From: Gemmatimonadaceae bacterium
GTDB taxonomy: Bacteria; Gemmatimonadota; Gemmatimonadetes; Gemmatimonadales; Gemmatimonadaceae
Assembly: GCA_019752115.1 (NCBI GenBank)
Contig: JAIEMN010000018.1
Coordinates: forward strand, 1-64,000
Length of the DNA: 64,000 nt
Direction of reading: 5' to 3'
In this document: positions 1 through 64,000 of the stretch, one piece after another
How positions within the stretch are numbered: the first letter of the stretch is position 1
Layout of the letters: each line of letters starts with the position of its first letter
The notes under the pieces: model-generated
The model's database searches: none
What the model was told of the DNA's origin: nothing
Seen by the model: the letters and a program-made list of their open reading frames with translations, nothing else
Program-made: the position numbers and the translations under genes

Positions 1-22
1 ATCATTTCACGCTGCCAGGAAC

Positions 23-1837
23 TCAGAGACCGAGTTCGTCTTCCGAGCTGTGCACCTTGCTCGGCTCGGCCGGCTTGGGCGGCTGCTCTTCCGGGATCGA
101 CGTCACGGCCAGCACGATGCGGCGGTGGATGGGATCCACCTCCAGCACGCGCATCACGAAGTTCATGCCTTCGTACGTGAAGTCGGCCGGATTCGTAACC
201 GTGCCTTCCGGGTTGAGCTGGCTGACCGGCACGAAGCCTTCGATGTCGTTGCCGAGATCGACGACCACGCCCTTGTCCATCAGGCGCACGACCTTGCCGG
301 GGAGCTCCGTGCCCACCGGGTAGGTCTCACCGATGCGAAGCCACGGATCTTCCTCGGCCTGCTTGAGGCCGAGCGAGATGCGCTTGTTTTCGCTGTCGAT
401 GTTGAGGATGACCACGTCCACCGCGTCGCCCTTCTTCACCACTTCCGACGGGTGCTGGACGCGCTTGGTCCAGGACATGTCGGAGATGTGAATGAGGCCG
501 TCGATGCCCGGCTCGATTTCGACGAAGGCGCCGAACGAGGTCAGGTTGCGGACCTTGCCATTGATGCGCGTACCCACCGGGTACTTGAGCGGGAGGATGA
601 CCCACGGATCCTGCTCGGTCTGCTTCATGCCGAGCGAGATCTTCTCTTCGGTCTCGTCGACCTTGAGCACCACCGCCTCGATGGCCTCGCCGATCGACAC
701 GATCTTGGAGGGATGACGGACGTTGCGCGTCCAGCTCATCTCGGAAATGTGCACGAGGCCTTCGATGCCCGGCTCGAGCTCGATGAAGGCGCCGTAGTTC
801 GTGATGGACACGACCTTGCCGTTGACGCGCGTACCCACCGGGTACTTGGCGGCGACGTCCTTCCACGGGTAGCTCTGCAGCTGCTTGAGGCCGAGCGAGA
901 TGCGCTCGCGCTCCCAATCGATGTCGAGCACCTTGATCTCGAGCTCCATGCCGATCTGGACCATCTCGCTCGGATGCGAGATGCGGCCCCACGACATGTC
1001 GGTGATGTGGAGCAGGCCGTCGACGCCACCGAGATCGATGAACGCGCCGAAGTCGGTGATGTTCTTGACGACGCCCTTCCGCACCTGATCCTTCGCGAGC
1101 TCCTTCATGAGCTTCTCGCGCTTGCCCGCGCGTTCGGTCTCGAGGATCACGCGACGCGACACCACGATGTTGCGGCGACGCTTGTTGAGCTTGATGATCT
1201 TGAACTCGTACTTCTGGCCCAGGAGCTCGTCGATGTTCGGCACGCGACGCAGCGCGATCTGCGAACCCGGGAGGAACGCGTCGACGCCCATGAGGTCGAC
1301 GACGACACCGCCCTTGATCTTCTTGACGAGCGTGCCTTCCACCGGCTGATCGTTCTCGTACGCGACGCGGATCCGCTCCCACACGCGCATGAAGTCGGCC
1401 TTCTTCTTCGAGAGGACGACCGAGCCTTCCTGGTCCTCGAGGTGCTCGAGGAGGACTTCGACTTCATCGCCCGCCTTGAGGTCGGGCATGTCCTTGAATT
1501 CTTCGAGCGGGATCGTGCCTTCGCTCTTGAAGCCGATGTCGAGGACGACAAGGTTCTCGCGGATCTCCAGAACGCGCGACTTGACGATCTCACCCTCTTC
1601 GATCGACGCCAGCGTCCCGTTGTACAGCTCCATCATCCGCTCGTACTCGTCCGACGAGAACTCGTCTTCTTCGTAGAGCTCGGGGCGGCGGTTCGCGAGG
1701 GGGCGGAGCTGGCTCTTCTGCAGATCGCGCTTTTCGCGCGCGGTCAGCTTGCCATAGATCGGCGCGTCATCGTTGTCCATCTCGGCCTGCGCGGCTGCGA
1801 TCTCGGCGGCGAGCTCGGGGCTCAGTTCGGTGCTCAT
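23..1837 (-). CDS. rpsA: 30S ribosomal protein S1
   Basis: S1 binds mRNA on the small ribosomal subunit and helps initiation on weakly structured or SD-poor messages. The 604-residue product has an acidic N-terminal segment of about 75 residues followed by six OB-fold S1 repeats, beginning near residues 80, 165, 250, 335, 420 and 510. Repeats 3 to 5 carry the typical GAF(I/V) core and an H-I-(S/T)-(D/E)-M-S-W signature. I chose the ATG at 1837, which has a GGAGA motif about 12 nt upstream and gives the usual N-terminus starting MSTELSPE; a longer reading to 1906 lacks this support. It follows the aroA-cmk fusion, a conserved order also seen in Escherichia coli, and has its own promoter. Confidence 0.97.
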   Translation of the reverse strand: MSTELSPELAAEIAAAQAEMDNDDAPIYGKLTAREKRDLQKSQLRPLANRRPELYEEDEFSSDEYERMMELYNGTLASIEEGEIVKSRVLEIRENLVVLDIGFKSEGTIPLEEFKDMPDLKAGDEVEVLLEHLEDQEGSVVLSKKKADFMRVWERIRVAYENDQPVEGTLVKKIKGGVVVDLMGVDAFLPGSQIALRRVPNIDELLGQKYEFKIIKLNKRRRNIVVSRRVILETERAGKREKLMKELAKDQVRKGVVKNITDFGAFIDLGGVDGLLHITDMSWGRISHPSEMVQIGMELEIKVLDIDWERERISLGLKQLQSYPWKDVAAKYPVGTRVNGKVVSITNYGAFIELEPGIEGLVHISEMSWTRNVRHPSKIVSIGEAIEAVVLKVDETEEKISLGMKQTEQDPWVILPLKYPVGTRINGKVRNLTSFGAFVEIEPGIDGLIHISDMSWTKRVQHPSEVVKKGDAVDVVILNIDSENKRISLGLKQAEEDPWLRIGETYPVGTELPGKVVRLMDKGVVVDLGNDIEGFVPVSQLNPEGTVTNPADFTYEGMNFVMRVLEVDPIHRRIVLAVTSIPEEQPPKPAEPSKVHSSEDELGL

Positions 1838-1912
1838 GTGGTGTGGGTTCTCCAGACTCGCGGAACGTCTCCCGCCGCGAACGGGATGAGGGTTGAAAAA
1901 GGCCATGTAAAT

Positions 1913-1944
1913 GGCGGGAACCCATGAACATAGGGGAACCCGCC
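1913..1944 (-). other. inverted repeat in the aroA-cmk/rpsA gap
   Basis: GGCGGG and CCCGCC arms enclose inner CCC/GGG pairs around a loop of about 9 nt, and a run of five T follows about 13 nt later. The hairpin can form only in read-through RNA from aroA-cmk, because the rpsA promoter above starts inside it. It may be a weak terminator or an mRNA-stability element; the distance to the T-run argues against a strong terminator. Confidence 0.35.
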
Positions 1945-1955
1945 GGCCAGTTCAA
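1927..1955 (-). promoter_or_regulatory. sigma70-type promoter for rpsA
   Basis: On the minus strand the sequence reads TTGAAC, a 17-bp spacer, then TATGTT (-10 at 1927-1932, -35 at 1950-1955). The -35 box overlaps the stop codon of the aroA-cmk gene. Transcription would start near 1920, giving a leader of about 80 nt before the rpsA ATG. This is a pattern match only. Confidence 0.6.
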
Positions 1956-3949
1956 CCCGTCGACCGGAGCCTGTCCCGGGTCGCCTTCGCCAGCGCCACG
2001 ATCCGCTCCACCTGCTCTTCCTGCGTCACGGTGGTGGTATCGATCGTCACCGCGTCGCGCGCCGGGGCGCTTTGGGTGGCATCCTGGGCGTCCCGGGCCA
2101 CCAGCGCCTCGGTTTCCTCGGCGATCTTGGCGTCGGTCGGGCGCCGGCCGAGGCGCTGAATGAGCCGGCGTCGCGCCCGCTCCCAGCTATCCGCAATCAG
2201 GAAGATCTTCAGGGCGGCATTGGGAAAGACCGCCGTGCCGATGTCCCGTCCGTCCACGACCACGTCCACGGCCGCGCCCGCGGCGCGGACCTGCTCGTTC
2301 ACCCACTGCCGGATGGCGGGCATTTGGGCGACGCGGGACACCTGGCGAGTGACCGGCGTATCCCGGAGCTCTTCGTCCCGGGCCTCGCCGTCGACCTGCG
2401 GGAGGACGGAACGGTCAGTCAGCCGCCAGCTGATGCGCCCGGCCAGGGCCAATAACTGTTCCGGCGTCCACGATTCCGGCGCGACACCACTGGTCAGCCC
2501 CAGCCACGTCACCGCGCGGTAGAACGCGCCCGAGTCCACATGCCGCACGTCGAGTCGCTGGGCGACCCACTGCGCGGTCGAACTCTTCCCCGATGCCGCC
2601 GGGCCGTCGATCGCAATCACCAGCGGCACGCGCGCCGGCGCCGCGGGGGCGTCGGGGAGCACCGGACCAATCGCGGTCGCGAGGTCGCGCCAGAAGGTCG
2701 GATACGAGACACTGACGCATCCCGGATCATCGATCGTGATGCGATTCCCCGGGAGCGCGCCCAGGACCCCGAACGCCATCGCCAAGCGATGATCGCCGTG
2801 CGTCACCACATGACCGGCGAGCGGCGCCGCCGTGCCGGTGATGCGCATGCCATCGGGAAACTCTTCGGCGTTGGCGCCGATCGCGCGGAGGTTGTCCACC
2901 ACCGCGCGGATGCGATCGCTCTCCTTGACGCGCAACTCGTGGGCGTCGCGGATGTACGTGTCACCCGTACCGCGCGTGGCCAGGCAGGCGATCATCGGCA
3001 GCTCGTCAATGCAGCGCGGAATCTCGGCGCCACCGATCTCGGTGCCGCGCAGCGCCGACGGCGTCACCACGAGGCTGCCGATGCGTTCACCGCCCACGTC
3101 GCGGACGTCGGTTTCGGTGATGCTCGCGCCCATCCGACGCAGCACATCGAACGCGCCCGTGCGCGTGGGGTTCAGGCAGACATTCTCGAGGGTCAGTTCC
3201 CCGCCTGTCGCCATCGCCGCGAGCGCGACAAAGAACGTGGCCGACGACGGATCCGACGGGACGATGACATCGGCCGGCGCGATCGTCTGCGCGGCAGCCA
3301 ACTCCACGCGCCCGTCGTGCACCGCCAGCTGCACGTTCCGCGCACGAAGCATGCGCTCGGAATGGTCGCGCGATGGCGTGGGCTCCTCGATGGTGACCGC
3401 CACGCCACTCGCCAGCCCGGCGAGGAGCAGCGCGCCTTTCACCTGGGCACTCGCCGTGTGATTCACGAAGTGGAGGGGCGAGAGCGCCGCGCCGTGCACC
3501 TCCATCGGCAGTCCGTCGTGTCCGGGCGCCCCCAGGAACGCAATCTGCGCTCCCATGCCGGTGAGCGGCCCCGCCACGCGCCGCATGGGGCGGCGGCTCA
3601 AGCTGGCATCGCCTTCGAAACGCGCCACGACGCCCGGCAGACCGGCGACCAACCCGGTCAGCAGCCGCGTCGTGGTGCCGCTGTTGGCGCAATCGAGCGC
3701 ATGCGCCGGTGAGTGCAGCGCGCGCACTCCCGCGCCCTGCACCACGAAATCGTCGCTCAACGCGGGAATTTCCGCGCCCATCGCTCGTAGCGCCGCCGCC
3801 GTCGCCTGCACATCGGCCGACGCGAGAATGTCGCGAATGCGCGACGCGCCGCTCGCCATGGCCGCAAAGATGAGCGCCCGGTGGCTGATCGACTTGTCAC
3901 CGGGGGCGCGAATGCGCCCCCGCACCACCAGCGGCACGGCGTCGGTCAA
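1952..3949 (-). CDS. aroA-cmk: bifunctional EPSP synthase / cytidylate kinase fusion
   Basis: A single 665-residue polypeptide joins two enzymes. Residues 1 to about 425 are 5-enolpyruvylshikimate-3-phosphate synthase (shikimate pathway): GDKSISHRAL near residue 17, NSGTTTRLL, the KESDRI motif and DHRLAMAF are all present. After a Pro/Ala-rich linker, residues from about 440 to the end form CMP/dCMP kinase, with a P-loop GPAASGKS, the GAFYRAVTW motif and VDGRDIGT. The start is a TTG that overlaps the dapD stop as TTGA. The aroA, cmk, rpsA order is common in bacteria, usually as separate genes; RefSeq-style names for the fused form exist, so the fusion itself is known. It is apparently translated by coupling from the lysine operon. 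Confidence 0.95.
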   Translation of the reverse strand: MTDAVPLVVRGRIRAPGDKSISHRALIFAAMASGASRIRDILASADVQATAAALRAMGAEIPALSDDFVVQGAGVRALHSPAHALDCANSGTTTRLLTGLVAGLPGVVARFEGDASLSRRPMRRVAGPLTGMGAQIAFLGAPGHDGLPMEVHGAALSPLHFVNHTASAQVKGALLLAGLASGVAVTIEEPTPSRDHSERMLRARNVQLAVHDGRVELAAAQTIAPADVIVPSDPSSATFFVALAAMATGGELTLENVCLNPTRTGAFDVLRRMGASITETDVRDVGGERIGSLVVTPSALRGTEIGGAEIPRCIDELPMIACLATRGTGDTYIRDAHELRVKESDRIRAVVDNLRAIGANAEEFPDGMRITGTAAPLAGHVVTHGDHRLAMAFGVLGALPGNRITIDDPGCVSVSYPTFWRDLATAIGPVLPDAPAAPARVPLVIAIDGPAASGKSSTAQWVAQRLDVRHVDSGAFYRAVTWLGLTSGVAPESWTPEQLLALAGRISWRLTDRSVLPQVDGEARDEELRDTPVTRQVSRVAQMPAIRQWVNEQVRAAGAAVDVVVDGRDIGTAVFPNAALKIFLIADSWERARRRLIQRLGRRPTDAKIAEETEALVARDAQDATQSAPARDAVTIDTTTVTQEEQVERIVALAKATRDRLRSTG

Positions 3950-4797
3950 CGCAACCAGGCCTCGAGTGCGGTGGCGGCATCGGTCTTGTCGTCGCGGTAC
4001 TTCACGATGACCGGTGTCTGCAGCGACAACCCTTGCGCCTCACCAAACGCGGACGTCACGCGCCGCGCCCCCGGCACCACCACGGCCCCTTCGGGAATGA
4101 CGAGCGGTGAGTCGGCGCTCGCGCGATGCACCGTCTCCTTTACCAGATCGTACACCGGCGTGCCGCGCGTGAGAATCACCCCGGCGCCCAGCACGGCCTT
4201 GGCCTTCACCACGGTGCCTTCGTACACACCGCAATTGCCGCCCACGATCACGTCGTCTTCAATGACGACCGGCGAGGCATTGATCGGTTCCAGTACGCCA
4301 CCGATCTGTGCGGCTGCGCTGAGGTGGACGCGCTCGCCAATCTGCGCACAGCTCCCGACCAGGGCGTGCGAATCGACCATCGTGCCGCGCCCAACGTACG
4401 CGCCCACGTTGATGTACGCGGGTGGCATGCACACCACGTTCGGCGAGAGATACGACCCGCGCCGTACCGTCGTGCCGCCCGGCACGATGCGCACCTGATG
4501 CTCCACGCGAAACTCACGCGTGGGATACGTGTGCTTGTCGAGGAAGCTGAAGGCGCCCGCATTCCCCATCTCCACCACTTTGCCGAGGCGGAAGCCGAGC
4601 AGGATCGCACGCTTTACCCAGGGCACGGCGTGCCAGGTGCCCTGCGCATCCCGCTGCGCTGCGCGGATCTCGCCGCGCTCGAGCAGCGAAATCGCATGAT
4701 CGAAGAGGTGCTGCGCGTCGTGCACCAGCGGTGCCCCACCATCGAGCAGGAGGGGATCGTTGAAACGCGCTTCGAGGTCGGCGAGCGTGAAAGCCAT
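3946..4797 (-). CDS. dapD: 2,3,4,5-tetrahydropyridine-2,6-dicarboxylate N-succinyltransferase
   Basis: This enzyme transfers a succinyl group from succinyl-CoA to tetrahydrodipicolinate, committing the pathway to the succinylase branch of diaminopimelate/lysine synthesis. The 283-residue protein has an alpha-helical N-terminal domain of about 100 residues. A left-handed beta-helix of hexapeptide repeats follows (for example GAYVGRGTMVDSHALVGSCA and IEDDVIVGGNCGVYEG), typical of trimeric DapD. I placed the start at the ATG at 4797 (MAFTLADLEARF), because upstream in-frame sequence is low-complexity and overlaps the dapA gap. It lies 50 nt after dapA and overlaps aroA-cmk. Confidence 0.94.
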   Translation of the reverse strand: MAFTLADLEARFNDPLLLDGGAPLVHDAQHLFDHAISLLERGEIRAAQRDAQGTWHAVPWVKRAILLGFRLGKVVEMGNAGAFSFLDKHTYPTREFRVEHQVRIVPGGTTVRRGSYLSPNVVCMPPAYINVGAYVGRGTMVDSHALVGSCAQIGERVHLSAAAQIGGVLEPINASPVVIEDDVIVGGNCGVYEGTVVKAKAVLGAGVILTRGTPVYDLVKETVHRASADSPLVIPEGAVVVPGARRVTSAFGEAQGLSLQTPVIVKYRDDKTDAATALEAWLR

Positions 4798-4847
4798 GGG
4801 TCGGACTCGAGAAGAGACGAGGACGCGTACGGTACGCGGAACCCGCG

Positions 4848-5744
4848 TTAGGGGAGCGAGATGCCGGCGGCGCTCAGCGTGGCACGCACGGCAGGGCGAT
4901 GCGTGTCGGCAAGCGGAACCAGCGGCAAGCGCAGGACATCCTGCATCTTGCCCATCATGGCGAGCATGGCCTTCGCGGGAATCGGGTTGCTCTCCACAAA
5001 ACAGGCGTCGGTCACCGGGGCGAGCTGCGCATCGAGCGCGCGGGCCGCGGCGAGATCGCCGCGGGCCATCGCCGCACACAGTTGCGCCACGGCCTTTGGC
5101 ATGACGTTGGACACGACCGAGATGATGCCGTCACCACCGTGCGCCATGACCGACAGCGTCAGTCCATCGTCGCCCGACAGCACCGTGAAGTGCGCTGGCC
5201 GGTGGCGAATGATCGTCGCAATCTGCGCCATGTTGCCGGAGGCTTCCTTCACCGCCACAAAGCGCGGATCCGCGGCCAGCTCGAGGCACGTCTTCGCTTC
5301 GAGATTGACCGCCGTGCGCCCGGGCACGTTGTAGATCACGATCGGCAGGTCGCACGCATCCGCGATCGCGCGAAAGTGCGCCAGGAGCGCACGCTGCGGC
5401 GGCTTGTTGTACATCGGCGTGACGTGCAGCAGGTGCGTCGCACCGACGGCCTTCATCTCCCGAGACGTCGCGATGGCCCGCTGCGTGTCGTTGGATCCCG
5501 CGCCAGCGATCACCGGCACCCGGCCGTTCACCTGTTCCACGGTGATCTCGACCACGCGCCGATGCTCCGCGGGCGAGAGCGTCACCGCTTCGCCGGTGGA
5601 GCCGCAGGGGATGACCATGTGCACGCCTTCGGTGACCTGCCACTCCACGAAAGCGCGCAGGGCGGCCTCGTCAAGCGCCCCGGCGGCGGTGAAGGGCGTG
5701 CAGAGGGCGGTTCCGCACCCCGTCAGACGGGCGGTAGGGCTCAT
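4848..5744 (-). CDS. dapA: 4-hydroxy-tetrahydrodipicolinate synthase
   Basis: Condenses pyruvate with aspartate semialdehyde, the first step specific to lysine/diaminopimelate. The 298-residue TIM-barrel protein has the Schiff-base lysine at K166 (VAVKEASGN), the proton-relay tyrosines at Y112 (TPMYNKPP) and Y138 (YNVPGRT), and the substrate-binding GSTGEA loop near residue 48. Length is normal for the family. The ATG overlaps the dapB stop as ATGA, so translation is probably coupled. Confidence 0.96.
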   Translation of the reverse strand: MSPTARLTGCGTALCTPFTAAGALDEAALRAFVEWQVTEGVHMVIPCGSTGEAVTLSPAEHRRVVEITVEQVNGRVPVIAGAGSNDTQRAIATSREMKAVGATHLLHVTPMYNKPPQRALLAHFRAIADACDLPIVIYNVPGRTAVNLEAKTCLELAADPRFVAVKEASGNMAQIATIIRHRPAHFTVLSGDDGLTLSVMAHGGDGIISVVSNVMPKAVAQLCAAMARGDLAAARALDAQLAPVTDACFVESNPIPAKAMLAMMGKMQDVLRLPLVPLADTHRPAVRATLSAAGISLP

Positions 5745-6451
5745 GAAGCGGCTCCGGCAAGAACATCACGCATGGTATACACCGCTCCCGGCGTGGCGGA
5801 CGCCAGCCATCGGGCCGCAGTGAGGGCGCCATCGGCGAACACGCGCCGATCGCGGGCCTCGTGGACGAGGCGAATCTGTTCGAACGGCGCGTCGAGAATG
5901 AGCTCATGGGTGCCCGGCACCGAGCCCACGCGCACGCTGCTGATCGGCACCGCGCGCCCAAGGCCAGCTTCCACCCGCTCGGCGATGGCGATCCCGGTCC
6001 CCGACGGCGCGTCCTTCTTCGCCGTGTGATGCGTCTCGACAATGTGCGCATCGAATCCGAGCACGTCACGGGCCCGGCGCGCCGCGTCTTCGGCGATCTG
6101 CAGAAACAGCTGCACGCCCACCGAAAAGTTTGGCGACCAGAGTGCCGCACACCGATGCGTCGCCACAGCGGCCTCGAGCTGCGTGAGCTGCCCGGTCCAC
6201 CCCGTGGTGCCGATGACCACCGGGCATTCGAGCGCGAGGAGCCGTAACGCATTCGGGAGTGCCGACTCGGGGGTCGTGAACTCAATGGCGACCTGTGCGC
6301 CGTTGAGATCGGCGGCGGTCAGGCCGCGGCTCATCTCCGGCGCATCGAGGCGTGCCACGATGGTGCACCCACGATCGGACGCGAGCGCATCAAGCGCACG
6401 CCCCATCTTGCCCATGCCCACCAGGGCCACCCGTACCGGCGCGTGGCTCAT
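5741..6451 (-). CDS. dapB: 4-hydroxy-tetrahydrodipicolinate reductase
   Basis: NAD(P)H-dependent reduction of the DapA product to tetrahydrodipicolinate. The 236-residue protein opens with a dinucleotide-binding GMGKMG loop near residue 12 and has the VGTTGW motif near 80. The catalytic HHTAKKDAPSGT stretch spans residues 141-152, with H141/H142 and the conserved lysine. It is slightly shorter than the E. coli enzyme (273 aa). It overlaps lysC upstream and dapA downstream, each by ATGA. Confidence 0.95.
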   Translation of the reverse strand: MSHAPVRVALVGMGKMGRALDALASDRGCTIVARLDAPEMSRGLTAADLNGAQVAIEFTTPESALPNALRLLALECPVVIGTTGWTGQLTQLEAAVATHRCAALWSPNFSVGVQLFLQIAEDAARRARDVLGFDAHIVETHHTAKKDAPSGTGIAIAERVEAGLGRAVPISSVRVGSVPGTHELILDAPFEQIRLVHEARDRRVFADGALTAARWLASATPGAVYTMRDVLAGAAS

Positions 6452-7803
6452 GCCGCTTGCTCGAAGAAGGCGGCGTGCAGGCGCTGCATCGCGGGCATCA
6501 CGTGCTCGTCGTCGATGACGAGCGTGAAGTTGATGCCCGTGGCCGAGAGCGACGCCATGTGAACGGGGATGGGGCCGATCGCCGCCAGCGCCTGGGCCAT
6601 CGCACTGCTGGCGTCGGAGATGCCGGCACCCACAATGGCGAGCACGCCGGCGCGACGGTTCACCGCCACATCACCGAAGGCGGCGAGGTCCTGCAGAATC
6701 TCACCCAGATGCGTTTCGTCGTCGAGCGTCACCGAGACCGAGACTTCGGAGGTCGTGACGACGTCCACTGAGGTCCGGTGATTCTCAAAGACCTCGAACA
6801 CCCGACGCAGAAAGCCCGGCGCGAGAAGCATGCGCGTGGACCGCAGCTTGATGAGCGTGGTGCTCCGCTTGCCGGCCAGCGCACGGACGGGAAGTCGTGG
6901 GGCATCGAACGCGATCATGGTGCCGGTGCCCTGCGGCTTCCGCGAGTTGTACACGAACACCGGAATGCCGCGTTGCACGGCCGGCGCGATGGTCGCCGGG
7001 TGCAGGACCTTGGCGCCGAACGCCGCGAGTTCTGCCGCCTCCTCGAAGCTGATCCGCTCGATGAGCCGTGCCGATGGAATGATGCGCGGATCGGCGGTGA
7101 GCATGCCATCCACGTCCGTCCAGATCTCGATCGCGGTGGCGTCGATCGCCGCCCCCACCAGCGAAGCGGAGTAGTCAGAGCCGCCGCGACCGAGCGTGGT
7201 GGTGACGCGTTGGCTGGTCGCGCCCACAAAACCACCCAGCACGGGGATCTTGCCGTCCTGCAACATCGGCACGAGGCGCGCGCGGCAGGCGTCGGCGATC
7301 GCCTCGGCGTCGGGCTCGGCGCGCGTGAAGAAGTCGTTGGTGATCATGACGTCACGCGCATCAACCCACACCGCGTCGTAGCCACGGCGGCGGAAGGCGG
7401 CGGCCACGATCTGCGACGACAGCAGTTCGCCAATGGCGGCGACCGTATCGAGCGAGCGCGGCGTCAGATACCCGAGTGTGCGAAAGGCTTCGGCCAGATG
7501 CGCGAGCTCGTCGAAGGCCGTGCCGATCTCACCGGAGACCGCATCCGCCTCGGGCGTGCCCGCCAGCAGGTCATGCGCCACGCGCAGATGCCGGTCGCGC
7601 AGCTGCTCGATGATCTGCAACGCGGTGAGCAGCTCGCCGGCGGCCGCCTTGTGGGCGAGATCCAGAAGCTGATTCGTCGCGCCGCCGAGTGCGGACACCA
7701 CGCACACGGGGCGTTCGGCCTGCTTGCTGGTGACGATCTCGATCACCCGCCCGATCGCCTCCGCGTCGGCCACCGACGTGCCGCCGAACTTGCAGACGAT
7801 CAC
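6448..7803 (-). CDS. lysC: aspartate kinase (monofunctional, with ACT domains)
   Basis: Phosphorylates aspartate, the entry step to lysine, threonine and methionine. The 451-residue protein has the N-terminal KFGGTSV motif, the GRGGSDYSA nucleotide-binding segment and a C-terminal pair of ACT-like regulatory regions (about residue 300 on). This is the size of E. coli LysC-type enzymes and suggests feedback control by lysine, though I cannot tell the effector from sequence. The start is GTG, overlapping the asd stop as GTGA. There is no fused homoserine dehydrogenase. Confidence 0.95.
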   Translation of the reverse strand: MIVCKFGGTSVADAEAIGRVIEIVTSKQAERPVCVVSALGGATNQLLDLAHKAAAGELLTALQIIEQLRDRHLRVAHDLLAGTPEADAVSGEIGTAFDELAHLAEAFRTLGYLTPRSLDTVAAIGELLSSQIVAAAFRRRGYDAVWVDARDVMITNDFFTRAEPDAEAIADACRARLVPMLQDGKIPVLGGFVGATSQRVTTTLGRGGSDYSASLVGAAIDATAIEIWTDVDGMLTADPRIIPSARLIERISFEEAAELAAFGAKVLHPATIAPAVQRGIPVFVYNSRKPQGTGTMIAFDAPRLPVRALAGKRSTTLIKLRSTRMLLAPGFLRRVFEVFENHRTSVDVVTTSEVSVSVTLDDETHLGEILQDLAAFGDVAVNRRAGVLAIVGAGISDASSAMAQALAAIGPIPVHMASLSATGINFTLVIDDEHVMPAMQRLHAAFFEQAA

Positions 7804-8873
7804 TGCGTGAGCCCCGTCAGCATGCCGAGCTTCACCAACAGTTCGGCGTTGAGCACCGAGCCCCCGGCCGCGCCGCGGACCACGTTGTGCGACATCGCGA
7901 CCAGACGGAGATCGAAGAGATGGTCCGCGCGTACGCGACCGACGGTCGTGGCCATGCCCCGCCCCATCTGCACATCGCGCCGCGGCTGCGGCCGGTCCTG
8001 TTCATCGCGAATGATGAGCGCCGGTTCCGGCGCCGACGGCAGTCCGCGCACCGCCTCGTACCCGCGATAGGCACGGAGCACCTCGAGCGCCTGCTCGGGC
8101 GTGGGCTTGGTCTCGAACGACACCGACATGCAGACGGTGTGGCCGTTCTCCACCGGCACGCGGTTGGCGTGCGCACTCGTCACGATCGGGGCCGGCGTGA
8201 TGGACGTCCCGGCGTAGGTCCCGAGCAGCTTCACGATCTCGGTCTCGATCTTGGGCTCTTCATCGCCGATGTACGGGATGACGTTGCCAAGGATGTCGAG
8301 CGAGGGCACGCCGGGATAGCCGGCGCCGGAGATCGCCTGCATCGTGGTCGCAAAGATCTGGCGCACCCCGAACGCCTGATGCAGCGGCGCGAGTGCGGCC
8401 GCCATGACGGTCGTGGCGCAGTTGGCATTCGTGACGATGCCCCCGGGCCAGCCGCGCACGGCGCGCTGGTGTTCGAGCAGCGCCAGATGGTCGCCGTTCA
8501 CTTCGGGGATCACGAGCGGGACGTCCGGCGCCATGCGGTAGTTCTTGGCGTTCGACAGCACGAGCCGCCCCGCCTTCGCAAACGCGGCCTCGACGTCGCC
8601 GGCCACACCGGAATCGAGCGCGGAGAAGACGATCGGCGCCGTCACCTCGTCGGGGGTGCAGCCCTTCACGGTCAGGCGCGCGACGTTCGCCGGCAACACG
8701 CCCTCGAGCCACCGCGCCGCGTCACGGTACGATTTGCCCGTGCTGCGCTCGGAGGCCGCGACTTCGATGAGATCGAACCAGGGATGGCCGTCGAGGCAGC
8801 GAATGAATGCTTGGCCCACGGCACCGGTCGCGCCGAGAACGGCGACCGGCCAACGAGTGACAGGAGTCGTCAT
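7800..8873 (-). CDS. asd: aspartate-semialdehyde dehydrogenase
   Basis: Reduces aspartyl phosphate to aspartate semialdehyde with NADPH. The 357-residue protein has the GATGAVGQ nucleotide-binding loop near residue 15 and the catalytic cysteine C152 in TNANCATT. A conserved histidine follows in the segment SAHANRVPV. The length and the N-terminal pattern resemble the archaeal/fungal-type Asd subgroup rather than the E. coli type. The ATG at 8873 overlaps the upstream peptidase-family gene as ATGA; longer readings would invade that gene. Confidence 0.94.
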   Translation of the reverse strand: MTTPVTRWPVAVLGATGAVGQAFIRCLDGHPWFDLIEVAASERSTGKSYRDAARWLEGVLPANVARLTVKGCTPDEVTAPIVFSALDSGVAGDVEAAFAKAGRLVLSNAKNYRMAPDVPLVIPEVNGDHLALLEHQRAVRGWPGGIVTNANCATTVMAAALAPLHQAFGVRQIFATTMQAISGAGYPGVPSLDILGNVIPYIGDEEPKIETEIVKLLGTYAGTSITPAPIVTSAHANRVPVENGHTVCMSVSFETKPTPEQALEVLRAYRGYEAVRGLPSAPEPALIIRDEQDRPQPRRDVQMGRGMATTVGRVRADHLFDLRLVAMSHNVVRGAAGGSVLNAELLVKLGMLTGLTQ

Positions 8874-9862
8874 GCGAGAAGAGTGCGAACGATGCGAGCG
8901 TAGGCGTCGACCGACGCCTCGAGTTCCGCCACGTCGATGTACTCGAGCGGCGTATGGGCCACGTGGATGGAGCCGGGCCCGAACAGCAGCGGCGCGCCCC
9001 ACTTGTCGAGCAGGGGAATATCGCTGGTATAGGCTACGGGTTCGACCTCGAACCCGCTGAGCACATCAAAGCGCTGCGCGGGAATGTGCGAGCCCCACAC
9101 CAACTCCGCCTTGTCGCCAGCCCACGCGGCGAAGGCCGCCTTCACCGGCGCGACATCACCCACCAGCCGGATCATGAGCTCGGCCTCAGCCAACCCCGGG
9201 ACAATGTTCGCCTCGGTGCCGGCGCGCAGCACGCCGATGTTGTACGTCGTCGCGCCGAGAACGTCGTCGGTCGGCAGGGTGAGCTGCTTGAGCTGCGGGA
9301 GCAATTCGAGCAGCGGCTCCAGCGCGCTGCTCCCCAGGTGGGCGTAGGCCGAGTGGGCCTCCCGACCGCGCACCCGCACAATGAGGCGCTGCGCGCCCTT
9401 GCACCCTGAGGCGAGCTTGCTCTCGGTGGGCTCGCCGTTGACGAGATAGCGGCTCGTCGCCGGCAGGCGATTGGCGGCGCGCGCGCCCGGTGAGCCTTTC
9501 TCTTCACCGACGACAAAGAGCAGATCAACCCGCTCCTCGCCTTGCTCCGCCAAACGTTGCGCCGCCATCATCATCGCGGCGGCGATGCCCTTCGCATCGC
9601 ACGCACCACGCCCGTAGAGGCGATTGCCGTCGAGCCGCGGCGGGATGAACGGGGGCACCGTGTCGAGGTGCGTGGAGAGCGTGACGCCGCCCCCCTTCCG
9701 GGTCGCCCAGACGTTGGAGCGGCCGGGTTCCACCTCCTGCAGCGACACGTTCCAGCCGCGGTTGACCAGCCAGCGGGAGACGAAGTCCACCGCGTCGCGT
9801 TCGCGACCGGTGGTGGACTCAATGGCGAGGAGCTCGGAGGCGAGGGCGACGACGTCGGACAT
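8870..9862 (-). CDS. dapE: M20-family deacylase, probable succinyl-diaminopimelate desuccinylase
   Basis: M20 metallopeptidase-family protein of 330 residues. Zinc ligands are visible in STHLDTVPP and GACDAKG, the catalytic Glu pair in VVGEEKGS, and a C-terminal ligand in HVAHTPLEY; an insert dimerisation domain carries AHSAYAHLGS. The family includes DapE, ArgE and LysK-type deacylases. Because it leads an operon containing the succinylase gene dapD and no arginine genes, desuccinylation of N-succinyl-LL-diaminopimelate is the most economical assignment. It is about 45 residues shorter than classical DapE and looks closer to ArgE/LysK-type enzymes. A TATCTT box sits 7 nt before the ATG, which also has a GAGG motif. 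Confidence 0.75.
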   Translation of the reverse strand: MSDVVALASELLAIESTTGRERDAVDFVSRWLVNRGWNVSLQEVEPGRSNVWATRKGGGVTLSTHLDTVPPFIPPRLDGNRLYGRGACDAKGIAAAMMMAAQRLAEQGEERVDLLFVVGEEKGSPGARAANRLPATSRYLVNGEPTESKLASGCKGAQRLIVRVRGREAHSAYAHLGSSALEPLLELLPQLKQLTLPTDDVLGATTYNIGVLRAGTEANIVPGLAEAELMIRLVGDVAPVKAAFAAWAGDKAELVWGSHIPAQRFDVLSGFEVEPVAYTSDIPLLDKWGAPLLFGPGSIHVAHTPLEYIDVAELEASVDAYARIVRTLLA

Positions 9863-9888
9863 GCCTCACAAGATATACCGATCGCGCC

Positions 9889-11403
9889 TCAGCGTGACGT
9901 GGGCATGACGAAGCTGGCGCCTTCCGCGACGTCGTCCGGCCAGCGCTGCATGACCGACTTCTGCCGGGTGTAGAAGCGCACCCCTTCCTCGCCGTAGACG
10001 TGGTGGTCGCCGAAGAGGCTGGACTTCCAGCCGCCGAAGCCATGCCAGGCCATCGGGACCGGGATCGGCACATTGATCCCCACCATCCCCACCTCAACGC
10101 GGCGGGTGAATTCACGCGCGACGTGACCGCTCCGGGTATAGCAGGCGACGCCGTTCCCAAAGGCATGGCTGTTCACCAGCGCGACTGCCGCCTCGAAGTC
10201 GGGCACACGGACGCAACAGAGCACCGGCCCAAAGATCTCATCCCGATACACGCGCATGTCGGGGGTCACATGATCGAAGAGCGTGCCGCCCAGGAAGTAC
10301 CCGTCGCCGCGGGCCGCCGGGTGCGCCCGACCGTCCACCCGGAGCGTCGCCCCCGCCTCCACGCCCGCCGCGATGTAACCGGCGATCCGGTCACGCGCCT
10401 CGGCGGTCACGATGGGGCCCATCTCGGTCCGGGCCTCCATGCCGTCGCCAACCACCAGCGCCTGGGTCCGTGCCTCGAGCGCAGGCATGATGGCATCGCC
10501 CGCCGCGCCAACGAGGACCGCGACGCTGATCGCCATGCAGCGCTCGCCCGCCGAGCCGAAGGCGGCCCCGACAAGGCCATCCACCGCCTGCGTCGGATCG
10601 GCATCCGGCATGACCACGAGGTGGTTCTTGGCCCCACCCAACGCCTGAACGCGCTTGCCGTGCACCGTCGCCGTCTGGTGCACATGACGCGCGACTGGGG
10701 TGGAGCCCACGAAGCTCACCGCGCGGACGTCGGGGTGTGCGAGCAGCGCGTCCACCGCCACGCGATCGCCCTGCACCACATTGAGCACGCCCGGCGGCAG
10801 CCCCGCCTCCTCGAGGAGCGCCACGAGCCGTAGCGACGCCGACGGATCGCGTTCGCTTGGCTTGAGCACGAACGTGTTGCCGCAGGCCAGCGCCACCGGA
10901 ATCATCCACAGCGGCACCATCACCGGAAAGTTGAACGGCGTGATGCCCACGCACACGCCCAGCGGCTGGCGCAACGTGAAGTTGTCGATGCCGGTGCTCA
11001 CCTGATCGCTGTGCCGCCCACTCAGGAGCGTGGGTAGCCCGCACGCGAATTCCACGATTTCGATGCCGCGCGTGACCTCGCCCTGGGCATCGGCGAACAC
11101 CTTGCCATGCTCGGCGGTGATGATGGCCGCGAGTTCGTCGCGATGTGTGTGCAGCAGTTCGAGAAAGCGCGCGAGGATGCGGGTGCGCCGCAGCACGGGG
11201 ACGTCCCGCCAGCTCTGCCACGCGTCATGGGCGGCACGCACGGCGGCGTCCACCTCCGCCTCGGAGGCGAGCACCACGTCGCGCGCCGCGCGCCCCGCGA
11301 GCGGGTCGTACACCGGTTGCGTGCGACCGCTCGCGCCGGCGATACGCTGGCCGTTGATGTGGTGGCCGACGGGCGCCGGATCGGCGAAGCGCGATATGGT
11401 CAT
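9889..11403 (-). CDS. mmsA: CoA-acylating methylmalonate-semialdehyde dehydrogenase
   Basis: Oxidises methylmalonate or malonate semialdehyde to propionyl- or acetyl-CoA in valine, thymine or inositol breakdown. The 504-residue aldehyde-dehydrogenase-fold protein has the substrate-face signature [13 protein letters not shown] and the NAD-binding FVGSTPVA. The catalytic cysteine near residue 285 lies in [12 protein letters not shown], the MmsA-specific variant. It ends 26 nt before dapE in the same direction, so it may be transcribed with the lysine genes, although there is no obvious pathway link. Start is ATG, 1 nt after the stop of the 71-aa gene upstream. Confidence 0.93.
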
Positions 11404-11404
11404 C

Positions 11405-11620
11405 TCAGGTCAGCGCGCTGGTGATCACCTGCACCAGGGCGGCGTCATCGAGATCATCATCCCACCCCGGGGCCACGAGCGCGATGGCGCGGTCGGCCCC
11501 CGAGTTGCATTCAATGGCCACGACGTCACGATTGCCGGCGGCCGCACGCTGGTCGACCGGTACTTCCGGCAATTCGAGGCAAATCCACGTCACGCCCTTC
11601 GTATCCTGGACCGTTCGCAC
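11405..11620 (-). CDS. small conserved-looking acidic protein, unknown
   Basis: A 71-residue reading frame starts at a GTG at 11620 with a GGGAG motif at good spacing, and its stop lies 1 nt before the mmsA ATG. The product is soluble-looking and has an acidic C-terminal segment ([14 protein letters not shown]). Upstream in-frame sequence runs into tRNA genes and is not coding. I recognise no family. The tight junction with mmsA and the SD site argue that it is translated. Confidence 0.6.
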
Positions 11621-11703
11621 GCCCTGCTCCCTGAATCGAGTTGATCCGCCGTCACGACGGCCGACGGGGTCGCGGTGGGCCGCGGCCCTCGCGTTGACTG
11701 GAG

Positions 11704-11787
11704 TACCCGGAGTGGGACTCGAACCCACACACCCTTGCGGATAAGGGATTTTAAGTCCCTCGCGTCTACCGATTTCGCCACCCGGGT
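11704..11787 (-). tRNA. tRNA-Leu(UAA)
   Basis: 84-nt type II tRNA with a long variable arm. The acceptor 5' ACCCGGG pairs with 3' TCCGGGT, with one G-U pair, and the discriminator is A. The anticodon loop CTTAAAA gives UAA, and the T-arm contains GGTTCGAGTCC. No CCA is encoded. Confidence 0.95.
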
Positions 11788-11819
11788 CCGGCCTGACCAG
11801 CTTACCTCGACGCAGGCAC

Positions 11820-11852
11820 CAACGCAAAACGGGAGCGCGAGGCGCTCCCGTT
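11820..11852 (-). terminator. rho-independent-like terminator after tRNA-Gly
   Basis: On the minus strand, arms AACGGGAGCG and CGCTCCCGTT (11828-11837 and 11843-11852) enclose a 5-nt loop and are followed by TTTTGCGTT. It lies between tRNA-Gly and tRNA-Leu, so the two tRNAs are probably at least partly separate units. Confidence 0.65.
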
Positions 11853-11883
11853 GCGATGTCATGCTCGACCAAATCCTTCACAG

Positions 11884-11956
11884 AGCGGGAAACGGGACTC
11901 GAACCCGCGACCCCAACCTTGGCAAGGTTGTGCTCTACCAACTGAGCTATTCCCGC
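11884..11956 (-). tRNA. tRNA-Gly(GCC)
   Basis: 73-nt cloverleaf. Acceptor GCGGGAA pairs with TTCCCGC, the discriminator is U as usual for bacterial tRNA-Gly, the anticodon loop TTGCCAA gives GCC, and the T-loop is GGTTCGAGTCC. No CCA is encoded. A promoter lies just upstream. Confidence 0.96.
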
Positions 11957-11977
11957 GTGCTTCAACCCACGGGGAGC

Positions 11978-12006
11978 ATCTTAGCGACCCCGCCGCGGCC
12001 GGACAA
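11978..12006 (-). promoter_or_regulatory. sigma70-type promoter for tRNA-Gly
   Basis: TTGTCC (12001-12006), a 17-bp spacer, then TAAGAT (11978-11983) on the minus strand. The predicted start near 11971 would leave about 15 nt of 5' leader before the mature tRNA end. Confidence 0.65.
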
Positions 12007-12029
12007 GCGGATGCGGCGGGGCGTCGGGG

Positions 12030-13832
12030 CTACTCGCGGAGCCCCAGCGCGTGAGCCGCATACCAGACCGTGTAGGCCAGCAATCCAGCCAGCGCGGCGT
12101 CGGCGCCGTTCCCCAAGGCGCGCCCCTCCCCGTCCACCAGTTCGGCGGCAATGCCATTGTCGAGCGGCGCCCGTCGGAGCCAGCTGAGGACCTCCTGCCC
12201 CTCGGGGCCCAGCAGCCGGGCGAGCTCGGGCACCAACGGCCGCGCCGCCTCGACGGGCTGGTCGGCCGCCCGAACGGCGCGGGCGGTGCGCCGGAAGAGC
12301 GTATCGTCGCGATCGATCGCCTCGTGCATGGGGAGCCACAGGAGCGATCCCACCGGATCGTCCTCGAGGGCCGCGCCGCCCGCCAGATCCACCGCGGTCG
12401 CCAGTCGGGCCTTCTCGCCACGATCCACGGCAAAGTGGCGGCGAATGGCCGCCCGCACCGCGGCCGGGTCTTCGATCGCCGCCGCCGCTTCTTCGTCGAG
12501 CGTACGGCGGAACACATCAAGGGCCAGCGCCACCACGGCATTGCCGTGCAGGGTGAACGGGTACGGCGCGGGCGCGCCCGCCAGCGTGACCTCGGTGCCA
12601 TAGAGGGGCACGTGCTCGTCACGCCGCGCCGCGATATCGTCGGAGGCGAGATAGAGCGTATCGGCCACGACTGGATCCTCGACGATCTGCTCATCGCGCG
12701 TGTCGCGGATGTAGCGATCGGTCGCAATCGCGAAGGCCGCCGGCCCCTCGAGACAGAACCCCGGCTGAAAGAGCGTCCCGTCGAGATAGTGCACGCCCTG
12801 CCCGGGTGCGTAGCCGTGCAGTTCGCAGGCACGCATCAGGAGCTCGCGGGCCAGCCCGCCATCGGCGAGCTGCACCGCCGGCAGCGTCCACATCAGCGCC
12901 TCCCAGTCGCGCACCGTGCATCCCGCTGCGTGCCATGGTGCGCGCGAGCGCACGAGGTAGTACTGCGCGTCATCGAGTCCGCGCCCCACGGCGTAGAAGT
13001 ACGCGAAGAGCAGATTGCGATGAATAAGGCGATCCATCCACTCGACACCGGTCACCTGTTCGAGGGAGAGCAGCGCTTCCCGCGTGGCGGTGAGCAACGC
13101 CCGCCAACCGCGCCGACGCAGGACGCCGACCGTCGCCTGCGCGCCATCGCGTTCGGGACCCACGGCGAGATAGAAGGCGGTCTGCACGGTGCCGCGTGCC
13201 GGTACCGTGAGCGCCCGCCGAATGGCGAACGGCGCGGGCGTGCGCGACGAACCGGCCGGCACCTCCAGCGTGGCCGGTCCATCGGCCGTGAGCGCGACGG
13301 CTGCCATCCCGGGGATCGCGGCGCCCTCGAGAAGAATCACGTCATCGGCGCCGAGGCTGACGACGTGCTCGTCGTCGAAGGGGCGCGGCGTGCGCACGCG
13401 CTGCTGCCGGTGCCCAAGCGTGCCCTCGAGGGCCACCTCGATCGCCAGGTCCCGCTCACCACGATTCTCGATGGCGAGGGTATAGACCGCGCCGGCCATG
13501 TCCGCATCGCGTCCGTACGGCGCGAAGATGGTGCCGCGGACGAGCAACGAGCCGACCGTGCAGGTGAAGGTCGGCAGCCATCCCGCCGCCCGTTCCCACG
13601 CGATCCCTTCGGCCGCCAGCGCGCGGATCTCCCCTTCGACGCGCAACACCGGGCCCAGCAGCGGGGTACCCCGTCCGGAGGCAAAGTCGGGGGCGCCGGC
13701 AAACTCGATGGCGGCGCGGGCGCCGCGGTGCAACACCCCCAGCGCGTGCACCGCGCCATCGGCGGGATTGATGCACGGCAAGGTGAGCCAGTGGTTACCA
13801 GTCAGCTGCCAGGGGACGGACGGGATATGCAC
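12030..13832 (-). CDS. glycosidase-like protein with probable six-hairpin fold
   Basis: 600 residues, no signal peptide, so probably cytoplasmic. The N-terminal 240 residues look like the beta-sandwich found before many alpha/alpha-barrel glycosidases (repeated strands, for example VYTLAIENRGERDLAIEVALEG). The C-terminal half has alternating helices and aromatic/acidic segments (TVRDWEALMWTLPAVQ, LDGTLFQPGFCLEG) resembling six-hairpin glycosidases. I cannot assign a GH family or substrate. The start used is a GTG without a clear SD site. It is divergent from an outer-membrane protein gene across a 94-bp gap. Confidence 0.6.
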   Translation of the reverse strand: MHIPSVPWQLTGNHWLTLPCINPADGAVHALGVLHRGARAAIEFAGAPDFASGRGTPLLGPVLRVEGEIRALAAEGIAWERAAGWLPTFTCTVGSLLVRGTIFAPYGRDADMAGAVYTLAIENRGERDLAIEVALEGTLGHRQQRVRTPRPFDDEHVVSLGADDVILLEGAAIPGMAAVALTADGPATLEVPAGSSRTPAPFAIRRALTVPARGTVQTAFYLAVGPERDGAQATVGVLRRRGWRALLTATREALLSLEQVTGVEWMDRLIHRNLLFAYFYAVGRGLDDAQYYLVRSRAPWHAAGCTVRDWEALMWTLPAVQLADGGLARELLMRACELHGYAPGQGVHYLDGTLFQPGFCLEGPAAFAIATDRYIRDTRDEQIVEDPVVADTLYLASDDIAARRDEHVPLYGTEVTLAGAPAPYPFTLHGNAVVALALDVFRRTLDEEAAAAIEDPAAVRAAIRRHFAVDRGEKARLATAVDLAGGAALEDDPVGSLLWLPMHEAIDRDDTLFRRTARAVRAADQPVEAARPLVPELARLLGPEGQEVLSWLRRAPLDNGIAAELVDGEGRALGNGADAALAGLLAYTVWYAAHALGLRE

Positions 13833-13883
13833 GGGATTGCTGCGACAGGAGGAGCGGAACGTGAGCGAGGCCGGACCGCTTCG

Positions 13884-13912
13884 TTGACCCTGCTCTCATG
13901 GGGGGCTAATCT
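13884..13912 (+). promoter_or_regulatory. sigma70-type promoter for the outer-membrane protein gene
   Basis: TTGACC (13884-13889), a 17-bp spacer, TAATCT (13907-13912). The predicted start near 13919 leaves only about 8 nt before the GTG at 13927. Confidence 0.65.
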
Positions 13913-13926
13913 AGCCGGTTCGGCCG

Positions 13927-15648
13927 GTGACGTTCGATGACCGGCCTGTCTCTGTCCCTGTTGCCGTGACCTCTCGTTTCGACCACTTCCCGCGCCGCGT
14001 GTGCGTGGCGGCGCTGCTTCTGGCGGCCTGGCATGGTCTCGCCCAGTCGGCCGCGGCGCAGACCGTCACCGGGGTCGGAGACGATGCGATCCCCCTGCCC
14101 AAGCGCGGCTGGCGCTTCGGCATCGGGGGGCTCTGGAACGACTACACGAGCGTCTACACCCCCAATGGGAGTGGCGGGTTGACGCGCCAGCCGCTCTATG
14201 GGGGCTTCAACACGTCGGCAGCCGGCGTCGCGCAGTTTCCGACGCTCAGCGCGGCCGAGACGGCCCTGCGCACGCTGACCGGCGACAGCAAGTTCCAGCT
14301 GTCACTGGGGGCGCTCGAGACGCGGGCGGCTGTTCGCCAGAGCATCGCGCCGCTCTCCGTGGACTACGGCGTGACGAAGCGGCTGTCGCTGCGCCTCGTC
14401 GTGCCGTATGTGGAGTCGCGTGATGCCACGCAGTTCCTGCTGAATCGCACCGGGGCGGCGACGGACATCGGGATCAATCCGGCGGCGACGGCCACCGGCA
14501 GTGGGGCCCGGGGCACCAACGGCGCCCTCCTCGCGCAGATCGACGCCGCGCGTTCCACGCTGTCGGGCGAACTGGCGCGCTGCGCGGTCGCGGCGGCGAC
14601 GGGGTGTGATGTCATCCGCGCCAACGCCATGGGGGCGCAGACGCTCCTCTCGCGCTCGCTCACGGTCCGCTCGGCCCTCGCAGCGCTGTACGGTACGGGC
14701 ACGGCCGCCGGCGCACCGGTGGTGCCAGTGAGCGGTTCGAGCGTGCAGACCGCGGTCTCCGCCACGATCGCGGCCCTGCGCTCCGACTTCGTGGCCCTCG
14801 GGATCACGAACCTCACCAGCAGCGCGGCCCCGGTGCCCGCCACCACGATCATGGGCCCGGGCGGCGGCTTTTCGCGCATCGCGTCCGACAGCGCGTTTCG
14901 CGTGGGGTACGCCACGCGTGGCAACACGCGCCGCGCCGGAATTGGCGACATCGACCTGACCGCGACCTATCTCCTCTTCGATTCGTTCCGCGCGGATCAG
15001 GTCACGCGCCTCTTCGAGAATCGGCGCGCGGTGCGCAGCACCATCACCGCGGGGTGGCGCTTTGGCGTGGCTGGTGCGGATCGCACCGATGACGCGTTCG
15101 ACGTGCCGATCGGCGAAGGCGCAAACGCCCTGCTCGTGCGGAGCACCACCGATCTGGTATGGTCGCGGCGCCTGTGGCTGTCGGCCACGCTCCGGGCCGC
15201 CAAGCCCCTGAGTGATGCGGTGGCGGTGATTCTCCCATTTCGCGACGTCGCCGGACTGTTCGCGCCGGTGCAGGTGGGTCAGGCGACGCGTGCGCTGGGC
15301 ATGCGGTATGACCTCGAACTCGCACCGCGTGTGGCGATCGGTCAGTTCTTTGGGCTCTCCGGCGCGCTCTTGCTGCGCCACTGGGGTGAGGACAGCTATC
15401 GCGCCCTCGGCGCCGATTCGCTGGCCGGCGGCGTCACCACCGACCTGACGCCGTCACGCACGCTCCGCGCGGTGTCCATCGGCGCCACGTTCTCGACGCT
15501 GGCGAGCTACACGCGCGGGCGGAGTCGCTTCCCGGCCGAAGTGATCTACACGCACACCGAGCCGCTGGGTGCGAGCGGCGGTGCGGTGCCCGCCGTCGCC
15601 ACCGAACGTCTCGAACTGCGCGTCTACCGCGGCTTTCCGCGGCGCTGA
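13927..15648 (+). CDS. secreted protein, probable outer-membrane beta-barrel
   Basis: 573 residues. A basic N-terminus and hydrophobic core (VCVAALLLAAWHG) end in a signal-peptidase-I-like AQSAAAQ site near residue 45, so the protein is exported. The mature part is rich in alternating Gly/Thr/aromatic strands (YGVTKRLSLRLVVPY, RSTITAGWRFGVAG, GMRYDLELAPRVAI) and ends with alternating residues finishing in YRGFPRR, as in barrel proteins of the phenol-degradation/transporter-like class. The family is not certain. The start is taken as the GTG at 13927; a GTG at 13966 would give a more usual signal-peptide n-region. Its 3' end overlaps the convergent recN by 25 nt. Confidence 0.7.
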   Translation: MTFDDRPVSVPVAVTSRFDHFPRRVCVAALLLAAWHGLAQSAAAQTVTGVGDDAIPLPKRGWRFGIGGLWNDYTSVYTPNGSGGLTRQPLYGGFNTSAAGVAQFPTLSAAETALRTLTGDSKFQLSLGALETRAAVRQSIAPLSVDYGVTKRLSLRLVVPYVESRDATQFLLNRTGAATDIGINPAATATGSGARGTNGALLAQIDAARSTLSGELARCAVAAATGCDVIRANAMGAQTLLSRSLTVRSALAALYGTGTAAGAPVVPVSGSSVQTAVSATIAALRSDFVALGITNLTSSAAPVPATTIMGPGGGFSRIASDSAFRVGYATRGNTRRAGIGDIDLTATYLLFDSFRADQVTRLFENRRAVRSTITAGWRFGVAGADRTDDAFDVPIGEGANALLVRSTTDLVWSRRLWLSATLRAAKPLSDAVAVILPFRDVAGLFAPVQVGQATRALGMRYDLELAPRVAIGQFFGLSGALLLRHWGEDSYRALGADSLAGGVTTDLTPSRTLRAVSIGATFSTLASYTRGRSRFPAEVIYTHTEPLGASGGAVPAVATERLELRVYRGFPRR

Positions 15649-17369
15649 GCGCCCGCGGCGGCGCTCGCGTTCGTGCCGCTGCGCTTCGGCACGGCCTCGG
15701 GTGCCTCCGCCCCGCGATCGAGGAGTTCGCGGGCGTGCGCCCGGCTCACTTCGCGATCGGCATCGCCGCCCAACATGCGGGCGATCTCCACCACGCGCGC
15801 TTCGTCAACGACGACCGATGTATCTGAGGTCGTGACCGTCCCCACCGCGCTCTTCTGCACCACGATGTGGTGATGGGCCCGCGCGGCGATCTGTGCGAGA
15901 TGCGAGATCGCCAGCACCTGATGATGCGCGGCCACGCGCCGCATGAGCGCGCCCACCTGCCAGGCCACCGCGCCACCCACGCCGGCGTCCACTTCGTCGA
16001 ACACGAGCGTGGGGACCTGCTGCAGGCTGGCGAGCACCGTGCTGAGGGCAAGCATCACGCGCGACAGTTCGCCGCCCGACGCCAGTCGCCCGAGCGGGCG
16101 CAGGTCACTGCCAGCGTTGAGTGCCGCGAGAAACTGGACCTGTTCGGCGCCGTCGGGGCCGATGCTCTCCCGCGGCGCCAGCTGAACCTGCACCTGGCCG
16201 TGCGCCATGCCGAGATCGGGGAGCAAGGCGCTCACGGCATCGCCGAGACGCTTCGCGTGCGACTGCCGGGCGCGCGTCAGCTCGGCGGCCGCTTCCACGA
16301 GGGCGCCCTCCGCCGTCGCGCGCTTCTCGGCGATGGCCGCCAGATCGAGTGCGCCGTGGTCCACCAGCTCCAACTCGCGTCGCGCCTCGTCGAGGGTGCG
16401 CCGCACCTCCTCGACGGTGGGCCCGTGCTTGCGCATCAGCCCCAGCAGCGCATCGCGGCGGCGCTCGAGCACCCGTAACCGCTGAGGGTCCGCCTCGATC
16501 TCCTCGGCATACGTTTCGAGCTCGGAGGCCAACTCCTCCAGCGCGTACACCGCGCCATCAAACCCGGCCTGGAGCCGCTCGAGCGACGGGTCGATCCGCA
16601 TCAGCGACGCGAGGGCGCGACGCACCTGCGCCAGCCGCGTGAGCGCGGCGCGCTCCTCCCCACTGATGGCGGACGCCGCCTGCGCCGCGAGCCCCTGCAG
16701 CTCTTCGGCGTGCGACAGGCGGCGGATGTCGGCATCGAGTGCCTCATCTTCGCCGACCACGGGATTGATCTCGTCGATCTCCCGCACGACAAAGCGCAGA
16801 TAGTCCGCGCGCTTGGCGGCATCGGTCCGCTGCTGCTCGAGTTCGCGTTCGCGCGTGCGGAGCGCCTGCACGTCGGCGTATGCACTCGCCACGCGGGCGC
16901 GCACCTCCTCGCACTGCGCATACGCATCGAGCACATCGCGCTGGGCGTCGGGCTCGAGCAACTGCCGCGACTCGTGCTGGCCATGCACGCTCACGAGCAG
17001 GCTGCCGACGTCGGCCAACACACTCGCGCTGACGGGGGCGCCATTGATCCAGGCGCGCGAGCGACCCGCCGCGAGCACCTCGCGCTTGAGGACCAGCAGA
17101 TCCTCCTCGGCTTCGATCCCCCGCGCATCAAGCCGCTGCCGCAGGTCACGCTGGGCACTGATGTCGAACACGCCTTCGACGGTGGCGCGCTCGGCGCCGG
17201 GGCGTACGCGATCGGCGGCCGTGCGCTCCCCCAGCAACATGCCCAGGGCGCCAATGATCAGCGACTTGCCGGCGCCCGTTTCGCCCGTGAGAACATTCAG
17301 CCCCGCCGCCAGCGGCAGGGCGACGGTGTCGATGACAGCGACGTTCCGGATGCGGAGTTCAACGAGCAT
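15624..17369 (-). CDS. recN: DNA repair protein RecN
   Basis: SMC-like ATPase acting early in double-strand break repair. The 581-residue protein has the Walker A motif GETGAGKS near residue 30, a central coiled coil of about 200 residues, the ABC signature region LASGGELSRVMLAL and Walker B LVFDEVDAGVGG. A Q-loop-like segment follows the N-terminal ATPase half. It is normal in length and lies 38 nt after nadK, a neighbour pairing seen in many bacteria. It appears to be the last gene of the rny-to-recN run. Confidence 0.96.
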   Translation of the reverse strand: MLVELRIRNVAVIDTVALPLAAGLNVLTGETGAGKSLIIGALGMLLGERTAADRVRPGAERATVEGVFDISAQRDLRQRLDARGIEAEEDLLVLKREVLAAGRSRAWINGAPVSASVLADVGSLLVSVHGQHESRQLLEPDAQRDVLDAYAQCEEVRARVASAYADVQALRTRERELEQQRTDAAKRADYLRFVVREIDEINPVVGEDEALDADIRRLSHAEELQGLAAQAASAISGEERAALTRLAQVRRALASLMRIDPSLERLQAGFDGAVYALEELASELETYAEEIEADPQRLRVLERRRDALLGLMRKHGPTVEEVRRTLDEARRELELVDHGALDLAAIAEKRATAEGALVEAAAELTRARQSHAKRLGDAVSALLPDLGMAHGQVQVQLAPRESIGPDGAEQVQFLAALNAGSDLRPLGRLASGGELSRVMLALSTVLASLQQVPTLVFDEVDAGVGGAVAWQVGALMRRVAAHHQVLAISHLAQIAARAHHHIVVQKSAVGTVTTSDTSVVVDEARVVEIARMLGGDADREVSRAHARELLDRGAEAPEAVPKRSGTNASAAAGAQRRGKPR

Positions 17370-17407
17370 CGGTGACGACCGCGAGCGTGGAGATCAGACG
17401 CGTCGAC

Positions 17408-18277
17408 TCAGACCGTGTCGCCGTCGCGTTCCGACAACCCGCCCCACCCGAGCTTGCGACGCAGCCGCGTGAAGAACGTCGTGCCGGGGAACCGCACAAT
17501 CTGAACCGGGCTCGGGGCCCGACGGATCACGAGGGTCTCGCCACCCGTGAACGTGGTGCCGACCTGCCCGTCGATGGTGACGAGGAGTTCTTCCGGCCCG
17601 TCATCGGCGCGCACCTTCACTTCGACTTCGGCCGGCAGCACCAGCGGACGCATCGCCAGCGTGTGCGGCGACACCGGCGTGAGCACGATGCTGTCCATGC
17701 TCGGCACCACGATCGGCCCGCCTGCGGAGAGGGAGTAGCCGGTGGATCCGGTGGGCGTCGAGATCACGAGCCCGTCCGCCGAGTAGGAGCCGATGGGTTC
17801 GTCGTTCACGAAGACCGAGAAGCGCACCACGCGCGCGAATCCGCCCTTGTGAAGGACCACGTCGTTGAGCGAGCGCCAGGCGCAGCGCTCTTCGCCATCG
17901 CGGTTGAGGGCGCACGACTCGAGGGCCATACGCGGCTCGACCTCATAGTGCCCCTGCGCAAACCGCCGCACGCCCTCCTCGAACTCGGCGCCGCTGCAGC
18001 TCGTCAGAAACCCGAGGCGTCCGAGATTGATGCCGAGAATGGGGACAGCATGGCCATCGAGATAGCGCGCGCCACGGAGCAACGTGCCGTCACCACCCAG
18101 GGTGATCAGCGCGTCGCACGACGTCGCCTCGCCCAGTCGCTCGCCCTCTTCGGCGATCTCCCAGAGATCGTTCTCGAAGGCGAGCGTCAGTCCGTATTCC
18201 GGTGCCAGATCGAGCAGCGTCCCCAGAATGGCTGGCAGCCCGACATACCCGCGATGACCAATGACGCCGACTCGCAT
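17408..18277 (-). CDS. nadK: NAD kinase
   Basis: Phosphorylates NAD to NADP. The 289-residue protein has the GGDGTLL motif near residue 63, GINLGRLGFL, the NDVVLHK segment and the conserved PTGSTGYSLSAGGP loop. The ATG at 18277 overlaps the dxs stop by one base (TGATG). Longer upstream in-frame sequence is antisense-like low-complexity coding over dxs and was rejected. Confidence 0.95.
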   Translation of the reverse strand: MRVGVIGHRGYVGLPAILGTLLDLAPEYGLTLAFENDLWEIAEEGERLGEATSCDALITLGGDGTLLRGARYLDGHAVPILGINLGRLGFLTSCSGAEFEEGVRRFAQGHYEVEPRMALESCALNRDGEERCAWRSLNDVVLHKGGFARVVRFSVFVNDEPIGSYSADGLVISTPTGSTGYSLSAGGPIVVPSMDSIVLTPVSPHTLAMRPLVLPAEVEVKVRADDGPEELLVTIDGQVGTTFTGGETLVIRRAPSPVQIVRFPGTTFFTRLRRKLGWGGLSERDGDTV

Positions 18278-20169
18278 CAGCCGGCGAGGGCTTCCGACTC
18301 GTGCAACGCGCGCACGCGATCGGCGATCCCGGCGGCGTCCAGTCCGATCGCCGCGAGCTGCTTCTTGCGCGGCGCGGCGTAGATGATCTTGTCGGGGACG
18401 CCGTGCACGGCCACCCGCACGCCCGGCGCCTGTCGATTGATCACCGTGCTCATGTACGCGCCGAAGCCGTTGATCACAATGCCTTCCTCCACGGTCAGCA
18501 CGTGCGAATGGTCGGCGAGGATCGCCGCGAGCGTCACCTGATCGTAGGGCTTGAGATAGCGGCAGTTCACGACGGTGACATCGAGCCCTTCGGCGGCCAG
18601 CGCCTCGGCGGCGGCCATCGACGGCCCGACCATCGTGCCAACGGCGAGGATGGCCACCTCCTTCCCGCGCCGCAGCACTTCCCACGTGGCGTACGGCGTG
18701 GCCGGAATGTCCTTCATCTCGACCGGCACATCGGGCGACGCATCGCGCGGGTAGCGCAGACAGAACGGCCCCTCGTTCTGCTCGACGCCGGCACGCAGCA
18801 GGCCGAGCATCTCCGTGCCGTCCTTGGGCGCCGTCACCGTCATGTTGGGCACGGTGAGCATGTACGCGATGTCGTAGAGGCCGGCATGCGTCTCGCCGTC
18901 TTCCCCGACCAGTCCGGCGCGATCCATCGCGAAGACGACCGGCAGCTTCTGAATCGCGGCGTCGTGAATCACGTTGTCGTAGCCACGCTGCAGGAACGTG
19001 GAGTAGATCGTGACGACCGGACGGACGCCCCGCGTGGCCAGACCGGCGGCGAAGGTCACGCCATGGCCTTCGGCGATGCCCACATCGAAGAACCGGTTCG
19101 GATAGAGCTTTCCGAACTGGGTCGTCCCCGTGCCGCTCGGCATGGCCGCGGTGATGACCGCGACATCGGCGCGCTCGGCACCGAGCTCCACGAGCCCCTT
19201 GCCGTAGACCGCCGTGTACGCCGGATTGCCCGCCGTGACGTTGAGCTGCTTGCCGGTGGAGGGATCGTGGCCCGGCGGCAGCGCATGCCACTTCTCCCCG
19301 TGATCACCGGCCGGGAAGCCCTTCCCCTTCTTGGTGATCACATGCACGAGGCGCGGCGTCTTGAGATCGCGCACCGCCGTGAACGTGTCGAGCAGCGCAT
19401 CGATGTCGTGGCCGTCGATCGGGCCGAAGTAGCGGAAGCCGAGCTCTTCGAACAGCACGCCCGGCGTCAGGAACGACTTGACGCTCTCTTCCCACTTCCG
19501 CAGCAGCGTCCCGGCCGACTGGAACGGGCCCGGCGCATGATCGACGATGTCGCCGATACGCGAGCGCAGCCGGTTGTACAGCGGGTTGCGCTGAATGCTC
19601 GTGAGATACTTGTGCATCGCGCCGACGTTGGGCGCGATGGACATCTCGTTGTCGTTGAGCACGACGATGAAGTCGCGCTCCGAGTGGCCGGCGTTGTTCA
19701 GCCCCTCGTAGGCGAGCCCCGATCCCAGCGAGCCGTCGCCGATGACCGCGGCGACCTTGAACGACTCGCCGAGCACGTCGCGACCCGCGGCCATGCCGAG
19801 GGCCGCGGAGATCGCCGTGGCCGCGTGGCCGGCGCCGAAGGTGTCGTACTCGCTCTCGGTGCGCTTGAGGAAGCCGGAGAGCCCGCCTTCCTGCCGCAGC
19901 GTTTCCATGCGGGCATTGCGCCCGGTGAGCAGCTTGTGCGGGTACGCCTGATGTCCCACGTCCCACACCAACTGGTCCGTCGGCGTGTCGAAGACGGTGT
20001 GCAGGGCGATCGTGAGCTCCACGACGCCCAGCCCGGCCCCGATGTGGCCGCCGGTGCGGGAGCACACGTCGATGAGCCGGTCGCGCATCTCCTGGGCGAG
20101 TGTGCGCAGTTCGTCGCGAGACAGGCGACGAATATCGGCGGGAGACTGGATGCCTTCGAGGATGGACAT
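18277..20169 (-). CDS. dxs: 1-deoxy-D-xylulose-5-phosphate synthase
   Basis: Thiamine-diphosphate enzyme making DXP from pyruvate and glyceraldehyde 3-phosphate, the first step of the MEP isoprenoid pathway. The 630-residue protein has GHIGAGLGVVELT, the ThDP/Mg site GDGSLGSG, and a catalytic glutamate in FDVGIAEGHGVTFAAG; this last stretch reads EGHGV where E. coli has EQHAV. A C-terminal transketolase-like domain completes it. It directly follows a prenyl-diphosphate synthase gene, a classical isoprenoid pairing. Confidence 0.96.
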   Translation of the reverse strand: MSILEGIQSPADIRRLSRDELRTLAQEMRDRLIDVCSRTGGHIGAGLGVVELTIALHTVFDTPTDQLVWDVGHQAYPHKLLTGRNARMETLRQEGGLSGFLKRTESEYDTFGAGHAATAISAALGMAAGRDVLGESFKVAAVIGDGSLGSGLAYEGLNNAGHSERDFIVVLNDNEMSIAPNVGAMHKYLTSIQRNPLYNRLRSRIGDIVDHAPGPFQSAGTLLRKWEESVKSFLTPGVLFEELGFRYFGPIDGHDIDALLDTFTAVRDLKTPRLVHVITKKGKGFPAGDHGEKWHALPPGHDPSTGKQLNVTAGNPAYTAVYGKGLVELGAERADVAVITAAMPSGTGTTQFGKLYPNRFFDVGIAEGHGVTFAAGLATRGVRPVVTIYSTFLQRGYDNVIHDAAIQKLPVVFAMDRAGLVGEDGETHAGLYDIAYMLTVPNMTVTAPKDGTEMLGLLRAGVEQNEGPFCLRYPRDASPDVPVEMKDIPATPYATWEVLRRGKEVAILAVGTMVGPSMAAAEALAAEGLDVTVVNCRYLKPYDQVTLAAILADHSHVLTVEEGIVINGFGAYMSTVINRQAPGVRVAVHGVPDKIIYAAPRKKQLAAIGLDAAGIADRVRALHESEALAG

Positions 20170-20180
20170 GAGATCGGGGG

Positions 20181-21080
20181 TCAGGACCGGCGTTCGACGA
20201 TGTACCGAGCCAGTTGTTCGAGCGTGGGGGTGAGCAACCCCTCACTGGCCAGGGACGAACAGGCGCTGTCGACCAACGCCACAGCCCGTTCGATTGCTCC
20301 CTCAATTCCGAGGAGCGCCGGGTAGGTGCTCTTGTTGAGATCGAGGTCCCGCCCAGCCGTCTTTCCGAGCTGGTCCGTCGTGGCCGTGATATCGAGGACG
20401 TCGTCGGCGATCTGGAAGGCCAGCCCGATGGCGGCGCCATAGCGGGCGAGCGCCTCCACCCGGGCATCCGGCGCCAGTGCGGCGCGGGCCCCCACCGTGA
20501 CGGCGCTCATGATCAGCGCCCCGGTCTTGAGGCGGTGGACGCGCTCCATCCCGTCGAGGGTGAGGTGGACCCCCTCGGCCTCGAGGTCGAGCAGCTGCCC
20601 GCCGATCATCCCGCCAGCCCCGGAGGCGTTCATGAGGTCGCGGACGATCGCCGCCGCCACCTCGTCGGCCAGCCCCATGGCCTTGGCGCCGTGCCACGCG
20701 CTCCGGGCCGCCAGCGGCACCATGGCGAGCCCGGCCGCGGTCGCGACCGGTACGCCATACACGCGGTGCACCGTCGGGCGACCGCGCCGCACGTCATCGT
20801 CGTCCATGCACGGCAGATCGTCGTGCACGAGCGAATAGGCATGCACGACTTCGATCGAGGCGGCGAGTTCCGTCGCATCGCCGGTCCCCCCGCAGGCCCG
20901 ATACGCCTCGATGAGGAGGATCGCGCGCAGGCGCTTGCCTTCGCCGAGGAGCGCATAGCGGATCGCCTCGGCGGTCAGGGGCGCGATGTCACCCAACCAG
21001 CGCGCGCAGAAGCCGTCGAGCGCGCGCTGCACATCGGCGCGTTCCCGCGTGAAGGAGAGCGGTGGCGTTGGCGTCAGCAT
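20181..21080 (-). CDS. ispA: polyprenyl (farnesyl/geranylgeranyl) diphosphate synthase
   Basis: Adds isopentenyl diphosphate to allylic substrates to make C15 to C20 diphosphates. The 299-residue all-alpha protein has both Asp-rich motifs: DDLPCMDDDD near residue 83 and DDVLD near 225. Residues GGKR-like GEGKRLRA bind pyrophosphate. Chain length cannot be fixed from the motif alone. The ATG at 21080 follows xseB by 16 nt; an upstream ATG would overlap xseB and add non-conserved sequence. Context xseA-xseB-ispA-dxs matches many proteobacteria. Confidence 0.92.
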   Translation of the reverse strand: MLTPTPPLSFTRERADVQRALDGFCARWLGDIAPLTAEAIRYALLGEGKRLRAILLIEAYRACGGTGDATELAASIEVVHAYSLVHDDLPCMDDDDVRRGRPTVHRVYGVPVATAAGLAMVPLAARSAWHGAKAMGLADEVAAAIVRDLMNASGAGGMIGGQLLDLEAEGVHLTLDGMERVHRLKTGALIMSAVTVGARAALAPDARVEALARYGAAIGLAFQIADDVLDITATTDQLGKTAGRDLDLNKSTYPALLGIEGAIERAVALVDSACSSLASEGLLTPTLEQLARYIVERRS

Positions 21081-21096
21081 GGTCGCGTCCACGGCG

Positions 21097-21309
21097 TCAG
21101 CTCGCGAGCTCGGTGACGGAGAACGAGCCGTCGGCGGCCTCGACGAGCTGCTGCACCCGGGCATCCACGGTCTTGAGCGAATCCCCGGCGGTACGCAGAT
21201 GCCCGATCCCTTCCTCGAACAGGCGCAGGGCCTGATCGAGGTCGAGGTCGCTGCGCTCGAGATCGCGCACGATCTCTTCCAGTCGGGCGAGCGATTGCTC
21301 GAAGGTCAC
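21097..21309 (-). CDS. xseB: exodeoxyribonuclease VII small subunit
   Basis: 70-residue two-helix protein with the XseB pattern LARLEEIVRDLE...LDQALRLFEEG. It assembles on XseA to form the nuclease that degrades single-stranded DNA. The start is a GTG overlapping the xseA stop as GTGA. Confidence 0.94.
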   Translation of the reverse strand: MTFEQSLARLEEIVRDLERSDLDLDQALRLFEEGIGHLRTAGDSLKTVDARVQQLVEAADGSFSVTELAS

Positions 21310-22550
21310 GTCCGCTCCTCCGGGGTGGGGCTGGTCAGGCTGGTCGGCATCCCGTCGGGCAGCGGCCGCTGTTCGCCGGCCACCGCTTCGACGATCCCGT
21401 CCTGCAACCAGAGTTCAAAGGCTGCACCCGGGGTGAACGCACTACGTACGCTCAAAGTAGCACCCCCAGGCGTTCGCGCCACCGCGAAGCCCCGCGCGAG
21501 GGTGCTCAGCGGGGAGAGCGCATGCAGTCGCCCGGCCACGCCTTCCAACCGTGCGCGACGACGCTCGGCAAGCCGGGCGCCCGCCATGGCGAACCGCTCC
21601 CGCGTCTGTTTCAGCGTGGCCACCGCCCGATCCTCGCGGCGCTTGGCCGCGTTGGCGAGGCGCGTCGCCAGCGCGGCGACCCGGGCGATGACCTCGCGTC
21701 GCGCCGGCACCGCCAGCTCGGCAGCGGCCGACGGGGTGGCGGCTCGCACATCGGCGACGAGATCGCAGATCGAGATGTCCGTTTCATGACCGACCGCCGA
21801 GACCGTGGGGATCGGGCACGCCGCGAGGGCGCGCGCGACCCGCTCGTCGTTGAACGCCCACAGGTCTTCGCGGCTGCCACCGCCGCGCCCGATGATCAGC
21901 AGGTCGGCGTCACGCCACCGGCCCAGGCGCTCGATCGCCGCCACGAGCGACTCCGGGGCGGCGTCCCCCTGCACGGCCGCCGGAATGATCACCAGTTCCA
22001 CGTCGGCGCTGCGACTGCGCGTCACGGTGATGATGTCGTGCATCGCGGCGCCGTCGGGGCTCGTGATCACGGCAATACGGCGCGGAAACGCCGGCAAGGC
22101 GCGCTTCCGGGCCGGATCCAGCAGGCCGTCGGCTTCCAGCCGCACGCGCGTCTGCTCCAGCGCCTTGCGCCAGAGCCCGTCGCCTTCGGCTTCGATGGCG
22201 CGCACGGAGAACTGGAGATCGCCGCGGACCGGCCAGACGGTCATCTGCCCGAGGGCCACCACCTGCATGCCGTCGTCGGGCGGTGCCGGAATGCGCCGCG
22301 CTGCACTACTCCACACGACGCACTTCACCTGCGCTTCGGCGTCCTTGAGCGTGAAGTACCAGTGGCCGTTGCGGTGATTGATGAAGTTGCTCACCTCGCC
22401 GCGCACCCACACCGGCGGAAATGCGCCTTCGATGACGTCCTTGGCGGCCGCCGTGAGGGTGTGCACGGGGATCGCCGCTTCCGGGGCGCTGCCCGGCGGC
22501 GCGTCGGCGGGCACCGACGGCCCATAGCCGCTGGTGCGACGCGGGGGCAT
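21306..22550 (-). CDS. xseA: exodeoxyribonuclease VII large subunit
   Basis: Catalytic subunit of exonuclease VII. The 414-residue protein has an N-terminal OB-fold (VWVRGEVSNF...GHWYFTLKD), then the catalytic core with the ITSPDGAAMHDI and GRGGGSREDLWAFN motifs, and a C-terminal helical region for XseB binding. The N-terminal 28 residues are a Pro/Ala-rich extension. The stop of folD lies 2 nt upstream. Confidence 0.95.
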   Translation of the reverse strand: MPPRRTSGYGPSVPADAPPGSAPEAAIPVHTLTAAAKDVIEGAFPPVWVRGEVSNFINHRNGHWYFTLKDAEAQVKCVVWSSAARRIPAPPDDGMQVVALGQMTVWPVRGDLQFSVRAIEAEGDGLWRKALEQTRVRLEADGLLDPARKRALPAFPRRIAVITSPDGAAMHDIITVTRSRSADVELVIIPAAVQGDAAPESLVAAIERLGRWRDADLLIIGRGGGSREDLWAFNDERVARALAACPIPTVSAVGHETDISICDLVADVRAATPSAAAELAVPARREVIARVAALATRLANAAKRREDRAVATLKQTRERFAMAGARLAERRRARLEGVAGRLHALSPLSTLARGFAVARTPGGATLSVRSAFTPGAAFELWLQDGIVEAVAGEQRPLPDGMPTSLTSPTPEERT

Positions 22551-22552
22551 GC

Positions 22553-23437
22553 TCAGGCCAGCGTGCGTTCCGCTGCGCGCACCGTATTGCGCAACAGCAT
22601 GGCGATGGTCATCGGCCCGACCCCACCCGGTACCGGCGTGATCTTCGACGCGACCTCGACGGCGCTGTCAAAGTGCACATCGCCACAGAGCCGCGTGCCC
22701 TTCGCCTTCGTGGCATCGGGCTTGGTGTTCATCCCAACGTCGATCACCACGGCGCCCGGCTTGATCATGTCGCCAGTGATCATCTCGGCGCGACCGATGG
22801 CCGCAATGAGGATATCGGCGCGACGCGTGTGCGCCGCCAGATCCTTCGTCCGGCTATGGCACACGGTCACCGTGGCGTCGCCGCCAGCACGCCCCTGCAC
22901 GAGCAGCGCGGCCATTGGCTTGCCGACGATGTTGCTGCGCCCAACGATCACCGCTTCGGCCCCGCGCGTCTCCACACCGCTGCGGAGCAGCAGTTCGATC
23001 ACGCCCGCCGGTGTGCACGACACGAAGCCATCGGTGTGCCCGATGAGCAGCTTGCCCACATTCACTGGGTGAAAGCCGTCGACGTCCTTCTCGGGCAGGA
23101 TGTGACGAATGACCGTGTCGGGATCGATATGCTTCGGCAGCGGCATCTGCACGAGAATGCCGTGCACCGTCGGATCGGCGTTCAGCCGCTCGACGAGCGC
23201 GAGCAGTTCCGCCTGCGTCGTCGCCGCGGGGAGGCGAATCGTTTCGCCCTTCATCCCCGCCGCCTTCGACGCCTTCTCTTTCGCCCCGACGTACGTCGCA
23301 CTGGCGGCGTCGTCGCCCACGAGCACCACCGTGAGCCCCGGCACCACGCCGAGCGCGGTGAGGCGCGCCACGTCTACCGCGACCTCGCCGCGGATCGCTT
23401 CGGCGATCGCCTTTCCGTCGATCAGCTCAGCGCGCAA
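22553..23437 (-). CDS. folD: bifunctional methylene-THF dehydrogenase / methenyl-THF cyclohydrolase
   Basis: Interconverts 5,10-methylene- and 10-formyl-tetrahydrofolate. The 294-residue protein has the substrate-site YVGAKEKAS (catalytic Lys), QMPLPKHID, the dinucleotide-binding GRSNIVGKP motif and the C-terminal [10 protein letters not shown]. The start is a TTG within the 3' end of rny (11-bp overlap), preceded by GGTGG, which keeps the conserved N-terminus. Confidence 0.95.
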
Positions 23438-25013
23438 AATCCACCGCCCGGCTTTCGCGAATCACCACCACCTTGATCTGCCCCGGATACTGCAGCTCGG
23501 ATTCGATGCGCCGCGCGATCTCTTCCGAGAGCGCGGTCATGCGCGCGTCGTCCACCTGCTCCGGCGTCACGACCACCCGCACTTCGCGTCCGGCCTGAAT
23601 GGCAAAGACGCGCTCCACGCCCCGATAGCTCGACGCGATCTTCTCGAGCCCCTCGAGGCGCTTCACGTACGTCTCGAACGCTTCGCGGCGCGCGCCGGGG
23701 CGCGAACCGGAAATGCCGTCGGCGGCCTGCACGAGGACCGACACTTCGCTCTCATGCGGCACGTCGTCGTGATGGGCCGCGATGCAGTTCACCACCAGCG
23801 GGTTCTCGCCGTACTTGGTGGCGACCTCCACACCGAGCTGCACGTGCGTGCCCTCATGCTCGTGCGTGAGCACCTTGCCGATGTCGTGGAGCAGCGCGCC
23901 ACGCTTGGCGAGCGCGACGTCCAGCCCGAGCTCGGCGGCCATCATGCCGGCGAGCCACGCGACTTCCTTGCTGTGCGCGAGAATGTTCTGCCCGTAGCTC
24001 GTGCGCCACCGCATGCGCCCGATGAGCTTGACCAGCTCCGGATGCAAACCCGCGACCCCGACATCGTACGCGGCCTGCTCGCCGGTTTCGATGATGGCGG
24101 CGTCCACTTCCTTGCGAGCCTTGGCGACCACTTCCTCAATCCGCCCGGGATGAATGCGGCCATCGCTCACGAGCTTCTCGAGCGCCAGCCGCGCCGTTTC
24201 CCGGCGGACCGGATCAAAGCACGACACCACCACCGTATCGGGGGTGTCATCGATGATCACGTCCACACCGGTGGCGAGTTCGAAGGCCCGAATGTTCCGG
24301 CCCTCACGCCCGATGATACGTCCCTTCATTTCGTCGTTGGGCAGCGACACGGCCGAGACCGTGGTTTCGGCCGTCGTTTCGGCCGCCACGCGCTGGACCG
24401 CGAGCGCCACGATCTTCTTGGCCTCCCGCTCGGCGTTCCGCTTGGCCGACTCGCGAATCTCGCGGAGGCGACTGGCGGCATCGGCCATCGCCTCATCTTC
24501 GAGGCGACGCACGAGTTCGGCCTTTGCCTGCTCCGCGCTCAGCCCGGCGAGCTGCTCCAGGCGGCGACGCTCTTCCGCGACCAGCTTCTCGAGCTCCTGC
24601 TCACGCGACGCGGCGACCTGTTCCCGGCGTCCGATGTCGCTCTGGCGGCGCTGCAGCTCCTGCTCGCGTCCCTCGAGCGACTCACGCGCGCGATCGAGCT
24701 GCGCCTCGCGCTCCATGACGCGCTTCTCTTCCTTCTCGACCTCGCCGCGGCGCTGGCGGACTTCGACCTCGTGCTGTTCACGAAGCTGAAGCACTTCCTC
24801 CTTGCCGGAGACAATCGCGCCCTTGCGCAACGTCTCGGCCTCCCGCTTGGCCTCGTCGAGAATCCGGCCGGCCGTGTCTTCGGCCGTGGCTTTCGCACGC
24901 TGCTGCTCGGCGATCTCAACCTGACGCCCGGACTTCCGTCCGAGCACAAAGGCGATCACAGCCGAGAGTACGCCCAGGGCGCCCACGAACGGCGCGAGGG
25001 GAAGGTCTCCCAT
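23427..25013 (-). CDS. rny: ribonuclease Y
   Basis: Membrane-anchored endoribonuclease that initiates mRNA decay. The 528-residue protein has one N-terminal membrane helix (residues about 8-24), a long charged coiled coil to about residue 200, a KH domain ([16 protein letters not shown]), and an HD domain with HDIGK. A GGTGGAG motif lies about 12 nt upstream of the ATG. RNase Y is typical of Firmicutes and several other phyla and absent from most proteobacteria with RNase E, which informs the taxonomic guess. Confidence 0.96.
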
Positions 25014-25246
25014 GATGATCTATACTCCACCGCGACGTCGCGCGGGTCCTTGATCGTTGAGCAGCCGGATCTATGAACACGCCGGTGGTACCCCTGTGTG
25101 ACCAGCCGCGCGCTCGCGGACACGCGATTCGCAAGCGGCACAGGTCGGCACGGCGTACCGGGCGACTCCCCCCAACGTACGGACGAACGCCAAGGGCCGC
25201 AACAGGTTGCCGCCCCGGGTCCGAACCCGACCCGGGGGCGCGCGGC
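25014..25246 (-). ncRNA. candidate structured RNA (possible 6S RNA or rny leader)
   Basis: 233 nt without a protein gene lie between zapA and rny. On the minus strand the gap opens with a 9-bp GC hairpin (CCCCGGGTC/GACCCGGGG) lacking a T-run, which may terminate zapA. Further on, an imperfect long stem joins GCCGTGCC and CCTGTG to CACAGG and CGGC, capped by GCCGC/GCGGC and a TCGCG-TGTC-CGCGA hairpin. In many proteobacteria the 6S RNA gene lies directly downstream of zapA, and a rod-like fold is the 6S hallmark. I cannot fold the sequence or run a covariance model here, and GC-rich DNA forms stems easily, so the call is tentative. Confidence 0.3.
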
Positions 25247-25558
25247 TTAGCCCGCGGCCAGCTCGTCGCCGCGCAACCCCGGCGGCAGCAGGGGGCGGAT
25301 GTCGCTGGCCAGCTGACGGATGTCGTCGGTCAGGAGTTCGGCCGCGGCCCGTTCCCGGAACAGGTCATCCGTGATCTGGAGCGCGGCAAGGATGGCCGCC
25401 TTGTGGGTCTCCACCGAGGCGCCGCTGCCCGTAATGGCGCGGATCGTCCGATCCACGTGCTCCGCCACCGCGCGGGTGTGGTCGGGCGACGCCTCCGTCC
25501 GGAGCGTGTACTCCTCGCCCATGATCTTGACCTTCACGACCGTCCGCATGTCCATCAT
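25247..25558 (-). CDS. zapA: cell division protein ZapA
   Basis: ZapA bundles FtsZ filaments at mid-cell. The 103-residue protein shows the ZapA N-terminal beta pattern VKVKIMGEEYTLRTEA, then helices with THKAAILAALQITDDLF. The last 20 residues are Pro/Leu-rich. The ATG overlaps the upstream coiled-coil gene as ATGA, suggesting co-translation of two division-related proteins. Confidence 0.88.
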   Translation of the reverse strand: MMDMRTVVKVKIMGEEYTLRTEASPDHTRAVAEHVDRTIRAITGSGASVETHKAAILAALQITDDLFRERAAAELLTDDIRQLASDIRPLLPPGLRGDELAAG

Positions 25559-25995
25559 CGCTCGGCCCCCAAGCTGACCTGCTGACGCAGGAACCGGATT
25601 CGCTCACCCAGCTGCGTCGCCCGCTCCCGCGCCTCCCCGAGGCGGCCCCGGAGCCGCTCGTTCTCACGGGCCAGCTCCTGATCCCGGGCCTCTGGGGTCG
25701 CCCGGGCCGCGATCTCGGCGAACGAGGCCTGAACGCGCGCGATCTCGGCGCGCGCCGCCTCGAGCTGCTCGTGCAACTGACGCGCCCGCACGGTGGCGTC
25801 ATCGCGCGCGGCCTGGAACTGCTCGGCCGCGGCCCGCACTTCGACGAGCTGCCCCTCGGTGCCTGCCAGCTGTTGCTCGAGTTCACGCGCGCGCGCCTCG
25901 GCCGCCAGCGCGCGGCGGCGATAGCCCGCGAGCTGCTCCGTGAGGTTACGGACGAGGGTGTCGAGCTCGCGGAATGCGGCGACGTCGGAACGCAT
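25555..25995 (-). CDS. coiled-coil protein, possible divisome partner of ZapA
   Basis: 146 residues, almost wholly heptad-repeat coiled coil (from LDTLVRNLTEQLAGYRRR through ENERLRGRLGEARERA), very rich in Ala, Arg, Glu and Gln, with no membrane segment or signal peptide. I recognise no named family; the architecture recalls ZapB-like or other short coiled-coil division proteins. It lies 27 nt after pheT and overlaps zapA by ATGA. Function is inferred only from position and shape. Confidence 0.7.
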   Translation of the reverse strand: MRSDVAAFRELDTLVRNLTEQLAGYRRRALAAEARARELEQQLAGTEGQLVEVRAAAEQFQAARDDATVRARQLHEQLEAARAEIARVQASFAEIAARATPEARDQELARENERLRGRLGEARERATQLGERIRFLRQQVSLGAER

Positions 25996-26022
25996 CGGGA
26001 AGCGTGTGAAGTGCCCGTTGGA

Positions 26023-28455
26023 TCAGGAGGCGCGGGGGCGAATCCCCAGCTCCTTGTCCAACACCTCGAGGAGCTTGGCGCGTCGCCCCTCGATCTCCTT
26101 ATCTCTGAGCGTGCGCTCGGAATGCCGGAACGTCAACCGCCACGCCAGCGAGCGAGCCCCCGCCGGGATGCCCTCCCCGCGGAATTCGTCGAACAGCTGC
26201 ACGCGTTCCAGCAGCTCACCGCCAGCCTGCTGCAAGGTCGCCTCGACCGCGGCTGCGGCAACGCTGTCGGGCACGACCAATGCCAGATCGATCTCCGCCG
26301 CCGGCGTCGTCGGGAGCGGGACGAAACGCACGGCCGTGGCCGCGCCCGACTCACGCACCGCCGGCGCGTGGGCGGACTGCCCGGCCGGCGCCACATCGTC
26401 ACTCGACATCTCGCCGAGCGTGATCTCCACCCCCCACGCGTCCGACGCCCACACCGGCCGGTCGAGCGCGACGCGCTCCACATGGCCGACGCGACGCCCC
26501 TGCACTTCCAGCGTCCACGGCGTGTTCACGTCGCCGGGCACGAGCTGGGCCGTCGCCCCTGGAAACGCCGCCGTGAGCAACCGCTCCGCCAGCTCCTTCG
26601 CATCCCAGATGTCGTACGCGGGCGGATTCGGCTCCGTGAAATGTGCCGGGCGCCGGGCGCCCATCAGCAGCGCTCCCACCCGCACCTCTTCGAGCGGCAG
26701 CCGGCCCGCACGCGGCGTGAACGTGTTGCCGATCTCAAACAGCCGGAGGTTCCCCTGCATGCGCGAGAGGTTGTACTCGGCCCGGCGAGCCAGCGTATCG
26801 AGGACCGAGGCACGCAAGAAGGGTTCGTCTTCCGCGAGCGGATTGCGCACGCGGGGTGAGTGCTCGCTCCCGGTCGCGGTGAACGGCATCGGGCGCGTTT
26901 CGGCGAGCCCCAGCCCCACCAGCACGTCGCGAACGCGCCGCCCGGCGAGATGAAGCGGATGATCCGGTGCCGAACCGGCCCGGAACGGCCGGAGCTCATC
27001 GGGCAGCGCATCGAACCCGATCAGTCGCGCGACCTCTTCGATCAGATCAACTTCGAGGCCGAGGTCATGGCGCCACGACGGTGCGGTCACCGCAAGCGCG
27101 TCCCCGGCGGCGGTCACCGTGCAACCGAGCGACATGAGGCGACGCGTGATCTCCCCGGTGCTCACGGGCATGCCGAGCAGCCGCTCGAGGCGCGCCGGGC
27201 GGAGCGTGACGGGCGCCGTGGGCGCCGGCGCGCTGCCCACATCCAGCACTTCCACCACCTCACCGCCAGCGACCTGCGTGATCAACGCGGCGGCGAGGCG
27301 CGCCACGTCGAGCGTGTTGCCGGCATCGATGCCGCGCTCGAACCGATAGCTCGCATCGGTGCTGAGGCCGACCGCCTTGCGCACACGCCGCACGAACTTG
27401 GGATCGAAGACCGCGACTTCGAGCAGCACGTCGGTGGTGCCGTCGGTGACTTCGCTGTCACGCCCGCCCATCACGCCGGCGAGCGCCACCGGCGCGGCGC
27501 CGTCGCAGATGCAGGTGGTGTTGGTGGCCAGCGCGCGCGTCTGGCCATCGAGCGTAACGAGCTGCTCGCCCGCGCGCGTGGGACGCACGACGATCGCCTG
27601 GCCGGAGAGCTTGGCGAGATCGAACGCATGCACCGGCTGGCCGAAGCCATGGAGCACGTAGTTGGTGGCGTCGACCACATTGCTGATGCTGCGCGACCCA
27701 ATGGCCTCGAGGCGGCTGCTGAGCCACTTCGGGCTCGGGCCAACCGTCACGCCGCGGATCACGACCGCGACGTACCGCGGGCAACTGACCGCGTCTTCCA
27801 CCGTGACGCGCGCGTGCACACCGGTGGCGCTCGTGCCGCCCGTGATCGCCGGCAGCGCACTCGGCGTGGCCGTCAGATCGGTGGGTACGACCTGGAGCGC
27901 GGCGCCGGTGATCGCGGCGACCTCGCGCGCCATCCCGAGGTGCGAGAGCAGGTCGGGGCGATTCGGCAGGACGTCGAGCTCGAGCCGGGCGTCGGCGACG
28001 CGGATAACCTCGGTGATCGGCGTCCCCGGCGCGGCGTCGGTGTCGAGCGTGAGGATGCCATCGTGCTCCTCGCCGAGGCCGAGCTCCCGCGCCGAGCAGA
28101 GCATGCCGTTCGACGTTTCGCCGCGAATCTTGCGCTTCTCGATCTTGAGACCGCCGGGCATGACGGTGCCGGTGCGGGCGAAGGGATACTTGTTCCCCGC
28201 CACCACGTTGGGGGCGCCGCACACGACGTCGAGCAGCGTGCCACTGCCGTCATCGACCTTGGTCACCCACAGGTGATCCGAATTCGGATGGCGACCGGCT
28301 TCGACGACCTGGGCCACGACGAACGGCGCGAGCTGACCGCCCAACGATTCGAGATTATCGAGCGTGACGCAATGGCGGCTCAGCGCCTCACCGATCTCCG
28401 GCGCGCTCAGCGTGTGCGGCGCGAACTGCTTCAACCACTCGTGGGAAACGATCAT
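26023..28455 (-). CDS. pheT: phenylalanine--tRNA ligase beta subunit
   Basis: Large subunit of the (alpha-beta)2 enzyme. The 810-residue protein has an N-terminal tRNA-binding OB domain (residues about 40-150), the B3/B4 editing domain, the B5 DNA-binding-like domain and a catalytic-core-like domain. The C-terminal FDX-ACB anticodon-binding domain contains FDEFRGEGIPAG and LAWRLTFRH. Length is standard. It overlaps pheS by ATGA. Confidence 0.97.
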   Translation of the reverse strand: MIVSHEWLKQFAPHTLSAPEIGEALSRHCVTLDNLESLGGQLAPFVVAQVVEAGRHPNSDHLWVTKVDDGSGTLLDVVCGAPNVVAGNKYPFARTGTVMPGGLKIEKRKIRGETSNGMLCSARELGLGEEHDGILTLDTDAAPGTPITEVIRVADARLELDVLPNRPDLLSHLGMAREVAAITGAALQVVPTDLTATPSALPAITGGTSATGVHARVTVEDAVSCPRYVAVVIRGVTVGPSPKWLSSRLEAIGSRSISNVVDATNYVLHGFGQPVHAFDLAKLSGQAIVVRPTRAGEQLVTLDGQTRALATNTTCICDGAAPVALAGVMGGRDSEVTDGTTDVLLEVAVFDPKFVRRVRKAVGLSTDASYRFERGIDAGNTLDVARLAAALITQVAGGEVVEVLDVGSAPAPTAPVTLRPARLERLLGMPVSTGEITRRLMSLGCTVTAAGDALAVTAPSWRHDLGLEVDLIEEVARLIGFDALPDELRPFRAGSAPDHPLHLAGRRVRDVLVGLGLAETRPMPFTATGSEHSPRVRNPLAEDEPFLRASVLDTLARRAEYNLSRMQGNLRLFEIGNTFTPRAGRLPLEEVRVGALLMGARRPAHFTEPNPPAYDIWDAKELAERLLTAAFPGATAQLVPGDVNTPWTLEVQGRRVGHVERVALDRPVWASDAWGVEITLGEMSSDDVAPAGQSAHAPAVRESGAATAVRFVPLPTTPAAEIDLALVVPDSVAAAAVEATLQQAGGELLERVQLFDEFRGEGIPAGARSLAWRLTFRHSERTLRDKEIEGRRAKLLEVLDKELGIRPRAS

Positions 28456-29498
28456 CGCGCGAACTGCTCCAGGAAGCGCACATCCGAGTCGTACAGGATG
28501 CGAATGTCGTTGATGCCGTACCGCGACATGGCGATACGCGCCGGGCCCATGCCGAAGGCCCAGCCGGTGTACTTCTCACTATCGAGCCCGGCCGCTTCGA
28601 TCACGTTCGGGTGCACCATGCCGCACCCCATGATCTCCACCCACCGCAGCCCCTTGCCGTCGCCGAGGTCCACTTCGACGTCCATCTGCGCGCCGGGCTC
28701 GACGAACGGGAAGTACGAGGGGCCGAAGCGCACCCGCCGTGAGGCACCGTAAAAACGGCGCGCAAACTCGGCGAGGGTGGCCTTGAGATCGGCAAAGCTG
28801 ACGCCTTCGTCGATGGCGAGCCCTTCGAGCTGCATGAACGCCGGGGCGTGCGTCGCATCGAAGAAGTCGCGCCGATACACCTGCCCGGGCGCGAGCACGC
28901 GCACGGGCGGCGCGAAGCGCTGCATCGAGCGCACCTGCACCGGCGACGTGTGGGTGCGCAGCAGCGTGTGCTCGCCGAGATAGAGCGTATCGTGCAGCTC
29001 CATCGCCGGATGATCGCTCGGAAAGTTCAGGGCGCCGAAGTTGTACCACTCCGTTTCCGCTTCCGGGCCGAGCGCGATGGTGAACCCGAGCTCGCGGAAG
29101 ATGTCCGCGATCTCGTCGATCACCATGGTGACGGGATGCAGCGAGCCCCGCCACGTGCGCCGCGCCGGCATGGTGGCGTCGAATGCCACCGCGCCGGAGG
29201 CCGCGGCCTGTCGCGCGGCGAAGGCGTCGAGCGCATCCTGGATGGCCGTCTTGAGCGTGTTGAAGGCGCCACCGGCGGCCCGGCGATCCTCGGGGGGCAG
29301 CGCGCGGAGGCCGCCCTGGAGCGCGGCGAGGCGGTCGTCCTTGAGGGCGTTGAGCTGCCCCTTGGCGACATCGAGCCGCGTGGCCGGCTCGAGGCCCTCG
29401 AGGAGCGCCCGGCATTCGGCCGCCAAGGCCTCGGCCTGGGCGAGATAATCGGAGAGCTGCACGGGAAAATCGGAGACGGGTACACGAAGGGCCGGCAT
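28452..29498 (-). CDS. pheS: phenylalanine--tRNA ligase alpha subunit
   Basis: Catalytic class II synthetase subunit, 348 residues. An N-terminal coiled coil (residues about 15-110) binds tRNA. The catalytic core includes the motif-2-like region GQVYRRDFFDATHAPAF (ending in the typical H-x-P-x-F), FVEPGAQMDVE, and GMGPARIAMSRYGI near the C-terminus. It lies 41 nt after rplT in the conserved infC-rpmI-rplT-pheS-pheT order. Confidence 0.97.
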   Translation of the reverse strand: MPALRVPVSDFPVQLSDYLAQAEALAAECRALLEGLEPATRLDVAKGQLNALKDDRLAALQGGLRALPPEDRRAAGGAFNTLKTAIQDALDAFAARQAAASGAVAFDATMPARRTWRGSLHPVTMVIDEIADIFRELGFTIALGPEAETEWYNFGALNFPSDHPAMELHDTLYLGEHTLLRTHTSPVQVRSMQRFAPPVRVLAPGQVYRRDFFDATHAPAFMQLEGLAIDEGVSFADLKATLAEFARRFYGASRRVRFGPSYFPFVEPGAQMDVEVDLGDGKGLRWVEIMGCGMVHPNVIEAAGLDSEKYTGWAFGMGPARIAMSRYGINDIRILYDSDVRFLEQFAR

Positions 29499-29539
29499 CG
29501 CAGTGACGCCGGCCCTCGCAAAGTAACTACGACCGCGGA

Positions 29540-29911
29540 TTACGCGGCAGACTTCGCTTCGATCGCCTGCTTGACCTGCGCGGCGATGGCCGCGAAGGCC
29601 TCCGGCTCACGCACGGCGAGGTCGGCGAGGACCTTGCGGTCGATCTCGATGCCAGCGGCGTGGAGGCCGTTGATGAACACCGAGTACGACATGTCATGCA
29701 GGCGCGCGGCGGCGTTGATACGCACGATCCAGAGGCGGCGGAAATCGCGCTTCTTGTTCTTGCGGTCGCGGTACGCGTAGCGCCAGCCGCGCTCCACGGT
29801 TTCCTTGGCGGCCTTCCACAGCTTCGAGCGGCCACCAAAGGCGCCCTTGGCGTGCTTGAGGATCTGCTTCTTGCGCTTGAGACGAACGACGTTGGACTTG
29901 ACGCGTGGCAT
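29540..29911 (-). CDS. rplT: 50S ribosomal protein L20
   Basis: 123-residue very basic protein with the standard N-terminus [17 protein letters not shown] and the [17 protein letters not shown] core. L20 is an early 50S assembly protein and, in Bacillus and Escherichia, the autogenous regulator of the infC-rpmI-rplT operon. It starts 12 nt after rpmI. Confidence 0.97.
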
Positions 29912-29923
29912 AGTGGGAGATCC

Positions 29924-30121
29924 TCAGGCCAGGATGAGACGCTTGATACGCTTGGCTTCGCCGTTGGTCTCGACGATGGCCGGGCGACGGAGATTACGCT
30001 TCCGCTTGGCGTCCTTCTTGGTCAGGATGTGGCTCTTGTACGCCTTCAGGCGCCGCACCTTCCCCGATCCCGTCACGGAGAAGCGCTTCTTGGCGCCGCT
30101 GTGGGTCTTCATCTTCGGCAT
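29924..30121 (-). CDS. rpmI: 50S ribosomal protein L35
   Basis: 65-residue basic protein beginning [14 protein letters not shown], the L35 signature. It lies between infC and rplT as in most bacteria; the 77-nt gap to infC holds two hairpins. Confidence 0.97.
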
Positions 30122-30144
30122 GATTCGCTCACGGCTCTGGTCAA

Positions 30145-30200
30145 CCGCCCCTTGTGGAGCGGCCCTGCATGGATCACGCGCCGATCACCCGAGGGTGATC
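30145..30200 (-). promoter_or_regulatory. paired hairpins in the infC-rpmI gap
   Basis: Two short stems lie between infC and rpmI. One is a perfect inverted repeat, GATCACCC-2 nt-GGGTGATC (30183-30200), starting at the infC stop. The other has arms CCGCTCC and GGGGCGG around ACAA on the transcript (30145-30162). In E. coli the L20-controlled structure lies in this same part of the operon, so these could be translational control elements; no pseudoknot was demonstrated. Confidence 0.4.
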
Positions 30201-30717
30201 ACTTCGGCGCGAGGATCATCGTCATGGACTTCCCTTCCATGGTGGGGGCGCTTTCGACCTTCGCGAGATCGGCCAGTTCCTGCCCGACCCGCTCGACCAC
30301 CGCCCGCCCCAGCTCGGGGTGCGCGATCTGTCGGCCGCGGAACATCAGCGTCACCTTCACCTTGTTGCCTTCTTCGAGGAATTTCCGCGCGTGGCGGGTC
30401 TTCGTATCGAAGTCGTGATCATCGATCCCAGGGCGGTACTTCACTTCCTTGAGATGGATGATGTGCTGCTTCTTCTTCGCGAGCCGCGCCTGCTTGGCCT
30501 GTTCGAACTTGAACTTCCCGTAGTCCATGATGCGAACGACGGGGGGCCGAGCCGCTGCCGCCACCTCGACGAGATCGAGTCCCTGCTCCGCGGCCATCGA
30601 CAGTGCGGCGTCGACTTCCAGGATGCCCAGCTGACTGCCATCGGCACCGATCACGCGAACGGGGCTGATCCGGATCTGCCGGTTCACCCGAGGCGGACGC
30701 TTCGTCGAATCCTGAAT
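30199..30717 (-). CDS. infC: translation initiation factor IF-3
   Basis: IF-3 proofreads the start codon and keeps subunits apart. From the ATT at 30717 the product is 172 residues, the usual size: the N-domain has RVNRQIRISPVRVIG, a Lys-rich linker follows, and the C-domain ends KSMTMILAPK. The ATT has a CCGGAG motif 8 nt upstream, and no ATG, GTG or TTG lies nearby in frame. An AUU start is the hallmark of infC in many bacteria, where IF-3 discriminates against its own start. An in-frame ATG at 30813 would add 32 unrelated residues across a terminator hairpin and has no SD site. Confidence 0.93.
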   Translation of the reverse strand: MQDSTKRPPRVNRQIRISPVRVIGADGSQLGILEVDAALSMAAEQGLDLVEVAAAARPPVVRIMDYGKFKFEQAKQARLAKKKQHIIHLKEVKYRPGIDDHDFDTKTRHARKFLEEGNKVKVTLMFRGRQIAHPELGRAVVERVGQELADLAKVESAPTMEGKSMTMILAPK

Positions 30718-30733
30718 AGTGCGTACTCCGGTA

Positions 30734-30772
30734 GAAGAAACAGAAAACGCGGACCCCTGTGTGGAGCCCGCG
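30734..30772 (-). terminator. intrinsic terminator (attenuator) in the infC leader
   Basis: In minus-strand RNA, CGCGGGCTCC (30772-30763) pairs with GGGGTCCGCG (30757-30748) around an ACACA loop, giving 10 pairs including two G-U. It is followed by TTTTCTGTTTCTT (30747-30735). The G-U pairs become A-C on the other strand, so it works only for minus-strand transcription. It sits 17 nt upstream of the infC start codon and within 30 nt of the SD site, i.e. in the leader rather than after a gene, and has a competing upstream pairing. Confidence 0.75.
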
Positions 30773-30809
30773 TCGCAAACGGCGTTCCCGCCCAATGGGA
30801 TCTCCACAC
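30759..30809 (-). promoter_or_regulatory. antiterminator pairing in the infC leader
   Basis: The upstream RNA segment GTGTGGAGATCCC (30809-30797) is complementary to GGGCTCCACAC (30769-30759), giving 8 continuous pairs plus 3 more across a 2-nt bulge. The second segment includes most of the 5' arm and loop of the terminator, so the two structures exclude each other. This is the layout of an RNA attenuator. Confidence 0.6.
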
Positions 30810-30933
30810 GCATGCGTGCAGACGGACCACGGGCGAAGCCGGTTCGATGGACTCCAGCAGCACACCTCCGCCGGCTGAACCGGGCGTGAGGGCCGAAGGG
30901 TGGGAGCGGCGTCGCTGCCGATCCACTTGCTCG

Positions 30934-30962
30934 ATTGTAAGACTAGCAGGGGAAACCTAGAC
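30934..30962 (-). promoter_or_regulatory. probable promoter of the infC operon
   Basis: A TACAAT -10 box lies at 30934-30939 on the minus strand; the hexamer 17 bp upstream (GTCTAG) is a poor -35. The predicted start near 30927 gives a leader of about 210 nt before infC. The whole 30718-31048 stretch (331 nt) holds no gene other than this leader. Confidence 0.45.
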
Positions 30963-31048
30963 GGTCTCGGCGGCCGGTCAAGGGGGGATCCCGTGGAAAG
31001 TCCTGCCAGTGCGAAGGTTAGCGCGCGAGAGCGCCCTCCGCCCCGCCG

Positions 31049-31930
31049 TCAGCCCCCGTCCGCCAGCCGATAGGCCTTCCCGTCGTGGGCGGCCCGCCCG
31101 AAGCCGACGTGGGCGTCGTGCTCAAAGACGAGCAGCCACTCCTCCCGCATCGCGTCGGCCAGCAGCGCCCGCTTCGATTCCAGCGTCACCAGCGGCTCCA
31201 CGTCGTACCCCATGATCCACGGCAACGGGAGATGGTGCGCCGTCGGGACGACATCCCCCAGAAAGCAGCAGACCTCCCCGCCCGACCGCAGCAGCACGCT
31301 CTGGTGATGCGGCGTATGGCCCGGCGTCCGCCGCACGCTGATCCCCGGCACGATCTCCCGGTCACCGTCGATCAGGTCGAACCGCCCCTGCGCCACGATG
31401 GCGTCCCAGTTCGGCGGGAAATAGCTCGCCGCCGTGCGCTCGTTCGTGTGCGTGGCGTAGGCAAACTCCCCCGCCTGCACCACGTAGCGGGCGTTCGGGA
31501 ACGTGGGCAGCACCTCCCCGGTCGGCGCCCGCCACGTATTCCCGCCGGCGTGGTCGAAGTGCAGATGGGTGTTGATGACGAGCGCGATGTCCTCCGGACG
31601 ATGGCCGGCGGCCCGAATCCCATCTTCGAGCGCCGTGCGCCCGTCGGCCCCGCCATTCTCGATGCCGTAGATGTCGTGGAACTTGGTGGTCTCCTTGTTC
31701 CCCGAGCCCGTGTCGAGCAGCACGAGACCGTCATCGTGCTCGATCAGCAGGCAGCGCATCCCCATCGGGATCCGGTTCTTGGCGTCGGCGGCGAGCCGAC
31801 GCTCCCACAGCGTCTTGGGGACGACGCCGAACATCGCCCCCCCGTCGAGCTGCTGGCCACCGGCCTGAATGGCGTGAATCCGCCAACGTCCCAGGGTGCG
31901 GGTGTCGATGAGAGGCTCCGGAAAGCTCAC
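31049..31930 (-). CDS. MBL-fold metallo-hydrolase (lactonase-like)
   Basis: 293 residues. The metallo-beta-lactamase signature HLHFDHAGG is present near residue 122, followed by a histidine in TPGHTPHHQS, an aspartate in FLGDVVPTAHH and a C-terminal histidine FEHDAHVGFG, enough for a dinuclear metal site. The pattern GGNTW and overall size resemble AHL-lactonase/hydrolase relatives, but the substrate cannot be read from sequence. The GTG start overlaps the upstream exonuclease gene as GTGA, so the two are co-translated. Confidence 0.85.
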   Translation of the reverse strand: MSFPEPLIDTRTLGRWRIHAIQAGGQQLDGGAMFGVVPKTLWERRLAADAKNRIPMGMRCLLIEHDDGLVLLDTGSGNKETTKFHDIYGIENGGADGRTALEDGIRAAGHRPEDIALVINTHLHFDHAGGNTWRAPTGEVLPTFPNARYVVQAGEFAYATHTNERTAASYFPPNWDAIVAQGRFDLIDGDREIVPGISVRRTPGHTPHHQSVLLRSGGEVCCFLGDVVPTAHHLPLPWIMGYDVEPLVTLESKRALLADAMREEWLLVFEHDAHVGFGRAAHDGKAYRLADGG

Positions 31931-32913
31931 GCGATGTAATCCTCAACGGCAGGAAGGGGGAACGCGCGCCGACGGCGATCGGAGGCCGAGGCACGCCCGC
32001 GTCGCATCGGGGCCCGGACCAACCCCTCGAGGTCGTCCCACGTGTGGATGCCCTCGCGCTCGGCGAGCGTCAGCATGCGACAGAGTGCCTGCGCGGTGGC
32101 GACGGCATCGCCGGCGGCCCGATGGCGCGCCTCGATCTCGATGCCGAAGTGCCGCGTCACGTGATCGAGCGAGCGGCGACTGAGTTCGGGGAGCAGGACC
32201 CGCGCCAGACGCACCGTGCACAGCCGCGGGCCGGCCAGTTCGCGCCCGGTCCCGCGGCGCAGCTCCTCACTCACGAACCGCCAGTCGAAGGCGGCGTTGT
32301 GGGCCACGAAGACGGCGCCGGCCAGTCGCTGGACGATTTCGTCGGCCACGTGGCGAAAACAGGGTTGATCCTTGACCATCTCCCAGCTGATCTGCGTGAG
32401 CTGGGTGATGTACGGCGGAATCGGGCGTTCCGGGTTGATCAACTGCGTGTACACCTCGGTGACCTCACCGCCGCGCACCGAGGCGATGGCGATCTCAGTG
32501 ATGCGATCCCCGCCGCTGGCTCGGGTCCCGGTGGTTTCCACGTCCACGACGGCGAAGGCAATATCCGCGAGACGTGGCCCGGCACCGACCTCCGGCGCCG
32601 CACGGCGCTCACCGGTCTCGGCCGATCCCGGCGGGACCGACCCGGGGGCCACCGCCGCGGCCGCCGCGACCGGAGCCGCGACGCCTTCCGCAAGCGCCCA
32701 GTGCCCGCTGGGCAACCGGACGAACTCCGGATGGCTCGACAGGAGCGCGAGGGCCATCCGCTCCGCGGCATCCGCTTGCAGCCGATCAACCTGACAGACG
32801 TCGCGCATGAGCGTCTGGGCGTCGAGGGGGCCGTCGGCGAGGCGGCGGACGGCGCGTGCCGAGAGGGTGGTCGGGCGTGGCGTGGCCCGGGTGCCGAAGT
32901 TCGGGGAATGCAC
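31927..32913 (-). CDS. DEDDh 3'-5' exonuclease (DnaQ/epsilon-like)
   Basis: 328 residues. Residues about 115-285 form a DEDDh exonuclease domain: FAVVDVETTGTRA (Exo I), VAHNAAFDWRFV (Exo II), and HRAAGDAVATAQAL (Exo III). An N-terminal region of about 75 residues looks helical and may be a winged-helix-like accessory part, then an Ala/Pro-rich linker. It could be a proofreading subunit-like or repair exonuclease. The GTG start has no SD site; a TATCTT box lies exactly 6 nt upstream, suggesting a leaderless message. It is divergent from rex across 98 nt containing the Rex operator. Confidence 0.82.
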   Translation of the reverse strand: MHSPNFGTRATPRPTTLSARAVRRLADGPLDAQTLMRDVCQVDRLQADAAERMALALLSSHPEFVRLPSGHWALAEGVAAPVAAAAAVAPGSVPPGSAETGERRAAPEVGAGPRLADIAFAVVDVETTGTRASGGDRITEIAIASVRGGEVTEVYTQLINPERPIPPYITQLTQISWEMVKDQPCFRHVADEIVQRLAGAVFVAHNAAFDWRFVSEELRRGTGRELAGPRLCTVRLARVLLPELSRRSLDHVTRHFGIEIEARHRAAGDAVATAQALCRMLTLAEREGIHTWDDLEGLVRAPMRRGRASASDRRRRAFPLPAVEDYIA

Positions 32914-32919
32914 GGGGGG

Positions 32920-32925
32920 AAGATA
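32920..32925 (-). promoter_or_regulatory. -10-like box of a possible leaderless promoter (exonuclease gene)
   Basis: TATCTT on the minus strand, 6 nt (all C) before the GTG start, with no SD motif between. One of several identical arrangements in the window. Confidence 0.4.
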
Positions 32926-32964
32926 GCTGGGGTGCTGGTGGAACGCGGCGCGACTTACTACCCT

Positions 32965-32982
32965 TTGTGAAGAATTTCACAA
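32965..32982 (+). promoter_or_regulatory. Rex operator
   Basis: Perfect 18-bp palindrome-type site: TTGTGA, AGAATT, TCACAA. It matches the known Rex consensus TTGTGA-N6-TCACAA exactly and lies 29 nt upstream of the rex start codon, in the gap shared with the divergent exonuclease gene. It implies autoregulation of rex by NADH/NAD ratio and possibly control of the neighbour. Confidence 0.9.
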
Positions 32983-33011
32983 GCACTCCCCCCTGAGGTT
33001 CTGCCCGTCCT

Positions 33012-33656
33012 GTGAAGCGCATCGCCGACTCTACCGTTCGTCGCCTCTCGATGTACCTCCGGTACCTCGAAGACCTCGACACCCACGGCCAGCAGACCGC
33101 CTCGAGTGATGAGCTCGCCCATCTGTGCGGGACCACCCCGGCGCAGGTGCGCAAGGACCTGTCGTTCTTCGGCTCCTTCGGGAAGCGGGGGCTCGGCTAT
33201 CCGGTGCACGAGCTCACCGCCCACCTCCGTGAGATCCTGGGACTCGGTCAGGAGTGGAAGGTCATCATCGTGGGGGCCGGCAAGATCGGGGCGGCGCTGG
33301 CCAACTATCGTGGCTTTCGGCAGCGCGGCTTCACGGTCGTGGGGGTCTACGACAATGATCCGGCCAAGGTCGGCACGACGTGGGGCGCGTCCACCATTCG
33401 CCCGATGGCCGACGTCGCCAAGGATGTGCAGCGCGAAGGCGCGCGCATCGCGGTGCTCGCGATACCGAGTGAGAACGCCCAGGCGGTCGTGGATACGCTG
33501 ATCGAAGCCGGCATCCGGGCGATCCTCAACTTCGCCCCCGCGCAGATTGCCGTACCGCCGCATGTCTCGCTCAAGTCCGTCAACATGGCGATGGAGCTCG
33601 AAGGGCTCTCGTTCGCGCTCACGAACAGCGAATTGCTCGATCAGGGCGCGGCCTGA
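33012..33656 (+). CDS. rex: redox-sensing transcriptional repressor Rex
   Basis: 214 residues. The N-terminal winged-helix DNA-binding domain (STVRRLSMYLRYLEDL...TTPAQVRKDLSFFGSFGKRGLGY) is followed by a Rossmann fold with GAGKIGAALANY for NADH sensing and a swapped C-terminal helix. Rex represses fermentative and respiratory genes until NADH rises. The start is a GTG; GAGG lies about 13 nt upstream. It is one of the few plus-strand genes. Confidence 0.96.
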   Translation: MKRIADSTVRRLSMYLRYLEDLDTHGQQTASSDELAHLCGTTPAQVRKDLSFFGSFGKRGLGYPVHELTAHLREILGLGQEWKVIIVGAGKIGAALANYRGFRQRGFTVVGVYDNDPAKVGTTWGASTIRPMADVAKDVQREGARIAVLAIPSENAQAVVDTLIEAGIRAILNFAPAQIAVPPHVSLKSVNMAMELEGLSFALTNSELLDQGAA

Positions 33657-33672
33657 ATCGCCGCGTGGCGCC

Positions 33673-34491
33673 TCATCCCGGCAGGGCGCGCACCAGTCGG
33701 GCGAAGTCGTCGGGTGACAGCATCTCGGGGCGGACGTCGGTAGGCAGACCGGCCGCCTCAATCGCCGCCGCGGCCCGCTCAGGATCAAGATTGGCGGCCG
33801 TCCGCACGACGCGAATGAGCTGCTTGCGGCGCAAGCCGAACGCCGCCAGAACAAACTGTCGATAGCGCGCTTCGAGCGCGGGCTCGATCACCGGATCGGC
33901 GCGTGGGGTGACGCGCACCACGGCCGAGTCCACGGCGGGTGGCGGATTGAAGCTTTTCGGCGGCACCTTCCGGATCATCTCCACCTGCACCAGCGCCTGC
34001 AGATTGACGCTGAGGGCCCCATAGATCTTGTCGCCCGGTGGCGCGGCCATGCGATCGGCGACTTCCTTCTGCACCAGATACACCGCGCGCTCCGGGCGCG
34101 GCACCGTCAGCGCGTGGAAGATGATCGGCGTGGTGATGTAATACGGCACATTCCCCGCGAGCACGTACGGGCCGCCGGCCAGCGCCCCCAGATCCTGTTG
34201 CAGCACGTCCCCTTCCACGATCGAGACGTGCGGGCGCGCCGCGTAGCGCGCGCGGAGATGCGCCACGAGATCGCGATCGAGTTCGATGGCCACCAGGCGC
34301 CCCGCGCGTTCGACCAGCTTGTCCGTCAGCGCACCACGACCGGGGCCGATCTCGATCACCGTGTGCTCGCGCACGTCACCCAGCGCGTCGGCGATCGAAT
34401 CGAGCACGCGATCGTCCTTGAGGAAGTGCTGCCCGAAGCGCTTGCGTGGTGCGGGCAACGCATCCGGGCGCGGGCGTCGGGACTGCCTCAC
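33673..34491 (-). CDS. rsmA: 16S rRNA (adenine(1518)-N6/adenine(1519)-N6)-dimethyltransferase
   Basis: KsgA family, 272 residues. Motifs FGQHFLKD, the SAM site VIEIGPGRGALT, and the NVPYYIT active-site motif (NLPY variant) are all present, with the C-terminal helical domain after residue 190. It dimethylates two adjacent adenines near the 3' end of 16S rRNA. The GTG start overlaps the phosphatase gene as GTGA; its 3' end faces rex with a 16-nt gap. Confidence 0.95.
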   Translation of the reverse strand: MRQSRRPRPDALPAPRKRFGQHFLKDDRVLDSIADALGDVREHTVIEIGPGRGALTDKLVERAGRLVAIELDRDLVAHLRARYAARPHVSIVEGDVLQQDLGALAGGPYVLAGNVPYYITTPIIFHALTVPRPERAVYLVQKEVADRMAAPPGDKIYGALSVNLQALVQVEMIRKVPPKSFNPPPAVDSAVVRVTPRADPVIEPALEARYRQFVLAAFGLRRKQLIRVVRTAANLDPERAAAAIEAAGLPTDVRPEMLSPDDFARLVRALPG

Positions 34492-36161
34492 GGCCGGTCC
34501 ACCACAACGACCGTGCAGTCATCCTTGAGTGGCGTGCGCCCGATATGGGCATCGACCCGCGCGAACACGGCCGCGACGATCTGATCAGGGGTGGCATCGG
34601 CGGGCGTCGCCTCGAGCGTACGGATCACCTGCGCCTCACTGAGTCGGGTATTGCGTGCATCGCGGGCGTCGATGACGCCATCGGTCAGAAAGACGAGCCG
34701 ATCACCGGCGCGCCAGCGCATGACGCTTTCTTCCACCGTGCCGTCGCCAAAGCCGAGCGGCGGCGCGACCGCGCCCATGCGCACGCACTGGCCGTCGGCG
34801 GACAGTTTGAAGCAGTGGGGATGGCCGGCATTGGCATACCGCACTTCCTGCGCGCGCGAATCGATGACGGCGTAGCACATCGAGACGGACATCTCCGTGC
34901 TCTCGAGTTCGTCCTGCAGCGAGCGCTGCACCGACTCCACCGCGATGGACGGATCGAACGCGGCCTGCACATGAATGGCCGCCGCACTCAACGCGAGTGC
35001 CATGATCAGCGCGGACTGATAGCCATGCCCGGACACGTCGCCGATCAGCACGCCGGTGCGGTACTGATCGAGCCGCGCGAGCAGATAGAAGTCGCCGCCG
35101 ACGCTTTCGGCGGCCTCCACGCGCGCGGCGGCCCGCGCCTCCGGATGCACGACCGCCGGCTTCGGCATCAACTTGAGCTGCAGCTCCTGCGCGAGGAGCA
35201 GTTCCCGGGCGAGCTGCTGCCGCTCCACGGCGGCGCGCACCAGCGACGCATTGTGCATCGCGGTGCCGACCTGGGTGCTTACCGCGAGCGCCAGCTTGCG
35301 ATCGCCAGCGCTGAACGGATGCCCGCCGCGCCGACCGGCGAGGACGAGCACACCGAGGGGGGCGCTGCTCATGGGGACGCTGAGCGGCACCGTGATCGGC
35401 GGCGTCGGATCGGCGCCACGTCGGGTGCCAACGGCCGGATAACTGCCGGTGATGTGCAGACTCGACGACGGGCGCGTGATCGCCACCGCGAGCAACGGTT
35501 CCCCCTGCGGCGCGAGCACGGGGTCCGCCGAGATGCCGGCGATGCCGTCTTCGGTACTGGCCCCGCTGCTCCGGAAGGCGCGCACCGCGATGTGCCCCGT
35601 CGCATCAAAGTGCACTGGGGGATAGTCATCGACGCTGAGCCCCAGTGCCGCGATCGGGCGCAGAATGCCCTGCGACCGGTTGGTCTGCAGAAACACCGCG
35701 CGCGGCGCGCCGACCGTTTCGGCGAGCTCGGCGAGCAGCGTGTCCGCCACGCTCTCCACTGACGTGGAGCTGCCGAGCAGTTCGCCGATGGCGTAGAGCA
35801 GATTGATCTCTTCGTAGCGCTCCACGAGCTCGCGCGTGGCCCCATCGCGTTCGCGGGTGAGGCGACGCATGAGGGGCACGAGCCGACCGAGCAGGCGATC
35901 GGCATCGGCCGCATGACCGGGCTCCACGAAGAGCCAGCCCACGCCCTCTCCGGTCGTGACCAGCTGCGCGTGGAGCGCCTGCGCGCGCGCCCACGTGGCG
36001 ACGTCCCACGCGCGGACCCCGGGCTCGGTACGCTCGGCGAAGGCCTCGGAGGAGCTTCCCAGCAGCGTGGGGGTCACGCTGCCTTCCCGTCGCTCCCAGA
36101 TCGCGGCCTCACGCCCGGTGGCCTCCAGAAAGGCGGCCAGAAGGGCGGTGACTTCGGTCAT
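34488..36161 (-). CDS. PP2C-type (RsbU/SpoIIE-like) serine phosphatase with GAF domain
   Basis: 557 residues. An N-terminal region of about 110 residues of unknown type is followed by a GAF-like sensor domain (about 115-320). The C-terminal PPM phosphatase domain (about 340-557) has all metal-binding acids: ESVGGDFY, IGDVSGHG, FLTDGV and KDDCTV. Such enzymes dephosphorylate STAS anti-anti-sigma factors and so release sigma factors or other targets. It overlaps an RsbW-like kinase gene (ATGA) and sits one gene from a STAS gene, completing a partner-switching set. There is no membrane segment, so it senses a cytoplasmic signal. Confidence 0.9.
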   Translation of the reverse strand: MTEVTALLAAFLEATGREAAIWERREGSVTPTLLGSSSEAFAERTEPGVRAWDVATWARAQALHAQLVTTGEGVGWLFVEPGHAADADRLLGRLVPLMRRLTRERDGATRELVERYEEINLLYAIGELLGSSTSVESVADTLLAELAETVGAPRAVFLQTNRSQGILRPIAALGLSVDDYPPVHFDATGHIAVRAFRSSGASTEDGIAGISADPVLAPQGEPLLAVAITRPSSSLHITGSYPAVGTRRGADPTPPITVPLSVPMSSAPLGVLVLAGRRGGHPFSAGDRKLALAVSTQVGTAMHNASLVRAAVERQQLARELLLAQELQLKLMPKPAVVHPEARAAARVEAAESVGGDFYLLARLDQYRTGVLIGDVSGHGYQSALIMALALSAAAIHVQAAFDPSIAVESVQRSLQDELESTEMSVSMCYAVIDSRAQEVRYANAGHPHCFKLSADGQCVRMGAVAPPLGFGDGTVEESVMRWRAGDRLVFLTDGVIDARDARNTRLSEAQVIRTLEATPADATPDQIVAAVFARVDAHIGRTPLKDDCTVVVVDRP

Positions 36162-36580
36162 GCGCGGTGGAGCGTAAGGCGGAGCCGATGCCCGTGCGGA
36201 TGCTCGACGCGATCGTTCTCCACGAGATCCATGAGCGAGCGCATCAGAAACACGCCCCGCCCGCGTTCCCGCTCGAACCAGTCGGCGTCATCGGGTGACT
36301 GCGACACCGCGCCGAGGTCGAAGCCCGGCCCTTCGTCGGTGACCTCCACCAGCAACCGGTGCTCGCTCACCACCGCCAACACCAGCACACGGCGTTCGGG
36401 CGCGTTGCCGTTGCCGCGAAGCATGGCGTTGGCGATCGCCTCCGTGACGGCCACGGGCACATTCAGCTGACAGTGGCGCGCCGAATACCCCGCCGCACGA
36501 CAGAGACCGACGATCTCGTCGATCACCGCCGGAATGCGCTGCACATCCGTCGCCAGCGTCCACTCACGCACGTGCTCCAT
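36158..36580 (-). CDS. RsbW-like anti-sigma factor serine kinase (HATPase)
   Basis: 140 residues, a single GHKL ATPase domain: N box VTEAIANAMLRGN, G1 box VTDEGPGFD, G2 box GRGVFLMRSLMDLV. Proteins of this type bind a sigma factor or phosphorylate a STAS antagonist. I chose the ATG at 36580 because GGAG lies 8 nt upstream; a GTG at 36643 would add an Arg/Ser-rich tail. It lies between the STAS and phosphatase genes in the same direction. No sigma factor gene is present in the window. Confidence 0.88.
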   Translation of the reverse strand: MEHVREWTLATDVQRIPAVIDEIVGLCRAAGYSARHCQLNVPVAVTEAIANAMLRGNGNAPERRVLVLAVVSEHRLLVEVTDEGPGFDLGAVSQSPDDADWFERERGRGVFLMRSLMDLVENDRVEHPHGHRLRLTLHRA

Positions 36581-36665
36581 CGGCGACTCCGCGGCCGCGG
36601 CACCGCGGCGTTTGGCAGAACGAGGTGAGACAGACGGGCTCACGCGGCGCGTCCGCGAGCGAGAC

Positions 36666-36998
36666 TCAGCGACCCGCCACGGCGTCGTCGCGCGTGGCGA
36701 AGAGGGGAAAGAGCTGGTCGAGGCGCGTGAGTTCGAAGAGCGAGCGCAGGTCGTCGTTGAGACCGACGAGCCGCAGGTCACCGCCGGCATCGCGCAGGCG
36801 GCGACTGAGCGAGACCAGCGCGCCGAGCCCGGAGCTGTCGATGTAGGGCGAGTTCGTGAAATCCACGATCACCACGCGTGCGCCCTGCTCCATCCCGTCG
36901 AGGATCGCCTGCTTGAACTCCTGCCGATTGGCGACCACGAGCTGGCCGTCCACCGTCACGAGCAGGAGGTCATCGGTACGATCGAGGGTGAAGCTCAT
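36666..36998 (-). CDS. STAS-domain anti-anti-sigma factor
   Basis: 110 residues, one STAS domain with the phosphorylation motif YIDSSGLGALV (Ser55/Ser56) and the C-terminal helices typical of RsbV/SpoIIAA. The ATG at 36998 begins MSFTLDRTDD; the longer in-frame sequence upstream is not conserved and overlaps pta. Phosphorylation by the downstream kinase and removal by the PP2C phosphatase would switch partner binding. Confidence 0.92.
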   Translation of the reverse strand: MSFTLDRTDDLLLVTVDGQLVVANRQEFKQAILDGMEQGARVVIVDFTNSPYIDSSGLGALVSLSRRLRDAGGDLRLVGLNDDLRSLFELTRLDQLFPLFATRDDAVAGR

Positions 36999-37053
36999 GG
37001 GCGGTCTCGCGTGGGGCCGGCGGGCGGCGTGTACAGGCGCAATGGCAAACGGG

Positions 37054-38097
37054 TCACGACGCCGTCGTGATCGGGGGCGCGTGCGGGCCGGTGGCCTGCA
37101 GCGCCGTGATCGCGGCGACATGCACAATGTCGTCGGCCGTTGCCCCGCGGGACAAGTCACTGCACGGGCGCGCCAGCCCCTGCAGAATGGGGCCGATGGC
37201 TGTGCCATGGGCCACCCGCTGGACCAGCTTGTAGGCGATGTTCCCGGCGTCGAGCGAGGGGAACACCAGCACGTTGGCCTGGCCGGCGGCACCCTCGCCG
37301 GGCGCCTTGCGGGCCGCGATCTCGGGGATGAGTGCCGCGTCGGCCTGCAGCTCGCCGGAGACGGTCAACTCGGGCGCCTCGGCGCGCACCAGCGCGACCG
37401 CTTCGCGAACCTTGCTGACCGACGGGGCGTCCGCGCTCCCCATCGTGCTGAACGACAGGAACGCGACGCGCGGTTCGTCCCCGACGATGCGCCGTCGGTC
37501 CGCCGCCGCAGCCAGCGCGATATCGGCCAGCTGGCGGGCCGTGGGATCGGGGAGGACGGCGCAATCGGTAAAGGTCAGCACTTCCGGCGCGCCGGTGCGG
37601 AACGGCGGCACGATGAGGTAGAAGCTGGACGACACCGTCCGCACGCCCGGCGCGGCGCCGATCGTCCAGAGCGCTGCCCGCAACACGTCAGCGGTCGTAT
37701 GCACTGCGCCGGCCACGCAGCCGTCGGCGATCCCCATCGCCACCAGCGAATCGGCGAAGTACAACGGATCGACGGCCAACCGCTCCGCGTCGTCTCGGCT
37801 CAACCCCTTCCCGCCGCGACGGGCCAGCAGGTGCGCCACCACCGCGTCGGTCCGCGGATCATCGAGCGGATCGAGCAGCTGGACCCCGATCGGCACGACG
37901 CCGGTCGGGGCATCACTGCGGCGCACCAGCACCGGGCGCACCGATCCCCGCTTCTGCAGCGCGAGCACCGCCTGCGCCGTGCGGATATCGGTGGCCTCCG
38001 GAAAGAGGATCGTGCGCGGCGCCCGCCCCGCGCGCTCGTGCAGCGAGTCGAGGAACGCCGTGGCCGCCGATGGCCCCGTGTCGGCCCCTGTCGTCAT
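37054..38097 (-). CDS. pta: phosphate acetyltransferase
   Basis: Interconverts acetyl-CoA and acetyl phosphate. The 347-residue protein is the short single-domain PTA_PTB form, with [13 protein letters not shown] at the N-terminus and a C-terminal [17 protein letters not shown] motif characteristic of Pta. No acetate kinase gene is in the window. It overlaps coaD by ATGA, placing CoA synthesis and acetyl-CoA use in one unit. The STAS gene begins 55 nt downstream. Confidence 0.94.
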
Positions 38098-38651
38098 GCC
38101 GGGCCCGCCGCCGCGGCGGCCGCGGCCGCGCGTGCCACCACGTCTCGCGCCACGGAGGCCCGCGATTCGGCGTACCGCGTCACCAGCGCCTCGGCCACGA
38201 CCGGATGCACCAGCCCGGTGACGTCGCCACCGAATTTGGCCACTTCGCGAACCATGCTCGAGCTGATGTACGTCGTGTCGAGCGACGGCGTCATGAACAC
38301 CGTTTCGAGCTCGGGGCGCAGGTGGCGGTTCATGAGCGCGATCTGGAACTCGTACTCGAAGTCGCTGACGGCGCGCAGGCCACGGACATTCACGCGCGCG
38401 CCCACTTCCTTGGCGAAGTTCACGAGCAACCCACTGAACGAACGCACTTCGATGCGTGAATCGGCGCCCGTGATTTCGCGGATGAAGCCGATGCGCTCCT
38501 CGACGCTGAACAGCGGCTGCTTGTTCATGTTGTTGGCCACCGCGACGATCAGGCGGTCGGCAAACGTGAGCGTGCGCGTGATGAGATCCACGTGCCCGTT
38601 GGTGATCGGGTCGAACGATCCGGCATACAGCGCAAGCAGGGGCGTGGACAT
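38094..38651 (-). CDS. coaD: pantetheine-phosphate adenylyltransferase
   Basis: Adenylates 4'-phosphopantetheine, the penultimate step of CoA synthesis. The 185-residue protein has the nucleotidyltransferase [12 protein letters not shown] motif, [14 protein letters not shown] and the [13 protein letters not shown] segment. The last 15 residues are an Ala-rich tail (eight consecutive alanines) not normally present. It is preceded by rsmD at 13 nt, a widely conserved rsmD-coaD pairing. Confidence 0.96.
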
Positions 38652-38664
38652 CAGCAGGGCGCGG

Positions 38665-39186
38665 TCAGGGATGGGCGCGAAAGAACGTCAGGGCGGTGGT
38701 CCCGTACCGGCGTGTCTCTCCCCCGCCCGGGAGAACGACCTCCGACGAATGTTCCACCGCGAACACACTCGCGAAAGGGACCGCCATCCAGTGCGCGGCG
38801 AGCCGGGGGGCGATGTCGCTCGCATACGGGGGATCGGCAAAGGCCACGTCGTACGCCTCGGCCGGCAGCGCCTCGGCGAAGCGCACGGCCTCGTCTCGCC
38901 GGATCACGGCGCCCTCGTGACCGCCCAGGGCGGCGAGGTTGGCCTCCAGCGTCTTGATCACCCGGGGGGCCTGCTCGACGAAGTCGCACCGCGCGGCCCC
39001 ACGCGACAGCGCCTCGAGCCCGAGCGCACCGCTCCCGGCGCACAGATCGAGCACCCGGGCGTCCGGAAGCAACTGGTGCACGATGCTCATCCAGGCTTCG
39101 CGCACGCGATCGCCCGTCGGGCGCACGATCTCGCCCGCTGGCGCCGTGATGCGACGCCCCCGCCACCGGCCGGCGATGATGCGCAT
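38665..39186 (-). CDS. rsmD: 16S rRNA (guanine(966)-N2)-methyltransferase
   Basis: 173 residues. N-terminal MRIIAGRWRGRRI and RPTGDRVREAW, SAM site VLDLCAGSGALGLEALSRG, and catalytic DPPY motif (FADPPYAS). It methylates G966 of 16S rRNA during 30S assembly. The ATG overlaps the recJ stop by one base. Confidence 0.95.
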   Translation of the reverse strand: MRIIAGRWRGRRITAPAGEIVRPTGDRVREAWMSIVHQLLPDARVLDLCAGSGALGLEALSRGAARCDFVEQAPRVIKTLEANLAALGGHEGAVIRRDEAVRFAEALPAEAYDVAFADPPYASDIAPRLAAHWMAVPFASVFAVEHSSEVVLPGGGETRRYGTTALTFFRAHP

Positions 39187-40955
39187 CAGTCGGCTCCGGA
39201 GAGGCGCGCATCCGCGACGCGCAGCTGCAGTTTGGACACGCCCCGGTATTCGTCGCGCTCGAGGCGATAGGCCACATCGACGGGGTGGGCGGGATCGAAC
39301 AGCGTGGCGCGCGGGGCGAGCCCCCAGCCGATGCCATCGATCGTGCCGCGCGCCCGGTCGAAGGCCACGCGGAGCCCGTCGCTGCCGATGCGTCGCGGCG
39401 GCGCGGCCACGCGCACCCCGGCCGTGCGAAACAGCGGTGCCGGATTGCCAATCCCGAACGGCTCGAAGTGCTTGAGCAGCTTCTCGAGCTCCTCGCCGAC
39501 GTCATCGATCGGCACGTCGAGATCCACGCGCAGTTCAGGCGTGAGATCCGCTTCGGTGAGCCGCGTGCGCGCCACCTGGTCGAACCGTTCGGCGAACGCC
39601 GGGAGGTGCGCGGCGTCCATGGTGAGGCCAGCGGCCGCCCGATGGCCGCCGTACTTCACGAACAGCTCGCGACACTCCCCGAGGGCGCCGTGCAGATCGA
39701 AGGCGCTGATGGAGCGACCGGAGCCTTTCCCGATGCCCTGCTCCACGGCCACGAGCACCGCCGGGCGCGCCGTCTGTTCCACGATGCGCGACGCGACGAT
39801 GCCGATCACGCCGGCATGCCACCCATCGCGGTGCAGCACGTGCGCGTACCGATCGCGCATGCCGGGCGCATCGAGCTGTCGCATGGCGTCGTCGAGCACG
39901 TGGCGATCCAGCTCCTGCCGCGCCCGATTCAGCTCCTCGAGTTCGCGCGCGACGACGTTGGCTTCGTCTTCCCGCTCGCAGAGCAACAGCTTGAGGCCGA
40001 GCTTGGCGTCGGCGATGCGCCCGGCGGCGTTGAGTCGCGGCGCGAGCACAAAGCCCACCCGCCCGGCGGTCAGCGGCTTCGCGTCGAGCCCGGACGAACG
40101 CAGAAGGGCCCGCAGCCCGGGATGTGTGGTCTCGGCGAGCAGCTTGAGCCCGTAGCGCACGAGCACGCGATTCTCGCCCCGCAGAGGCGCCACGTCGGCA
40201 ATGGTCGCGAGCGCGACCAGATCCAGTTGGCGATGGGCCAATGCCGGCGGCACGCCCATCGCCTCGCAGAGGGCGAGCGCGAGCTTGTATGCCACCCCCA
40301 CCGCGGCCAGATCTTTGTCGCTCGAGCGGCACTGCGGGTGGCGCGGATTGCAGATCGCGTAGCTCGCCGGGAGTGTACTGCCGGGGAGATGGTGATCGGT
40401 GATGATCACATCGACGCCGGCCGCCGTCAGCTCCGCCACCGAGGTCACCGCGCTGGTGCCGCAGTCGCACGTCACTACAAGCGTCGCCTTCGCGGCCAGT
40501 GCGGCGGACACGCCAGCCGGACCGAGGTCGTAGCCGTCGGTCAGCCGATTCGGAACGAACGGGACGACATGCTGTGCCCCCAGTCCGCGCAGGACGCGGG
40601 TGAGCAGCGCGGTCGAGGACATGCCGTCCACGTCGTAATCGCCATGGACGAAGATCGTTTCCTGGCGACGCACCGCGTCGGCGATCCGCGCCACCGCCCG
40701 CTCCGCGTCATGCAGCGTGTCGGCGGGTTCGAGGTGCTCGAGCCGGGGGCGCAGGAACCGCTTGGCGGCCTCCGGTTCGCCGTAGCCCCGGCTCGCCAAC
40801 AACCGACAGACGGGCTCGGGGAGGAGGAGCGCGTCCATCAAGTGTCGCACCACCGCGGCGGATGGCTCCTTGATCGGCACCCAACGCGCAGCCGGCCGCA
40901 GTGGCGGCAGATCAGCGGGCGTGGAAAGCGGGGCGATGACGGTCACCCGAGCCAA
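39186..40955 (-). CDS. recJ: single-stranded-DNA-specific exonuclease RecJ
   Basis: 5'-3' single-strand exonuclease of recombination and mismatch repair. The 589-residue protein has the DHH motifs VHGDYDVDGMSSTALL and ITDHHLPG, and the DHHA1 domain GKGSGRSISAFDL...YGGHRAAAGLTM, with a C-terminal OB-fold. The coordinates use a TTG start at 40955; a GTG at 40946 (3 codons shorter) lies 7 nt after a TAGATT box and may be the real, leaderless start. The 5' part is less conserved, so either is possible. Confidence 0.93.
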   Translation of the reverse strand: MARVTVIAPLSTPADLPPLRPAARWVPIKEPSAAVVRHLMDALLLPEPVCRLLASRGYGEPEAAKRFLRPRLEHLEPADTLHDAERAVARIADAVRRQETIFVHGDYDVDGMSSTALLTRVLRGLGAQHVVPFVPNRLTDGYDLGPAGVSAALAAKATLVVTCDCGTSAVTSVAELTAAGVDVIITDHHLPGSTLPASYAICNPRHPQCRSSDKDLAAVGVAYKLALALCEAMGVPPALAHRQLDLVALATIADVAPLRGENRVLVRYGLKLLAETTHPGLRALLRSSGLDAKPLTAGRVGFVLAPRLNAAGRIADAKLGLKLLLCEREDEANVVARELEELNRARQELDRHVLDDAMRQLDAPGMRDRYAHVLHRDGWHAGVIGIVASRIVEQTARPAVLVAVEQGIGKGSGRSISAFDLHGALGECRELFVKYGGHRAAAGLTMDAAHLPAFAERFDQVARTRLTEADLTPELRVDLDVPIDDVGEELEKLLKHFEPFGIGNPAPLFRTAGVRVAAPPRRIGSDGLRVAFDRARGTIDGIGWGLAPRATLFDPAHPVDVAYRLERDEYRGVSKLQLRVADARLSGAD

Positions 40956-40997
40956 TCTAGAGGGAGGACCATGTCCCGGGCAGCTCGGCGCCGCGCC

Positions 40998-41720
40998 CTA
41001 CGCCGGCGGCGGTGCGACCCGATAGTACAGCAGCACGCCGCACCCCTCGCAAGGCTCGACCACGGTGCCGGAGGACATCGCCGGGCGGCGCTGGAGCGGG
41101 ATCGCCGTCTCGCAGGCGCCACAGGAGAAGTCCTCGTGGAGCGCCACAACCACGGTGGTCCGTCGGCGGGTCTGCACCCGGTCGTACTTGGCGAGCAAGC
41201 CTGTGCCGACATGGCGCGCCGACTCGACGCGCTTGGCGCGCGCCGCCGTCAGCTCCGCCTCGAGGGTGCCGCGCTCGGCGCCGAGCGTCTCCCGCGCGCT
41301 GGCCTGTTCCGCCGCGATCGACGCCACGGCGTCCCGATGCGCCGCGACCGCCGTCCGCAGATCGGTGATGCGCCGCGTGATCGCCAGCAACTCGCTCTCT
41401 TCCTCGGCGAGGGTCCGCCGAGCCGCCTCCACCTGCGCGGCGGCCGCCGTGGCTTCCTTCAGTTTGGCGGCGTTGTTGAGCAGTTCGACGTTCTTGTCAT
41501 GCCGAAGCCGATGATCGGTGATGCGGGCATCCAGATCACGCTGGCGGGCCAGTTCCTTTTCGAGCGCGGCCTCAGTGCGCGCCAGATTGGCCACCGCACC
41601 CTTGTGGGCCGCATCCATGGCCGCGAGCCGTGGCGCGATCGCCGCCAACCGCTCTTCGATGCCACGAATGACCGCATCATCGTCCTGCACCACCAACAAT
41701 GCCTGCAGTTCCGGATTCAC
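40998..41720 (-). CDS. coiled-coil protein with C-terminal C4 zinc ribbon
   Basis: 240 residues. Residues about 10-180 form a long antiparallel-type coiled coil. The C-terminus carries two CxxC pairs (FSCGACETAIP and EPCEGCGVLLY) that make a zinc ribbon, as in the CT398/HP0958 (FlgZ-like) family, also known as DUF164 or zf-RING_7. HP0958 in Helicobacter acts in flagellar mRNA and sigma-54 control, but most members have unknown roles. I chose the GTG at 41720, which follows GGAGG at ideal spacing; an upstream GTG at 41744 adds eight residues. It lies between dnaG and recJ. Confidence 0.85.
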   Translation of the reverse strand: MNPELQALLVVQDDDAVIRGIEERLAAIAPRLAAMDAAHKGAVANLARTEAALEKELARQRDLDARITDHRLRHDKNVELLNNAAKLKEATAAAAQVEAARRTLAEEESELLAITRRITDLRTAVAAHRDAVASIAAEQASARETLGAERGTLEAELTAARAKRVESARHVGTGLLAKYDRVQTRRRTTVVVALHEDFSCGACETAIPLQRRPAMSSGTVVEPCEGCGVLLYYRVAPPPA

Positions 41721-41753
41721 TACCCCTCCAGGGAAGTCACTCACACCACGCTC

Positions 41754-43676
41754 CTAGGGTTTAGTGCGTGGACTGCGGACCGGCAAGATGGCGTTCCGCT
41801 CTCGGGTCAACTCCAGCTTCTCGCGCAGCAGCTGGTCCTTCGCCTCACCGCTGTCGGCCAGCGCCATGTCCCGCATGACCTGCTCGAGCCGCTCGTCGAT
41901 ACTGCGGACGGCCAGCTTGCGCAGGTTGAGGTCCAGGTCGGCGCTGCTCGCCTCGACCGGCTCCGTCTCCGTCAGTTCGCGCAACAGTGGCAGCGCGGCC
42001 GGGGAGAGGCGTTCGGCGATCTGCTCCAGATCGTCATCGAGCGGCGCATTGAGCAGGGTCTCGAAGAGTTCGCGATAGCGCGCATCCCTGAACGAATCGG
42101 GGGGATGACGTTCGGCTACGCGTTCGGCCACTCCGCGATCCCAGAGCATGGCGCGCACGAGTGCCCGTTCGACCGGTTCGTCCTTGCCGGCGCGGGGAGG
42201 AATGGGCGAGGTCTTCCACTCCGGCCCCTGCTTGTACTTCTTGCCGCGCCACGGCTGGCGCTGCTCGCCGGGCGGGGGCGGCAGTGGGCGTGGCTCGGCG
42301 TCTTCCGTCGGTCCCGCCTCCGGCGGCGGTCCATCGAACGCCGGTGGCGCGTCAAAACTTGGCGCACCGCCTCCGGTGCGGCGACGGTCTGCCGCGGGCA
42401 GGGCCTCGGCTTCGACCGACAAGGTGCTCTTGTCGAGCCCCGTCGCTTCCGACAGTCGCGTGAGATACATGTCACGCGTCAATGGGTCCACCGCGGCGCG
42501 AATCGTTGGCAGGAGGCGATCGAGCGCGCGGCGACGGAGCTTGAGATCCGCGAACATGCCGCGCCGTTCGACCATCTGCACCTGGCGGTCGAACAGATCG
42601 ATCGCCTGCGACAGCTGCGCCTCCATGGCCGCACGGCCATGTGTGCGCACGAAGGAATCCGGATCTTCACCATCGGGGAGGGAGACGACACGCACCGTCG
42701 CCTTCACGCGCAACAGCTCGTGCCCCGAGCGGAAGGTGGCCTTCTGTCCAGCTTCGTCGCTGTCGTACAGGAGATAGATCTCCTGCGCATAGCGCATCAG
42801 CAGCGCCGCCTGCTCTTCCGTCAGCGCGGTGCCCAGCGGGGCCACGGCCTCCTCGATACCGGCGAGGGCCAGACGCATCGCGTCGAGATACCCCTCCACG
42901 ATGATCGCGCGCTCGGCGCGGCGCATCGCCTGCTTGGCCGTGTGCAGACCGTACAACGTCCGCCGCTTCTGAAACACGACCGATTCAGGACTGTTGAGAT
43001 ACTTCGGTTGCTCGTCGCCCATCGCGCGGCCACCGAAACCCACCGGTCGTCCGAGTTCATCGTGAATCGGAAACATGACGCGCCCGCGGAAGCGAACCCG
43101 TGGCTCGGTCTCTCCCTCACGCAGCGCGAGCAGCCCACACTCCAACTGCCGACTGTCGTCGATCCCGAGCGTGTGCAGATATCGCCGCAGCGCGTGGGCC
43201 TCGCGCGGCGCAAAGCCGAGACCGAAGCGTTCCTGCGCCGACGCGTCGAGCCCGCGGCCGTCGAGATACGCCCGCGCCTCACGGCCAACGGATTCATCGC
43301 GCAGCTGCTGCTGGAACCATTCCGCAGCGGCGGTGAGCGCTTCGTAATTGGGCGCGTTGGGATCCGGTGCCTGCGCCCGCCGCGGCGCATCGATCACCTC
43401 GATCCCAACCTTCTCGCCCACGAACTTCACGGCCGCCGGCCAGTCGAGCCCGAGCCGCTTGCGGACAAAGGTGAACACGTCACCGCTCTCGTGGCACACG
43501 AAGCAGTGATACGTCCCCGTCGAGGGCGTGACCGAAAAGTTTGGATTCTTGCCCTGATGAAATGGGCACGGCCCGCGCCAACTGCCGCCCGATCGCTTGA
43601 GCGGCACAAACTCACCAATGATCGCCACCGCATCCGCGCTCGCGCGGACGCGCTCAACGGTTTCGTCGGGGATCAT
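41754..43676 (-). CDS. dnaG: DNA primase
   Basis: Makes RNA primers for replication. The 640-residue protein has the CHC2 zinc finger (CPFH near residue 37, CFVCHESGD near 58), the RNA-polymerase-like core, and a TOPRIM domain (AIIVEGYLDAM...LLYDSDEAGQKA). A Pro/Gly-rich linker and a helicase-interaction domain follow. The ATG at 43676 matches the conserved MIPDETVERVR start. Unlike the classical rpsU-dnaG-rpoD operon, yqeY and mutS2 intervene between rpsU and dnaG, and no rpoD follows. Confidence 0.96.
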   Translation of the reverse strand: MIPDETVERVRASADAVAIIGEFVPLKRSGGSWRGPCPFHQGKNPNFSVTPSTGTYHCFVCHESGDVFTFVRKRLGLDWPAAVKFVGEKVGIEVIDAPRRAQAPDPNAPNYEALTAAAEWFQQQLRDESVGREARAYLDGRGLDASAQERFGLGFAPREAHALRRYLHTLGIDDSRQLECGLLALREGETEPRVRFRGRVMFPIHDELGRPVGFGGRAMGDEQPKYLNSPESVVFQKRRTLYGLHTAKQAMRRAERAIIVEGYLDAMRLALAGIEEAVAPLGTALTEEQAALLMRYAQEIYLLYDSDEAGQKATFRSGHELLRVKATVRVVSLPDGEDPDSFVRTHGRAAMEAQLSQAIDLFDRQVQMVERRGMFADLKLRRRALDRLLPTIRAAVDPLTRDMYLTRLSEATGLDKSTLSVEAEALPAADRRRTGGGAPSFDAPPAFDGPPPEAGPTEDAEPRPLPPPPGEQRQPWRGKKYKQGPEWKTSPIPPRAGKDEPVERALVRAMLWDRGVAERVAERHPPDSFRDARYRELFETLLNAPLDDDLEQIAERLSPAALPLLRELTETEPVEASSADLDLNLRKLAVRSIDERLEQVMRDMALADSGEAKDQLLREKLELTRERNAILPVRSPRTKP

Positions 43677-43742
43677 GGGCGGGACAGACGGCGGGGCATA
43701 CTCGGAATCAAGCGCGCCGGGGTGATGGCCGCCATGCTCGCG

Positions 43743-46193
43743 TCAGGAGAGCTCGGCCACCGTGACGCCCGCGCCCCCCTCATTCCACGCGCCGAGCCGG
43801 AAGCCGCTCACGCGGGTGTCCTTCTTGAGCATCTCGCCGACCCGCGCCCGGAGGGCACCGGTGCCCTTGCCGTGGATGATGCGCAACTCGCGGAGGTCGT
43901 TGCGGACGGCGGCGTCGAGCGCCTGCAAGACCTGATCGTCCACTTCATCCACGCGCAGCCCCCGGACGTCCACCTCTCGCACCGGTTCCACCTCCGGCAC
44001 ATCACCGACCAGGTTGATCTTCACCGTTGGTGCTGGGGCGGCCGCCGTTCGTCGGAGCTGCGCGAGGGGGACCGACAGGGTGAGGGAGCCGACCGTCACG
44101 CGCGCCTCGCTGCCACGGATCTGGACGATGCGCCCGACCTTGTCGTCGAGCGTGCCCACCAACACGGTGTCGCCGACCGCGAGCGGCGCGACCGCCGCTG
44201 TAGACGCGGTCTTGGGCGCCGAGAGCGCGGGCGTCGACTGGCCCGCACGCTTCTGCTCGGCACGCGCCTTGTCACGCGCGCCGCGTTGCACCACGGCGTC
44301 GGCCGCCCCCTGTTGTTCCGCTGCAGCCTCCTCGATGGACCGTCGTGCGGCACGCGCCGCCTCATCGAACGCGGTCGTTGTTTCGGCGGCTTTCGCGCGG
44401 ATGTCGGCGATCGCGCGCTCGACCTGCCCGCGCGCTTCCAGGAGAAAGCGACGCGCTTCCTGTCGCGCATGGCGCTCGGATTCGCGTTCGCGCTCGCGCA
44501 CCTTGAGCTCGCGATCACTCACCGTGGCCAGGCGCGCCCGGAGCTTGTCCTGCTCGCGCTCCATGAGGCGCTCACGTTCGGTGAGGGCGCCTTCGCGGGC
44601 TTCCACGTCGGCGAGCAGTACCGCCAGATCGCGCTCACCGGCGGGCAGTCGCTCTTCGGCGCGCGTGATCACGGCGTCCGGCAACTGCAGCCGCCGCGCA
44701 ATGCTCAAGCCATAGCTGCGCCCCGGAACGCCCTTGAGCAGCCGATAGGTCGGTGCCAGCTGCACCGCATCGAACTGCAGGGACGCGTTTACCACGCCCG
44801 ACACCTCGGTCGCCAGCAGTTTCAGCTGCCCGAGGTGTGTCGTGGCCAACGTCAGCGTGCCGCGCTGGGTCAGCGTTTCGAGAATGGCACCGCCCAGCGC
44901 CGCGCCTTCCGCGGGATCGGTGCCCGACCCGAGCTCGTCGATGAGCACCAACGACTGGTCCGTCGCCGAGCGCAGGATTTCGCCGAGGTTCTTGAGGTGG
45001 GCGCTGAAGGTGGAGAGGCTCGCCTCGATGCTCTGTTCGTCGCCGACGTCGGCGAACATGTCGTCGAAGACCGGCAGGCGACTCATCGCGCCGACCGGCG
45101 TCGGCACCCCCGACTGGGCCATGGCCGCCAACAGGCCGATCGCTTTAAGCAGGACCGTCTTGCCGCCCGTGTTTGGGCCGGAGACGAGGAGCGTGCGCTC
45201 GTCGGGGGCGAGCGTGAGGTCGAAGGGGATCACCGCGGTGCCGCCGGCCAGGAGCAGCGGATGGCGCCCATCGACGATGCTCAATCCTTCCGCGGGGGCG
45301 CAGAAGGTCAACGGCGCGCAGTTCGCCTCCACGCTGTAGCGCGCACGCGCATAGAGTGCATCGAGGGCGACGAGCGCCTCGAATGCGGCCAGCATGCTGT
45401 CGTGATACGGGCGGAGCTCCTCGGTGAGCTCGCGCAGGACACGCTCGACTTCGCGCTGTTCCTCGATCTCGAGTTCACGCACCCGATTGCCGAATTCCAC
45501 GGCGGCGGGTGGCTCGACAAAGATCGTCGCCCCGGTGCCTGAGCTGTCGTGCACGATGCCGCCCACGTATCCGCGGGCCTCGCGGCGCATCGGCATGACC
45601 CACCGGCCATTGCGCATGGTCACCGAGAGATCGCTGACCTGATGATGCGGCTCGAGCTTGCCCATTTCGCGCTCGAGGAGGCGCACCAACTCGCCTTCGG
45701 CCTGGCGAAGTTCCTTGCGGACACGACGCAGCGCCGGCGAGGCGTCGTCCCGCACGGTGCCATCATCGCTGATGGCGCGCGTGATGGCGTCTTCGCGCGG
45801 ACGGAGATCCACCAGCGCCTGCGCGTACGCCGTCAGGTAGGCGAGCGGGATGGCGGGGCGGCGGGGATCACGCAGCGCTTCCCGCATGCGGCGCGAGGAG
45901 CGCAGCAGGGTGGCCCCGGCGAGCAGTTCGAGGGCACTCCACGTGAGCCCTTCGATGCGCAGGCGACGCAGCGCGTCGCCCAACTCGGGAATGGGTTCGC
46001 TCGGCCATCCGAGTTCGCTCTGCAGCAGCGCGCGAACGGCATTCACGCGGGCGTGTTCGGCCTCGATCCAGTCGCGATCAGTGCGCGGGCGCAGCGCACG
46101 CACCGCGGCAGCACCCGGCGAAGAGGAGGCCCGTCCGGCCACGTGGGCCAGCATCCGGGGAAACTCGAGAATTCCGAGCGCGTGCGCGTTCAT
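43743..46193 (-). CDS. mutS2: endonuclease MutS2
   Basis: 816 residues. The MutS-like ATPase domain contains Walker A GPNTGGKTVLLK and LVLIDELGSGTDP, followed by a long coiled coil. A KOW-like region and a C-terminal Smr nuclease domain (VDVRGLRVDEVDDQVLQALD...IIHGKGTGALR) complete it. MutS2 acts in suppression of recombination and, in some bacteria, in splitting collided ribosomes. It lacks the mismatch-recognition domain of MutS. It follows yqeY by 18 nt. Confidence 0.96.
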   Translation of the reverse strand: MNAHALGILEFPRMLAHVAGRASSSPGAAAVRALRPRTDRDWIEAEHARVNAVRALLQSELGWPSEPIPELGDALRRLRIEGLTWSALELLAGATLLRSSRRMREALRDPRRPAIPLAYLTAYAQALVDLRPREDAITRAISDDGTVRDDASPALRRVRKELRQAEGELVRLLEREMGKLEPHHQVSDLSVTMRNGRWVMPMRREARGYVGGIVHDSSGTGATIFVEPPAAVEFGNRVRELEIEEQREVERVLRELTEELRPYHDSMLAAFEALVALDALYARARYSVEANCAPLTFCAPAEGLSIVDGRHPLLLAGGTAVIPFDLTLAPDERTLLVSGPNTGGKTVLLKAIGLLAAMAQSGVPTPVGAMSRLPVFDDMFADVGDEQSIEASLSTFSAHLKNLGEILRSATDQSLVLIDELGSGTDPAEGAALGGAILETLTQRGTLTLATTHLGQLKLLATEVSGVVNASLQFDAVQLAPTYRLLKGVPGRSYGLSIARRLQLPDAVITRAEERLPAGERDLAVLLADVEAREGALTERERLMEREQDKLRARLATVSDRELKVRERERESERHARQEARRFLLEARGQVERAIADIRAKAAETTTAFDEAARAARRSIEEAAAEQQGAADAVVQRGARDKARAEQKRAGQSTPALSAPKTASTAAVAPLAVGDTVLVGTLDDKVGRIVQIRGSEARVTVGSLTLSVPLAQLRRTAAAPAPTVKINLVGDVPEVEPVREVDVRGLRVDEVDDQVLQALDAAVRNDLRELRIIHGKGTGALRARVGEMLKKDTRVSGFRLGAWNEGGAGVTVAELS

Positions 46194-46211
46194 GGCCCTA
46201 CCCTACCCCGG

Positions 46212-46688
46212 CTAACGCGCCGCGAGTTCCTCGCGGGCAATGGCGTTGATGACGCCGCCTTCTACGCGGCCCTTGAACGCAGGCATGACCTTGCCCATGA
46301 CCGCGCCCACGTTGGCGGCTCCGCCCTCGATGGCGGCACGCACGGCCGCGCGGATCTCGGCCGGATCGACCTGGGCCGGGAGGTACGCCTCGAGCGCCAG
46401 AATCTCATCCTGCTCCTTCTGCAGGAGGTCGGTGCGCCCGGCTTTCGCATACAGCTCGACGGATTCGCGGCGCTTCTTCACGCCCTTGCGCACCACGTCG
46501 AGCACATCGTCGTCGGTCAGGGCCCGGCGCAGTTCCAGCTCGCGGTTCTTGGCCTCGGCGATGATCATGCCGAGGAGGAGGACGCGGTCCTTCTGCTGCT
46601 CTCGCCGGGCGGCTGCCTGGTCACCCTGCAATCGCGCCAGCAGCGTCGCGCTGTCCGAAGCGCTGCCGGCGTCCACGGGATGGCTCAC
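46212..46688 (-). CDS. GatB/YqeY domain protein
   Basis: 158 residues, YqeY family: ...[17 protein letters not shown] in the N-terminal helices and the tRNA-binding-like C-domain [17 protein letters not shown]. Related to the tail of GatB of the Glu-tRNA amidotransferase, but stand-alone members have no settled role. The GTG start overlaps the rpsU stop as GTGA; the rpsU-yqeY pairing is common. Confidence 0.93.
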
Positions 46689-46873
46689 CCGTTTCGCGTA
46701 CGCCGATTCTTGCGAACGGCCGCGTTCATCTTGCGCTTACGACGCTCCGACGGCTTCTCGTAGTGGCGGTGCTTCCGCAGGTCGGAGAGGATGCCGGCCT
46801 TCTCGCACTTCTTCTTGAAGCGCTTGAGCGCGCGCTCGAAATTCTCGTCCTCGTGGATGATGACTTCGGACAA
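46685..46873 (-). CDS. rpsU: 30S ribosomal protein S21
   Basis: 62 residues starting at a TTG (46873) with GAGG 5 nt upstream. The sequence after the start, [18 protein letters not shown], is typical of S21, as is the basic C-terminus ([14 protein letters not shown]). Longer in-frame readings upstream include the promoter and are not conserved. Confidence 0.95.
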
Positions 46874-46958
46874 ACTGAGCCTCGGAGTGGTCGCGAAAAT
46901 GGGTGACTGGGTCGCCGACACAAATGCGGCGCGCCCGCCCCTTTCGGGGCAGCCTTGA

Positions 46959-46987
46959 ATCCTACCTGTCCCGGCGGGGCGGGTCAA
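46959..46987 (-). promoter_or_regulatory. sigma70-type promoter for the rpsU-yqeY-mutS2-dnaG unit
   Basis: TTGACC (46982-46987), 17-bp spacer, TAGGAT (46959-46964) on the minus strand. The predicted start near 46952 gives a leader of about 80 nt that opens with a GCCCC-GAAA-GGGGC tetraloop hairpin. Confidence 0.7.
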
Positions 46988-47058
46988 GGTCCCGCGTACA
47001 CCCCCCACACCACCTAATCGCCAGACCGGCCACGAGTTAGGCCGGGACCGGCGATGGC

Positions 47059-47397
47059 TCACCCTGGCGGCCAGTGGAAAGCGCGGCCGCCGAGGACGTG
47101 GAAGTGGAGATGGGGGACCGTTTGCCCCCCGTCGGCCCCGATGTTCGTCACGACCCGGTAGCCGCCGGCGACCAGCCCTTCGGCAGCCGCCACCTCCCGC
47201 GCCAGCCCGAGCACCCCCGCCATCGTCGCGTCGGGAAGCGGGTCGGCCAGCGAGGCGACGTGGGTCCGCGGGATTACCAGGATGTGGGTGGGGGCCTGCG
47301 GATGCAGGTCGCGGAACGCGATGGCGTGCTCATTGGTCCCGACCAGCGTGGCCGGGATCGATCCGGCGACGATGCGGCAGAAGATGCAGTCGGACAT
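47059..47397 (-). CDS. HIT-family nucleotide-binding protein
   Basis: 112 residues with [13 protein letters not shown] at the N-terminus (zinc CxxC in HINT-type proteins) and the histidine triad HLHFHVLGG near the C-terminus. HINT proteins hydrolyse adenosine 5'-phosphoramidates. The ATG at 47397 lies directly after the rsmE stop; longer upstream sequence is Pro/Arg-rich and overlaps rsmE. Confidence 0.93.
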
Positions 47398-47398
47398 C

Positions 47399-48187
47399 TC
47401 AGACGGTCTCCTCAGTGGCGGCGCTCGGGGCGCCGGACGAGCCGGACAGGGCGGTCCGGGCCATGGCGAGCGCGGCCAGCCCCGCGGTCTCAAAACGCAG
47501 AATGGACGGCCCCAAGTTGGCCCGGCGGAATCCGGCCTCCTCCAGTGCCTGGAGCTCGTCCCGCTCGATGCCCCCCTCCGGCCCCACGGCGATCACGACC
47601 GGCGCCTGCAACGGGGCGGCCGAGGCTCCCACCAGTGGCGGGCCGGCGGGATCGAGAACGATGCGATCGCCAACCGGCGCGGCCAGGATGGCGCGCTCCA
47701 GGTTGGCCTCGGGAAAGGGCTGGGGGAGCCAGGCGCCTTCCGACTGCGCGAGGGCGCCTTCCATGCGCGCGCGCACCTTGGCCTGAAAGTTCACCCCCTC
47801 CCCGCGAGGCGACACCGACCGGGACCGGCGCCACAGCACCGGACGCCAGCTCGTCGCGCCCAGCTCCGCCGCCTTCTCGGCCAACCAGAGCATGCGGTCC
47901 CGATCAGCGACCGGCACGAGGAGATGCACCTCCGGCAGTGGTGGCACATCCGCGACGGCGGTGACTTCGAGATGCACCTGCGACTTCGTCAGGAGCACGA
48001 CGTGGCCTTCGCCGATCTGCCCCGCGCCGTCGCGCAGCCCGACCACGGCGCCCGCGGCGAGGCGCAACACCCGCATGTGCCGCGCGGCGTTCTCGTCCAG
48101 CACGCACGTGCTGCCCACCGCAAACGGCTCGGTGGTGATGAACTGCGGACGCCCAGCGGCTACGCCCTCGCGATCGATACCGACCAC
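47399..48187 (-). CDS. rsmE: 16S rRNA (uracil(1498)-N3)-methyltransferase
   Basis: 262 residues, SPOUT-fold enzyme: N-terminal PUA-like domain (HMRVLRL), then AEKAAELGATSWRPVLWRRS and the knot motif IAVGPEGGIERDEL...LGPSILRFETAGLAAL. The GTG start has a GGAGGAG site 5 to 6 nt upstream and lies inside the 3' end of prmA (28-nt overlap). PrmA-RsmE is a common pair. Confidence 0.94.
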   Translation of the reverse strand: MVGIDREGVAAGRPQFITTEPFAVGSTCVLDENAARHMRVLRLAAGAVVGLRDGAGQIGEGHVVLLTKSQVHLEVTAVADVPPLPEVHLLVPVADRDRMLWLAEKAAELGATSWRPVLWRRSRSVSPRGEGVNFQAKVRARMEGALAQSEGAWLPQPFPEANLERAILAAPVGDRIVLDPAGPPLVGASAAPLQAPVVIAVGPEGGIERDELQALEEAGFRRANLGPSILRFETAGLAALAMARTALSGSSGAPSAATEETV

Positions 48188-49011
48188 CAGATCTCCTCCG
48201 CGTCTTCCGCGAGCACCCGCCAGCCATGCGCCGCCAGCACCTGCAACATCGTGTCGCGCTCCTCGCGCAGGATGCCGCTCAGAATAGCGGTGCCACCGTC
48301 GGTCAATCCCATGGCGATCACCGGCAGCAGTTCGATGAGCACCGACGAAATGATGTTCGCCAGCACGAGCTGCACTGGCGCCACCAGCGGCAGAAACGCG
48401 GCGGCATCGCCCTCGAACACATGCACCCGATCGGCGACGCCATTACGGGCCACGTTCTCTTCGGCGTCCGGAATCGCATCGGCGTCGAGCTCGATCGCAT
48501 ACACGCGCGCCGCGCCGAGCTTGGCCGCCGCGATGGCCAGCACCGCACTCCCGGCCCCGAGATCGGCGACGGTCGCGTTTGCGGTGAGCTGTGCCGGCAG
48601 CAGTCGCACGATGCCGCGCGTCGTGGGATGCTCACCGGTGCCGAACGCCATGCCGGGATTGATGACGATCGTCGTGGCCGGATCGCGCCCCTCGGCGAGC
48701 CACGGCGGCGTGACCGTGAGCGGCCCCAACGTGTGCGCCGCGATGCGCGACTTCCACGCCTCGCTCCAGTCGATATCCGGCACCGGCGCGGTCTCGATCA
48801 CCACCTGCTCATCCGCCTCGGTGAGCGCGCGATGCACGGCTTCGAGATCGGTGGCGGGCGGGAAGTGCGTCACTAGCGCCAGGCCGTCCTCGTGCACGCC
48901 CTGCGCGCCGACGGCGAAGAGCGCCGCGAGACAGGCTTCGCGGGCGACGTCCGACGCGAGGTCGGGTTGGACGCGAACGCTGATCCAACGCTCGGTGGTG
49001 GGCTCAGGCAC
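48160..49011 (-). CDS. prmA: ribosomal protein L11 methyltransferase
   Basis: 283 residues. The N-terminal substrate domain is followed by the SAM domain with [32 protein letters not shown] and the [12 protein letters not shown] motif (NI-type). Trimethylates L11. The GTG start overlaps dnaJ by 8 nt. dnaJ-prmA-rsmE is a recurrent order. Confidence 0.94.
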
Positions 49012-50131
49012 CGAGTGCTTCCTTCATCTTCGACCAGAACCCCTTCTCCCGCTGCGGCGGCGCCGCGCCCTGCAACTGCGCGAGCCGCTCGATGACCTGC
49101 TTCTCGTCGCCGTCCACCGACTGCGGCGTCCAGAGCTGCACCTTCACGTGCAGATCGCCCACGCCCGAGGCGTTCACGCGCGGTAACCCACGGCCACGCA
49201 GGTGGAACACCGTGCCACTCTGCGTACCGGCGGGCACGCGGAGCGACAATTCGCCCGTGAGCCCGGGCACGCGGATGTCGGCCCCGAAGACGAGTTGCGG
49301 ATACGTGACCAGCGCCTCGCAGAAGAGATCCTCACCGTCGCGGTCGAAGCGCTCGTCGTCGTCCACCTCGAACACGACGAGCACGTCGCCACGCGTGCCG
49401 CCGCGCGGACCGATGTTGCCGGCCCCACGCAGGGTCATGTACTGCCCGGTCGCGACGCCCGGCGGGACCTGAATCTTGAGCGTGCGTTCAGCGCGCACGC
49501 GCCCTTCGCCGCGGCACTTCTTGCACGGGCTCGCCACCACCACGCCTTCGCCCGCGCACGTCGGGCACGGCGCCACCGACACGAACTGCCCAAAGAAGGA
49601 GCGCTGCGCCCGACGCACTTCACCGGCACCGCCGCACGTCCCACACGTCTGCGGCTTTGTCCCGGGCTCGGCGCCGCTGCCTTCGCACTTGTCGCACGAC
49701 TCGAGCACCTTGAGCGTCACCGTGCGCTCGACACCGGTGGCCACCTCGGCGAGCGACAGCGCCAGCGGGAGCTTCATGTCGGCGCCACTGCGCGGGCCAC
49801 GACGGCCACCACCACCGCCGCCGCCGAACACATCCCCGAACCCGAAGTCGCGCATGAAGATGTTCAGCGCGTCGGAGAGATCGACGTGCTGATACTGCTG
49901 CTGGCCGGCGCCACGCAGTCCGGCCTCGCCGTAGCGATCGTACGCCGCGCGCTTCTGCGCATCGCGGAGCACGTCATAGGCCTCGGTGATTTCCTTGAAC
50001 TTCTCTTCGGCCTCCTTCGATCCGCCATTGCGGTCGGGATGCCACTGCGTCGCCAGCCGGCGATACGCCTTCTTGATATCGTCGTCGGAAGCGTCGCGCG
50101 GTACGCCGAGGACCGCGTAGAAATCAGCCAT
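49004..50131 (-). CDS. dnaJ: chaperone protein DnaJ
   Basis: 375 residues with all parts of a class A J-protein: J domain (HPD at 31-33), Gly-rich region (residues about 75-105), four CxxCxGxG-type zinc repeats ([32 protein letters not shown]) and the C-terminal substrate domain. The first ATG in frame would be 42 nt upstream, but [10 protein letters not shown] is the usual start. grpE and dnaK are not adjacent. A 155-nt gap separates it from hrcA; I saw no CIRCE repeat there. Confidence 0.96.
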
Positions 50132-50286
50132 GGACAGATCGGGAGGTGGCCGGAGCCAACAGGAAAACGACACGCGCCCCTGAGCCAGCGGCCCGGGGCG
50201 AGCTTAACCGTGGAAATATCGATGGTTCGGGACGGCTTTTCGAGGGGCCGCGGCGGATTTCGGACGGCCGCCCAGCCCGGCGGCGC

Positions 50287-51336
50287 CTAGCAGAGGAGGT
50301 CGCTGACCAGCCGGGAAGTATGCTCGACCAGGGCAATGACCTTGTCGTACGGCATGCGCGTGGGGCCGATCACCCCGATCACGCCGCTCAAGGTCCCCGC
50401 CGAGTACTCCGAGGTCACCACCGTGAACGGCTCGAGCTTCGGGTCACCGTGCTCGTTGCCGATGGTGATCGAGATGCCGGGGCCGGACGCACGCGAAGCC
50501 AACAGCGTGGCCAGCTGCTGCCGCGTCTCGGTCAGCTCCATCAGCTGCCGCATCCGTTCCCCACTCGCGAACTCGGGCTGGTCTGCCAGGAGCGACGCGG
50601 GGCTGATCACCACGCTGTCGAGCGGCACCGGCTCGGCAGCGCGCCCGAACATCTGATCGCCTTCCTGCACGAAGATATTCAGCAGCTCCGCCGCCTCGGC
50701 GGTGGTCTGGACGTCCCGCAGACGCGCCGCCAGCGAGGTCCGGACTTCGGTGAGCGTCAGCCCCGCGAGGCGTTCGTTCAGCACGATCGTCACGCCGATG
50801 AGCGCCTCGTCGGCGATGACCCCGGGGACTTCCACGAAGATCGTGCGCACCGCGCCGCCGGTCAGGCTCAGCACCATCAGCAGGCGGTCACTGGAGACGC
50901 GTACGAGCTCGACCTGCCGCAACGTGGACTTCTCGAGCCGGGGACCGAGGGCGACGCCCAACTCCTGGGTGAGAATGCCGAGCGATTGCGCCGCCCGCCG
51001 CAGGATGACTTCGATGGCCGATCCGCCCGACGTGATCTGCTCGTGCAACTGCCGACGCTGCTCACCCGAGAGCGGATCGACGCGCATGAGCGAGTCCACG
51101 TAGGTGCGATACGCCTTGTCGGTGGGGATGCGCCCCGCCGAGGTGTGCGGATGGAAGAGAAAGCCCTTCTCCTCCAGATCGCTCATCGTGTTGCGAATGG
51201 TCGCCGGCGAAATCCCCAGCCCGAAGCGACGCGACAACGTGCGCGAGCCGGCTGGCTCCGCGGTTGCCACGTAGCTGTGAATCACTGCCTCGAGTACCTG
51301 TCGCTCCCGCTCGGAGAGCTCACCGCCTGGCGCCAT
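50287..51336 (-). CDS. hrcA: heat-inducible transcription repressor HrcA
   Basis: 349 residues. The N-terminal winged helix (LSERERQVLEAVIHSYVATAEPAGSRTLSRRF, conserved in segments) is followed by the GAF-like and dimerisation domains with the DLEEKGFLFHPHTSAGRIPT stretch. HrcA represses groE and dnaK operons by binding CIRCE elements (TTAGCACTC-N9-GAGTGCTAA). It lies 9 nt after hemW, so it is not preceded by its own CIRCE here. Confidence 0.95.
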   Translation of the reverse strand: MAPGGELSERERQVLEAVIHSYVATAEPAGSRTLSRRFGLGISPATIRNTMSDLEEKGFLFHPHTSAGRIPTDKAYRTYVDSLMRVDPLSGEQRRQLHEQITSGGSAIEVILRRAAQSLGILTQELGVALGPRLEKSTLRQVELVRVSSDRLLMVLSLTGGAVRTIFVEVPGVIADEALIGVTIVLNERLAGLTLTEVRTSLAARLRDVQTTAEAAELLNIFVQEGDQMFGRAAEPVPLDSVVISPASLLADQPEFASGERMRQLMELTETRQQLATLLASRASGPGISITIGNEHGDPKLEPFTVVTSEYSAGTLSGVIGVIGPTRMPYDKVIALVEHTSRLVSDLLC

Positions 51337-51345
51337 GTGCGAACG

Positions 51346-52479
51346 CTACGAGTCGCTTCGGAACGCTGTCAAGTCGGCAGCGAGCGCATCCAGGCGCAAC
51401 CAGCCGGTCGCCGTGCAGACGAGCCGTGCGCCATCCGCGTCCTCACGAACGGTTACCCAACCGGCCTCGCGCCAGCGCGCGACGTGCGCCCGCTCGCGAT
51501 CGGTCACGGCCAGCCCGCTGACGGTTCGCAACCCGAGATACACCGCTTCGGCGAGGCGATTGTCCGTCGTGAGGCGCTCGCTGCTGCCGAGCGGATCCTC
51601 CCCCCGCTCGAGCGCCGCCGCCCAGGCGGCATACGCCTCGATATTCGAACGGCGAACGCTGCCATCGAAGCCATGCGCGCTTGGGCCCAGGCCCAAGTAA
51701 GGCGCGCCCGTCCAGTAGGCACTGTTGTGCACGGCGCGATGTCCCGGACGGGCGTAGTTCGACACTTCGTAGTGCTCGTAGCCGGCCTGGGCGAGCCGCT
51801 CATGCGCGCGCAGGAACTCCTGTTCGTACCGGGCCTCGCTCGCTTCGGTAACGGCACCGCGCGCATGCCATCGACCGAGCGGGGTGTGTGACTCAATGGT
51901 CAGCCCATACAGCGACACGTGCGTGGGCGCGAGGGCGATGAGCGCGTCGAGCTCGCTGTCCCACGCGCGGTCGATACCCTCCGGCGTGGCGAAGATCAGG
52001 TCGAGCGACAGGTCTTCGATGCCGCCCGCGCGTATCGCGTCCACCGCTCGCCGCGCGCCCTCCGCATCGTGGACCCGATGCATCCACTGCAGCACGCGAT
52101 CATCGAAGCTCTGCGTGCCGAGGCTGATCCGGTTGATGCCCGCGACGCGCCAGGCGCGCACCGCCGCCGGCGTGACATCCTCCGGATTGGCCTCCAGCGT
52201 GACCTCGCCATCGCCCCCCCACGCGACGTGCTCCCGGAGGGCATCGAGGAGCGCGGCGACGCCGTCGGCGCCGAGTCGTGAGGGGGTACCGCCGCCGAGA
52301 TACACGGTGGTCAGCTCACCGCTCTGCTCACGAATGCCGCGGCGGGTGCACTCCTGACCAATCGCCTCTGCGAAGGCGCGCCGCGGCACCTCGCGACGGA
52401 CGGCAATGGAGAAGTCGCAGTAGCTGCACCGCCGCGCACAGAACGGCACGTGCACGTACAGGTGGCGCGTGGCAGACAC
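51346..52479 (-). CDS. hemW: radical SAM heme chaperone HemW
   Basis: 377 residues. The radical-SAM cluster motif is CARRCSYC (Cys 14, 18, 21), followed by YLGGGTPS, LEANPED and the HemN-like C-domain HYEVSNYARPGH. It lacks the N-terminal extension of true HemN coproporphyrinogen dehydrogenase, so heme trafficking rather than oxidation is expected. The GTG start is 8 nt after dprA; hemW-hrcA-dnaJ order is widespread. Confidence 0.93.
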   Translation of the reverse strand: MSATRHLYVHVPFCARRCSYCDFSIAVRREVPRRAFAEAIGQECTRRGIREQSGELTTVYLGGGTPSRLGADGVAALLDALREHVAWGGDGEVTLEANPEDVTPAAVRAWRVAGINRISLGTQSFDDRVLQWMHRVHDAEGARRAVDAIRAGGIEDLSLDLIFATPEGIDRAWDSELDALIALAPTHVSLYGLTIESHTPLGRWHARGAVTEASEARYEQEFLRAHERLAQAGYEHYEVSNYARPGHRAVHNSAYWTGAPYLGLGPSAHGFDGSVRRSNIEAYAAWAAALERGEDPLGSSERLTTDNRLAEAVYLGLRTVSGLAVTDRERAHVARWREAGWVTVREDADGARLVCTATGWLRLDALAADLTAFRSDS

Positions 52480-52487
52480 GGCGGCGT

Positions 52488-53342
52488 TCAGGCGAGCGCC
52501 GAACGAATGCGGCCGGCAGCGTCGAAGTGCACGAGTCCGTCGATTTCGAGGAGGCCGAGGGCTCCCTGAATGGCCGCGAGGGCGAGCCCCGTGCGTTCGG
52601 CGATGAGGCGGGGCGTATCAGCGCCGAGCATGATGGCGTCCCACACCAGCGCCGCGTCGCCGTTCACCACCGGGCCGTGTGGCGGGCGCGCGTCGATATC
52701 GAACAGCGCGAGGAGGTCGTCCGTGCTGAGAATCGGCGTCGCGTTGTGGGAGCGCATGAGGGCGTTACTGCCCCGGGCCTGCGGCACGTCCACCGCGTTG
52801 GGGACGATCGCGAGCCGCCGACTGAGCTCCGCCGCATACGTGGCGGTGTACAGTGCGCCGCTCTTCTCCGGTGCCTCCACCACGACGGTGACCTGGGCCA
52901 GGGCGGCGATCAGGCGATTCCGCTGCGGAAACGCCCCCCCGTGGCCCGTGCTCCCCGGTGGAAACTCGCTGATCAGCAAACCCTGCGCGGCAATCCGCTC
53001 CTGCAACGCGCGATGCCGCGGCGGATACGGGACATCGGGGCCCGTGCCCAGTACCGCGACGGTGCGCCCATCCGCGGCGAGCGCCGCGTCGTGGGCGGCG
53101 CCGTCGATCCCGCGGGCGAGTCCACTCACCACGCAGATGCCAGCGTGCGCACACGCCGAGGCGAGCGACTGCGCCATGCGCATGCCATAGCTGGTGGCGT
53201 TGCGCGTGCCGACGATCGCCACCGCCGGCGGTTCGGCCACGGCGAATGTGCCGCGTGTGTAGATGCGCGCCGGAGGATCGGCGAGCTCCCGAAACGCGAC
53301 GGGATACGCCGCATCATCGGCGGCGACTTCCAGCACCCGCAT
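52488..53342 (-). CDS. dprA: DNA-processing protein DprA
   Basis: Loads RecA on incoming single-stranded DNA during transformation. From the ATG at 53342 it is 284 residues: Rossmann-like core with VAIVGTRNATSYG, SGLARGIDGAAH, FPQRNRLIAALA and GSNALMRSHNA, then a C-terminal winged-helix (DML1-like) domain after residue 210. The usual N-terminal SAM-like domain is missing, which is common in this subgroup. An ATG at 53372 with a better SD motif would add ten residues and overlap obgE. Other competence genes are not in the window. Confidence 0.91.
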   Translation of the reverse strand: MRVLEVAADDAAYPVAFRELADPPARIYTRGTFAVAEPPAVAIVGTRNATSYGMRMAQSLASACAHAGICVVSGLARGIDGAAHDAALAADGRTVAVLGTGPDVPYPPRHRALQERIAAQGLLISEFPPGSTGHGGAFPQRNRLIAALAQVTVVVEAPEKSGALYTATYAAELSRRLAIVPNAVDVPQARGSNALMRSHNATPILSTDDLLALFDIDARPPHGPVVNGDAALVWDAIMLGADTPRLIAERTGLALAAIQGALGLLEIDGLVHFDAAGRIRSALA

Positions 53343-53352
53343 GGCCCGATGC

Positions 53353-54459
<1,107 letters not shown>

Positions 54460-55179
54460 CTACTTGCCCAACACCCGCGCCCACAGCCCGTGGGCGCGCT
54501 TGACCTCATCCTGCTCGAGAAACGGGGCCACGGCATCGAGGGCCGCCGAGACGACCGCCGGGGCCGCCCCGGCATGCAACGCGCCGTGCAGATGCGAGTG
54601 CAGCTGGCGATCCTGCCGCGCGATCGCACAGGCCGCGACGATGCACAGTTCGCGACGGGCGAGATCGAGCGGCGTGCGTGAAAGCACCTTGCCGTAGCCT
54701 TCCTCGATCATCCACTGATCGAGCGCGGGATGCAGGTCGCGAATGTTGACGCGCAGCCGATCGTAGAAGCGCCCGTAGACCGTGGCACAGGTGGCTTCCC
54801 CCTCCGTCCGTCGGCGGGCCGGTTCGTCGATCGCGTGCGGATCGACGTCCGGTGCCGGTCGCCCGGAGATGCGCCGCCATTCGCGCGCCGCATTGAGCGC
54901 CCGCGGAAAGCCGGCAAAGAGGTACGTCTGCAGAATCACTTCCTCGACCCACTCGGGGCGAACCCCGGCGGCGGCCACCGCGAGCTGCTCGCGCACCTGC
55001 GCCTCGCTACCCCCGGCGAGCAACGCCGCGAGCGTGACCAGCGCCGCCGTTTCCGCATCCCACACGCTGAGCGTAATGCCGGCCGCGGCGTCGTGCGTCA
55101 TCGAATCGACGCGCGTGGGGTCATTCGAACGCGCGGCCGCGGTCTCGCGCGCATCGGCCACCGGTGCGGTCTCGCTCAC
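54460..55179 (-). CDS. tandem carboxymuconolactone decarboxylase-domain protein
   Basis: 239 residues with two AhpD/CMD-like helical units. The first (about 60-130) has EEVILQTYLFAGFPRALNA. The second (about 165-235) has RRELCIVAACAIARQDRQLHSH and the histidine-containing LHGALHAG. The CxxC redox pair of AhpD is not present, so peroxidase activity is doubtful. The GTG start overlaps the asparaginase stop as GTGA. The substrate is unknown. Confidence 0.8.
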   Translation of the reverse strand: MSETAPVADARETAAARSNDPTRVDSMTHDAAAGITLSVWDAETAALVTLAALLAGGSEAQVREQLAVAAAGVRPEWVEEVILQTYLFAGFPRALNAAREWRRISGRPAPDVDPHAIDEPARRRTEGEATCATVYGRFYDRLRVNIRDLHPALDQWMIEEGYGKVLSRTPLDLARRELCIVAACAIARQDRQLHSHLHGALHAGAAPAVVSAALDAVAPFLEQDEVKRAHGLWARVLGK

Positions 55180-56261
55180 GCCGTGAGCTCCAGGCGGTCG
55201 CCCACATCGAGATCGCCCACGACGATGGATCCGACGGCTTCGCCGCGGGTGTTCCGGATGCTGCGCCGGATGTACTCCCGCAACGCATCGGGAAGGGGAT
55301 CCGGGAGCGCGCCATAGGCGTCGAGCAGTGCCAACACGGCCGGATACTGGGCGCGCGGCGTGCCGTCCTCGACCTTGATGGCGAAGCCGATCGCGCGATC
55401 GACGATGGCAAAGGTGTGCACGCCCTCCGCGCCGATCTTGCAGACGACATTCCCACCGCAGGCGTCCATCAGCACGGTATCGAACCGATCGGTGCCCCCC
55501 ACCAGGAACGGCTGCGCGGTCATCGCACTGACGACGCGCCGCGCCGGCGTATCGCCCTGCGCGGCGGCGTGCACGAGCCGCGCATACGAGAAGGCCATGT
55601 TGGCGAGCGGGAGGCGAAAGACCGACACGCCACAGCCATCCACCCCAACCCCGATCTCGGGGCTCGGCAGCGCCGCCCACTCAGCGACGGCGTCGAGGCA
55701 GTCCTGCTGCACCGCATGCGCGGGAGTCTCGTACCCGGCCGTGGGCGCGCCGATCTGCCGGGCCCGGGCCAGCATGGCCGCATGTTTGCCGGAGCAGTTG
55801 TTGTGCAAGCGCGTCGGACGTTCCCCGGCCTGCGCCAGCAGGCGCGCGCCGCGCGAGGCGAGCGGCTCGTGCGGTCCGCAGGCCAGATCCCCTTCCTCGA
55901 GGTCCAGCGTGGCTAACATGCCCTGCGCAATGGCCACATGCTCCGGCTCGCCCCCGTGCGAGGCACAGGCAAGCGCCAGCTGCGCGACGTCCCACTGCAA
56001 GGCATCGAATCCGCCGCTCCGCAGGAGCGGCATCACCTGGAACGGCTTGGCGCAGGAGCGCCACCAGACACTGAGTTCGGGATCGCGCGCGCCGGCGAGC
56101 ATCGTACCCGCCGCGTCCACGACCGCCGCATGCACGCGATGGCGTGATTCCACCGCCCCGCTGCGGGTCACCAGGACGTCGAGCGAGCGCGGTTCGAGGG
56201 GGGCCCGGAAGCCATGGCCGACCGATTGGCCTGCCGGCGAGAGAAAGTCAGGAATCCACAC
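55176..56261 (-). CDS. asparaginase II-type amidohydrolase (Rhizobium AnsA-like)
   Basis: 361 residues from the GTG at 56261. Conserved features of the thermolabile Rhizobium etli-type asparaginase family are present: SCAKPFQV near residue 70, CASHGGEPEH, HNNCSGKHAAML and GVDGCGVSVF, with conserved cysteine and lysine residues. It is unrelated to the E. coli L-asparaginases. The start has no SD site but a TATCTT box exactly 6 nt before it. It is co-translated with the CMD-domain protein. Confidence 0.86.
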   Translation of the reverse strand: MWIPDFLSPAGQSVGHGFRAPLEPRSLDVLVTRSGAVESRHRVHAAVVDAAGTMLAGARDPELSVWWRSCAKPFQVMPLLRSGGFDALQWDVAQLALACASHGGEPEHVAIAQGMLATLDLEEGDLACGPHEPLASRGARLLAQAGERPTRLHNNCSGKHAAMLARARQIGAPTAGYETPAHAVQQDCLDAVAEWAALPSPEIGVGVDGCGVSVFRLPLANMAFSYARLVHAAAQGDTPARRVVSAMTAQPFLVGGTDRFDTVLMDACGGNVVCKIGAEGVHTFAIVDRAIGFAIKVEDGTPRAQYPAVLALLDAYGALPDPLPDALREYIRRSIRNTRGEAVGSIVVGDLDVGDRLELTA

Positions 56262-56267
56262 GGAGGG

Positions 56268-56273
56268 AAGATA
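56268..56273 (-). promoter_or_regulatory. -10-like box of a possible leaderless promoter (asparaginase gene)
   Basis: TATCTT followed by CCCTCC and the GTG start on the minus strand, nearly identical to the exonuclease start. Confidence 0.4.
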
Positions 56274-56310
56274 ATCCCTCCCCGGCGTACACCGGTCGCC
56301 GGCCCCGCCG

Positions 56311-57252
56311 CTACTTCCGGGCCGCCAGCAGCACCCCACCCAGCACCAGGACGCCGCCCCCCAGGGTCAGCGCCCCGGGCACCTCGTGAATCCCCGGCAG
56401 GAGGGCCGCCAGCAGCGTGGCCCCCACCGGCTCTCCCAACGTGGTCAGGTTGACCACGAACGCCGGCAGGTGCCCGAGCGCCCAATTCATCCCCGTGTGC
56501 CCCAGGAGCATGGGCCCGATAGCCAGACCGGCGAAGATGGCCAGTTCGCGTGGGAGCTGCGGCGCGAGCGGGCGATGCGTGAGGAGCGCCAGCGCGACGC
56601 AGGTGACGAAGGCCGCGCCATAGACCAGTGCCACGTAGGGCCAGAGCCCCAGTCGGCGCCGGAGGCGTCGCCCGATCAGGTAATAACCCGCCGCCGTGAC
56701 CGCCCCGATGAGCGCCAACAGGTCGCCAAAGAGGGCGCGCGATCCGCCGCCCACCAGGGCCGCCTGCAAGCCGCCCAACCCGCCCGGCACATCGGCGGCG
56801 CCGACCACGAGGGCCCCGACCACCGCGATGGCGACGCCGATCCATTGCCGACGCGACGGCGGCTCCGACAACCAGAGCGCAGAGGCCGCGGCGATCAGCA
56901 CCGGTTGGAGATTCACGAGGGCGACCGATGCCGCCACGCTGGTGTAGCGCAACGACGCATTGAACGCCCAGAAGTGGAGCGCGAGCAGGACGCCCGCCCC
57001 GAGCGCGAAGGCATACTCGCTGGCCCGCAACCCGGCGTACTCGCGCCAGCCGCGACCGATGAACAGCGCGCCGCCCACGATCAGCATCGAGAAGCCGAGC
57101 CGCCAGGTCGCGATCACGAGTGCATCGGCGGTGGACAGCCGGATGAGGGGCGCCGCGAGCGAGATGCCCACCAGCGACAGCGCCAACACCAGCATCGGTG
57201 AGGTGGCCCGGTGTGCAGCTGGCGGCGGCGTGTCGGCGCGAAGTGTGGTCAC
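56311..57252 (-). CDS. EamA-family (DMT superfamily) inner-membrane transporter
   Basis: 313 residues with ten predicted hydrophobic helices in two EamA repeats (for example ALGAGVLLALHFWAFNASL, VALVNLQPVLIAAASALWL, GPMLLGHTGMNWALGHL). DMT members export amino acids, nucleotides or other metabolites; the substrate is not deducible. The GTG start has a TACCTT box 6 nt upstream and no SD. It is divergent from the heptose kinase with only 48 nt between start codons. Confidence 0.88.
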   Translation of the reverse strand: MTTLRADTPPPAAHRATSPMLVLALSLVGISLAAPLIRLSTADALVIATWRLGFSMLIVGGALFIGRGWREYAGLRASEYAFALGAGVLLALHFWAFNASLRYTSVAASVALVNLQPVLIAAASALWLSEPPSRRQWIGVAIAVVGALVVGAADVPGGLGGLQAALVGGGSRALFGDLLALIGAVTAAGYYLIGRRLRRRLGLWPYVALVYGAAFVTCVALALLTHRPLAPQLPRELAIFAGLAIGPMLLGHTGMNWALGHLPAFVVNLTTLGEPVGATLLAALLPGIHEVPGALTLGGGVLVLGGVLLAARK

Positions 57253-57258
57253 GGGGCC

Positions 57259-57294
57259 AAGGTAATGCGCGGAGCCCCCCGGTGGATGTAGCTT
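57259..57294. promoter_or_regulatory. divergent -10-like boxes of two possible leaderless promoters
   Basis: Minus strand: TACCTT (57259-57264), 6 nt, GTG of the EamA gene. Plus strand: TAGCTT (57289-57294), 6 nt, ATG of the heptose kinase gene. Neither has an SD site, and no good -35 hexamer is seen for either. Confidence 0.45.
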
Positions 57295-57300
57295 CCGCGC

Positions 57301-58296
57301 ATGACTTCCTGGATTTCCCGGGCACGGCTCCAGGCCCTCCTGGCCGCCGCCCGTTCACAGCATGTCGTGATCGTGGGTGACGCGATGCTCGATGTGTATC
57401 TGCGTGGTGACGTGGATCGCATCTCCCCAGAAGCGCCGGTGCCGGTGGTCCGCGTACGTGACCGGAAACTGGCCCTCGGGGGCGCCGCGAATGTGGCACA
57501 GAACGTCGCGGCGCTCGGGGCGGGCTGCGACCTCGTCGCCGTCATCGGCGATGACCTCCCTGGACATACGCTGCGTGAACGCCTCACGTCAGGCGGCATG
57601 CATGCCCGCTCGCTCGTGGCCGTGGATCGCCCCACGACGACCAAGACGCGGGTGATGGCCCGTTCGCAGCAGTTGGTTCGGTTCGATGAGGAGGACGACG
57701 CCGACCTGTCGTCCGACGACGTGGCGCGGGTGCTCGAGGCGATTGCGCGCGCGCTCCCCGACGCGACCGCGCTCGTGTTCGAAGACTACAACAAGGGCGT
57801 GCTCGTTCCCGCGGTCATCGAAGGGGCGATCGCCCTGGCGCGCGCGCGCGGCCTCCCGATCGTCGTGGATCCCAAGTTCCGCAACTTCTTCGCGTATCGG
57901 GGCGCCACCGTGTTCAAGCCGAACCGGCGTGAGTTGGAGAGTGCGCTCGGCGCGGCGGTGGATCTCGATTCGCCGGCGGCGCTGCCGGAGACCTTCCGTC
58001 GCCTGGGCGTCGAGCACCTGCTGCTTACGCTCGGCGAGCGCGGCATGGCGCTCGTCTCGCCCGACGGCGGGGTACACCGTGTACCCACCACCGCGCGCGA
58101 GGTGTACGACGTCGTGGGTGCGGGCGACACCGTGACCGCGTATCTCGCCACGATGCTTGCCGCCGGTGCCACCGCGCTCGAAGCCGCGGTGATCGCCAAC
58201 TACGCCGCCGGGGTCGAGGTCGGGAAGCTGGGCGCCGCGACCGTCTCGGCCGACGAAGTGCTCGAGGCGTTCGACCTGCATCAGAGTGCCACCTAG
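57301..58296 (+). CDS. hldE: D-glycero-beta-D-manno-heptose-7-phosphate kinase
   Basis: 331 residues, PfkB/ribokinase fold matching the RfaE domain I (HldE N-terminal half): GDAMLDVYLRGDVDRISPEAPVP in segments, LGGAANVAQNVAALG, and the ATP/anion-hole motif VVGAGDTVTAY with the catalytic Asp. It makes heptose 1,7-bisphosphate for LPS core heptose. The adenylyltransferase domain of E. coli HldE is absent, so a separate HldE2/RfaE2 is expected elsewhere. Confidence 0.92.
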   Translation: MTSWISRARLQALLAAARSQHVVIVGDAMLDVYLRGDVDRISPEAPVPVVRVRDRKLALGGAANVAQNVAALGAGCDLVAVIGDDLPGHTLRERLTSGGMHARSLVAVDRPTTTKTRVMARSQQLVRFDEEDDADLSSDDVARVLEAIARALPDATALVFEDYNKGVLVPAVIEGAIALARARGLPIVVDPKFRNFFAYRGATVFKPNRRELESALGAAVDLDSPAALPETFRRLGVEHLLLTLGERGMALVSPDGGVHRVPTTAREVYDVVGAGDTVTAYLATMLAAGATALEAAVIANYAAGVEVGKLGAATVSADEVLEAFDLHQSAT

Positions 58297-58396
58297 CGTG
58301 CCACCTGATGTGACGGCGGTGGGCTCGCGCCCGTCCGGGAATGACGCCATACTGTGACAACTGCGGGCGCACCCAGCGCGGTCCCGTATGCGGTAC

Positions 58397-58470
58397 GGTC
58401 CGGTAGCTTAGTCGGTTAAAGCAGTCGACTCATAATCGATCGATCGTGGGTTCAAGTCCCACCCGGACCA
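58397..58470 (+). tRNA. tRNA-Ile2(CAU, lysidine-modified)
   Basis: 74-nt cloverleaf: acceptor GGTCCGG/CCGGACC with discriminator A, anticodon loop CTCATAA giving CAU, T-arm GTGGGTTCAAGTCCCAC. The acceptor pairs C4-G69 and C5-G68 are the TilS identity pairs, and the context GACTCATAATC is typical of Ile2. This favours tRNA-Ile2 over elongator Met, though only a model search would settle it. No CCA is encoded. Confidence 0.85.
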
Positions 58471-58472
58471 CT

Positions 58473-58530
58473 GCCCCGGCCCTGGCGCTCCGCCCTCGGC
58501 GGATGCCGCGGCCGGGGCGTTCGTTTTCGG
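58473..58530 (+). terminator. terminator-like stem after tRNA-Ile2
   Basis: GCCCCGGCC (58473-58481) pairs with GGCCGGGGC (58510-58518), followed by GTTCGTTTTCGG. The loop is long (28 nt) with an inner GC-rich repeat. Confidence 0.6.
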
Positions 58531-58585
58531 CACCGGAGCGGACTGGGGGGTTCCCCCATCTGCGGCACGCCGTTACGTTTTCGAT

Positions 58586-58604
58586 CCGCCCAGCGCATGG
58601 GCGG
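58586..58604. repeat. inverted repeat just upstream of tRNA-Val
   Basis: Perfect 7-bp arms CCGCCCA and TGGGCGG with a 5-nt spacer, ending 9 nt before the tRNA 5' end. It could be an operator-like site or a processing hairpin of the tRNA precursor. Confidence 0.45.
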
Positions 58605-58612
58605 AGTTCGAC

Positions 58613-58686
58613 GGGCGCGTAGCTCAGCTGGTTAGAGCGCTGCTTTCACACAGCAGAGGTCCGGGGTTCGAGTCCCTGCGCGCCCA
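58613..58686 (+). tRNA. tRNA-Val(CAC)
   Basis: 74-nt cloverleaf: acceptor GGGCGCG/CGCGCCC, discriminator A, anticodon loop TTCACAC giving CAC, T-arm GGGGTTCGAGTCCCT. No CCA is encoded. Confidence 0.95.
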
Positions 58687-58701
58687 CTCGGTACACACGG
58701 A

Positions 58702-58741
58702 ACGGCCGGACATCCCTCGGGATGCCCGGCCGTTTGCGTTT
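58702..58741 (+). terminator. terminator after tRNA-Val, convergent with hflX
   Basis: ACGGCCGG (58702-58709) pairs with CCGGCCGT (58726-58733), with inner CATCCC/GGGATG, followed by TTGCGTTT. The stem also reads on the minus strand after hflX, but with a weaker T-run. Confidence 0.75.
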
Positions 58742-58759
58742 CGGTGAGGCGAGCGGCGC

Positions 58760-60034
58760 CTACGGCAGCGGGACCTCAGCGGTGGCCACCGAGTGCGGCC
58801 GCGTCACGCCCTTGGTGACCGTCACCCGCGCGCCGTGCTGACGCAGCCGACCAATCGCCCGCTCATCCAGCCGCGCCTTGATCACGATGACGTCGTCGTC
58901 GTGCTCCTGCTCCAGCACTTCGCCGTCACGGTGCACCTCGGCGATGAGGCGCCCGTTCGATGCCGGGATACGCACTTCGAGCACCGGCCGTTCATTGCGC
59001 AGCGCATCGCGCAGCGCGGTCTTGAGCGGTTCGAGGCCGTCGGGCGCCAGCGCCGACACGAACAGCGAGTTCGGCATCAGATTCGCCACCCGCGCGCGCA
59101 CGGCCTCGAGCATGTCGGCGGGTACCGCATCCATCTTGTTCATCACGTACAAGAGCGGCCGATCGTGCAGCCCCAACTCCGTGAGCACGCCGTCCACCAC
59201 GTCGCGCTGCTCCTCCCACGCGGGGTGACTCGCGTCGATCACATGCAGGAGCAGATCGGCCTCACGGGCTTCGCTGAGCGTCGCGCGGAACGACGCCACC
59301 AGATGGTGCGGCAGCTTCCGAATGAAACCCACCGTGTCGGTGAGCAACGCCGTGTACCCATCCCCGATCTCGACCTCACGGGTGAGCGGATCGAGCGTGG
59401 CGAACAGTCGGTCTTCTACAAATACCAACTGATCAGCCGCCATCGCCCGCAGGACCGACGACTTCCCGGCGTTGGTGTACCCGACCAGCGCCACGCGAAA
59501 GTGCGTGCGCCGCCCCTGGCGCTGGATCTCGCGCGCCCGTTCCACATCAGCCAGCCGCTCCTTGAGCACGCGGATGCGGTGCTGAATGAGCCGTCGGTCG
59601 GTTTCGAGCTGCGTTTCACCCGGGCCGCGCATACCGATGCCACCCCGCATCTTCTCGAGGTGCGTCCACATGCGCGTCAGGCGCGGCAGCATGTATTCCA
59701 GCTGCGCGAGCTCGACCTGCATGCGCGCCTCGCTGGAGCGCGCGCGCGTGGCGAAGATGTCGAGGATGAGTTCCGCACGATCCATCACGCGGGTCCCCAC
59801 GATCTGCTCGACATTCTTGCCCTGCGCCGGCGTCAGCTCATCGTCGAAGATGACGAGGGTGGCACCGAGCTCCTGAATGCGCACTTTGAGCTCTTCCACC
59901 TTGCCGCTGCCGAGATAGGTGCTCGGATTGGGGCGATCCAGCTGCTGGGTGACGTGACCCACCACCACGGCGCCGGCGGTATCCGTGAGTCGGCCGAGCT
60001 CTTCGAGATGTTCCTCCACGAAGTGCTTCGCCAT
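58760..60034 (-). CDS. hflX: GTPase HflX (ribosome-splitting factor)
   Basis: 424 residues from the first in-frame ATG. HflX N-domain (YLGSGKVEELK, FDDELTPAQGKNVE, RVMDRAELILDIF), GIGMRGPGETQLETDRR, G1 GYTNAGKSS, G3 DTVGFIRKLPHH and G4 NKMD are present, then a C-terminal domain. HflX splits 70S and 50S complexes after stress. Conserved N-terminal sequence continues upstream of the ATG in the same frame (ERAILVSAPFKRS, compare E. coli EQAVLVHIYF). The real start is therefore probably near the CTG at 60088 or beyond; see findings. Confidence 0.95.
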   Translation of the reverse strand: MAKHFVEEHLEELGRLTDTAGAVVVGHVTQQLDRPNPSTYLGSGKVEELKVRIQELGATLVIFDDELTPAQGKNVEQIVGTRVMDRAELILDIFATRARSSEARMQVELAQLEYMLPRLTRMWTHLEKMRGGIGMRGPGETQLETDRRLIQHRIRVLKERLADVERAREIQRQGRRTHFRVALVGYTNAGKSSVLRAMAADQLVFVEDRLFATLDPLTREVEIGDGYTALLTDTVGFIRKLPHHLVASFRATLSEAREADLLLHVIDASHPAWEEQRDVVDGVLTELGLHDRPLLYVMNKMDAVPADMLEAVRARVANLMPNSLFVSALAPDGLEPLKTALRDALRNERPVLEVRIPASNGRLIAEVHRDGEVLEQEHDDDVIVIKARLDERAIGRLRQHGARVTVTKGVTRPHSVATAEVPLP

Positions 60035-60084
60035 GCTCCGCTTGAACGGGGCGCTGACGAGGATGGCCCGCTCGATGGGCGGCG

Positions 60085-60147
60085 TCAGAGAGATGATATC
60101 GCGACTGATGGGAACCGGTCCGGAGATGCGTCCAGCGAAGCCTGCAT
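60085..60147 (-). CDS. possible 20-codon upstream ORF of hflX
   Basis: ATG at 60147 opens a 20-codon frame (MQASLDASPDRFPS...) whose TGA overlaps a CTG in the hflX frame as CTGA. It may be a coupled leader ORF, or the true 5' end of hflX separated by a frameshift at a CTCTCT run. No good SD site precedes it. Confidence 0.3.
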   Translation of the reverse strand: MQASLDASPDRFPSVAISSL

Positions 60148-60166
60148 GAAGGCGGGGGTGGGCGCC

Positions 60167-60673
60167 TCAGCGCCCGTTGCCCGCCACTGAAGAGTAGCGC
60201 CCGGTCCGGTCGTACGGACGGGTAAAGTTGCCCAGCGGCGTCGCCACCGTGAAATCGCCGCGCACCCGGTAGTTCACCTGCCCCTTTTGCAGGAGCGCCC
60301 GGCCGGCCTGGCCGATACCGGCGTAGGTGAAGCTCACCGGCAGCCGCACGACCGACGAATCGTTCTTGGGCACGACGAACCGGCTGTCGAGCGCGCCACT
60401 GCCGAGCTTCACGGAGTCGACGTCAACCAGATACGTCATCTTGAGCGCATCGAGCTTGTAGCCATTCGGGTTATACACCGACAGCACCACATCGACGCTC
60501 CCGCCGGTGAGGCCGAGCCCGGTGACAGTCACTTCCTTGAGCGTCACCACCGGCTCCTTGAACGACGCGCGACCGAGCGTGGCGCAGCCCGCGAACAGCA
60601 CCGTACCGGCGACCACACTGGTGCGCAGCCAGCGGCGACGCCCTGCGGCGAAGATGGACGAGACAGCCTTCAT
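60167..60673 (-). CDS. LEA-type-2 (WHy-domain) lipoprotein
   Basis: 168 residues. A basic n-region, hydrophobic core and lipobox LFAGC near residue 29 mark a lipoprotein. The mature part (KEVTVTGLGLTGGSVDVVLSV, YNPNGYKLDALKMTYLVDV) is an Ig-like LEA_2 fold. Members of this class in bacteria are periplasmic or outer-membrane-attached and linked to desiccation or stress in some cases; the role here is unknown. ATG with GGGAGA 6 nt upstream, overlapping the rarA stop as ATGA. Confidence 0.85.
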   Translation of the reverse strand: MKAVSSIFAAGRRRWLRTSVVAGTVLFAGCATLGRASFKEPVVTLKEVTVTGLGLTGGSVDVVLSVYNPNGYKLDALKMTYLVDVDSVKLGSGALDSRFVVPKNDSSVVRLPVSFTYAGIGQAGRALLQKGQVNYRVRGDFTVATPLGNFTRPYDRTGRYSSVAGNGR

Positions 60674-62052
60674 GATTCGTCTCCCTGAGAACGATGGTCC
60701 GATGCTGCGTGATCGTCGCTGCGCCCTTCCGCCTTGGCGCGCAACGACGCCCACCAGCTCAAGCGGCGGGCAATGTCCTTCTCGAATCCGAACGGGCCGG
60801 GTTCGTAGAACGTCACATCGCCCAGGACGGTGGGTAGGTACGACTGCGGGATATATGCCTCCGGCACAGCGTGCGCGTATTGGTACCCGTCGCCATTGCC
60901 GAGTTCCTTCATGAGCGAGGTCGGGGCGTTCCGCAGATGCATGGGGACGGGCGCCGCGGGTGTGTCGCGCGCCACATCCATGGCGGCCTTCCAGGCCTCG
61001 TAGACGCGGGCGGACTTCGGCGCCGTGGCCAGATACACCGCGGCCTCGGCGAGCGCGAGCTCTCCCTCCGGTGACCCGAGGCGCTCGTAGGTCTGCGCGG
61101 CCGTCATCGCCACGCTGAGCGCCTGCGGATCGGCCAGCCCGACGTCCTCGGTGGCCATCCGGATCATGCGTCGCGCGATGTAGCGTGGATCTTCGCCGCC
61201 CTGAATCATCCGCGCCAACCAGTACAGCGCGCCCTGCGGATCGCTCCCGCGAAGTGCCTTGTGCAGCGCGGAGATGAGGTTGTAGTGCTCCTCACCCGAC
61301 TTGTCGTACCGCGGCGCCCGATACTGCATCGCCGCTTCGACCTGCGCGGTGGTCAACTCGGCGTGGTCGTCCATGAGCGCCGCCGCGGCCTCAAGCACTC
61401 CCAAGAGCTTGCGTGCGTCGCCGTCCGCACTCTCGGCGAGCACATGCTTCGCCTCAGCGGTGATGCGCAGATCTCGCGCACCGAGGCCGCGATCCTCGTC
61501 GGTGAGGGCGCGATCGATCAGCGCCTCGAGCTCTTCGGTGGGGATCGCCTCGAGCACCATCACTCGCAGGCGCGAGAGCAGTGCTCCGGTCAGGGCAAAG
61601 CTCGGATTCTCGGTGGTCGCGCCGATGAGAATGACCGTTCCCGCCTCGACGTGCGGCAGGAAGGCATCCTGTTGCGCGCGATTGAATCGATGGATCTCGT
61701 CAACGAACAAGATGGTGCCACGGCCACGATCGCGACGATCCTGCGCTTCCGCCACGATCTCGCGCACCCGCGCGACGCCGTCGCTCACCGCCGAGAAACT
61801 CACGAACTGGGCGTCCACACTCTGCGCCAGCAACCGAGCGAGGGTCGTCTTGCCCACGCCCGGTGGGCCCCAGAAGACCATCGAATCCACCACACCGCGC
61901 GCGAGCGCTTCGCGGAGCGGCATCCCCGGCGCGAGGAGATGCTTTTGCCCGAGGTACTCCTCGAGCGTACGCGGACGCAGCCGCGCCGCCAACGGCTCGG
62001 GCACCCGCGAGGAGAAGAGCGAGGGTCCCGTCGGACGCGTGGGCTTACTCAT
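60670..62052 (-). CDS. rarA: replication-associated recombination protein A (MgsA/RarA)
   Basis: 460 residues, AAA+ clamp-loader-like ATPase: RLRPRTLEEYLGQKHLL, Walker A WGPPGVGKTTLA, Walker B LFVDEIHRFN, GATTENPSF sensor, and the C-terminal tetramerisation domain (MATEDVGLADPQAL, GNGDGYQYAHAVPEAY). Acts at stalled forks. Overlaps the unknown gene upstream by ATGA. Confidence 0.95.
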   Translation of the reverse strand: MSKPTRPTGPSLFSSRVPEPLAARLRPRTLEEYLGQKHLLAPGMPLREALARGVVDSMVFWGPPGVGKTTLARLLAQSVDAQFVSFSAVSDGVARVREIVAEAQDRRDRGRGTILFVDEIHRFNRAQQDAFLPHVEAGTVILIGATTENPSFALTGALLSRLRVMVLEAIPTEELEALIDRALTDEDRGLGARDLRITAEAKHVLAESADGDARKLLGVLEAAAALMDDHAELTTAQVEAAMQYRAPRYDKSGEEHYNLISALHKALRGSDPQGALYWLARMIQGGEDPRYIARRMIRMATEDVGLADPQALSVAMTAAQTYERLGSPEGELALAEAAVYLATAPKSARVYEAWKAAMDVARDTPAAPVPMHLRNAPTSLMKELGNGDGYQYAHAVPEAYIPQSYLPTVLGDVTFYEPGPFGFEKDIARRLSWWASLRAKAEGRSDDHAASDHRSQGDES

Positions 62053-62612
62053 TCGACCACCGCCATCAGCCCCAGCCGCTCGGCGAACGATTCCAGCGCC
62101 GCGACCAGCGGCGTACGTGCATCCGCATCACCTGGGCGCGACTGCGCCGCGTGATCCGCCACGGTCCCCCACGTCGGTGCGGGCACCGTGTCGCGTTGGA
62201 CCAGGCCGAGGGCCTCGCAGAGAAAGGGCCAGCGCGGCGTCGTGGCATACACGACCAGCAGCAGAGCGGGCGCCAGCACCAGCTGATCCGTGGCGGTGGC
62301 CATACTCAACTCCACCTCACCGTACGCGGCCAGCGGCAGCCGGATGCGGCTCACCGCATCACGCACGTCGGTGAGGGGGATCCGGGCACCAGCCCATCGG
62401 CGGGCACTTCGGTGGTCATGCACGAAGACGTCCACCGTGTCGTCGTCGACGCTGGCCAGATGCGCGGCAAGCGCGTGCAAATGCTCGACGATGCGCTCGG
62501 CCGGCGCCCACGCCTGGATGCAGTGCATACCGGCGTGCATGCCACACACGAACCACTCCGGACGCACCGCAAAGCGCGCGAGCTCCACCGATCCGGCCTC
62601 GAGCGCGGTCAT
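62049..62612 (-). CDS. hypothetical protein between cca and rarA
   Basis: 187 residues, acidic to neutral, no signal peptide or clear membrane helix apart from a hydrophobic stretch QLVLAPALLLVVYATT near residue 115. Two His-containing segments (GMHAGMHCIQAW, VDVFVHDHRSARRW) are notable. I recognise no family. Start and stop overlap cca and rarA by ATGA, so it is very likely expressed. Confidence 0.75.
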   Translation of the reverse strand: MTALEAGSVELARFAVRPEWFVCGMHAGMHCIQAWAPAERIVEHLHALAAHLASVDDDTVDVFVHDHRSARRWAGARIPLTDVRDAVSRIRLPLAAYGEVELSMATATDQLVLAPALLLVVYATTPRWPFLCEALGLVQRDTVPAPTWGTVADHAAQSRPGDADARTPLVAALESFAERLGLMAVVE

Positions 62613-63907
62613 CCCGCGGTCCGCTGCAGGATCTGGACCTGCGCGAGCAGCCGCTCGGGCGCATTCCGCGCCGGGTCCTCGACCACCCAGTCCACCAGCT
62701 GCTGGAGTATCCGGCCGAGCGCCGGCCCGGGACCGACGCCGGCGCGCCGGAGGTCGTCACCGTCGACGGCCAAGTCCGCGATCTCGATGGGATCGCGGAA
62801 GGCAATCGCCGTCAAACGTCGATAGAGCGTGCGCACGAGGGCCGGCGGGATGGCGGCATCGTGCGCCCACCGGGCTGCGGCCAGTCGAACGAAGCCGGCC
62901 ACACGCAGGCGTCCCACCGACGCGGCGAGCCGGCGCAGGGCCGCATCGTCGGGAAGTTGCTGCGTGCGAAGACGCTGTGTGAGCTCCGCTCCGTGCCGAT
63001 CCCACCGCTCGACGAGACTCGACACCACCGTGATCTGCTGGTTGGAGAAACGCAGGGCGCGCAGGGCCGCCTCGGCGTCGCGGCCGTTGAGCGCGCTGAA
63101 GAGCGCGGCGATCCGCAGTGGCAGGCGCAGCGGCCGCGCCGGCAGCGTTGGCCGCGGCAGCGCATCGATGGCCGCGAGATCCCCGTCGGTCACCGCAGCG
63201 AGCGCCGGGATGAGCGCGGTGAAGGCGCCGGCGTCGCGCCATCGCGCAAAGGCCACCGAGGGCGCCGGCGCCTGTTCCATGGTCTTCTCGAGTTCCTGCT
63301 TCACGCGCTCCGGCGAGAGCCGGGTCAGGAACGGCGCGCTGGCCACGATCGCCGCCCACGTGTGGTCGTCGAGGGAGAAACCGAACCGCGACGCGAACCG
63401 GATGGCCCGCAGGGCCCGCAACCGATCCTCGCGCATGCGTTCGTCCGCGACGCCCACCGCGCGCACGACCCCGCGCGCGAGGTCGCCCTGCCCGTCGAAC
63501 GGATCGCGCAGCGTCTTCGCGATGGGATCGTACGCGATGGCGTTGATGGTGAAGTCACGCCGTGCCAGATCCTCATCGAGCGACGCGCCGAATGCGACTA
63601 CCGCGTGGCGTCCGTCGGTCTGGACATCGTGGCGAAAGGTCGTGACCTCATGCATGCGGCCGTCGCGATCGAGCACGCCAATCGTCCCGAATTCGATCCC
63701 CACCGGTACGGTGCGGCGAAACAGCTTGCGGACCTCCGTTGGCGTGGCCGACGTGGCCAGGTCCCAGTCGAGATGGGCCAGCCCCAGCAAGGCATCGCGC
63801 ACGGCTCCGCCCACGCACCAGGCCTCGAATCCCGCGTCCTGTAAGGTCCGCGCGATCTCGATGACGGTGCCCGGCGGCCGCAGGGCGCGCGCCTGGCTGT
63901 CGGTCAG
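62609..63907 (-). CDS. cca: CCA tRNA nucleotidyltransferase / poly(A) polymerase family
   Basis: Adds or repairs the 3' CCA of tRNAs, which fits the lack of encoded CCA in the four tRNAs here. Class II nucleotidyltransferase motifs GGAVRDALLG, LDWDLATSA (metal-binding DxD), RRDFTINAIAYD and EDRLRALRAIRFASRFG are present, with a helical C-terminal body. No ATG, GTG or TTG exists in frame upstream of the GTG inside the CVGGAVRD motif (63814), yet conserved sequence (VIEIARTLQDAGFEAWCVGG) continues upstream. I therefore place the start at a CTG (63907) overlapping the upstream TGA as CTGA, giving 432 residues. Confidence 0.85.
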   Translation of the reverse strand: MTDSQARALRPPGTVIEIARTLQDAGFEAWCVGGAVRDALLGLAHLDWDLATSATPTEVRKLFRRTVPVGIEFGTIGVLDRDGRMHEVTTFRHDVQTDGRHAVVAFGASLDEDLARRDFTINAIAYDPIAKTLRDPFDGQGDLARGVVRAVGVADERMREDRLRALRAIRFASRFGFSLDDHTWAAIVASAPFLTRLSPERVKQELEKTMEQAPAPSVAFARWRDAGAFTALIPALAAVTDGDLAAIDALPRPTLPARPLRLPLRIAALFSALNGRDAEAALRALRFSNQQITVVSSLVERWDRHGAELTQRLRTQQLPDDAALRRLAASVGRLRVAGFVRLAAARWAHDAAIPPALVRTLYRRLTAIAFRDPIEIADLAVDGDDLRRAGVGPGPALGRILQQLVDWVVEDPARNAPERLLAQVQILQRTAG

Positions 63908-64000
63908 CCGCAGAGCACGCTCCCGCCGTTCACGTTCAGGATCTCCCCGGTCACGTGACGGGCCAAGGGACTCGCCAGGAAGAGCACCGGCCCCGCGATG
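63904..64000 (-). CDS. C-terminal end of an SDR-family oxidoreductase (partial)
   Basis: The last 31 codons of a gene running out of the window. The reading frame ends VLFLASPLARHVTGEIL then NVNGGSVLCG and TGA, the classical C-terminal pattern of FabG-like short-chain dehydrogenases (FLASxxAxxVTGxxLxVxGG). The substrate cannot be told from the tail. Confidence 0.8.
   Translation of the reverse strand, partial: IAGPVLFLASPLARHVTGEILNVNGGSVLCG

Follow-up and report, generated by a model that had tools for sequence, protein, structure and literature searches.

The window analysed here, a stretch of 64,000 nucleotides from a member of the Gemmatimonadaceae, carries on its minus strand three open frames with the Pfam domains of a partner switch: a SpoIIAA/RsbV-like STAS-domain switch protein (36666–36998, 110 aa, P0001; Pfam STAS 1.2e-23), an RsbW-like serine kinase (36158–36643, P0002; Pfam HATPase_c_2 1.3e-18) and an RsbU-like GAF-PP2C phosphatase (34488–36161, 557 aa, P0003; Pfam SpoIIE 2.5e-40, GAF_3 6.8e-7). 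On the same strand they are flanked by pta for phosphate acetyltransferase (37054–38097; Pfam PTA_PTB 2.2e-101), which we judge to lie outside the switch, and by rsmA/ksgA (33673–34491; TIGR00755 1.9e-73, over the cut-off). Read in the sequence, the kinase and phosphatase frames share ATGA at 36158–36161, and the phosphatase and rsmA frames share GTGA at 34488–34491; the kinase may start at GTG 36643 (161 aa) or at ATG 36580 (140 aa). A preliminary description of this DNA had recognized a complete partner-switching module, with these overlaps, between pta and rsmA and with no sigma factor nearby, and in all this it was right: all three parts are there with intact key residues, and a non-ECF scan of the window for sigma-70 region 3 gave nothing over the family cut-off, its one sub-threshold match lying at positions 2108–2179.

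The STAS protein scores over the cut-off of TIGR00377 (ant_ant_sig), and its AF2 model (pLDDT 94.6) has SpoIIAA (1th8_B) as best structural match (Z 19.6, rmsd 1.2, 110 residues aligned). Ser55 in YIDSSGLG (codon 36834–36836, minus strand) is the presumed phosphorylation site, which we take to be the counterpart of the serine phosphorylated in SpoIIAA; the DSxG motif is present in 143 of 149 distinct STAS frames. The closest sequences to the kinase are RsbW (6m36) and SpoIIAB. Its N box EAIANA (36425–36442, minus strand) recurs as EAxxNA in 127 of 129 distinct kinases, so that the loss of serine or N box in most relatives, which the preliminary description had named as telling against it, did not occur. 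The NCBIfam equivalog cut-offs are missed (RsbW 35.6 of 145, SpoIIAB 32.5 of 135 and SpoIIAA 46.4 of 114.75 bits).

The phosphatase, earlier called soluble, is modelled (pLDDT 89.8) as globular domains and long helices. A probable signalling helix (residues 84–131 with RYEEINLLY, 35769–35912), proposed from identity and model, precedes the GAF domain (residues 135–304, 35250–35759), and a second predicted helix (residues 285–331, 35169–35309) joins this to the PP2C catalytic domain (residues 343–556, 34494–35135), all on the minus strand. Mean identity to the window's own protein is 63% for residues 110–134 as compared with 23% for residues 1–110 and 34% for residues 135–304. The N-terminal domain (residues 1–80) found no structural placement because the structure match list was filled by PP2C hits; the PP2C part of the protein resembles RssB (3eq2) and SiaA (6k4e). 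A SpoIIE family match was obtained in 39 of 39 phosphatases and, with L054 and L058 set aside, a GAF_3 match in all 39 aligned ones, among them the window's own. Since rigid PP2C motif patterns undercount (DDxT in 91 of 127), alignment columns were used instead, in which D357, D375, D494, D547 and D548 are directly seen to be the same across all 41 sequences, the window's among them; D357, D375, D494 and D548 are presumably the PP2C metal-binding aspartates. Family membership and the intact catalytic residues thus point to kinase and phosphatase as the probable roles of the two proteins.

Of the 298 genomes representing the phylum, 272 have a relative of the phosphatase. In 40 loci chosen from the listed phosphatase matches, the order STAS-kinase-phosphatase-rsmA, read directly, is unbroken in every one, which is the result of comparing the neighbourhood across the phylum as earlier proposed and which excludes a chance arrangement of the three genes. 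The housekeeping run around the module is recJ-rsmD-coaD-pta-rsmA, with recJ and rsmD present in 40 of 40 loci. When STAS was the anchor, 76 of the best 80 of 528 contig matches had all three module genes, two ended just past STAS, one was without phosphatase and one without a kinase match; this set overlaps in part with the 40 phosphatase-anchored loci. Most of these best 80 of 528 are labelled Gemmatimonadota or a lower taxon and a few only "bacterium"; two short contigs labelled Kuenenia and Gammaproteobacteria are probably misbinned. Of the 26 genomes in which the phosphatase has no match, six are attributed to breaks in the assembly: the contigs of G055 and G270 stop at or within the module, and G081, G231, G267 and G179 have no rsmA match either. 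No STAS match was found in G204, G209 and G293. In the open-access literature no paper was found that pairs partner switching with Gemmatimonadota, MlaB with RsbW, or Gemmatimonas with anti-sigma and STAS.

Among the eight proteins measured STAS is the most conserved. Its mean pairwise identity is 72.5% (38 of the 40 phosphatase-anchored loci, those in which the gene caller found all three module genes), that of the kinase 46%, the PP2C domain 51%, rsmA 52%, recJ 54%, rsmD 56%, pta 57% (35 loci) and coaD 62%. An operon from the sister lineage that served as control (three genomes) shows a smaller gap between STAS (61–73%) and kinase (56–63%).

Thirteen genomes hold STAS at the locus without kinase and phosphatase (G085, G103, G132, G110, G122, G139, G097, G178, G182, G280, G234, G193 and G235). 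They form six maximal clades in a midpoint-rooted tree of 78 taxa built from seven housekeeping proteins, in which some nodes separating the losses are poorly supported; G132 stands next to G134, which bears the module (support 0.99). Among the eight STAS-only genomes covered by the HATPase_c_2 search, five (G085, G103, G132, G110 and G122) have no match at E ≤ 1e-6, G097 and G178 each show a single match of about 30 bits in a longer frame, and G139, with two unrelated frames between STAS and rsmA, has a second kinase-STAS pair elsewhere in the genome. STAS is under purifying selection in the pair G085/G103 (dN 0.061, dS 0.504; for rsmA 0.081 and 0.740), and this, like the pattern of losses, is a direct observation. 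Ser55 is retained in 11 of 11 STAS-only genomes outside f8 and replaced by Thr in both f8 genomes; its retention in the five genomes without a kinase match suggests either a structural role for the serine or the action of another kinase. The STAS proteins of f8, g78 and G193 are divergent and may have changed their role, and the four from g74 lack the C-terminal end (101 aa). In G035 STAS and kinase are present and the phosphatase is missing at the locus. The converse loss was not seen, STAS and kinase accompanying the phosphatase in 40 of 40 phosphatase-anchored loci. Six genomes from three clades are without the whole module, pta directly abutting rsmA; because these lost STAS too, STAS is dispensable. 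That STAS can outlive kinase and phosphatase had been overlooked in the preliminary description.

The loss of kinase and phosphatase from several lineages that keep STAS is a hint that the output comes from STAS itself rather than from a sigma factor. We therefore lean, with some reserve, towards the view that STAS is itself the output of a cytoplasmic partner switch of Gemmatimonadota that is tuned by kinase and phosphatase. For phosphorylation, the direction of the switch and STAS as effector we infer the following scheme. The kinase would phosphorylate STAS on Ser55, and the phosphatase, steered by its N-terminal and GAF domains via the long helices, would take the phosphate off; unphosphorylated STAS would bind a conserved putative target, different from the kinase and from any sigma factor of the SigB/SigF type, and the amount of free STAS would be set by kinase and phosphatase. 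Lineages without these two would hold STAS in a fixed state. The retention of Ser55 in genomes without a kinase match, the kinase matches in three of the eight genomes searched, the divergent STAS proteins, the loss of STAS from six genomes, the missing phosphatase in G035 and the poorly supported tree nodes weigh against this view. The earlier claim that the output partner is encoded elsewhere has partial support, in that no output gene adjoins the module.

The same three domain types, with catalytic and phosphorylation motifs intact here, make up the RsbU-RsbV-RsbW and SpoIIE-SpoIIAA-SpoIIAB systems of Bacillus. The module differs from these in that a search of its genome (97% complete) at E ≤ 0.001 gave no sigma factor of the SigB/SigF type, in that it lies inside the recJ-rsmD-coaD-pta-rsmA run, and in that its STAS survives alone. 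A phosphorylated small protein as output is described for SypA-SypE of Vibrio fischeri and SiaA-SiaB-SiaC-SiaD of Pseudomonas (PMC8256260, PMC7647112). In the former, however, SypE is reported to unite kinase and phosphatase in one protein, and SypA has no known target (PMC8256260); in the latter SiaC is reported to act on SiaD from the same operon, the term STAS being absent from the text of PMC7647112.

The switch may also be looked at in reverse, a tentative view that we put forward only as a possibility: the near-invariant STAS of a housekeeping operon would be a regulator of a core process, to which kinase and phosphatase are optional and repeatedly lost additions, and the pair of the sister lineage would be wired to the Mla system. 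If this were true, lipid transport in the sister lineage would be phospho-controlled via an MlaB-like STAS.

It is unlikely that the kinase holds an RpoD-family sigma factor which unphosphorylated STAS sets free. The model for this is RsbU-RsbV1-RsbW of Chlamydia trachomatis, whose RsbW is reported to bind the main sigma factor, sigma66 (PMC4552016); likewise, any non-ECF sigma target here could only be of the RpoD type. Only three RpoD-family proteins of about 290 aa (s1, s2 and s3) exceed the PF04539 cut-off in the genome, in a search that may miss divergent group-3 sigma factors (group-3 proteins of five relatives score low), and all three occur in nine of nine module-bearing genomes sorted. 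The module differs from the chlamydial one, however, in its GAF-PP2C phosphatase and in the existence of STAS-only lineages, five genomes keeping STAS without an RsbW-type kinase match to antagonise, and the kinase scores far under the curated RsbW and SpoIIAB cut-offs. Moreover, s1, s2 or s3 are also retained by the six module-less genomes, and 16 f7 genomes that do match the phosphatase, three of them with the module locus itself seen, lack an s1 orthologue, their best hits to s1 being no more than 52% identical. No RpoD-family sigma factor examined tracks the module across genomes, and the locus L281 has no sigma match. As a candidate partner s1, suggested by a seeming co-loss in module-less f7 genomes, was rejected on account of the same 16 genomes.

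Quite improbable is a reading in which the STAS protein of the window serves the MlaFED lipid transporter as an MlaB-like subunit under phospho-control. In three of the four genomes of the sister lineage (f11) that were examined, mlaE-mlaF-mlaD come straight after a phosphatase-kinase-STAS trio (Pfam confirms the last four genes of this operon in G001, and kinase matches were obtained in G001 and G003); in the fourth, G011, what can be read on a short contig is STAS beside mla genes. E. coli MlaB is described as a STAS protein acting on the transporter ATPase, with Thr52 at the site equivalent to the serine and inside the MlaF interface, where a phosphomimetic weakens binding (PMC7367683). The window's STAS, however, reaches only 27.7 of the 90 bits required by the MlaB model NF033618, in none of the four f11 genomes is the Mla-linked STAS its closest relative, and it is unlinked to the mla genes of its own genome, at whose loci no STAS gene was called. 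MlaE is present in 39 of 39 genomes examined, STAS-less ones included, so that there is no co-loss, and co-occurrence of Mla with the module is unsupported. MlaB is absent among the 50 listed structural matches to the STAS model, which excludes nothing.

It is very doubtful that the module belongs to a network in which it is cross-wired with the two other kinase-STAS pairs of this genome (contigs C17 and C19) and in which these hold the output. The genome does have three strong short-frame kinase matches and as many small STAS proteins, together with two SpoIIE-type phosphatases that score strongly, and the C17 pair adjoins a gene that looks like one for an ECF sigma factor and the C19 pair two apparently patatin-like genes; in G004, G044, G034 and G254, however, HATPase_c_2 matches nothing but the kinase of the module (E ≤ 1e-6), from which it follows that the module works alone there. 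A further PP2C, encoded on contig C7 and scoring 27.2 bits, looks like a general Ser/Thr phosphatase and not like RsbU. Hardly credible, finally, is the earlier suggestion that the link to pta lets the module sense acetyl-phosphate or acetyl-CoA status: although pta lies upstream in 37 of the 40 phosphatase-anchored loci, it is absent from the module locus in several lineages (3 of these 40 and 10 of the best 80 of 528 STAS-anchored loci), the six module-less genomes have pta-rsmA in three clades, and, with recJ and rsmD in 40 of 40 loci, pta is no closer a companion than these, the linkage being positional.

Partner switches are commonly read as controls of sigma factors; here one that is widespread in its phylum occurs in a genome where no sigma factor of the SigB/SigF type could be detected. 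The phosphatase-kinase-STAS-mlaEFD operon of the sister lineage bears on how active MlaB is controlled, perhaps by phosphorylation, a question left open in PMC7367683. With STAS as the favoured output of the module, the full module, STAS plus kinase, STAS only and nothing make up a natural deletion series that parts the output from its controllers, and in the STAS-only species the direct target can be sought without the kinase.

The genes for the STAS protein, the RsbW-like kinase and the GAF-PP2C phosphatase lie on the minus strand (36998–34488) as open frames at the positions that the preliminary description had assigned to them, and the domains of all three proteins were identified with Pfam and NCBIfam. 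A gap of 55 bases separates pta from STAS; next comes the kinase gene, which begins with either GTG at 36643 or ATG at 36580. The overlaps claimed for the next two junctions can likewise be read in the sequence: kinase and phosphatase genes have ATGA in common, phosphatase gene and rsmA GTGA. The module thus ordered stands in a housekeeping run (dnaG, recJ, rsmD, coaD, pta, module, rsmA; rex in opposite orientation), in which neighbors other than pta and rsmA were named by our own reading. By the sequence features tested, the three genes are a member of the partner-switching modules, and their component parts resemble those of RsbU-RsbV-RsbW.

A relative of the phosphatase (E ≤ 1e-20) is present in 272 of the 298 genomes of the phylum set. 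STAS, kinase, phosphatase and rsmA follow each other in that order at 40 of 40 phosphatase-anchored loci, chosen by us among the matches listed, and pta is present at 37 of them. Among 80 named STAS-anchored loci, a set partially overlapping the first, all three module genes are visible in 76, and pta is absent from 10. All 41 phosphatases compared keep the catalytic aspartates, and 127 of the 129 kinases retain the N box. The DSxG phosphosite motif is found in 143 of the 149 distinct STAS frames; four lone proteins of the sister lineage f11 have DGFG instead, and two proteins of lineage f8 have DTPG. The lone f11 proteins (L132, L133, L135, L138) are well conserved and read YIDGFG, with glycine in place of the phosphorylatable serine. 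The f8 proteins (L181 4442–4747, L183 9295–9591), whose genes adjoin rsmA, are divergent: D-T-P-G occupies the phosphosite, and coaD and STAS are separated by an aminotransferase-like frame.

The 26 genomes that gave no match to the phosphatase were sorted by what the rsmA locus shows. In six (G135, G281, G089, G120, G125, G176) the entire module is missing and pta adjoins rsmA, and no STAS match was found anywhere in these genomes at E ≤ 1e-4. STAS alone is kept beside rsmA in G085, G103, G132, G110, G122, G139, G097, G178, G182, G280 and G235, the last on a contig that ends inside STAS, yet with rsmA directly after it. Outside these 26, G234 and G193, which have weak phosphatase hits only, show the same state, and G035 has STAS and kinase at the locus and lacks the phosphatase there. 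Within the 26, absence was put down to assembly breaks in G055, G270, G081, G231, G267 and G179, and G204, G209 and G293, whose locus was not seen, were left out of the classes. In a tree built from seven housekeeping proteins (2161 columns, 78 taxa, without L124), several nodes of which are weak, the genomes with STAS alone make up six clades and those without the module three, on the premise that the module was never regained. In G085, G103, G132, G110 and G122 (L126, L128, L131, L136, L134), members of a class of 1.8–2.7 Mb with 44–56% GC at the locus, pta has disappeared from this place along with kinase and phosphatase; s1, one of the RpoD-family sigma factors of the window's own genome, is likewise missing from G110 and G122.

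A HATPase_c_2 search at E ≤ 1e-6 covered 21 genomes, including 8 of the 13 STAS-only ones. There was no match at this threshold in G085, G103, G132, G110 and G122. G139 carries another kinase-STAS pair at a different place in its genome, and G097 and G178 each gave a single match of close to 30 bits, within frames of 407 and 504 aa that are probably histidine kinases. Between G085 and G103 selection on the lone STAS (dN/dS 0.12) and on rsmA (0.11) is alike; of the further pairs computed, some were too close or too diverged for judgment. At 38 full loci the mean pairwise identity of STAS is 72.5%, exceeding that of the kinase, the PP2C domain, pta, coaD, recJ, rsmD and rsmA. Because STAS outlives kinase and phosphatase and is far more constrained, which would be unexpected if these were its sole partners, we infer that the STAS protein itself is the output of the module. 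Small phosphorylated proteins serve as output in the cases of SypA and SiaC, as described in excerpts of the respective reports (PMC8256260; PMC7647112). It counts against STAS as output that Ser55, the presumed phosphorylation site, is retained even in genomes without a kinase match. Since the serine is kept where no kinase was found, its role may be structural, by analogy with MlaB of Escherichia coli, for which the effect of the Thr52Ala change suggests a structural role of that site (PMC7367683, in excerpt). The predicted structure of STAS (pLDDT 94.6) has the SpoIIAA fold with Ser55 at the head of the second helix.

In the predicted structure of the phosphatase (pLDDT 89.8), a small alpha/beta N-terminal domain precedes a first helix (residues 84–131), followed by the GAF domain (135–304), a second helix (285–331) and the PP2C domain. 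GAF_3 is matched in 39 of 39 aligned phosphatases, the window's own included. The GAF part is nearest by sequence to the GAF domains of an adenylate cyclase (1ykd) and DevS and to a metal-dependent phosphohydrolase (4mcw), which names no ligand. Mean identity to the own protein is highest, among the segments compared, where the first helix ends (residues 110–134, 63%); the catalytic part reaches 46%, the GAF domain 34% and the segment before residue 110 only 23%. Because this helix end is more conserved than the N-terminal and GAF segments, the pattern fits a sensor with changing input domains and a constant transmission helix.

Other kinase-STAS pairs were seen in f11 and in the own genome. 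In G001, G009 and G003 of f11 (L137, L433, L435) the gene order is NtrC-like regulator, GAF-PP2C, kinase, STAS, MlaE, MlaF, MlaD and Lon, with labels taken from Pfam in the case of the STAS and Mla genes of G001 and otherwise from similarity and our reading. Its STAS carries DSSG, the identity gap between STAS and kinase is smaller than at window-type loci, and the operon is apparently a partner switch wired to a lipid transporter; we found no paper joining MlaB with RsbW. In the own genome an MlaF-like ATPase gene directly adjoins the gene for sigma factor s2 (C19:77835–79662; L438 3835–5662), and the MlaE genes are on other contigs (C32, C68). A second kinase-STAS pair is divergent from a gene read as an ECF sigma factor, and a receiver-PP2C phosphatase is encoded at a distance of 6 kb (C17:22532–23313 and 29388–30626; L013); a third pair is followed by two patatin-like genes (C19:180597–183184; L014).

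The main rival to STAS as output is control of a primary sigma factor, as by the switch of Chlamydia, which acts on such a factor according to an excerpt of the report (PMC4552016). Three region-3 sigma factors of the own genome score above the cut-off; all belong to the RpoD family and are about 290 aa long (s1, s2, s3). A survey of 23 further genomes gave 71 rows, of which 66 were fetched: 58 are clearly related to s1, s2 or s3, two, both from f8, are long proteins resembling RpoD, five are group-3-like (G004, G044 and G069 with the module, G135 and G281 without it), and one has no sigma match, the group labels being our reading. No s1 orthologue was seen in 16 genomes of lineage f7 that have a phosphatase match, and among the region-3 proteins examined (own genome and 66 fetched rows) no sigma factor tracks the module. 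Control of a sigma factor by the module is not shown. What is unusual about this partner switch is its constant position in a housekeeping run over much of the phylum, and that STAS has repeatedly survived alone.

Follow-up and report, generated by a model that had tools for sequence, protein, structure and literature searches.

We propose that the gene for the ribosome-splitting GTPase HflX in the window, i.e., the whole 64,000-nucleotide stretch of Gemmatimonadaceae DNA analyzed here, is translated from a conserved weak AUC start codon which keeps HflX low and probably makes its synthesis subject to discrimination by IF3, a reading in which we have high confidence. The assignment of the start to the ATC at 60109 to 60107 on the minus strand is strongly supported by comparison with relatives, and the nature of this codon suggests a link of hflX to IF3.

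The hflX coding sequence extends from 58760 to 60109 on the minus strand, and translation from the AUC would yield a 449-residue protein with the N terminus (f)Met-Ser-Arg-Asp-Ile-Ile-Ser. In profile searches, this protein matched TIGR03156 with 447.5 bits (equivalog cut-off, 216.75) and contained the Pfam domains GTP-bdg_N (PF13167), GTP-bdg_M (PF16360), and MMR_HSR1 (PF01926; the G domain). Its best matches in the PDB are solved HflX structures (5ady HflX, E = 3e-89), and homology to solved ribosome-bound HflX suggests that the protein encoded in the window splits ribosomes. Counting from the ATC, residue 14 is the first to align to TIGR03156, and the first ATG in the frame, at 60034 to 60032, is residue 26. 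A start at this ATG would therefore cut genuine HflX sequence, removing the first ~12 positions of the model. Upstream of the ATG, the minus-strand frame is open back to a TGA at 60169 to 60167, 26 codons before a CTG at 60088 to 60086; the part leading up to the ATG encodes ...ISRDIISLTPPIERAILVSAPFKRS-M, and the full open stretch from the TGA to the ATG translates as GAHPRLHAGFAGRISGPVPISRDIISLTPPIERAILVSAPFKRS-M. The TGA is the stop codon of the upstream gene on the same strand, which is from the list of open reading frames (60167 to 60679), encodes an LEA_2 domain (PF03168, 62.8 bits), and ends 57 nt before the ATC. The first-pass annotation of this DNA had placed the HflX N terminus upstream of the first ATG, and the profile alignment together with the conservation of the upstream codons as protein supports this claim. 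The frame upstream of the ATG is open, as had also been described, but the conserved open stretch comprises 25 codons rather than 18.

To locate the onset of conservation, we extended the frame upstream to the first stop codon in congeners and in members of the family. In both groups, similarity sets in at a single codon, the ATC at 60107 to 60109, seven codons upstream of the CTG, and continues with AGT CGC GA(A/G/T/C), giving (M)SRE.ISLTPPVERAILV. Codon 1 is ATC in 25 of 25 congeners with zero synonymous change. The Ile codon at position 6 is ATC in 13, ATT in 11, and ATA in 1 of the same genomes and, thus, varies synonymously, which makes the invariance of codon 1 unlike the behavior of an ordinary Ile codon. 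From codon 2 onward, the differences among the 25 congeners are mainly synonymous, and codons 2 to 25 (60035 to 60106, minus strand), which would be lost with a start at the ATG, are under purifying selection at the protein level. At codons −12 to −5 and −3 to −1, by contrast, nearly all differences are nonsynonymous and in-frame stop codons occur, including a TAG at codon −3 in 8 of 25 congeners and stop codons at −12 in 7 of 25. A synteny scan of all genes in the window against five congeners, which is noisy, includes antisense open reading frames and gene overlaps, and is not a clean genome-wide census, indicated that the genomes have a canonical start codon in common for most of the other genes and that hflX has a sharp onset of conservation without one: ATG, GTG, and TTG were absent near the hflX onset in all six genomes. 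RNA folding of the region from −35 to +21 in seven congeners revealed no structure stronger than that of shuffled sequence.

We then compared 150 distinct hflX 5′ ends of the class, drawn from order-level relatives, 80 named Gemmatimonadota contigs, and class-level families. After hand correction of two loci (L039 and L040), and with a few of the class-level picks being uncertain by a codon or two, the codon at the start position is ATC in 90, ATT in 23, ATA in 12, ACG in 2, GTG in 13, and ATG in 10 of these 5′ ends, i.e., a weak codon is present in 127 and GTG or ATG in 23 of the 150. The two ACG codons, at L183, which has the Shine-Dalgarno sequence GGGGAGG, and at L104, point to possible initiation at ACG. 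The canonical members (L090, L111, L146, L078, L121, and others) mostly carry GTG or ATG at the identical alignment position, as in L090 (GTG AGT CGC GAG) and L078 (ATG TCA AAA GAG). This replacement of ATC by GTG or ATG at the same position is direct comparative evidence that the codon there is the initiator. In f10, the other class of the phylum, hflX starts with TTG. On an HflX tree of 156 rows, built with a quick method and labeled as weak or canonical from the 5′ ends, the minimum number of changes between weak and canonical starts is 12 in all, compared to 26 changes among weak codons. Thus, the start codon drifts within ATC, ATT, and ATA far more than it changes to ATG, although ATC to ATG is a single base change. 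Across the class, one weak codon has often been exchanged for another while the start stayed weak, a pattern that speaks for selection on the weakness as such. Separately, we detected no match to hflX in 18 of 191 well-completed Gemmatimonadota genomes (G035, G098, G101, G113, G124, G126, G144, G146, and others), and hflX was probably lost repeatedly in the phylum, in about a tenth of the well-completed genomes.

A Shine-Dalgarno match of at least 4 nt at a spacing of 4 to 10 nt precedes 99 of the 127 weak starts, compared to a mean of 17.6 and a maximum of 28 for shuffled upstream sequences. The Shine-Dalgarno position corresponds to codon −4, which is AGG, CGG, or GGG in 24 of 25 congeners and GGA in the window; most congeners have AGGA or AGGT here. 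The window genome's own hflX Shine-Dalgarno sequence is weak and consists only of this remnant GGA (60119 to 60121, minus strand), 9 nt before the ATC. Strong sequences are frequent in class-level members, e.g., GAGGAGGTAGCAGCCG-ATA in L195 and GGAGGTAGCAGG-ATT in L178. We also observed a subclade of the Gemmatimonadaceae in which hflX largely lacks a Shine-Dalgarno sequence and in which ATC and GTG or ATG are mixed at the same position (L078, L109, L111, L115, L118 to L123, L146, and L158 against L093, L110, L114, L127, L129, and L150). This subclade may have moved to Shine-Dalgarno-independent or leaderless initiation. Because it lost the Shine-Dalgarno sequence and several of its members use GTG or ATG, the weak hflX start is not indispensable.

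Other readings of the hflX 5′ end were weighed against these data. The first-pass annotation treated the CTG at 60088 to 60086 as the only start-like codon, leaving ATC, ATT, and ATA out of consideration, and suggested that HflX starts at this CTG after a leader open reading frame, with which it overlaps in a CTGA; such a start would amount to termination-reinitiation. CTG is usable as a weak start codon, and both the CTG in its CTGA context and the 20-codon, ATG-started open reading frame that ends there (60147 to 60085, minus strand) are present in the sequence. However, the CTG is codon 8 of hflX, a conserved Leu position at which 15 of the 25 congeners have CTC, 7 have CTG, and 1 each have TTG, TTA, and CTT; codons 2 to 7, which precede it, show conservation at the protein level; and neither the overlap nor the 20-codon open reading frame is conserved, the latter being present in the window alone among the congeners. 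The comparison with congeners thus refutes a CTG start behind a leader, which we consider highly improbable; the CTG is an ordinary Leu codon, and the 20-codon open reading frame arose by chance and stands outside the proposed mechanism. A second suggestion of that annotation was that slippage in a phase-variable CTCTCT run, or a sequence error in it, hides a single fused HflX that starts at an ATG. The short CT run exists, and the two frames would be joined by a shift of 2 nt, but the run differs between genomes codon by codon through substitution and not in length, and ~150 independent relatives, among them complete genomes in one contig, are arranged in the same way with no ATG upstream; the relatives refute this reading and leave it with practically no probability.

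The ATG at 60034 itself is the start that a gene finder of the Prodigal type would pick, in which case the conserved upstream stretch would have to be something else. An ATG at this position in relatives had been put forward as evidence against an upstream N terminus, but among the 25 congeners codon 26 is ATG solely in the window; moreover, the codons upstream of it change mainly by synonymous substitution and are part of the HflX model, and a start at this ATG is accordingly very unlikely. It is just as hard to maintain that the ATC is an internal Ile codon and that HflX is made as an extension by read-through or frameshifting from the LEA_2 gene. In the window, the frame is indeed open back to the stop codon of that gene, but many relatives have in-frame stop codons within the last three codons ahead of the ATC, the intervening region is unconserved, and GTG or ATG replaces the ATC in some lineages.

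As a comparator for the ATC start, we used infC, which encodes IF3 and is located 30 kb from hflX in the window (30199 to 30717, minus strand; TIGR00168, 229 bits). Its start codon is ATT (30717 to 30715), as in E. coli, and the relatives in the family have ATT, ATC, or ATA at this position. In most of the class, infC has a weak start (ATC or ATA), while the start is apparently CTG in the order-level family f2 and GTG in f7 and f10. As controls in the same relatives, frr, which encodes the recycling factor, starts with ATG in 28 of 28 and lepA with TTG or ATG in 24 of 24. Since these two genes and most genes in the synteny scan have canonical starts, a weak start is not a general property of these genomes. 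Strict covariation of the start types of hflX and infC, for which we tested the order- and class-level families, does not hold everywhere: hflX has ATG and infC has CTG in G041 and G053, and hflX has ATC or ACG and infC has GTG in the f7 genomes G084 and G179. Two further observations concern infC itself. In G035 (genus g7), in which no hflX is detectable, infC (L243) reads AGGTAA ATG ACA ATA CAG and may have gained an ATG two codons upstream of the weak start. Some single genomes of the class have two copies of infC, i.e., G103 (C1:988873 and 3499523) and G089 (C221 and C464).

IF3 discriminates against initiation codons whose third position pairs weakly (PMC10158994), and infC and the Streptomyces gene sigR are repressed by IF3 via noncanonical starts of a kind that gene finders miss (PMC5472188). 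In S. aureus, AUU and AUA starts yield about 10 to 30% of what AUG gives (PMC13009471). HflX, which acts under stress by splitting 70S ribosomes, is not needed by E. coli during normal growth, and an excess of its mitochondrial homologue GTPBP6 leads to the accumulation of free subunits (PMC9067457). We suggest that the AUH codon of hflX pairs poorly with initiator tRNA at the third base and is discriminated against by IF3; initiation would thus be weak, and HflX would be scarce. HflX synthesis should then increase, like that of IF3 from infC, whenever IF3 activity drops or initiation becomes less stringent. IF3 keeps the subunits apart and HflX splits ribosomes, so that two subunit-dissociation factors would be under one initiation-stringency signal. 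We tentatively extend this to the idea that IF3 and HflX form a small initiation-stringency regulon in the class Gemmatimonadetes, with AUH start codons subject to IF3 discrimination in both genes; lower IF3 activity would then raise both the factor that prevents subunit association and the one that splits ribosomes. This idea, which we regard as possible but somewhat short of probable, is limited by the lack of strict covariation of the hflX and infC starts and by the subclade with GTG or ATG and without a Shine-Dalgarno sequence. The main rival accepts the AUC start and holds that it serves solely for constitutive low expression, without a response to the level of IF3. The dispensability of HflX and the effect of excess GTPBP6 fit such constitutive throttling, as does E. 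coli pcnB, which limits its expression with AUU according to work cited in PMC13009471. On the other hand, sensitivity to IF3 is expected of any AUH start (PMC10158994; PMC5472188), and infC shares the weak start in most of these genomes. Constitutive throttling is a serious contender to which we give a little less than an even chance. As the weak start belongs to a gene whose product works beside IF3 in the cycle of the ribosomal subunits, a direct connection of initiation stringency with ribosome splitting becomes testable.

Dependence on a weak start that IF3 discriminates against is known for very few bacterial genes besides infC, and gene finders that accept only ATG, GTG, and TTG truncate such genes; for HflX, the N terminus is corrected here for the whole class. 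In the papers that we searched, we found no link of hflX to a noncanonical start. As judged from its sequence, hflX would join the few genes whose weak starts are under selection (infC, pcnB, sigR, and ccpN), as it has a codon other than ATG, GTG, or TTG at the onset of conservation, conservation of this arrangement across species beyond chance, and, in relatives, a Shine-Dalgarno sequence at the proper spacing. The Staphylococcus genes cvfC1 (AUU) and ccpN (AUA) similarly have conserved AUH starts with Shine-Dalgarno motifs (PMC13009471); they are other genes, and their starts were shown experimentally, whereas the hflX start is assigned by comparison only. Another translational GTPase needs a weak start for its full length in isolated species, whereas the hflX start is class-wide with turnover of weak codons. 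Streptomyces sigR, which has a GTC start and is repressed by IF3 (PMC5472188), resembles hflX in being a gene other than that for IF3 with a conserved noncanonical start that gene finders miss. However, sigR has GTC in one genus and a strong ribosome-binding site, whereas hflX has ATH across a whole class, encodes a ribosome-splitting GTPase, and has Shine-Dalgarno sequences of variable strength. Another close parallel is infC of E. coli and other bacteria (AUU, AUC, or AUA; autoregulation by IF3), which, like hflX, is a gene of the ribosome-subunit cycle with an AUH start conserved over a long range. In contrast to IF3, HflX is not the discriminating factor, and any control of hflX through its start codon would be exerted in trans rather than by autoregulation.
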